Virus record (IMG/VR): IMGVR_UViG_3300045110_000358
Span: 1-23,324 of that record
DNA: 23,324 nucleotides
Source: a virus
Direction: 5' to 3' (one strand)
In this document: in pieces, positions 1-23,324 of the stretch
How positions within the stretch are numbered: position 1 is the stretch's first letter
How the letters are laid out: each line of letters begins with the position of its first letter
Notes under the pieces: model-generated
Told to the model about the DNA's origin: nothing
Seen by the model: only the letters and a program-made list of their open reading frames with translations
Database searches by the model: none
Made by a program: the position numbers and the translations under genes

Positions 1-2
1 TC

Positions 3-134
3 CTGCAATCTACCCGCATCCTGAGTGTCCCTGGCCCCATCCAGCCGTCCACAGCCCGTCCAGGACGGCTTCAGACGGCCGCTGTCGCTTCCGGCCGACG
101 CCAGCGGCGGATGTACTTCGGACGACCGTCCTGA
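3..134 (+). CDS. 3' end of an upstream gene, possibly small terminase (partial)
   Basis: An open frame enters from the left edge and stops at TGA 132-134, giving about 43 residues ending in a basic stretch (SGRRQRRMYFGRPS). Its stop overlaps the large terminase ATG as TGATG, the same coupling used by other gene pairs here, which argues that it is the true preceding frame. Position just before TerL is where a small terminase subunit usually lies, but no diagnostic motif is visible in the fragment. A second frame, in register with the terminase ORF, is also open to the edge, so an N-terminally longer terminase is an alternative. The identity is inferred from position only. Confidence 0.4.
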   Translation: MQSTRILSVPGPIQPSTARPGRLQTAAVASGRRQRRMYFGRPS

Positions 135-1513
135 TGGCTCTGGCCCACGCCGCCCGATCCGATCGGCACGGCATCGCCAAGCCCCGCATCGCCCCGCCGG
201 TGCCGGCCCGCAGTCTCCTCGCCGAGTACGAGGCCACCGCCGCCGACCTCGGCATCACGCTGATGCCCTGGCAGCGCATCGCCGCCCGCTACATGACCGC
301 CACCGTCGGCAAGAGCTGGCGCTGGCGATCGGTCTGCATCGTCGTCGCCCGTCAAAACGGCAAGACCGAGCTGCTCCTGCCGCGCATCGTCATGGGCCTC
401 CGCCAGGGCCGGCGGATCCTCCACACGGCCCACAACCGGATGCTGCCGCGGGACACCTTCCTGCGCCTGGCCTCGGCCCTCAACGGCGATCCCGACGTCG
501 TCGACATCCGCTTCGCCAACGGCCAGGAGGTCATCCGCTACGCCAACGGCGGCCGCTACACCCTCGTCGCGCCGCGGCCCCGGGTCCGCGGTCACAGCGT
601 CGACGACGTCCTCATCGACGAGGTCCGCGAGCAGCACGCCTTCGACCTCATGGCCGCCATCAAGCCGACTCTGACGGCCAGCCGGAACCCCCAGATCATC
701 TACCTGAGCAACGCCGGCGACTCGTCCAGCGTCGTCCTCAACGACCTCCGCGAGAAGGCCGACAGCGACCCCGACCTCGCCTACCTCGAATGGTCGGCTT
801 CACCCGACCGCGACCTTGACGACCGGCGCGGCTGGGCCGAGGCCAACCCGGCCCTCGGGACGACCATCACCGAGGCCACCCTGGCGGGCTTCCGCACCAC
901 CTTCCCGGGACCCGTCTTCGAGACCGAGCACCTCTGCCGCTGGGTCGTCTCGATGCAACCCAAGCTCGTCGACGACGGCGCCTGGCTGCGCTGCCACGCC
1001 GACCCCGGCCCCGTCCGCCAGCCGTCGATGGGGATCGCCATGGACCCCAGCGGCAAGCGGGCCTCGGCAGTCATCGCCTGGCCGATCGACGACACCCGGG
1101 TCGGCATCGAGGTCGTCGCCGACGTCACGGGGGACCCCATCGACGTCGCCCGCTTCGGCCCCGACCTCCGCAAGATGGCCTCCACCCTGCGGGTCAGGTC
1201 GGTGTGGTTCGACCCGTGGACCGACGCCGACCTGGCCCGCTACCTGCCGGGTGCCAAGGCCGTCGGGAGCCGCGACCACGGCGCCGCCTCGGGCAAGTTC
1301 GCGACCCTCGTCGAGAGTGGCAACCTGCGCTGGGAACGGGCAGCCGAGGTCACCGCCGACCTTCCCTGGACGGCCCGCGACAAGGCCCACGACGGCGGCC
1401 AGTGGCAGGCGGTGAGGGCCAAAGAGGGACGGCCGGTCACCGCGGCCCTGGCCGCCGTCCGGGCCGTCTGGCTGCCGTCCGGTCCCCGCCATGCGACCCC
1501 CAAGGTGATGTGA
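134..1513 (+). CDS. terL: terminase large subunit
   Basis: This is the ATP-driven DNA-packaging motor and nuclease that cuts concatemers and docks on the portal. In the 459 residues, the ATPase domain shows a Walker A-like VARQNGKTE (residues 71-79, K77), Walker B VLIDE (159-163, catalytic E163) and a coupling-motif candidate SNAG (192-195). The RNase H-like nuclease domain follows, with acidic candidates D304 in AMDPSG, D360 in VWFDPW and D416/D420 in TARDKAHD. The length fits the family. ATG 134 overlaps the upstream stop as TGATG and has no clear ribosome site, consistent with coupling; the frame is open upstream to the edge, so a longer N terminus is possible. Its stop overlaps the portal start (TGATG at 1511-1515). 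Confidence 0.93.
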   Translation: MALAHAARSDRHGIAKPRIAPPVPARSLLAEYEATAADLGITLMPWQRIAARYMTATVGKSWRWRSVCIVVARQNGKTELLLPRIVMGLRQGRRILHTAHNRMLPRDTFLRLASALNGDPDVVDIRFANGQEVIRYANGGRYTLVAPRPRVRGHSVDDVLIDEVREQHAFDLMAAIKPTLTASRNPQIIYLSNAGDSSSVVLNDLREKADSDPDLAYLEWSASPDRDLDDRRGWAEANPALGTTITEATLAGFRTTFPGPVFETEHLCRWVVSMQPKLVDDGAWLRCHADPGPVRQPSMGIAMDPSGKRASAVIAWPIDDTRVGIEVVADVTGDPIDVARFGPDLRKMASTLRVRSVWFDPWTDADLARYLPGAKAVGSRDHGAASGKFATLVESGNLRWERAAEVTADLPWTARDKAHDGGQWQAVRAKEGRPVTAALAAVRAVWLPSGPRHATPKVM

Positions 1514-2886
1514 TGCTCGACACGCTCAAGCGATTCCTGGCGATCGAGCCGCTCCACGAGCGCGACATGGTCCTGGCGACACCGTTCGACGAGTACCCGC
1601 CGCTCGCCACCCAGCTCGCCAACATCCGCGCCTATCACCAGCCCGGGTTCGCCGTGAGCATCCGCGAGGCGCTCGGCGTGCCGGCCATCTTCGGCGCCGT
1701 CAACCTCATCTCCAACCTCGTCGGCTCGCTGTCGATGAAGGCGTACCGCGGCGAGGTCGAGCTGGCGCCCGACGACCGGCCGCGCCTGATCGTGCGCCCC
1801 GACCCGTTCCAGATCCCCCGCGAGTTCTACCGGATGACCAGCTACAACATCGCGTCGCGGGGCGAGGCCGACTGGTGGGTCGCGGCGCGTGACGGCGCGG
1901 GGCAGGCCCTGTCGCTCATCAACATGCCGCCGCACGAGGTGACCATCGAGGAGAACGAGCGCGACCTCCGCTACCCGATCGTCAAGTGGCGCGACCGGCC
2001 CATCCCCAACGAGGACTTCCGCCAGCTTGTCTACAGTCGCGAGCCGGGGCAGCTCCGCGGTGTCGGGCCGCTCCAGATGTGCGGCGCGGCCATCAGCGTC
2101 GCCGTCGAGGCCCAGCTCTGGGCGAGCAACTTCTTCTCCTCGGGCGGTGTCCCGCCGCTCGTCATCAAGTCGGCCGTCGAGCTCGACGGCAGCACCGACC
2201 CAGACACCGGCCTGTCCGAGGCGCAGGCCCTCAAGGCCGCCTGGATGGCCGGCGACAACAACGTGCCCAAGGTCATCGATCCCGGCATCGACGAGATCCA
2301 GCAGCTCGAGTACAACCCCGCGGGCGCCCAGATGCTGACCGCCCGCGGCTTCCAGAACGCCGAGGTGGCGACCATGTTCAACATGGATGCCACGCTCCTC
2401 AATGCCGCCATCAGCGGCTCGTCGGTGACCTACCAGAACGTCGGCTCCGAGTTCGACAAGTTCCTCCGGATGTGCCTGCGGCCGAACTACATGGAAGCGA
2501 TCGAGCAGACGATGTCCGATCTCCTGTCGCGCTCGACGGTGGCCCGCTTCAACTCCGATTCACTGACCCTGGCCGACATCAAGACCCGCTACGACGTCTA
2601 CGGCAATGGCATCGAGCACGGCATCATCAGCGCCGACGAGGCACGCAGCTTCGAGGGCCTGGCGGCCGGCGACGTCGAGAACGCGGCCGTCGCGCCGGCG
2701 CCACCGCAGGCCATCCCGGGACCGTCGGGCTTCCGCTCCGCGGCGGTCGAGGTCCGCTGCCAGAACATGGTCCCCAAGCGCCGGGCCGGGGTCATGCGCA
2801 TCACCGCCTGCGGCAAGCTGCTCTCGACCGACGGCAAGGACCCCGGCTGGTGTCCCCGCTGCCGCCAGGCCACCACGGCGGCGTGA
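1513..2886 (+). CDS. portal protein with C-terminal zinc ribbon
   Basis: A 457-residue portal of the HK97/SPP1-like group, forming the ring through which DNA enters the head and on which the terminase docks. Recognition rests on position right after TerL, on length, and on typical portal stretches: EALGVPAIFGAVNLISNLVG near 45-65, SREPGQLRGVGPL near 180, SSGGVPP near 218, and GSSVTYQNV near 300 (the region of the tunnel or crown helices). Unusually, the last 45 residues carry four cysteines, C416, C433, C447 and C450 (ACGKLL and CPRC), resembling Com-type zinc fingers of Mu-like phages. The start ATG 1513 overlaps the terminase stop; the frame is open further upstream only as a shadow of terL. 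It overlaps the next gene by GTGA. Confidence 0.88.
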   Translation: MLDTLKRFLAIEPLHERDMVLATPFDEYPPLATQLANIRAYHQPGFAVSIREALGVPAIFGAVNLISNLVGSLSMKAYRGEVELAPDDRPRLIVRPDPFQIPREFYRMTSYNIASRGEADWWVAARDGAGQALSLINMPPHEVTIEENERDLRYPIVKWRDRPIPNEDFRQLVYSREPGQLRGVGPLQMCGAAISVAVEAQLWASNFFSSGGVPPLVIKSAVELDGSTDPDTGLSEAQALKAAWMAGDNNVPKVIDPGIDEIQQLEYNPAGAQMLTARGFQNAEVATMFNMDATLLNAAISGSSVTYQNVGSEFDKFLRMCLRPNYMEAIEQTMSDLLSRSTVARFNSDSLTLADIKTRYDVYGNGIEHGIISADEARSFEGLAAGDVENAAVAPAPPQAIPGPSGFRSAAVEVRCQNMVPKRRAGVMRITACGKLLSTDGKDPGWCPRCRQATTAA

Positions 2887-3473
2887 CCGACGTCTCGATC
2901 GCCATCATGGCCCACCCTGACCGGCGGGTCTGGGTCGACGAGCTCCAGGCGCAGCTCGGGCCGGTGCCCGTGGCATGGGCGCGACCGCCGTGGGCCACCG
3001 TGCGCGATCGTGAACCCATCTGGCGCACCTGCCGGCAGGCCATGCTGCTGCATGACGACGCGCCGTTCCACTGCGTGATCCAGGACGATGCCGTGCTGGG
3101 ACACGACTTCGGGGCGCGCCTGGAGCGTCTCGTCGAGGCCGGCGACTACATCTACTGCCTCTTCTGGCGTCCCCACACCGGATACCCGATGGAAGCGCGG
3201 CTCGCCCAGATGAACGAACCCGACGGCTACTTCAAGAAGCTCGGCGGCTCGATGTTCGGGGTGGCCGTCGTCTATCCGACCCGGTTCATCCCCGAGATCG
3301 TCAAGGACGGCGACCGGGAGGGGCGCGCCGCGGACGACATGCGGGTCAAGAAGTGGGCCATCCTCAACCACGTCGAGACGTACATCCCGCTGCCCAGCCT
3401 CGTCGACCACCGCGGCGATACGAGCTTTCACGATCCGAGCCTGCCGATCCGCAGGGCATGGCGCTTCGCATGA
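2883..3473 (+). CDS. glycosyltransferase-like protein, first of a pair
   Basis: A 196-residue protein starting at GTG 2883, which overlaps the portal stop as GTGA. It begins with a beta strand followed by MAHPDRR and carries CVIQDDAVLGHDF (QDDA at 67-70), which resembles the nucleotide-sugar and metal-binding DxD region of small phage glycosyltransferases. A GSMFGVAVVYP stretch and a late HRGDTSFHDP complete a GT-A-like pattern. Known actinophage enzymes of this type modify virion proteins or DNA; the target here cannot be read from sequence. Its place between portal and capsid suggests co-expression with structural genes and hence possible capsid or tail glycosylation, which is inference. 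It ends in ATGA overlap with a second, different glycosyltransferase. Confidence 0.7.
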   Translation: MTDVSIAIMAHPDRRVWVDELQAQLGPVPVAWARPPWATVRDREPIWRTCRQAMLLHDDAPFHCVIQDDAVLGHDFGARLERLVEAGDYIYCLFWRPHTGYPMEARLAQMNEPDGYFKKLGGSMFGVAVVYPTRFIPEIVKDGDREGRAADDMRVKKWAILNHVETYIPLPSLVDHRGDTSFHDPSLPIRRAWRFA

Positions 3474-4138
3474 GCATCCTCGTCCTCTGCCCCACCCGTG
3501 GACGACCGCGCCAGACGGCCGAGATGGCAGCGTCGTTCCTGGCAACGGCCGAGCTGCCGACGACGTCGCTGCTGCTGGTGGTCGACCTCGACGACCCGGA
3601 GGGTGACGGCTACGTCGACCTCGTCGCTCCGGGCGTGGGCCTCGTGGGCGTCGAAGGCGGCAGCCTGACGGCGGCCACCAACCAGGCCGTGGTCCGGGTC
3701 TGGGACGAGGCCGACATCGTGGGTCATGTCGGCGACGACCACCGCTTCCTGACCCCCGGCTGGGATCGCATGGTCACCGAGGCCCTGGCCGACCCGGGCG
3801 TGGCCTACGGCGACGACGGCTACTGGCACGAGGCGCTTGGAACGGCCTGGTTCGCCTCGACGTCGATCGTCCGAAGGCTCGGCTGGCTGGCCCTCCCCGT
3901 GTCGGACCACTACGGCATCGACAATGCCTGGATCGACATCGGGCGGGCCCTCCATCGCCTCACGTACCTGCCCCGGATGCACATCAGCCATCCGGGCGTG
4001 CCCGAGCAGAAGGCCCACCCCGACGCCATCTTCACCCGGGCCCAGCTCCACCGTCGGGCCGATGCCGCGGCGTACTACCGCTGGCGCGACAGGGGCGGCC
4101 TGGCGGGCGACGTCACGAGGTTGACGACGGTAGGCTAG
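3470..4138 (+). CDS. glycosyltransferase-like protein, GT2-like, second of a pair
   Basis: A 222-residue protein with a GT-A fold signature: MSILVLCPTRGRP at the N terminus (a nucleotide-binding start typical of GT2-like phage enzymes), VDLDDPEG near 38-45, GSLTAATNQAV near 63, and VGHVGDDHRFLTPGWD near 83-98, where GDDH replaces the usual DxD. A DHYGIDNAWIDIG stretch near 145-157 fits the acceptor-site acidic region. ATG 3470 is chosen because it forms ATGA with the previous stop; an in-frame ATG at 3458 is possible. It is not a duplicate of the upstream gene by eye, so donor and acceptor may differ. No sugar-synthesis genes are present, so host nucleotide sugars would be used. It is the last gene before the 204-base leader of the capsid operon. 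Confidence 0.75.
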   Translation: MSILVLCPTRGRPRQTAEMAASFLATAELPTTSLLLVVDLDDPEGDGYVDLVAPGVGLVGVEGGSLTAATNQAVVRVWDEADIVGHVGDDHRFLTPGWDRMVTEALADPGVAYGDDGYWHEALGTAWFASTSIVRRLGWLALPVSDHYGIDNAWIDIGRALHRLTYLPRMHISHPGVPEQKAHPDAIFTRAQLHRRADAAAYYRWRDRGGLAGDVTRLTTVG

Positions 4139-4142
4139 GCGC

Positions 4143-4209
4143 GGAGGCCGCGACCGCGGCTCGCCTCCGGGTCGGGCTCTACTTCCCGGTGCAGAGCCCC
4201 GCGGCCTCC
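4143..4209 (+). other. predicted structured RNA/DNA element between glycosyltransferase and capsid operon
   Basis: A perfect 10-bp outer stem joins 4143-4152 (GGAGGCCGCG) to 4200-4209 (CGCGGCCTCC). Inside it, a second perfect 7-bp stem pairs 4174-4180 (GGGCTCT) with 4193-4199 (AGAGCCC) around a 12-base loop, and GACC 4152-4155 can pair with GGTC 4170-4173. Together this is a three-helix junction immediately upstream of a promoter. No U-tract follows, so it is not a classical terminator, and there is no T-arm, so it is not a tRNA. It may end or process the upstream transcript, or act as a small RNA. The structure is read from sequence; the role is unknown. Confidence 0.5.
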
Positions 4210-4210
4210 A

Positions 4211-4240
4211 TTGACTGTCATTGTGCCAGTGGCGTAGCAT
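4211..4240 (+). promoter_or_regulatory. sigma70-type promoter candidate for the capsid operon
   Basis: TTGACT (4211-4216), an 18-base spacer and TAGCAT (4235-4240) lie in non-coding DNA about 100 bases before the capsid gene. A second candidate promoter at 17671 has the same core (TTGAC and TAGCA). A start near 4247 would give a leader of about 95 bases carrying the ribosome-site hairpin described separately. Confidence 0.55.
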
Positions 4241-4293
4241 CCGGCCCAGTCGAATAACCCGCCGGTATGCGTGCTCTCGAAGCCGCCGGCCAG

Positions 4294-4337
4294 AGGCCCT
4301 CCGCGCACGTGCCCTCAAGCGCATCGCAGGAGGGCCT
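4294..4337 (+). promoter_or_regulatory. hairpin sequestering the capsid ribosome binding site
   Basis: AGGCCCTCC (4294-4302) is the exact reverse complement of GGAGGGCCT (4329-4337), with a 26-base loop. The 3' arm contains nearly all of the ribosome site AGGAGGG (4328-4334) of the protease-capsid gene, whose ATG is at 4343. Folding would block initiation. It sits in the leader of the promoter candidate at 4211. The inference is translational control of capsid synthesis, by a protein, an alternative fold or a translating upstream ribosome. Confidence 0.55.
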
Positions 4338-4342
4338 TGTCC

Positions 4343-5938
4343 ATGACCGATTGGTTCGACCTTCTCGACGCATCCACGGCGCCGGATGCATCCCTTGAGC
4401 TGCGCAGCGCGGAGCAGCGCGAGATCGCGATGCGCATCGTCCCGTGGGACGTGCCCGCCATCACCCGGGCGGGCCCCGAAGTCATCGTGCGCGGCGCCTT
4501 CGGCGAGGTGGACCCGTCGAAGGTCGTGCTCCAGCTCGAGCATGAGAATCCGCCCGCCGGCAAGGGCATCACCTACGAGGACCGCGCCGACGGCGCGTGG
4601 ATGACGTTCAAGGTGAGCAAGACCCAGCGGGGCGACGACATCCTGACATTGGCCGGCGACGGTGTCGCGACCGGCGCGTCGATCACCTTCCAGGACGCCC
4701 CCGACGGCGTCGAGCTGTACCGGGCCGCCGGTCGAACGATGCGGATCGTCCGCAACGCCGCCCTTCGGGCGGTGAGCACCACCTGGCGCCCGACATGGGC
4801 CGAAGCCGCCGTCCAGTCCATCCGATCGCAAGGAGATACGACCGTGTCCGAAACCACCGCGCAGCCGGAAGCGCCGGCCATCGACTTCGGCCCGCTCATC
4901 GCCGCCATCGAGGCGCAGGGCGCCACCCAGACGGCCGCCCTCGCGCCGCTCGCCAACAAGGTCGCCGACCTCGAGGAGCGGGCCCGCAAGGACATCATCT
5001 TCCCGGAGGAGAAGCCCGAAGAGAACGTCCGCAGCCAGATCGGCCCGTGGATGGAGGTCTCGCTCAAGCTCCTGTCGGGCGAGCGTGTCGCCCAGGACCA
5101 GCTCCGGGCGTGGACCGACATCGTCACCACCGACAACCTCGGCGTCGTCCCGAGCGCGTACATCGACACGCTGATCGGCATCACGCCCAACCGGCGGCCG
5201 TTCCTCAACTCGACCCGCCGCCTGTCGCTGCCGCCGGTGGGCATGCATCTCATCGTCCCCAAGATCGTCACGCCACCGACGACCGGCACGCAGTCGACCG
5301 AGAAGTCGCTCATCACCTCGACCGCGACGAGCATCACGACCGCGACCTACGACTCGGTGACCATCGCCGGCGGCGGTGATCTTTCCTTGCAGTTGGTCAA
5401 GCGCAGCGGGCCCTCGTTCCTCGAGCTCTACCTCGCCGAGCTGCTGGCGTCGCTCAGCAAGAACGCCGAGATCGCGGCCCTGACCGCGGTGTTCGTCGGC
5501 GACAGCTCGGGTGGCACGCTCGATCCCGCGAACGCATCCTTCGGCGCCGCGTGGCGCAACGCCGCCGCGGTCAACCAGCAGGCCGACACCATCTGGCTGT
5601 CGTCCGAGGGCGTGGCGGCGTTCATCGACGCGAAGGCCACGACGACCAATACGCCGCTGTACTCCAACCTCGCCGGCAACTTCACGGCGGGCGGCGGGCC
5701 CGGTGGCACGATCTCCGGCCTTCGACCGGTCTGGGTGCCGGCACTTGACACGGTGGCCGGCGACATCGACGCCATCATCGGCCCGTCGTCCGGGTTCGCC
5801 TGGACCGAGGACGGCACCTACACCCTCCAGGTCGACGTGCCCTCGAAGGCCGGCCGCGATGTCGCGGTCGTGTCCATGTTCTGGTTCGCGCCGCTCTACC
5901 CGACGGCGTTCACCAGCTACACGATCACCGGGTCGTAG
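4343..5938 (+). CDS. fused prohead protease and major capsid protein
   Basis: A 531-residue polyprotein. Residues 1-165 look like an HK97-type (U35) prohead protease: PWDVPAITRAGPEVIVRGAF near 34-53, catalytic-type His in LQLEHEN (H67) and Ser in GVATGASITFQ (S113). Residues about 168-230 are rich in alanine and charged residues and helical, fitting a scaffold (delta) domain. The rest (about 235-531) is an HK97-fold major capsid protein, with a PNRRPFLNSTRRL stretch and the KAGRDVAVVSMFWF ending. ATG 4343 follows AGGAGGG by 8 bases; an in-frame GTG at 4271 lacks a ribosome site. An internal ribosome site and GTG at 4844 would make capsid protein alone in excess. Next gene starts at the base after the stop. 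Confidence 0.85.
   Translation: MTDWFDLLDASTAPDASLELRSAEQREIAMRIVPWDVPAITRAGPEVIVRGAFGEVDPSKVVLQLEHENPPAGKGITYEDRADGAWMTFKVSKTQRGDDILTLAGDGVATGASITFQDAPDGVELYRAAGRTMRIVRNAALRAVSTTWRPTWAEAAVQSIRSQGDTTVSETTAQPEAPAIDFGPLIAAIEAQGATQTAALAPLANKVADLEERARKDIIFPEEKPEENVRSQIGPWMEVSLKLLSGERVAQDQLRAWTDIVTTDNLGVVPSAYIDTLIGITPNRRPFLNSTRRLSLPPVGMHLIVPKIVTPPTTGTQSTEKSLITSTATSITTATYDSVTIAGGGDLSLQLVKRSGPSFLELYLAELLASLSKNAEIAALTAVFVGDSSGGTLDPANASFGAAWRNAAAVNQQADTIWLSSEGVAAFIDAKATTTNTPLYSNLAGNFTAGGGPGGTISGLRPVWVPALDTVAGDIDAIIGPSSGFAWTEDGTYTLQVDVPSKAGRDVAVVSMFWFAPLYPTAFTSYTITGS
4831..4846 (+). promoter_or_regulatory. internal ribosome site and in-frame GTG start for capsid protein
   Basis: AGGAG (4831-4835), preceded by A, stands 8 bases before GTG 4844-4846, in frame with the protease-capsid fusion at codon 168, exactly between the protease-like part and the scaffold/capsid part. 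Initiation here would give a 364-residue scaffold-capsid protein (4844-5938) without protease. Confidence 0.6.
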
Positions 5939-6247
5939 ATGGCAAGCTGGCCCGAGCTGGACGAGCTCAAGCAGGTCCTCGACGTCACGTCCCCCGACTG
6001 GGACGGCGACCTCGGCGAGGATCCGACGCGGCTTGCCCGGCTCCTGTCGGCGGCGATCGCACGGGTCAAGATGGACGTCGGCGACTGGGATGAGGACGTC
6101 GATACCCCCGACGATGCCCTCTCCCAGGCCGCCCTCCGTATGGCCGAGCTGATGGCCCTCCGGCCCGAGGTCGCCCCGGCGGCCCTCGGCGATCCGACGT
6201 ATGCACGGCTCCTCAAGGGCCATCGTCGCGCCTTCGGCGTGGCATGA
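5939..6247 (+). CDS. head-tail connector (adaptor) protein
   Basis: A 102-residue, mostly helical acidic protein that starts immediately after the capsid stop and overlaps the next gene by ATGA. Content and position match phage head-completion adaptors of the HK97 gp6 / SPP1 gp15 type, which form a ring beneath the portal. It has the usual layout: an N-terminal helix (ELDELKQVLD), a pair of helices (RLARLLSAAIARVKMDVGDW) that pack in the ring, and a C-terminal region (SQAALRMAELMALRPEVAP). No catalytic motif is expected. The assignment relies on gene order and helical pattern rather than on a diagnostic motif. Confidence 0.7.
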   Translation: MASWPELDELKQVLDVTSPDWDGDLGEDPTRLARLLSAAIARVKMDVGDWDEDVDTPDDALSQAALRMAELMALRPEVAPAALGDPTYARLLKGHRRAFGVA

Positions 6248-6735
6248 CTCTCCAGGGCAAGAACAAGCTCCAGAAGCGGATGGGTGCCGTCGCCAAGGAG
6301 GTCACCGCCCAGGGTGCCGACCGCTGGCAGCGGCGGGCCACCCGCATCGCCCAGTCCACCCTCGCGGGCTACGACATGCCCTACAGCAAGGGCGCCCTCC
6401 GGCGCTCGGTCAAGGTCGGCGCGATCCGCAAGACCGGCGGCCGGATCACCGAGGCCCGGGTCAGCATGATGTACCACGGCTTCTTCGTCGACGCCGGCAC
6501 CCAGGGTCACGGGCTCAACTCCCGTATGTCCCGGGTCATCCGAAGACGCGGCATCTCGGGCGAGCAGTACAAGGCCCTCATCGCGACGTCGCGAACGGTC
6601 TTCGCCAAGAAGGCCCGCGGCCGTCGCGGTGGCGGCTACGCGGCGAGACCGTTCCGCGAGAGGACCGCCACCGAGGCCCTGAAGCAGGTGGGCTTCGCCG
6701 ACATCCTCGTCGACGTCTGGAACGGCGCGGCGTAG
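6244..6735 (+). CDS. HK97 gp10-like neck/tail-completion protein
   Basis: A 163-residue very basic protein with hallmarks of the HK97-gp10 family: an N-terminal helix with many Lys and Arg, a middle stretch DMPYSKGALRRSVKVG, the pattern MMYHGFFVDAGTQGHG near 77-92 (family: Y..fvE.GT), and the C-terminal RPFRERTATEAL (family: PFlrpA). Family members join head and tail. It begins inside the stop of the connector gene (ATGA) and ends with TAGTG overlap into the next gene. A basic loop of SRMSRVIRRRG and KKARGRRGG sits in the middle and may touch DNA, which is inference. Confidence 0.82.
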   Translation: MTLQGKNKLQKRMGAVAKEVTAQGADRWQRRATRIAQSTLAGYDMPYSKGALRRSVKVGAIRKTGGRITEARVSMMYHGFFVDAGTQGHGLNSRMSRVIRRRGISGEQYKALIATSRTVFAKKARGRRGGGYAARPFRERTATEALKQVGFADILVDVWNGAA

Positions 6736-7166
6736 TGGGCCTCCAATCGGCCATGCGTCTCGCCGCGGTGACCCTCCTCGACGACTTCGCCGACAGCGCC
6801 GGGGTCAAGCTCTCGACCTACCGCTCGCGGCCGGCCAAGATCAACCCGCCGCAGGCGTTCGTCGACACGATCGGCGAGGTCCTCGACCACTCGACCAACA
6901 TCACCCAGCGGACCCCCACCGCCGAGGTCGTCGTCGTCCACGGCATCTACGACTACGGCGAGAGCGCCGACCAGCGGGACGCATTCGTTGACGGCTTCAT
7001 CGACTGGGCCGAGAGCCGCTTCCACGCCGCCGGACCCAACAGCCTCATCGCCGTCCGCGACGTCAGCGACCTTCCCGACTGGACGCCCGAGTGGTCCGAC
7101 ACCGACGCCCGCATCTTCTACGCCACCCGCATCTCGCTGGAGGGCTACGGACTGGTCGAAGCCTGA
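6735..7166 (+). CDS. tail terminator (tail completion) protein
   Basis: A 143-residue protein between the gp10-like gene and the major tail protein, the fixed position of tail terminators that cap the tail tube. The alternating pattern (helix near the N terminus, GVKLSTYRSRPAKINPPQAFVD, then AEVVVVHGIYDYGES and the C-terminal DARIFYATRISLEGYGL) matches the alpha/beta fold of that group, including a typical ending in a beta strand. GTG 6735 overlaps the previous stop (TAGTG) and is chosen for coupling; ATG 6753 is an alternative. No ribosome site is obvious for either. Assignment is by order and pattern. Confidence 0.68.
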   Translation: MGLQSAMRLAAVTLLDDFADSAGVKLSTYRSRPAKINPPQAFVDTIGEVLDHSTNITQRTPTAEVVVVHGIYDYGESADQRDAFVDGFIDWAESRFHAAGPNSLIAVRDVSDLPDWTPEWSDTDARIFYATRISLEGYGLVEA

Positions 7167-7229
7167 CCCTCTGGCGTCGGTCGGTAGGCGCCAGGACCCG
7201 CAGCAAGCGCAGCAAGAAGGGAGAACCTC

Positions 7230-8396
7230 GTGCCGATCCTCGGTGGCTTCATCCGCCTTCGCAAGCACCAGTTCGGTCGCCAGGCCGACTTCGGGACCGC
7301 CGTCCCGGCCACCCGGGCCTACCCCTTCGGGGGGACTCCCAGCGTCGTCCTCAATTGGACAGATGTCGAGGTTGACGTCGGCTCGCTGGACCCGGTCGCG
7401 CCGCCCTACCGGACGGCCCCCGACCTCACCGCCAGCCTGACCGATTCGGCCCTCGCCTACGACAACATCCCGATCCTGATGTCGGCCTTCTTCGGCGGCG
7501 GGGTGGCCCCGACCGGGGCGGGTGCCGGCAAGACGTGGGTCCACGACCCGGCCTCGCTCACCGTCGATGAACCCGACGTCTTCACATATGAATTCTTCGA
7601 CGATGTGGTCACGGATGCGTTCCAGCTCCGCGACGGCCTCCTCGAATCGCTCGAGATCACGGGTCCCGACGGCCTCGGCCCGCTGTCCACGACGATGACC
7701 TGGCGCTACGGCGCGGTGGCCTCGACGGGCTCGACCGACAGCCCCGTCGACGGCACGGTGCCGACGCCCGATCTCGCGGTCTCGGCGACCGACGCCCTCG
7801 TCTACCTCAAGGACGGCGGCATCTGGATCGGCGACACCCTGGCCGGCGTCTTCGGCCACCAGGTCACCGACGCCCTCCACAACTTCACGCTGCGCCTCAG
7901 CCACGAGGTCGACCAGAAGCGGTTCGCCAACGGCGCCCAGACGTTCGACTTGGCCGCCTACGGGCCGGGCGCCCGGACCATCGAGCTCGAGGCGACCTTC
8001 GCCAAGACGGCCGACATCGTCGGCGTCGATTCCGAATCGGACCACTGGATGGCCGACCAGGCCGTCAACCGCTACGTCGGCCTCCGCTTCATCAGCACCG
8101 AGCTGGCCGAGGCGCCGTCGACCTTCTACGCCTGGGACGTCGTCATCCCGATGCGGATCTATACCCGCACCGAGGGCGAGGTCGGCCAGAACAGCACGGT
8201 CGTCCTGACCGGCCACGCCTTCTACGACGACGTCGGCGACACCGTCTTCAAGTCGACCGCCGTCACCACCCTGACCGAGGCCGAGCTGGGTCTTGCATCG
8301 GTGGGCCTCATGGCCGCATCGGCGGAAGGCGAGAGCAAGTCGAAGTCGAAGACCACCAAGAAGGCCGAGGCCGAGCCGGCCCACGCCGCGGCCTGA
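7230..8396 (+). CDS. major tail tube protein
   Basis: A 388-residue beta-rich protein; such proteins polymerise into hexameric rings around the tape measure. The start GTG 7230 lies 6 bases after AAGGGAG, one of the stronger ribosome sites in the window, as expected for an abundant structural protein. Visible features: IRLRKHQFGRQADFGT near the N terminus (common tube-protein start, resembling VGKETTFGT), repeated strands with TYEFFDDVVTDAFQLRDGLLESLEI, and an alanine- and lysine-rich flexible C tail (SKSKTTKKAEAEPAH). It is longer than minimal tube proteins, so an extra surface domain is likely. A 63-base gap precedes it and contains a weak 6-bp hairpin (CTGGCG 7171-7176 with CGCCAG 7189-7194). 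Confidence 0.82.
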   Translation: MPILGGFIRLRKHQFGRQADFGTAVPATRAYPFGGTPSVVLNWTDVEVDVGSLDPVAPPYRTAPDLTASLTDSALAYDNIPILMSAFFGGGVAPTGAGAGKTWVHDPASLTVDEPDVFTYEFFDDVVTDAFQLRDGLLESLEITGPDGLGPLSTTMTWRYGAVASTGSTDSPVDGTVPTPDLAVSATDALVYLKDGGIWIGDTLAGVFGHQVTDALHNFTLRLSHEVDQKRFANGAQTFDLAAYGPGARTIELEATFAKTADIVGVDSESDHWMADQAVNRYVGLRFISTELAEAPSTFYAWDVVIPMRIYTRTEGEVGQNSTVVLTGHAFYDDVGDTVFKSTAVTTLTEAELGLASVGLMAASAEGESKSKSKTTKKAEAEPAHAAA

Positions 8397-8397
8397 C

Positions 8398-8955
8398 ATG
8401 GCGACGATCGACTGCATCTGTCCCCCGAAGGGGGACGGCGAGACGCGCCACCCGGACGGCGATACCGTGACCCTCCGCGAGCGTCTGGACTTCAGGCAGG
8501 CCCTGACCGCTCGCAACGCCTTCCTCGTCCTGAAGGCCGAGGACCCCGACGCCTCGACGGCCGAGGTCCTCGCCGTCCTGACCGAGACATACCTGCTCCT
8601 CGGCATCGAGTCGTGGTCGATCGTCGACGCCAGGGGCAAGCCGGTGCCGGTGTCGAAGGCCGCCATCCGCGAGCTCCTCCTGTCGCACCCCGACCAGGCG
8701 ATGGTCGTCGGCGACGAAGCCGACGCGCTCTACTCGGAAGCCGTGATCAGCCCTTTAGTGGCCCGGGCCTCGAGCTCCTCGCCCACTACGCCGACAGCCG
8801 TATCGACGTCAGCGACGAGTGGGCCTTCACCGCGGCGCCCGAAGCGCTCGAAGCCATCCTCGACCACGAGTTCCCGGACGGCCGGCATCGTTCAGATCTC
8901 ACCGTCGCCCGATGGCGACTCCAGCTCCTGGCCGAGCTCGGCGTCGGCCGGCTAG
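8398..8955 (+). CDS. tail assembly chaperone, unshifted product (G-like)
   Basis: The zero-frame product is 185 residues. Residues 1-120 are a plausible helical chaperone (TLRERLDFRQALTARNAFLVL..., then EVLAVLTETYLLLGIESWSIVD). After the slippery site at 8751-8757 the frame stays open for 66 codons but encodes a Ser/Pro/Thr-rich low-complexity tail that looks like out-of-frame reading of the next exon-like segment. This is the gene between major tail protein and tape measure, where siphophages keep the two chaperone products G and GT. Whether the long tail is really made is uncertain; many phages stop soon after the slip. Start ATG 8398 follows the previous stop by one base. Confidence 0.7.
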   Translation: MATIDCICPPKGDGETRHPDGDTVTLRERLDFRQALTARNAFLVLKAEDPDASTAEVLAVLTETYLLLGIESWSIVDARGKPVPVSKAAIRELLLSHPDQAMVVGDEADALYSEAVISPLVARASSSSPTTPTAVSTSATSGPSPRRPKRSKPSSTTSSRTAGIVQISPSPDGDSSSWPSSASAG

Positions 8956-9014
8956 TCCGGCAGCACCAGGCCGCGGAGGATCGCAAGGTGGCACAGCTCC
9001 GGAGGGCGACCTAG
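8398..9014 (+). CDS. tail assembly chaperone, -1 frameshift product (GT-like)
   Basis: Slippage by -1 at CCCTTTA fuses residues 1-120 to the frame running 8757-9014, giving a 205-residue protein. The shifted frame reads SGPGLELLAHYADSRIDVSDEWAF..., then HEFPDGRHRSDLTVARWRLQLLAELG, a typical well-folded chaperone T domain, unlike the low-complexity zero frame. The tape measure ATG follows the TAG stop at once (9012-9017). In lambda and many other siphophages the ratio of G to GT controls tail assembly on the tape measure. The coordinates span the fused product; reading steps back one base at 8757. Confidence 0.8.
8751..8757 (+). other. programmed -1 ribosomal frameshift site CCCTTTA
   Basis: The zero frame reads AGC CCT TTA, so the heptamer C CCT TTA fits X XXY YYZ exactly. 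After slipping, the frame continues AGT GGC CCG. TTA is a conspicuously rare leucine codon in this GC-rich sequence, which suggests the site is kept by selection. Downstream GGCCCGGGCC (8760-8769 region) is GC-rich and could stimulate slipping. Confidence 0.82.
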
Positions 9015-10775
9015 ATGGCGATCGGTGAGACCGCCAAGCTCCTTGCCTCGCTGAGTCTCGAGGACAAGCTGACCCCGGCCCTGAAGAAGGCGTCGGGCTC
9101 GCTCGACAGGTTCGACGTGCGGCTGGACAAGTCATCGAGCCGGGCCTTCAAGGCGGGCCAGCAGATCGGGACCGGCATCAAGGCCGGCGCCGTCATCGCC
9201 ACGGCCGCGATCGGCAGCATCGCAGGGTTGCTCCTGCTGTCGGCCAAGGAGGGCCAGGACGCGGCCAAGGTCCAGAACGTCTACGCCACCGCCGTCGCCA
9301 ACTCGGGCAAGGTGACGGCCGCCAACGTCGACGCCCTGAACGCCCAGCAGGACGCCCTCCTGAAGCTGACCGGGACCGACGACGAGGTCGTCAAGTCGCA
9401 GCAGACGCGGCTCATCCAGATGGGCCTGACCGGCGACCAGGTCGAGAAGCTGACGCCGCTGATCTTCGACCTGGCGGCAGCGGGCTACAGCCTCGACGAG
9501 TCCACGAGGGCCGTCGGCAAGGCGGCGCAGGGCAGCACGACCTCGCTGTCGCGGCTGGGCATCATCGTGCCCAAGGGCGCGGACGCGATCGAAGTCCTCA
9601 ACAAGCGGTTCAAGGGCACCGCGGCTGCCCTGTCGGGCGGTCTCGACGTCCGCCTCAAGGTCCTCGACCAGAGGCTCGCCAACCTCCGCGAGGCGGCCGG
9701 CCAGAAGCTCCTGCCGGCCCTGACCCGCATCGTCGACGTCGTCGCCGACAAGCTGGTCCCGGCCTTCGGCCTGTTCATCGACGCGATCATGCCGTCGGTC
9801 CTCGAGGGCCTCGACAAGCTGTCGGGCTACCTCGAGGGTGGCGGGGCGACGACCGCCATCACCAAGTTCCTGTCGTTCGCCAAGTCGGCGGCGCCCGTCA
9901 TCCAGTCGGCGGCCTCGGCGACACTGACCATCATCCAGACGGCGGTCGGCTTGTTCTCGTCACTCCCGCCCGAGATCCAGGGGCTCGCCGTCGCGGGGCT
10001 GACGATCAACAAGCTGACCGGGGGTCTGGTCACCAACCTCGCCGGCGGTCTCATCTCGGCCGTCATCTCGTCCTTCAAGGGCCTGATGAACGTCAACGCG
10101 GCGGTCGTCAACGTCAACGGCGGGGTGGGCGGTGGCCTGCCGGGTGGCGTGGGTGGGGTCGCGGGAGCCGCCGCCGGCATCGGGACCGGGGCAGCCCTGG
10201 GGCTGATCGCAGCCTCCGTCGGCGCGACCGTGGTCGGCTCCGTGCAGGCTCGCGGGATAGTCGACTCACTGGTCGACGACCAGGCCCTGCTCGCCGCGGC
10301 CGAGGCGGCCCGCAAGCACGGCGTCTCTGACGAGCACAACGCGGCGTTGCAGAAGCTCCGGCAGATGCACACCCCTGGCGGCGGCGTCCCGGCCAACCCT
10401 GCCCAGGACGCCGCCGAGAAGGCCCAGCAGGCCCGCAACGCCGCCTTCACCAGCAACCCGACGCGACAGGAGCTGCGGGTCAAGGTCCGCGACCTCGAGA
10501 AGCTCAAGCCGACCAAGGACACCCAGCGGGCCATCGTCTCGCTTCAGAACCGGCTCCAGAACCGGATCGACGAGGAGAAGAAGCGGGTCGCGGCCGCCGT
10601 CGACGCCTCGTCCCGGGCGATCGTCGCAGCGGTCAAGGCGGCCGGTTCCCAGCCGATCTACGTCACGGTCCCGGTGACCACCAACTTCAACAGCCGCCAG
10701 GTCGAGGCCAACCTCAACCGCTACACCTACCTGCCCGGGCAGGGCATCACCAAGACCTCGGGCTTCCTGCCCTAG
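9015..10775 (+). CDS. tape measure protein
   Basis: A 586-residue helical protein directly after the tail chaperones, as required of the ruler that fixes tail length and passes into the host membrane during injection. It has an N-terminal amphipathic part (LEDKLTPALKKASGSLDRFDVRLDK), a hydrophobic segment near 57-79 (GAVIATAAIGSIAGLLLLSA), a middle with long helices, a Gly/Ala-rich hydrophobic block near 370-410 (VNGGVGGGLPGG, GAALGLIAASVGATVV), and a charged coiled-coil-like C-terminal region (RDLEKLKPTKDTQRAIVSLQNR). By the usual rule of about 0.15 nm per residue the tail would be roughly 90 nm. ATG immediately follows the chaperone stop. Confidence 0.88.
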   Translation: MAIGETAKLLASLSLEDKLTPALKKASGSLDRFDVRLDKSSSRAFKAGQQIGTGIKAGAVIATAAIGSIAGLLLLSAKEGQDAAKVQNVYATAVANSGKVTAANVDALNAQQDALLKLTGTDDEVVKSQQTRLIQMGLTGDQVEKLTPLIFDLAAAGYSLDESTRAVGKAAQGSTTSLSRLGIIVPKGADAIEVLNKRFKGTAAALSGGLDVRLKVLDQRLANLREAAGQKLLPALTRIVDVVADKLVPAFGLFIDAIMPSVLEGLDKLSGYLEGGGATTAITKFLSFAKSAAPVIQSAASATLTIIQTAVGLFSSLPPEIQGLAVAGLTINKLTGGLVTNLAGGLISAVISSFKGLMNVNAAVVNVNGGVGGGLPGGVGGVAGAAAGIGTGAALGLIAASVGATVVGSVQARGIVDSLVDDQALLAAAEAARKHGVSDEHNAALQKLRQMHTPGGGVPANPAQDAAEKAQQARNAAFTSNPTRQELRVKVRDLEKLKPTKDTQRAIVSLQNRLQNRIDEEKKRVAAAVDASSRAIVAAVKAAGSQPIYVTVPVTTNFNSRQVEANLNRYTYLPGQGITKTSGFLP

Positions 10776-12626
10776 ATGGACGTCAAGCTCGCCGGCAGCT
10801 CGATCACCTACCGGCCCGACGACGACCAGCTCGGCGGGCTGTCGCTCGAGTTCGCGGCCTTCGACGGGGAGGTCGGCATCGGCCAGGTCCCGGTCCCCGA
10901 CCCGACCGCGGCCATCTCGGTCCTCGACGGACGGGCCGTGCGCATCAGCGAGGGCAGCGTCCGGCTGACCGACGGCTGGATCGTCGACCAGGACCGCGAG
11001 AGAGGCCCCATGCCGGCCGCCACGGCGCGGCTGCACACTTTCTCGGTCCAGGACGCGAACGCCCTTCTCGATGGCTTCCGGGTGTCTCGTACGCGATCCA
11101 GCGAGACCGACGTGGCCCGGGTCCTCGCCTTCGCCGCGGCCGACGGCTCGTCGTGGGACACGACCTGGGTCCTGGTCTCGGGGACCGTCACCCTGCCGGC
11201 CAAGACCTACGACAGCGACGGCGGCTGGGGCGAGCTGATCAGCGACGTCGTCGAGTCCACCGGCAAGACGCTCTTCCTCCACGACAAGGCGGCCGGCGGG
11301 CGCTGCCTCCACTACCACGGCCTGACCTCGGGCCACGGCTGCGGCCTGTCGATCAGCGACCAGCAGCGGGGCGGCCTGGCGGCGACCGTCTTCGCTCCCA
11401 TCGAGCCGCGCCGGCAGCGGACCAGCATCGACCTCCGCAACGACGTCCTCGGACGCGACCAGACCGGTCGGACCTCGAGCGCCAGCGATTCGGCCAGCAT
11501 CGCCGCCCATGACGCCGACGGCCTGAAGCACCAGTCGCTGCAGACCTTCGACGCGGTCAGCCAGGCCGACCTCGACGTCAAGACGGCCGCCTTCCTCGCC
11601 TCCCAGAAGGACGAGCGCGACACCTGGACGTGCCAGATCGGGCCGCTCGGCGAGACCGAGCTGGGGCTGATTCGGGTCGGCGACATCATCACCGTGACGT
11701 CGTCGGTCATGGGCCTCTCGGCGAGTCCCCAGCGGATCGCCCACATGACGTTGCAGCCGGCCACGGGCGAGGGCGGCCGGGTGGCCGAGGGACTGTGGTT
11801 CGCGGCCCTCGAGCTGGGCGCCCCGGTCCGACGTCGCAACCGACGCGGGACGAACGCCATCGTCATCCCGACCGACGACCCGTGGGTCTGCATCCCGCCC
11901 GACTTCCGGGTCCAGGCGGTCGATGACGGTTCCAACGACCACTACCAGATCGGCTGCCAGATAAAGGCCGGCAACTTCCTGGCCCGCAGCAACAACCCCG
12001 CCGACGACTTCCTCGAGTTCAGCCACCTCATGCACCTCTACGCCGGGGCGAGCTACCGGATCGGCTACTCGGTCCAGTACGCCGCTGCGGCCAACCATCT
12101 AGAGGTCTGGCTGAGCAACACGGTCGAGGACGGCGAGGCCCACTTCCACGCCGGCAGCACCTGTCCCTCGGAGATCGCCGCCGATCCGCCCGTCGGAGCG
12201 GTCCTGTCGGGCGGCGGGACGTGGTCGACGGTCGGCTACTACCCCATCCCGTACACCGCCGTCCGGACGTCGGACTACCACGTCAAGTTCCAGTCGACGT
12301 TCTTCACCGGCTGCAACAGCGACCTGTCCTGGGTCGTCGTCCAGGCCACATACCTGTCGGGGCCTGACCCTCGCTTCGATTCGCTCCCGGCCTGTGTCGG
12401 TGAGCCGCGGGTCAACCAGCGCGTCCGCTTCACCGACGTCGTCGGCGACGGCACGACGACGTCCTTCACGACGACCTGGTCCTACATCCCGGGCACCCTC
12501 CACCTCTGGATAAACGGCCTCGACTGGACGCCCGATGTCAACGAGACCGGCCCGACGACGTACACCCTCGACTACCCGGTACCGCTCGGCGCGACGTCGA
12601 TCGTCGAGTACAGGCGGGCGGCATGA
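10776..12626 (+). CDS. large tail-tip/hub minor tail protein
   Basis: A 616-residue protein whose ATG follows the tape measure stop with no gap. Position and size suit the tail-tip hub or a merged distal-tail/tail-associated protein. The N-terminal half (1-370) is beta-rich, with repeated short strands around GDIITVTSSVMGLSASPQRIAHM, like phage hub proteins. Residues about 390-540 form a further beta-sandwich-like part with many aromatic residues and cysteine pairs (CQIKAGNF, ACVGEP), possibly carbohydrate-binding. The last 60 residues hold a domain of the type VGDGTTTSFTTTW...LHLWINGLDW, also seen in the next gene. No separate Dit and Tal genes are visible, so their roles may be combined here. 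It overlaps the next gene by ATGA. Confidence 0.72.
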   Translation: MDVKLAGSSITYRPDDDQLGGLSLEFAAFDGEVGIGQVPVPDPTAAISVLDGRAVRISEGSVRLTDGWIVDQDRERGPMPAATARLHTFSVQDANALLDGFRVSRTRSSETDVARVLAFAAADGSSWDTTWVLVSGTVTLPAKTYDSDGGWGELISDVVESTGKTLFLHDKAAGGRCLHYHGLTSGHGCGLSISDQQRGGLAATVFAPIEPRRQRTSIDLRNDVLGRDQTGRTSSASDSASIAAHDADGLKHQSLQTFDAVSQADLDVKTAAFLASQKDERDTWTCQIGPLGETELGLIRVGDIITVTSSVMGLSASPQRIAHMTLQPATGEGGRVAEGLWFAALELGAPVRRRNRRGTNAIVIPTDDPWVCIPPDFRVQAVDDGSNDHYQIGCQIKAGNFLARSNNPADDFLEFSHLMHLYAGASYRIGYSVQYAAAANHLEVWLSNTVEDGEAHFHAGSTCPSEIAADPPVGAVLSGGGTWSTVGYYPIPYTAVRTSDYHVKFQSTFFTGCNSDLSWVVVQATYLSGPDPRFDSLPACVGEPRVNQRVRFTDVVGDGTTTSFTTTWSYIPGTLHLWINGLDWTPDVNETGPTTYTLDYPVPLGATSIVEYRRAA

Positions 12627-13258
12627 CCGTTCCGCAGGAGGTCAAGCTCGCCCGCCACGCCGGCGACCTCGACGACGACGGTCACGACACCTACGGCGGC
12701 GCCTCGGCACCGGCTTCGGCCGACTACCTGGTCGGCACCGCGTCGGGCTCGCTGTCGGCCGAGATCGTGGTCGGCACGACGCCAGGCGGCGAGCTCGGCG
12801 GGACGTGGGCCAGCCCGACCGTCGACACGGCCCACTCGGGCTCGAGTCACGCCACGACCCAGGCAGCAGCCGAGGCGACCGCGGCGGCAGCTCTGGCGGC
12901 CCATGCTGCGTTGCCTGCGGCGTCTGGCACCGATCACCTCCACGTCGACAATGTCGCGTTCAGCGGGGACGGCAGCACGACGGCGTTCGAGCTACCCGCG
13001 GCCCCGTTCGACGCCTACAGCGTCGCGTGCTACGTGGCCGGCCTCCGGACGGCGGTCACCCTGAGCGGCACGCTGCTGACGACGGCGACCTTCGGCTCGG
13101 CACCGGCCAGCGGCACCGACAACGTCCTGGTCGACATCGTGGCGGCCGTCGACACCGGCACGTCGTCACCGCTCGGCGACGTGCTCTACATGGACGGCTC
13201 ACCGACCACCCCGCTGTACGTCGAGGGCGGCATCGACTTCCTGTACTCCGATGCCTGA
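12623..13258 (+). CDS. tail fibre-like protein with GDGxTT domain
   Basis: A 211-residue protein overlapping the hub gene by ATGA. The N-terminal part (1-60) contains GGELGGTWASPTVD, a motif repeated in many phage fibres (xLxGTxxxPTV), followed by an alanine-rich, likely helical or trimeric coiled-coil stretch (SSHATTQAAAEATAAAALAAHAAL). The C-terminal part has FSGDGSTTAFELP...YVAGLRT, a beta domain shared with the end of the upstream protein. This layout fits a short trimeric side or tip fibre. A strong AGGAGGG for the following gene starts right after its stop region. Confidence 0.68.
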   Translation: MTVPQEVKLARHAGDLDDDGHDTYGGASAPASADYLVGTASGSLSAEIVVGTTPGGELGGTWASPTVDTAHSGSSHATTQAAAEATAAAALAAHAALPAASGTDHLHVDNVAFSGDGSTTAFELPAAPFDAYSVACYVAGLRTAVTLSGTLLTTATFGSAPASGTDNVLVDIVAAVDTGTSSPLGDVLYMDGSPTTPLYVEGGIDFLYSDA

Positions 13259-13270
13259 GGAGGGCTAGAC

Positions 13271-13837
13271 ATGGTCACCACGGGCGTCGATAACCCGTTC
13301 CCGAGCATCCTCATCGTCGAGGGCACCGAGCCTGCTGCACCGGCAGCGGGTCGGCAGCGGCTCTACATCGACAGCACGACGCATCTGCTCAAGATCACGA
13401 ACAGCAGCGGGACGGAATCGACCGTCGGCCCGCCGATGACCCGGATCGAGTACACCCTGGCCTCGGCCGACGTGGCACTGACCACGGCGAACACCTTCTA
13501 CGACGGACCGACCGGCACGCCCGCGGCCGGCACCTATGACGCTCTCGGCATCTTCGAACTGGAGATGACCGGCTCGAACACCGATTCCGCGGTCGTCCGC
13601 CTCATCACCGGGACGTCGACCGTCGTGGACGAACGCGAGACGGGCATCACCCCGGGAGCCTCCGCTGCCCAGGGCTACACCGGCATGGTCTCGGCCCGGG
13701 TCATCCTGAACGGTTCGACCGCCATCCGCCTCGCGGCGGCCAGCCTGCGCGGCGGCGGGATCATGAAGCGCGACCCGTCGCGTGGCTCGTCGGCCCTCCA
13801 CCGGGCGACGGTCCTCATCCTCGTCCAGGTCGTCTGA
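13271..13837 (+). CDS. putative minor tail/fibre protein
   Basis: A 188-residue protein starting 6 bases after AGGAGGG (13258-13264). The N-terminal phrase RQRLYIDSTTHLLKITNSSG (about 29-48) is a common attachment or linker strand in phage tail and fibre proteins. A beta-rich region follows (TRIEYTLASADVALTTANTFYDGP, then AGTYDALGIFELEMTG), resembling small jelly-roll fibre heads. It ends in TGATG overlap with the next gene. No enzyme motif is seen. The function is inferred from context among the fibre genes. Confidence 0.62.
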   Translation: MVTTGVDNPFPSILIVEGTEPAAPAAGRQRLYIDSTTHLLKITNSSGTESTVGPPMTRIEYTLASADVALTTANTFYDGPTGTPAAGTYDALGIFELEMTGSNTDSAVVRLITGTSTVVDERETGITPGASAAQGYTGMVSARVILNGSTAIRLAAASLRGGGIMKRDPSRGSSALHRATVLILVQVV

Positions 13838-14346
13838 TGGCCAAGGGCGCGATCATGACGGCGTTCTCCCAGACGGCCAACGTCGTCGTCGCCAACGTCA
13901 CCGCCGAGCGGACGGTGACCGGTCTAGGCATCGGCTCGCTGACGTTCCCGGCGATGTACCTCGAGCCCGGGACGTCGCTGCGGATCCTGCTCCGTGGGGT
14001 GTGGTCGACCAGCGGCAGCCCGACCCTGCGCTGGCGGGCCAAGCTGGGCGGCACGGTCCTCCTCGACACGGGTGCCGTGCAGGAGCCCAAGGACGCGCCC
14101 AACGAGCCGTGGGCGATGGAGGTCATGCTGGTCTGCCGGTCGGCCGGCGCGCAGGGCGCGATCATCGGCGCGGGCTCGGTGGCGAGCATCTCGACGCACA
14201 TCGACTTCCCGCCGCAGACGACGCCCGTCGCGATCGATACGACCAGGCCGCTGGCACTCGACGTGACCTGCCAGTGGGGCACCGCGGCCGCCGGCAACAC
14301 CGTGACCTGCACGCATCTGCTGATCTGGGCCGAGCAGCCCATCTAG
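13837..14346 (+). CDS. putative fibre-head protein, beta-sandwich type
   Basis: A 169-residue protein coupled to the gene before it by TGATG. Strands such as RTVTGLGIGSLTFPAMYLEPGTSLRILLRGVW and ARPLALDVTCQWGTAAAGNTVTCTHLLIWAEQ follow the pattern of phage tail-fibre jelly-roll heads, whose sequence often reads SLRIRLRGVWST..PTLRWRAKLGGTVLLDT. It probably belongs to the adhesion complex at the tail tip. The stop TAG is embedded in the ribosome site (TAGGAGGG) of the next gene. The fold is inferred by eye, not by search. Confidence 0.62.
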   Translation: MAKGAIMTAFSQTANVVVANVTAERTVTGLGIGSLTFPAMYLEPGTSLRILLRGVWSTSGSPTLRWRAKLGGTVLLDTGAVQEPKDAPNEPWAMEVMLVCRSAGAQGAIIGAGSVASISTHIDFPPQTTPVAIDTTRPLALDVTCQWGTAAAGNTVTCTHLLIWAEQPI

Positions 14347-14356
14347 GAGGGAAGCC

Positions 14357-15250
14357 ATGCCCAGCAACACATACGGCAGACAAGTCGTCGAAGCCCTCGT
14401 CAACAAGAGTGGCGGTGCGGTCGCGGCCGGTGACGTGGTCATCATCGACACGACCAACGACGGCGCCTTCACGACGACCACGACGGCCCGCTCGGAGGTC
14501 ACCATCGGCGTCGTCCAGGAGGCGATCGCCAGCAACGCCACCGGGCGGGTCCTGCTGTCGGGCTTCGCCGCCCTCGTCAACGTCCCGGCCTCGGTGACCC
14601 GCGGCCACTACGTCGAGACCCATACCGTCGCCAAGCAGGCGACCGGCAACAGCAGCCGCCGGTCGGGCTCGTTCGGGCAGTTCAGGACGGGCGGCACGAC
14701 GCCGACCGCGGTCCTCTGGGGCAACGCCGACCAGACGCCGCCGGGCGCCGCGGCCATCGCCCGGACGACGCTCGGGACGACCGCGACGGGGGCGTCGTTC
14801 CAGACGGCGCGTGGCACGTTCCTGAAGAAGATCACCGTCGGGACCGACGGCTTCCTCGCCTCGATCGTGGCCTACGTCAAGGGCGACGGCACGAACTACA
14901 GCGGCCTGTCCGCCGGCGTCCTGTCCGATTCGGCGGGCGTCCCGGTGAACGTCCTCGCCACCAGCGGCGCCCCGATCAATGCGCCGCCCTCCGTTCCCAA
15001 CGCCAACCTCCTGATGAACACGACGGCCCGCTGGGTCACCGTCAGCATCGGCCTGTGGGTCCCGGCCGCCGACTACTGGATCGCGGTCCAGCTCGCCGCC
15101 GCGGCGAACAGCCGGCTGCTCCTGGCCTTCACCGCCTCGACCGGGTCCGACAAGTACCAGAACAGCAACAACCTGTCGGACGTCTCGATGGTCGCCACGT
15201 CGGGCTCGACGACCGACGACAACAGCATCTACGCCAACATGCTGCGCTGA
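14357..15250 (+). CDS. putative tail fibre/receptor-binding protein
   Basis: A 297-residue protein with a clear ribosome site (AGGAGGG, 14345-14351, 5 bases before ATG). The N-terminal region (1-110) resembles small capsid-decoration or DUF2190-like beta domains (VVEALVNKSGGAVAAGDVVI, then TTTARSEVTIGVVQEAI). The C-terminal region (about 150-297) is a beta-sandwich: GTFLKKITVGTDGFLASIVAYVKGDG, then ARWVTVSIGLWVPAADYWIAVQL, like C-terminal receptor-binding heads. As the last large gene of the tail cluster before the lysis genes it is a reasonable receptor-binding candidate. The stop overlaps the next gene by TGATG. Confidence 0.6.
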   Translation: MPSNTYGRQVVEALVNKSGGAVAAGDVVIIDTTNDGAFTTTTTARSEVTIGVVQEAIASNATGRVLLSGFAALVNVPASVTRGHYVETHTVAKQATGNSSRRSGSFGQFRTGGTTPTAVLWGNADQTPPGAAAIARTTLGTTATGASFQTARGTFLKKITVGTDGFLASIVAYVKGDGTNYSGLSAGVLSDSAGVPVNVLATSGAPINAPPSVPNANLLMNTTARWVTVSIGLWVPAADYWIAVQLAAAANSRLLLAFTASTGSDKYQNSNNLSDVSMVATSGSTTDDNSIYANMLR

Positions 15251-15435
15251 TGCCGTCCGACCTCGACCCCCACGAGGCCGCCCTGTGGGCGCTCATCGCC
15301 ATCTGCCTCGTCCTCGTCGGGGCCATCCTGACCCCGGGCTCGGTCGGCATCAACGAGCGCGGCGCACTGCTCGGGGCCATCGCCGCCGTCCTGTTCGCCG
15401 TCGGCTGGCGTATCCGGCGCAAGGGAGGTGAGTGA
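15250..15435 (+). CDS. small two-helix membrane protein, holin candidate
   Basis: A 61-residue protein with two hydrophobic helices: about residues 10-28 (AALWALIAICLVLVGAIL) and 38-54 (GALLGAIAAVLFAVGW), then a basic tail RIRRKGGE. Small size, two helices, a charged C tail and position directly before a peptidase gene are typical of class II-like phage holins, which time lysis by making membrane holes. The start ATG overlaps the fibre stop (TGATG), and its own end contains the ribosome site GGAGGTG of the next gene. The holin role is inferred; any small membrane protein could look alike. Confidence 0.62.
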   Translation: MPSDLDPHEAALWALIAICLVLVGAILTPGSVGINERGALLGAIAAVLFAVGWRIRRKGGE

Positions 15436-16250
15436 TGCCACGCAGCTATCCATACGGGCGCGTCCCGTCGTCGATCGCCACCGTCATCTCGGAGCGGTTC
15501 GAACGGCCCTTCGTCGACTGCGGCTACTGCTCGGGCCAGATGGTCATCCGCTCGGCGCGGGCCGGCATCAGCGACGACGGCAGCCGCGAGGGCCATCGCA
15601 TCCGGGCGGCCGGCGGTCGTCCCCACTGGGCCGGGAACACGTCGTCGGAGCTGCGCAAGGGCACCTACGACGCCTATAGGGTGAACCTCCTCGGGATCTC
15701 GAAGGACGGCGTCCTGCCCCGGGTCAAGCAGGGCTTCGCCGTCGCAGTGTCATTGACCTACGCCAAGCTCCCCGCGTACCTCAAGGTCCAGGTCAACGAC
15801 TTCGCCCACTGCTGCATGGTCAAGGGCCACCGCACGGCGGGCGGGGTCGACTACGTCGGCTTCTTCGATCCGCTCTGGGAGCAGGGCAGCCAGGGGACGT
15901 GGGCGAAGTGGACCGACATCGTGGGGGCGCTGTGGTCCACCGGGCATTCCACGAGCACCGTCAAGTACGTGCCTGTGGGTGCCCGCTACACCGTCCACAT
16001 CGCCAAGGGTGCGACCGTCCGGACGTACACCGTCCATCCCGCGAGCGCATCCGCGCCGCGCTGCATCTTGCGCTGGAAGGACGCGACGTGGGGACGCGCC
16101 GGCTCCAAGGCGAGCTGCACGCTGCCGGGCTCGCTGCGGACCTGCGATGGCGCATCGAGCGCCACCGTCGTGCTCGTCACCAGCGGCGCGTTCAAGGACA
16201 AGACGATCAAGGTCGACCCTGACTTCGGTGTCACGGTGACGGAGGCATGA
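15435..16250 (+). CDS. C39-like cysteine peptidase, candidate endolysin
   Basis: A 271-residue protein after the holin candidate. Three segments line up with papain-like C39 peptidases: DCGYCSGQMVIRSA (catalytic-type C29; C39 pattern DCG...M), FAHCCMVKG (H125; pattern H-hydrophobic-VVxG) and GFFDPLW (D145; pattern DP). Residues about 175-271 form a separate beta-rich, cysteine-containing domain (CILRW, CTLPGSLRTC) that could bind cell wall. Location suggests cleavage of peptidoglycan peptide bridges at lysis. No amidase, muramidase or transglycosylase motif is seen here or elsewhere in the window. An excellent ribosome site (GGGAGGTG) precedes the ATG, and the end overlaps the next gene by ATGA. 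A maturation protease or other tail-tip peptidase is the alternative. Confidence 0.6.
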   Translation: MPRSYPYGRVPSSIATVISERFERPFVDCGYCSGQMVIRSARAGISDDGSREGHRIRAAGGRPHWAGNTSSELRKGTYDAYRVNLLGISKDGVLPRVKQGFAVAVSLTYAKLPAYLKVQVNDFAHCCMVKGHRTAGGVDYVGFFDPLWEQGSQGTWAKWTDIVGALWSTGHSTSTVKYVPVGARYTVHIAKGATVRTYTVHPASASAPRCILRWKDATWGRAGSKASCTLPGSLRTCDGASSATVVLVTSGAFKDKTIKVDPDFGVTVTEA

Positions 16251-16375
16251 TGGACGACGACGACACGATCGCGGCCGACCCGGACGAGGACGAGACCGCG
16301 GTCAGCGTGGCCCACATCACCGACGGCTCGACTCCCGGTGAGAACCAGGAGGTCGGGCTCGGCGTCGAGAGCTAG
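16247..16375 (+). CDS. acidic 42-residue protein of unknown function
   Basis: A short ORF that starts with ATGATG, overlapping the peptidase stop as ATGA, with GGAGG 16241-16245 just upstream. It begins MMDDDD and continues with many Asp and Glu (DPDEDETAV), then a neutral tail ending EVGLGVES. Such strongly acidic mini-proteins are common in phages, and some mimic DNA or inhibit host proteins; nothing here proves that. Its stop TAG lies in CTAG 16372-16375, which is at the same time the stop of the leftward gene that follows. No helix or membrane segment is predicted by eye. Confidence 0.65.
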   Translation: MMDDDDTIAADPDEDETAVSVAHITDGSTPGENQEVGLGVES

Positions 16376-16659
16376 GACCGGCGCTCGGCGAGGATGGCGT
16401 CGAGGCTGTCCCACTCGGTCGCCGTGACGATCCCGGCGTTCAGTGCTCGTTCCAGCACGTTGCGCAGCCGTTCGACGACATCCACGTCCAGCGCGTCGGC
16501 GCGGGCCTCGGCCAGTGCCGGATACGGGGTGCCGTCGGCGGCCATGAAGTCGAAGGGCTTCAGGGGCATGACCATGTGCGGCCCATCGTGACCGAGTATG
16601 TGCTGACACCGCTGGTTCACGCGCCAGTCGCAACGCTGCTCGCTCGGTACAGTGGTCAT
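16372..16659 (-). CDS. small zinc-motif protein with CxnC-GHxGPH signature
   Basis: A 95-residue leftward protein. Residues near 9-27 read CDWRVNQRC...ILGHDGPH, matching a small zinc-binding signature (C...C...GHxGPH) often seen in actinobacterial and actinophage proteins. The rest is helical, with a leucine/valine-rich stretch (ALDVDVVERLRNVLERALNAG) near the C terminus that could dimerise. The start at 16659 is preferred because AAGGAGA lies 8 to 9 bases upstream; an in-frame ATG at 16689 has none. It faces the rightward gene at 16688 head-to-head across 28 bases and meets the acidic gene tail-to-tail on a shared CTAG. Function unknown. Confidence 0.65.
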   Translation of the reverse strand: MTTVPSEQRCDWRVNQRCQHILGHDGPHMVMPLKPFDFMAADGTPYPALAEARADALDVDVVERLRNVLERALNAGIVTATEWDSLDAILAERRS

Positions 16660-16667
16660 CGACCCAT

Positions 16668-16680
16668 TCTCCTTCGGAGG
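16668..16680. promoter_or_regulatory. mirrored ribosome binding sites of a divergent gene pair
   Basis: The 28 bases between the leftward start (16659) and rightward start (16688) hold AAGGAGA on the minus strand (16668-16674) and CGGAGG on the plus strand (16675-16680). They touch and form an inverted repeat, CTCC-TTC-GGAG. No room remains for two promoters, so transcription must start within the neighbouring genes. Confidence 0.5.
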
Positions 16681-16687
16681 TTCTGAC

Positions 16688-16861
16688 ATGGCGGACTACA
16701 CGATCAGCATCAGCGGCGTGGACGAGGCGAAGCTCAAGGAGGCCGTGGACATCGCCGTGGAGGCCGTCCGCGGGGCGCTGCAGAAGGCGGGCCTCGGCGA
16801 TCTCGAGGTCGACGCCTCGGCCGCCGAGAGCGCCGCGCAGGACGACACCGCGGCGGTCTAG
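16688..16861 (+). CDS. 57-residue protein of unknown function
   Basis: A rightward mini-gene with CGGAGG 7 bases before the ATG. The protein starts MADYTISISGVDEAKLKEAV and has a helical centre (AVDIAVEAVRGALQKAGLGDL) and an acidic, alanine-rich tail (ASAAESAAQDDTAAV). A beta strand followed by one amphipathic helix suggests a small dimerising or partner-binding protein. It is not recognised. Its stop shares CTAG 16858-16861 with the stop of the leftward gene downstream. Placed between two leftward genes, it must have its own rightward transcript or be read from the late operon. Confidence 0.6.
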   Translation: MADYTISISGVDEAKLKEAVDIAVEAVRGALQKAGLGDLEVDASAAESAAQDDTAAV

Positions 16862-17124
16862 GCGAAGGCCAGGCCGCAGTGGTTGCAGAGCCGCTCGCGG
16901 TCGGCGGCGACGGTCTTGCCGCAGTGGACGCAGACGCGGCCCGTCGTCCCCGGCTTCGGTGCCGATGACATCGCCGCCCAGACCAGGCCGATCGGCCCCA
17001 TGAGGAAGCCCATGATGCCGGCCGAGCCGGCGTCGTCGCGGCCCTTCTGGGCGACGATCAGATAGGCGCCGATGCCGCAGATGAGCCAGATCGCGCCAGC
17101 GATCAGCAGGGTTGTTTCGTCCAT
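16858..17124 (-). CDS. membrane protein with C-terminal zinc ribbon
   Basis: An 88-residue leftward protein. Helix 1 is about residues 5-25 (TLLIAGAIWLICGIGAYLIV) and helix 2 about 35-53 (AGIMGFLMGPIGLVWAAMS), joined by a short charged loop (QKGRDDAGS). The C-terminal part is a zinc ribbon with two CxxC knuckles, C65/C68 (CVHC) and C80/C83 (CNHC). A ribbon after two membrane helices resembles small host proteins of unknown role, and is a plausible layout for a superinfection-exclusion or membrane-sensing protein, which is speculation. It starts 5 bases after the HTH gene stop, with GGAGA upstream, so it is the third gene of a leftward operon. Confidence 0.7.
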   Translation of the reverse strand: MDETTLLIAGAIWLICGIGAYLIVAQKGRDDAGSAGIMGFLMGPIGLVWAAMSSAPKPGTTGRVCVHCGKTVAADRERLCNHCGLAFA

Positions 17125-17129
17125 GAGTG

Positions 17130-17303
17130 TCAGATCTCCGAGGTAGACGGCCGGCGGTTCTCGCGGCCATAGCGTTCGACTTCGGCAGGGTCCACGATCC
17201 AGTCGCGGCCGAGCTTGCGGGCGGCCAGGCTGCCCCGCTTGATGGCCGCTCGCAGGTTGGCGGCGGTCACTCCGAGGAGCGCCGCCGCTTCGAGAAGGGT
17301 CAT
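17130..17303 (-). CDS. excisionase-like helix-turn-helix DNA-binding protein
   Basis: A 57-residue protein starting MTLLEAAALLGVTAANLRAAIKRG, a MerR-like/HTH_17 winged-helix core in which EAAALLGVTAANLRAAIKRGSL is the helix-turn-helix and KLGRDWIVDPAEVERY the wing and closing helix. Such proteins act as excisionases or regulators. No integrase is visible, so a regulatory role is at least as likely. The start ATG overlaps the stop of the 27-residue gene before it (ATGA). A longer reading from 17369 is possible but overlaps that gene entirely. The operator-like repeats at 17430-17500 are natural candidates for its binding. Confidence 0.72.
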   Translation of the reverse strand: MTLLEAAALLGVTAANLRAAIKRGSLAARKLGRDWIVDPAEVERYGRENRRPSTSEI

Positions 17304-17383
17304 CGTGGGGCCTTGTGTCCAGTGCAGGTCGCCGTGGGTCGGCTGATCCGATATCCACACTTCGGGCAACGTTCCTGCGCCAT
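17300..17383 (-). CDS. 27-residue zinc-knuckle microprotein
   Basis: A leftward ORF of 27 codons preceded by GGAG 8 bases upstream (17392-17395 on the plus strand). The protein contains CPKCGYRISRPTATCTGH: a CxxC knuckle (C6, C9), then C20 and H23, enough for one zinc ion, inside a very small peptide. It overlaps the HTH gene by ATGA, the coupling used by most genes here, and is the first gene of the leftward operon. Both the coupling and the cysteine pattern argue against chance. A role with the HTH protein, for example as a co-regulator, is inference. Confidence 0.68.
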   Translation of the reverse strand: MAQERCPKCGYRISRPTATCTGHKAPR

Positions 17384-17424
17384 CTCGTTCGCTCCGTTTC
17401 TGCTGCGTTGTTCTTGATGTGCTT

Positions 17425-17453
17425 ACATTGCGCTAGCGCGTACTAGGTGTCAA
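17425..17453 (-). promoter_or_regulatory. leftward promoter candidate for the microprotein-HTH operon
   Basis: On the minus strand a perfect TTGACA (17453-17448) is followed after 17 bases by CAATGT (17430-17425), a poor -10. The -35 box lies between the arms CTAGG (17443-17447) and CCTAG (17457-17461), so a repressor bound there would block it. A start near 17418 would give a leader of about 35 bases. Confidence 0.4.
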
Positions 17454-17500
17454 TACCCTAGCGTAAACTGTAAGCAAGGTTGTGACGCTGGCGTAAACGG
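17430..17500. repeat. operator-like repeats and palindrome
   Basis: The perfect 10-bp palindrome GCGCTAGCGC spans 17430-17439. CTAGCGTAAACTG (17458-17470) and CTGGCGTAAACGG (17488-17500) are direct repeats agreeing at 11 of 13 bases, 30 bases apart, close to three helical turns. A weaker relative, CTAGCGCGTAC, begins at 17433. Inverted CTAGG/CCTAG arms (17443-17447, 17457-17461) flank a leftward TTGACA. This spacing suits cooperative protein binding. Confidence 0.5.
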
Positions 17501-17537
17501 GCGGGACGTGCATGTACACGGGTCATAGAATGAGGGA

Positions 17538-17579
17538 GCCGGGGGGCTTCCGAGGCTCGATACCGAAGAGCCCCCCGGC
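17538..17579. terminator. strong 11-bp hairpin, possible terminator or origin-type structure
   Basis: GCCGGGGGGCT (17538-17548) and AGCCCCCCGGC (17569-17579) are perfect reverse complements around a 20-base loop. No U-run follows on either strand, so rho-independent termination is not certain. It could separate the two divergent operons or be a protein or replication signal. Confidence 0.4.
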
Positions 17580-17590
17580 ATGGTCATGTC

Positions 17591-17600
17591 GGGGGGGGGG
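17591..17600 (+). repeat. homopolymer of ten G
   Basis: Ten consecutive G bases follow the hairpin by 11 bases, the longest homopolymer noticed in the window. It is non-coding by my reading, so slippage would alter spacing between the hairpin and the promoter rather than a protein. The count itself may be unreliable because assemblers often miscount such runs. Confidence 0.6.
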
Positions 17601-17670
17601 CGCGGACTGGGCCGTCCTTCCCCGCGGCAGCGCCGCTACCCTACCCCACTCGTGCAACCGCTGACAACCC

Positions 17671-17698
17671 TTGACGTGACGCGGTACTCTGGTAGCAC
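17671..17698 (+). promoter_or_regulatory. rightward promoter candidate for the early operon
   Basis: TTGACG (17671-17676), a 16-base spacer and TAGCAC (17693-17698) stand about 115 bases before the methyltransferase ATG. The pair of cores (TTGAC, TAGCA) matches the capsid-operon candidate at 4211-4240. A start near 17705 would place two hairpins in the leader. Confidence 0.5.
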
Positions 17699-17759
17699 TG
17701 AGTAGCGAACCGATCTCCTGCGGTCCACGGTCCGGCTAGAGCACGAGCGTCTACTCAGT
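17697..17759 (+). repeat. 9-bp inverted repeat in the early-operon leader
   Basis: ACTGAGTAG (17697-17705) and CTACTCAGT (17751-17759) are perfect reverse complements 45 bases apart, extended by GGT/ACC with a 3-base bulge. The 5' arm overlaps the end of the promoter and probable start of transcription, so it may be a leader RNA stem or a DNA-looping operator pair. The intervening DNA repeats CGGTCC twice in tandem (17721, 17728). Confidence 0.45.
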
Positions 17760-17776
17760 ACCTTGGGCTCGACGGT

Positions 17777-17794
17777 CCCCCGGCGCACTGGGGG
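17777..17794 (+). repeat. CCCCC/GGGGG hairpin before the methyltransferase start
   Basis: CCCCC (17777-17781) pairs with GGGGG (17790-17794) around an 8-base loop, ending 18 bases before ATG 17813 and beside a G-rich weak ribosome site (17798-17803). It could tune methyltransferase translation. The short stem makes this a modest call. Confidence 0.35.
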
Positions 17795-17812
17795 TTGGTG
17801 GGGAAACAGCCG

Positions 17813-18592
17813 ATGTGGGTATCAGACCGACTGCTGAAGGCAGCGGACCTCGATGTCACGCGGGCGACATTACGGGTCGCCCTGGAGCTCGGGTCGTGGC
17901 GAGTCAAGGTCGCGGGCGCCACATGGCGATATCGGCCACTCACCTTATCGGAAGCTGATGGGCCAAGGCCCCGGCTTCTAGGCCTCTTCTGCGGCGCGGG
18001 CGGCGCCGCCGTCGGCTACCGCCGGGCCGGCTTCGACGTCGTCGGCGTCGACATCGCACCGCAGCCGCACTACCCCTTCGAGTTCCACCAGGCCGACGCC
18101 CTGACGTGGCCGCTGGACGGCTTCGACGCGATCCACGCGTCACCACCGTGCCAGGCCTACTCGTGGTCAGCCCGACGGTGGCACGACGTCGAACGTGTCG
18201 ACCTCGTCGAGCCGACTCGAGATCGGCTGCGATCCGTCGCGGTGCCGTTCGTCATCGAGAACGTCATCGGGGCGCCGCTCCACCAGCCCTTCACGCTGTG
18301 TGGCCGGATGTTCGGCCTGCCGCTCATCCGCCATCGGCGGTTCGAGTCGTCGGCCCTGCTCTGGCCGCTGCCCGGTCATCCCCGTCACGTCGGTCTGGTC
18401 GGTCGCGGTGAGGCCGTCACGGTCGCCGGCCACGGTGGCGACAACATCCGCGGCCACGGCAGCCGCGCAGACAAGCAGCGGGCGATGGGCATCGACTGGA
18501 TGTCCGACGTCGAGCTGAATGAGGCCATCCCGCCCGCCTACACCGAGTGGATCGGCGCCCAGCTCCTGCGGGCTCTGGCGGTGGCGGCATGA
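17813..18592 (+). CDS. C5-cytosine DNA methyltransferase
   Basis: A 259-residue enzyme that would transfer a methyl group from S-adenosylmethionine to carbon 5 of cytosine. Motifs are in canonical order: I, LLGLFCGAGGAAVGY (FCGAGG 59-64); IV, SPPCQ with catalytic C113; VI, ENV 149-151; VIII, RHRRF 173-177; and X-like IPPAYTEWIG 239-248. The region between VIII and X is short, so little target-recognition domain remains. An extra N-terminal part of about 50 residues precedes motif I (DRLLKAADLDVTRATLRVALELGSWRVKVAGATWRY) and resembles a small helix-strand domain. ATG 17813 is chosen; TTG 17795 is in frame upstream. No restriction enzyme lies next to it, so it is best read as an orphan methylase protecting phage DNA. 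It overlaps the next gene (ATGA). Confidence 0.88.
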   Translation: MWVSDRLLKAADLDVTRATLRVALELGSWRVKVAGATWRYRPLTLSEADGPRPRLLGLFCGAGGAAVGYRRAGFDVVGVDIAPQPHYPFEFHQADALTWPLDGFDAIHASPPCQAYSWSARRWHDVERVDLVEPTRDRLRSVAVPFVIENVIGAPLHQPFTLCGRMFGLPLIRHRRFESSALLWPLPGHPRHVGLVGRGEAVTVAGHGGDNIRGHGSRADKQRAMGIDWMSDVELNEAIPPAYTEWIGAQLLRALAVAA

Positions 18593-18987
18593 CCCTTGAC
18601 CGCCGCTCCGACAATGGACGTTCCGGGCTCGACGGCGCCGTATCTGCCTACGGCCTTCCGCGTCCCCGTCTATTGCCCGATCACGAACACAGCCCGCGCC
18701 TGTGCGCGACGTGTATGGGTGAGCGACACGCCGAGCTCGTAGCCGCCCCACGTGCCCGCGTCTCGGCCGCCCTCGTGGCCGAGGCGATCGAGAAGGCCGA
18801 TGGTGACGTCTGGCCCGCGATCAACCGCTTCAACATCAGCTACCCCCACGCCTGCCGCATCCGGGCCGGCTGGCGAGGCGCGAGGCGGGTCGCGGCTCCC
18901 CTGCCCTACCACTCGCGGGCCTGGACGTCGGGCAGGCGCAACGGCTGGTCGTCGGACTTCGACGTCATCGATGGAGGGGCTGCATGA
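18589..18987 (+). CDS. unknown 132-residue protein with CxxC and a helical DNA-binding-like domain
   Basis: Starts inside the methyltransferase stop (ATGA) and overlaps the next gene by ATGA. Residues near 39-46 read CATCMGERH, a single zinc-knuckle-like CxxC with a nearby His. The C-terminal part (about 58-105) is helical: RVSAALVAEAIEKADGDVWPAINRFNISYPHACRIRAGW, where the last half reads like a helix-turn-helix. The protein ends with a basic, aromatic tail (SGRRNGWSSDFDV). Coupling to the methylase suggests a related job, for example a regulator or recruitment factor. No family is recognised. Confidence 0.6.
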   Translation: MTLDRRSDNGRSGLDGAVSAYGLPRPRLLPDHEHSPRLCATCMGERHAELVAAPRARVSAALVAEAIEKADGDVWPAINRFNISYPHACRIRAGWRGARRVAAPLPYHSRAWTSGRRNGWSSDFDVIDGGAA

Positions 18988-19289
18988 GCCTCGGCGTCGG
19001 CCTGTACTCGTCATTCGACGAGCAGCACGCAGCCCACCGACGTGCCGGGTGCCCGACCTGTGCCCGTGACGTGGACACCGCCCGCCTCGTCCGGACGGTC
19101 GAGTCGGTCCAGGCCGACATCGCCGAACAGTTCGGCCTGCGCTACGACCGCCAGTCCTGGGAGATCTACGTCGGCCACCAGATGCAGCGGATCCTCGACG
19201 TGCTGGCCCCAGCGGAGGAGACGCCGGCCGAGGCCCTCAACCACGCCATCCACGACGCGACGGGCTACAAGCCGGCGGAGGACCGCTGA
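18984..19289 (+). CDS. unknown 101-residue protein with CPTC motif
   Basis: Coupled to the previous gene by ATGA. It opens with SLGVGLYSSFDEQHAAHRRAGCPTCARD, where H15, H18, C23 and C26 could make a HHCC zinc site. The rest is helical with heptad-like spacing (RTVESVQADIAEQFGLRYDRQSWEIYVGHQMQRILDVLAP), fitting an oligomeric partner protein. It is small and not recognised. It lies among DNA-metabolism genes, so a role in replication or recombination is reasonable but unproven. Confidence 0.6.
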   Translation: MSLGVGLYSSFDEQHAAHRRAGCPTCARDVDTARLVRTVESVQADIAEQFGLRYDRQSWEIYVGHQMQRILDVLAPAEETPAEALNHAIHDATGYKPAEDR

Positions 19290-19292
19290 CCC

Positions 19293-19550
19293 GTGACCTA
19301 CCCACCGCCGCACTCGTACCGCTTCCAGCGCTTGAGCGAGGACCAGTACGACGCGATCCACAAGGCCCTCGCGGCGGGCGTTCGCCATGCCGATCTCGCC
19401 CGCGAGTACGGCGTCTCGGTTCGGACGATCTACCGCGTCGGCGCCCGCGCCCGCAACCCGGTCATCCGCACCGTCGTCGGGCCGTGGACGACCCGCTACG
19501 CCATCACCGACGTCGGCCCGGTCCAGATCGAGCCGTGGCGGCCACGATGA
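19293..19550 (+). CDS. helix-turn-helix protein, resolvase/HTH_23-like
   Basis: An 85-residue protein from GTG 19293, 11 bases after GGAGG (19277-19281). Residues 17-47 read DQYDAIHKALAAGVRHADLAREYGVSVRTIYRV, a classical helix-turn-helix of the HTH_23/Hin type (turn GV before SVRTIYR). A basic region and a short beta tail follow (TRYAITDVGPVQIEPWRPR). It probably binds DNA as a dimer and may regulate the early operon it sits in. It overlaps the exonuclease gene by ATGA. Confidence 0.7.
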   Translation: MTYPPPHSYRFQRLSEDQYDAIHKALAAGVRHADLAREYGVSVRTIYRVGARARNPVIRTVVGPWTTRYAITDVGPVQIEPWRPR

Positions 19551-20473
19551 CGGCCCTCGAGCAAGGGTCCGACGCCTGGCGGGAGGCCCGCCGGACCCTC
19601 GTCACGGCGACCGACATGACGAAGATCCTGCCCCTGTCGCCGTTCGGCTGCGAACAGGACGTGGCCGACGAGAAGCGGTACGGCATCAGCCAGCCGGCCA
19701 CCCTGCGGATGCGGGTCGGCAACGCCGTCGAGCCGCTGATCGCCGAGGCATACACCGAGCAGACGGGGCGCCGCGTCCAGCGGGTCCACGGCCTGAAGGT
19801 CCACCCGACCCTCGCCTGGGCAGCAGCTTCGCCGGACTTCCGGGTCGTCGGCGAGCGACGGCTGATGGAAGCCAAGTGGTCGGGCTCGCGGACACGCTTC
19901 GCCGAGGGTCTGCCCCAGGACGTCGAGGCCCAAGTGCGTTGGCAGCTCGGCGTGACCGGCCTGCCGGTGGCCGACGTGGCCGTCCTGCTGGGCGGTGACA
20001 GCCTGGAGGTCTTCGAGGTCGAGCACGACGCCGCCGTCTTCGACGACATGGTCGCCATCGCGGAGGACTTCCGGGCGCGGCTGGAGGCCGGCGGCCCGTT
20101 CAGCCGTGACGCCGCCGCCATCAAGCGGGCGTTCCCCCGCGACGACGGCTCGGAGATGATCGCCGACGCCGAGCTGGTGGAGGCGGTCCAGGCGCTCGTC
20201 GGACTGCGCTCGCAGCGCAAGGAGATGGAGGCCGCCGAGGAACGGATCGAGACGGCCATCAAGTCACGGATGGGCGAGACGGCCAGGCTCGTCGGGCCTG
20301 GCTTCTCGGTTCTGTGGCGACAGACGAAGGACGTGGAACAGACCGACTGGAAGTCGGTCGCCGACGGCCTTCTGCGTCAGCTGCCCGAGCCGGAGCGCGC
20401 CGCGCTCGTCGGGATCGCAACGAGCGTGAAGCCCGGGTTCCGACCCTTCCGGGTGATGCTCGAGAAGGAGTAG
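19547..20473 (+). CDS. YqaJ-like recombination exonuclease
   Basis: A 308-residue PD-(D/E)XK nuclease of the YqaJ/lambda-exonuclease type, which resects double-stranded ends to single strands for annealing. The N-terminal signature EQGSDAWREARRTLVTATD (5-23) is typical; active-site candidates are D97 in SPDF, E108 and K110 in LMEAKWS and Q129 or Q133 in QVRWQLG. The C-terminal region (about 200-308) is an added helical and beta part (RSQRKEMEAAEERIETAIKSRM) like those of longer family members. ATG 19547 is chosen because it overlaps the upstream stop (ATGA). It is followed at once by a single-strand annealing protein, the usual two-gene recombinase pair. Confidence 0.85.
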   Translation: MTALEQGSDAWREARRTLVTATDMTKILPLSPFGCEQDVADEKRYGISQPATLRMRVGNAVEPLIAEAYTEQTGRRVQRVHGLKVHPTLAWAAASPDFRVVGERRLMEAKWSGSRTRFAEGLPQDVEAQVRWQLGVTGLPVADVAVLLGGDSLEVFEVEHDAAVFDDMVAIAEDFRARLEAGGPFSRDAAAIKRAFPRDDGSEMIADAELVEAVQALVGLRSQRKEMEAAEERIETAIKSRMGETARLVGPGFSVLWRQTKDVEQTDWKSVADGLLRQLPEPERAALVGIATSVKPGFRPFRVMLEKE

Positions 20474-20478
20474 CCGTT

Positions 20479-21303
20479 ATGGCGATCGCGACCGTGCCCA
20501 GCGTCACCGACCCCCGTGAGCTGGCCCTCCTGAAGGCGGTCGGCCTCGACCGCGTGTCCCCCGAGCAGCGGGAGCTGGCGATCAACATCGCCAAGCGCTA
20601 CGACCTCGACCTGATGCTGAAGCACCTGGTCATCATCGACGGCCGGCCGTTCATCACCCGTGACGCGCTGATCCACATCGCCCACCGCTCGGGCCAGTTC
20701 GACGGCATCCAGACGACCAGGCCGGAAGTCGTCGACGACGAGTGGAAGTGCACGGCGACCGTCTGGCGCAAGGACATGGGCCACCCGTTCGAGTACGACG
20801 GGCGCTACCCGACCAAGGGCGGCAATCAGAAGTTCGCGCCCGAGATGTGCATCAAGGTCGCCGAGAGCATGGCCCTCCGGCGGGCCTTCGACGTGGCTGC
20901 GCCCGTCGTCGAGGAACGCTGGGACACCGCGGTGCCGGTCGCCGATGCGACACCGAAGCCGTCGCTGGCGGAGATCGCCGCCCGCAAGACGGCCGAGATC
21001 CAGTCCCACGTCTACCGGGACCAGCAGATCCGCGACCAGGAGGCGGCCGCCGAGCCGGTCATGTCGGCACCGATGTCCGAGGAGGAATCGGACGCCATGC
21101 CGTACGACGAGGAGGCCGAGACACCGGCGGAGCCCGCCTTGTCGGCGGCCATGTTCGCCGAGTACGCCCGCCGCTCGGAGGTCCGCAAGGTGGTGATCGC
21201 CGGCGCCCTCGACGTGACACCCGACAAGGTCACCGAGAGCGTTAGGGCGATGGACGACGCCGGCCGCTACCGGCTGGCCCAGTCGCTCGGCATCGTCCCG
21301 TGA
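20479..21303 (+). CDS. RecT-like single-strand annealing protein
   Basis: A 274-residue protein with a good ribosome site (GAAGGAG, 8 bases before the ATG). Residues about 25-150 match the RecT/Red-beta pattern: ELAINIAKRYDLDLMLKHLVII, then GRPFITRDALIHIAHRSGQFDGI, a central WKCTATVWRKDMGHPFEYDGRY, and the closing ESMALRRAFDVA (family: K...A...RRAF). The rest is an acidic linker (SEEESDAMPYDEEAETP) and a helical C terminus (RRSEVRKVVIAGALDVTPDKV) suited to binding partners. It would coat ends resected by the YqaJ nuclease and anneal homologous strands. It ends in GTGA overlap with the VRR-NUC gene. An ERF or Rad52-like relative is the alternative. Confidence 0.75.
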   Translation: MAIATVPSVTDPRELALLKAVGLDRVSPEQRELAINIAKRYDLDLMLKHLVIIDGRPFITRDALIHIAHRSGQFDGIQTTRPEVVDDEWKCTATVWRKDMGHPFEYDGRYPTKGGNQKFAPEMCIKVAESMALRRAFDVAAPVVEERWDTAVPVADATPKPSLAEIAARKTAEIQSHVYRDQQIRDQEAAAEPVMSAPMSEEESDAMPYDEEAETPAEPALSAAMFAEYARRSEVRKVVIAGALDVTPDKVTESVRAMDDAGRYRLAQSLGIVP

Positions 21304-21623
21304 CGGGGCGCCGGGTCGCGCAGACCGACCTCTACGCGCCGATGACCGAGAACGACCTGAAGCAGGCCGTCCTGCTGATGGCCCGCCGGGAGGGCTGGGC
21401 GGTCTACCACGTCCCCCAGGCGGCGATCGCCCACAAGGGCGGCGGGGCGGGCTATCCGGACCTCACCCTGGCCCGTGACGGCGAGGTCATCTGGATCGAG
21501 CTCAAGGCAGAGAAGGGTGTCCTCGAGCCGCAGCAGGCGAAGTGGATCGCGATCCTGCCGGCCAGCCACGTCATCCGGCCGTCGGACTGGTACAGCGGGC
21601 GGGTCGCGGAGCTCCTGGCATGA
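21300..21623 (+). CDS. VRR-NUC domain nuclease
   Basis: A 107-residue protein of the VRR-NUC family, a compact PD-(D/E)XK nuclease related to Holliday-junction resolvases. TENDLKQAVLLMARREGWAVYHVPQ is the first helix and strand; GYPDLTLARDGEVIWIELKAEKG supplies D54, E67 and K69 of the active site; EPQQAKW (Q78/Q79) follows. It would cut branched recombination or replication intermediates before packaging. GTG 21300 overlaps the RecT stop (GTGA), and its end overlaps the next small gene (ATGA). Stand-alone single-domain versions are common in phages and usually act in the recombination set found here. Confidence 0.85.
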   Translation: MTGRRVAQTDLYAPMTENDLKQAVLLMARREGWAVYHVPQAAIAHKGGGAGYPDLTLARDGEVIWIELKAEKGVLEPQQAKWIAILPASHVIRPSDWYSGRVAELLA

Positions 21624-21832
21624 TCGGCGTCCAGCGTCACGGTCCCCTGGCCGAGCCTGGCAACTACCTGTCCGAAGAAGAGTTGTGGGCGGGCCATATC
21701 GGCGAACGGCAGCGCCGTCGGTGTCTGTGCGGCGGCTACGTCACGGCCATCCCGCGCTATCCGCAGCCGGGTGTCGCCGAGCATCGGGCGACCGACCGAC
21801 ACCGACGTTGGGCTAGTGCCTGGCTTGGGTGA
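21620..21832 (+). CDS. 70-residue protein with C-C and H-H-W pattern
   Basis: Coupled to the nuclease by ATGA. The protein reads CLCGGY near 36-41, then VAEHRATDRHRRW near 53-65, a small zinc pattern C.C...V..H..T..H..W familiar in actinophage mini-proteins. The N-terminal half (EPGNYLSEEELWAGHIGER) looks helical. It may bind zinc and nucleic acid. It is otherwise unrecognised. It is the last gene before the replication initiator and ends 23 bases ahead of its start. Confidence 0.6.
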   Translation: MIGVQRHGPLAEPGNYLSEEELWAGHIGERQRRRCLCGGYVTAIPRYPQPGVAEHRATDRHRRWASAWLG

Positions 21833-21855
21833 CTACATCCGGGGGATGACTCGAC

Positions 21856-22368
21856 ATGGTGAAAGATGACCGACGCTACATCCGGGTCTACCACGCCGCC
21901 ATCGACGATCCGAAGTTCGTCGGCATCTGGGATAACGATGCGCGGCTTGCGTTGTGGGTCCGCCTGCTGGTGGCGGCCGACCTCGCCTGGCCCCAGTCGG
22001 CGGCCCTGCCGCGATCCGCGAAGGTGTCGGCGTTGACAGCCCTGGTCGATTGTGGCCTCGTCGACATGGTCGGCCGTGACCAGTTCCGTATCCACGGGAT
22101 GGACTCGGAACGACGTGATCGGCACGAGCGGGCGCAGTCTGCGAGCAATGCCCGATGGAATGCGGGTAGCAATGCGGTGAGCATTCCTGCGAGCAATGCG
22201 AACGGCATTGCGGCGGGCAATGCGGAATCGATGCCTAACAAAACAGAACATAACAAAGGTACTTCCGTAGTTACCGGAGTACCTGCGCGCAAGCGGCCCA
22301 ACACCGTGGATCGGGTGCCGCTCTATCGCGAGATTCGCGCTGCGATAGAAAAGGTCGACGGTGGATAA
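21856..22368 (+). CDS. replication initiator-like protein (replisome organizer)
   Basis: A 170-residue protein. The N-terminal 95 residues (RRYIRVYHAAIDDPKFVGIWDNDARLALWVRLLVAADLAWP, then SAKVSALTALVDCGLVDMVGRDQFRIHGM) match winged-helix N-terminal domains of phage replisome organizers. The middle (about 95-125) has repeated SNA or GNA triplets (ASNARWNAGSNAV..SNANGIAAGNAES) encoded by the 12-bp DNA iterons. A polar PNKTEHNKG follows and the C terminus is short and basic (ARKRPNTVDRVPLYREIRAAIEK). Such a protein binds its own gene and loads the host helicase, like lambda O. There is no full helicase-loader or ATPase here. It starts after GGGGGA by about 9 bases. It is mostly lower in GC than its neighbours. 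Confidence 0.7.
   Translation: MVKDDRRYIRVYHAAIDDPKFVGIWDNDARLALWVRLLVAADLAWPQSAALPRSAKVSALTALVDCGLVDMVGRDQFRIHGMDSERRDRHERAQSASNARWNAGSNAVSIPASNANGIAAGNAESMPNKTEHNKGTSVVTGVPARKRPNTVDRVPLYREIRAAIEKVDGG
22144..22227 (+). repeat. seven phased 12-bp iterons, probable replication origin
   Basis: Units start every 12 bases at 22144, 22156, 22168, 22180, 22192, 22204 and 22216. Four strong cores in the same phase are (A/G)GCAATGC at 22144, 22168, 22192 and 22216; the others are TGGAATGCG, AGCATTCCT and GGCATTGCG. They lie within the initiator gene, encode SNA-like triplets, and lead straight into an AT-rich stretch. This is the lambda O/ori plan. Confidence 0.68.
22231..22283 (+). other. AT-rich unwinding candidate and flanking hairpin
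   Basis: Bases 22231-22260 contain only 10 G or C in 30, against a GC-rich background. The hairpin 22258-22283 follows, pairing GGTAC (22258-22262) with GTACC (22279-22283) and TCCG (22264-22267) with CGGA (22275-22278), with one bulged T and a 7-base loop. This suits a DNA-unwinding element beside the iterons, though the hairpin role is unknown. Confidence 0.55.
22323..22348 (+). repeat. 7-bp inverted repeat at the end of the initiator gene
   Basis: CTATCGC (22323-22329) pairs perfectly with GCGATAG (22342-22348) around 12 bases, in the last codons of the initiator gene. No U-run follows, so a terminator is not claimed. It may be an mRNA stem or a binding site. Confidence 0.3.
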
Positions 22369-22410
22369 GTCCGTTGCGATGCGCAAGATATGCGCGTACC
22401 GTGACGACCC

Positions 22411-22989
22411 GTGCAAGCCGTGACGAGTCGCCCCTGCGAGCGAAAGTGCCCGGAGCCTGACGGCTGCGGCCTGTGGAAGCACCACAGTCGCTTTCACTCA
22501 CGGCGACGCCCCAACAGTACTGTTGGGGGTTGGGAGTTCGATCGGCTCTGCCGAGATTGTCAGCAGAAGCAGCGCAATGAGCTGAAGAACGCCGACCGTC
22601 CTAGGGCAATCATCGAACAACGGGCAGCGCAACGAGCTCGCGCAGCAGGCGAATCCACGGCCTTCTTCATGGTCAACATGAACTACGAGGCGTTGGTTCC
22701 GATCCTCCGAGCCCTGATGAGTCCAGAGGGTCGATGTCCATGTTGCGGGCACGGGTTCGTCAATGAGCGCGACATCCAGATCGAGCATCGCTTTCCGCCG
22801 CGTGGTCCGCGGGATTGGGCTCGACTCCATGCCCGCAATCTCAGCTTCGCCTGCGGGTCGTGCAACAGGACGAAAGCGGCGAAGGAGCCGGACCTCTGGC
22901 TTGATGAGCAGGAAGGCGCCCGTCTAAGCAACGAACTTGAGCGCACGACTGTCGAACGGTTGATGGCCCAGCCGACGCTCGGCTTGTGA
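22411..22989 (+). CDS. HNH endonuclease with N-terminal zinc region
   Basis: A 192-residue protein. The C-terminal part is an HNH nuclease: CPCCG (C109/C112), IEHRFPP with H126, and CGSCNRTK (C148/C151, N152). The N-terminal part has paired cysteines C9, C13, C19 and C47/C50 (CRDC) that resemble the zinc region of phage and bacterial CxxC...FH...C..C proteins. A basic helical linker (RAIIEQRAAQRARAAG) joins the two. GTG 22411 has no clear ribosome site; GTG 22420 is an alternative. GC is visibly lower than in the early operon, for example 33 of 60 bases at 22561-22620 against 45 of 60 at 19801-19860, which suggests separate ancestry. It overlaps the next HNH gene by GTGA. Confidence 0.78.
   Translation: MQAVTSRPCERKCPEPDGCGLWKHHSRFHSRRRPNSTVGGWEFDRLCRDCQQKQRNELKNADRPRAIIEQRAAQRARAAGESTAFFMVNMNYEALVPILRALMSPEGRCPCCGHGFVNERDIQIEHRFPPRGPRDWARLHARNLSFACGSCNRTKAAKEPDLWLDEQEGARLSNELERTTVERLMAQPTLGL
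22509..22528 (+). repeat. 20-bp perfect palindrome inside the HNH gene
   Basis: CCCCAACAGTACTGTTGGGG is its own reverse complement with no loop. It falls in codons 33-40, in the loop between the two cysteine pairs of the HNH protein, so it could be a binding site or a mobile-DNA trace as well as coding sequence. Confidence 0.6.
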
Positions 22990-23324
22990 GCGACTTCCGC
23001 AGCTCTCGACGCTGGCAGCGTGTGCGCCGTGTCGTCCTCGAACGCGACCGCTTCACGTGCAACTGGTGCGGTGGCCCGGCCAACAGCGTCGACCACGTCA
23101 TCGCCGTCGCCGAGGGTGGGCCGTGGTGGGATCTCGGCAACCTGGTCGCAGCCTGCGGGCCGTGCAACAGCGGCCGTAGTCCGGGTGGCCGGCCAGGCTG
23201 GTCGAAGGCGATGAACCAGACCACGCCACGCACCCCGTTCTCGCGGGCTGGGAGCGCAGGGACGGGCTTCCACCGAGTGAGAGACGAGGGGGGTCGTTCT
23301 TCAGAGCGGCTGGGTGTGGAAGAT
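22986..23324 (+). CDS. HNH endonuclease, 3' end beyond window (partial)
   Basis: A second HNH gene, GTG 22986 overlapping the previous stop (GTGA), with 113 codons and no stop before the window edge. The nuclease core is classical: RWQRVRRVVLERDRFTCNWCG (C25/C28), VDHVIAVAEGG with D36 and H37, DLGNLVAACGPCNSGRS (N52, C57/C60, N61). Such small HNH proteins stand next to terminase genes in many phages and are needed for cutting at the packaging site with the large terminase. The core is complete and the tail is basic and unstructured. Its location at the window end, with terminase genes at the window start, fits this if the genome is circularly permuted or circular. Confidence 0.85.
   Translation, partial: MSDFRSSRRWQRVRRVVLERDRFTCNWCGGPANSVDHVIAVAEGGPWWDLGNLVAACGPCNSGRSPGGRPGWSKAMNQTTPRTPFSRAGSAGTGFHRVRDEGGRSSERLGVED

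Follow-up and report, generated by a model that had tools for sequence, protein, structure and literature searches.

Hairpins that bury a ribosome-binding site (RBS) are a known form of control in phage mRNAs. The MS2-type operator is a hairpin that lies over an RNA-phage ribosome site and is bound by the coat protein, and the lambda pR'-tR' late leader sets a promoter, a short leader and a hairpin ahead of the late genes. In phage T4, helices bury the RBS of e, soc, 49 and I-TevI, and late e transcripts lack the 5' strand (PMC3014915). The SAS/ESAS elements of cluster K mycobacteriophages are built on a 13-bp motif, with 11–19 copies per genome, at non-structural genes (PMC3203893). The locus described here lies in the window, the whole 23,324-nt stretch of DNA analysed (IMG/VR virus record IMGVR_UViG_3300045110_000358), from an uncultured phage. 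On sequence evidence, we consider it probable, at roughly 0.6, that the capsid operon is controlled at translation by a conserved structured leader RNA, which is present as a single copy in the searched contigs and depends on an opener acting in trans.

The operon's first gene after the leader encodes a protease-capsid fusion (4343–5938, + strand, as for all leader features below; 531 aa) with matches to PHROG 2263 (E = 9e-51), PHROG 80 and Pfam S78. Its Shine-Dalgarno sequence (SD), AGGAGG (4328–4333), lies in the 3' arm of a hairpin, P3 (4293–4338; arms 4293–4302 and 4329–4338), which is drawn from folding and comparative evidence; A4328 is bulged, and the paired GGAGG (4329–4333) sits 9 nt upstream of the ATG at 4343. 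An earlier reading made from the sequence alone (the sequence-only reading) had reported that AGGCCCTCC (4294–4302) pairs with GGAGGGCCT (4329–4337) over this ribosome site. The two are exact reverse complements, and the real hairpin is bigger, with the 9-bp stem lengthened by a G4293-U4338 pair and with inner helices at 4303–4305/4325–4327 (GCG/CGC) and 4309–4312/4319–4322 (GTGC/GCGC) around a CCUCAA loop (4313–4318). P3 folds at -28.7 kcal/mol (z = -5.4; none of 200 shuffles is equally stable), and the surrounding region of 120 nt has z = -3.1. Opening the SD at the capsid start costs 16.0 kcal/mol, more than at any other of the 30 SD-plus-start sites counted over the two strands of the window. 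A 9-bp inverted repeat within 60 nt is nothing rare in the GC-rich window, where 56 pairs of at least 9 nt occur; what sets the hairpin apart is that it lies on the SD and is backed by comparison with relatives. P3 is predicted to sequester the ribosome-binding site of the protease-capsid gene.

A sigma-70-like promoter candidate precedes the leader (4211–4240; -35 TTGACT at 4211–4216, an 18-nt spacer and -10 TAGCAT at 4235–4240), in agreement with the earlier proposal of a promoter at 4211 and a leader of about 95 bases. The -10 box ends ~6 nt before the leader start, which carries the 5' motif CAGUCGAAUA (4247–4256; consensus ~CARYYGAAYA), and the promoter position implies a leader of ~96 nt. 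The motif occupies the same place in 16 leaders from the window and its relatives; a -10-like hexamer lies 4–8 nt upstream of it in all 16, and more than half have a TTGAC-type -35 at 16–18 nt from the -10. A best promoter score of at least 9 is reached by 44% of leaders and by 0.16% of random places. We infer from these features that the capsid transcript starts at ~4247.

Searches with capsid and portal yielded a single relative, L002/L003 (capsid 86–87% identical), and a protein scan of genome contigs for relatives gave no matches; further contigs were reached through the short gene that follows the capsid (window 5939–6247), and more still through its alignment. Sixteen leaders were readable (the window, L003, L120–L125, L127, L137, L138, L141–L144 and L146), from phage contigs whose capsids are 37–87% identical to that of the window; being mutually related, they do not amount to 16 independent observations. 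L003 is closest: if gaps are counted, its identity to the window is ~95% over the leader and first 11 codons (4247–4375), the differences being four substitutions and three single-base, frame-shifting indels, and the four-fold sites of the two capsid genes are only 75.5% identical. The common plan is a -10 box, the 5' motif, usually a P1-P2 stem, and then an SD-burying hairpin, in leaders of 79–122 nt, with an ATG, GTG or TTG start codon 7–10 nt past the SD-bearing arm. TTG starts are found at 7 of the 16 first genes (L122, L124, L125, L137, L138, L141 and L142), where the start codon fuses with a U-rich stretch downstream of the hairpin.

Hairpin arm sequences vary widely among the leaders, and pairing is preserved. 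Type A hairpins (window, L003, L123, L137, L141, L142 and L146) resemble GGCCUCC-GCGCAUGUGCCCAAAGCGCAGCGC-A-GGAGGUC, type B hairpins (L122, L124, L125, L127, L138, L143 and L144) are of the GGACCUU-UGAGACC...GGUCUU-GGAGGUCC type, and the hairpin of L120 and L121 uses GUGACCUC...GAGGUCAC. The first gene after the leader is the capsid gene except in L127, L141, L143, L144 and L146, which have a small ORF there, immediately ahead of the capsid gene. Three of these ORFs, set after the leader hairpin, encode small proteins with a SAP domain (L127, 2744–2986; L141, 2203–2427; L144, 2658–2849). The hairpin stays at the operon's first gene even when the product of this gene is a small protein with a SAP domain instead of the capsid, and it also precedes the other small ORFs, so the element belongs to the operon head rather than to the capsid coding sequence.

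Freeing the SD costs a median of 12.7 kcal/mol (minimum 8.1) across the 16 leaders and 4.4 kcal/mol (maximum 10.8) across 47 other starts of the same contigs, a difference (p = 3e-9) that is uncorrected for relatedness, overstates independence and uses a control statistic devised only once the first leaders were known. Choice of the 16 start sites was made by eye with the SD as a guide, a bias towards SD hairpins that affects covariation and the model matches to held-out leaders less. RNAalifold, run unguided on the seven type A leaders, recovered P1 (GCCGG 4261–4265 with CCGGC 4286–4290), P2 (GCU 4273–4275 with AGC 4281–4283) and P3, with changes on both sides in six pairs. Pair counting also showed the pairing of the arms to be kept in relatives, with 87% of cells paired in the seven leaders compared with 40–50% if slid. 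The covariation score was 0.248, against 0.180 in shuffles, and neither this score nor the observed value for paired cells was reached in any of 500 shuffles. With only seven, related sequences, this evidence for covariation is good, not conclusive.

Applied to six type B leaders, RNAalifold returned a small stem and the SD hairpin, with four double-change pairs. Model R2, built from the seven type A leaders and run against 393 kb, ranked the held-out L120, L122, L121 and L143 right after the sequences it was trained on, each where a leader was expected (E 3e-4 to 0.02), placed L144 lower and missed L124, L125, L127 and L138. No second convincing leader copy was found in the 17 contigs searched; a weak match on the opposite strand of L123's contig had an E value of 0.26. 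The P1-P2 stem as a whole (4261–4290 in the seven-leader RNAalifold structure) is usually, not always, present among leaders. Its stability in single sequences is nothing unusual, and a double change in L003 replaces a G-C pair of P1 by A-U.

The surroundings of the leader have features of their own. Two glycosyltransferase-like genes (PHROG 854 and 14945) lie between portal and capsid (2880–4138), an unusual location for such a pair in a head module this compact. A second inverted repeat, GGAGGCCGCG / CGCGGCCTCC (4143–4209; 47 nt apart), lies after the glycosyltransferase stop and ahead of the capsid promoter, and possibly ends or insulates upstream transcription; its 3' part also occurs upstream of the L120/L121 promoter, and the stretch is absent from L003. 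The terminase large subunit (134–1513) is mosaic relative to that of L003 (436–1860): the two are 65% identical overall and ~90–94% identical in the C-terminal part, which adjoins a 95% identical portal gene, a pattern that suggests recombination within the gene. Elsewhere, the window carries a perfect 11-bp GC-rich inverted repeat, GCCGGGGGGCT / AGCCCCCCGGC (17538–17579; 20 nt apart), where no long ORF is clear, and a perfect 20-bp palindrome with no spacer, CCCCAACAGTACTGTTGGGG (22509–22528), within a predicted gene (22411–22989).

Transcription from the capsid promoter, beginning at ~4247, would yield a ~96-nt leader consisting of a single-stranded 5' motif, usually the small P1-P2, and a terminal P3 that holds the first gene's SD. 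This SD would be locked in the free RNA, and the default would be poor initiation; freeing the SD costs 9–20 kcal/mol in full leaders. A riboswitch-like leader would combine an aptamer domain with two mutually exclusive folds; the P1-P2 domain is present, and an SD-free fold of near energy was not found: the folding analysis gave no mutually exclusive alternative fold and no SD-free fold within ~9 kcal/mol, so the RNA is unlikely to flip by folding alone. Productive capsid synthesis would require P3 to be opened or bypassed in trans, the opener most likely being a phage or host RNA-binding protein, or ribosomal S1 or a helicase acting on the pyrimidine-rich bases that follow the hairpin; a standby site that allows bypass would be an alternative to a trans-acting opener. 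A locked SD at the gene for the most abundant protein would be counter-intuitive unless an opener exists. More tentatively, and as a possibility to which we give limited credence, the RNA family may switch translation of the whole capsid operon by sensing a phage signal, for instance an assembly intermediate or the capsid or SAP-domain protein in free form. If true, such a leader would represent feedback control best known from the RNA-phage coat protein. The proposed leader makes RNA-level timing and dosing of coat-protein synthesis in tailed phages testable.

Of the alternatives, the one that survives best, although unlikely, is that P3 is an intrinsic terminator over the ribosome site, with capsid expression through antitermination in a lambda pR'-tR' layout. 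Most relatives have a U-rich stretch past the stem (L124/L125 UUUGUUUU, L142 UUUCUCUU, L141 UUCUUUU), which is lengthened by the UUG starts (7/16), and the listed SD-start spacers are almost free of A and about half U in most relatives, against 13% U in control spacers. However, the window, L003, L120, L121 and L123 have weak tails (T-score 0.8–1.7, compared with 3.8 in L124), and a simple terminator scan was negative in the four leaders tried. With a T-score of 1.5, the window copy was rejected as an intrinsic terminator. The U tail is not universal, unlike SD pairing, and this universality points to translational occlusion as the leading function; it is plausible that termination adds a layer in a few relatives (L124, L125, L142 and perhaps L141).

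A processing or stability element, whose stem would be cut by RNase III or would shield the 5' end, with translation coming after cleavage, seems quite improbable. RNase III cuts phage leaders in lambda N and T7, and long stems occur in type B (19 pairs in L143), but several stems, including that of the window, are bulged with fewer than 14 consecutive pairs, and cleavage within the 3' arm would harm the SD. We give still less weight to a timing lock of the T4 gene e type, in which the hairpin would block read-through transcripts and a later promoter between the arms would omit the 5' arm. RBS-burying helices have precedent in T4 e, soc, 49 and I-TevI, with late transcripts lacking the 5' strand in the case of e (PMC3014915), read-through from the portal and glycosyltransferase genes is likely in the window, and P3 does place the SD in a stable helix. 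A transcript start between the arms was nevertheless rejected: judged from sequence only, the -10 box lies upstream of the entire leader in 16/16 cases and both arms would be in the transcript, and a scan of the window gave no promoter-like site between the arms.

The sequence-only reading had suggested another opener, a ribosome translating a leader frame that begins at ATG 4267, overlaps the capsid start and ends at 4398, and had proposed switch-like control of capsid translation. The frame exists in the window (4267–4398; 43 aa) and passes through the stem, but it has no SD, its ATG is CTG in L003 and the three one-base indels there shift it. A frame crossing the hairpin is missing from 7/16 leaders, and only one leader of 16 has such a frame with an SD. 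Leader-peptide attenuation requires a conserved translatable short frame through the stem, and none was found among the leaders; the frame is judged not functional and opening of the stem by its translation is very improbable. What stands of the proposed switch is occlusion of the ribosome site by the stem, in a leader of the length proposed and with pairing that relatives keep by compensatory changes, the comparison that the sequence-only reading had suggested; the leader-peptide part does not stand. Least credible is a DNA palindrome acting as an operator or other DNA-binding site with incidental RNA folding: nine-base inverted repeats are common in the GC-rich window, but the arms diverge freely with pairing kept, the 3' arm is always the SD, and G-U pairs in the conserved helices break DNA symmetry and point to RNA.

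No Rfam family matches the leader above the curated score; a mir-557 match (23.9 bits, cut-off 93) was judged to be chance, as were matches from DNA-pattern scans for the hairpin or CAGTCGAATAACCC, which lacked capsid context except in L003. In GTDB, model R1 gave one match in 296 genomes of one phylum, with no phage genes near it, and a capsid profile gave two distant matches in 396 + 251 genomes, at which the leader was not seen; one of these lies near a contig end. Cultured phages have capsids only ~27% identical to that of the window. Among distant relatives with similar capsids, the leader is absent from the cultured phage McGonagall and from a phage with a separate protease gene, and cultured phage MiaZeal has no comparable SD hairpin. 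Matches to the SAS/ESAS sequence GGGATAGGAGCCC all had three mismatches and were fewer than expected by chance, and this candidate was rejected. The covariance model could be used to find the element elsewhere, and the element could serve as a small translational-control module.

The open-access literature searched gave no description of a conserved structured leader that locks the ribosome site of a capsid operon in a phage group. What appears new, as judged against Rfam and open-access papers, is a conserved, multi-stem, SD-burying leader at the capsid operon of tailed phages, behind its own promoter. Like translational riboswitches and protein-responsive leaders, it places an expression platform that sequesters the SD after a 5' domain, but it has no ligand, no clear alternative fold and no Rfam match. 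The lambda pR'-tR' leader likewise combines a promoter, a short leader and a hairpin before late genes, whereas the present hairpin holds the SD and the window copy is without a terminator tail. The MS2-type operator resembles it in that a phage ribosome site is covered by a hairpin with a bulged A, whose apical part is conserved; the present hairpin belongs instead to a dsDNA tailed-phage operon and precedes the capsid or a small gene, and its binding protein would be hypothetical. SAS/ESAS are also conserved elements with inverted repeats just before phage translation starts (PMC3203893), in contrast to which the present leader is single copy, stands at a capsid operon and is conserved by structure. 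The T4 RBS hairpins similarly place a phage SD and/or start codon in a helix that lowers initiation (PMC3014915). In T4 e, however, a late promoter at the 5'-strand site allows the late mRNA to escape, whereas the window promoter lies upstream of the whole leader, and compared with the T4 hairpins the present leader is multi-stem and stands at the head of a capsid operon.
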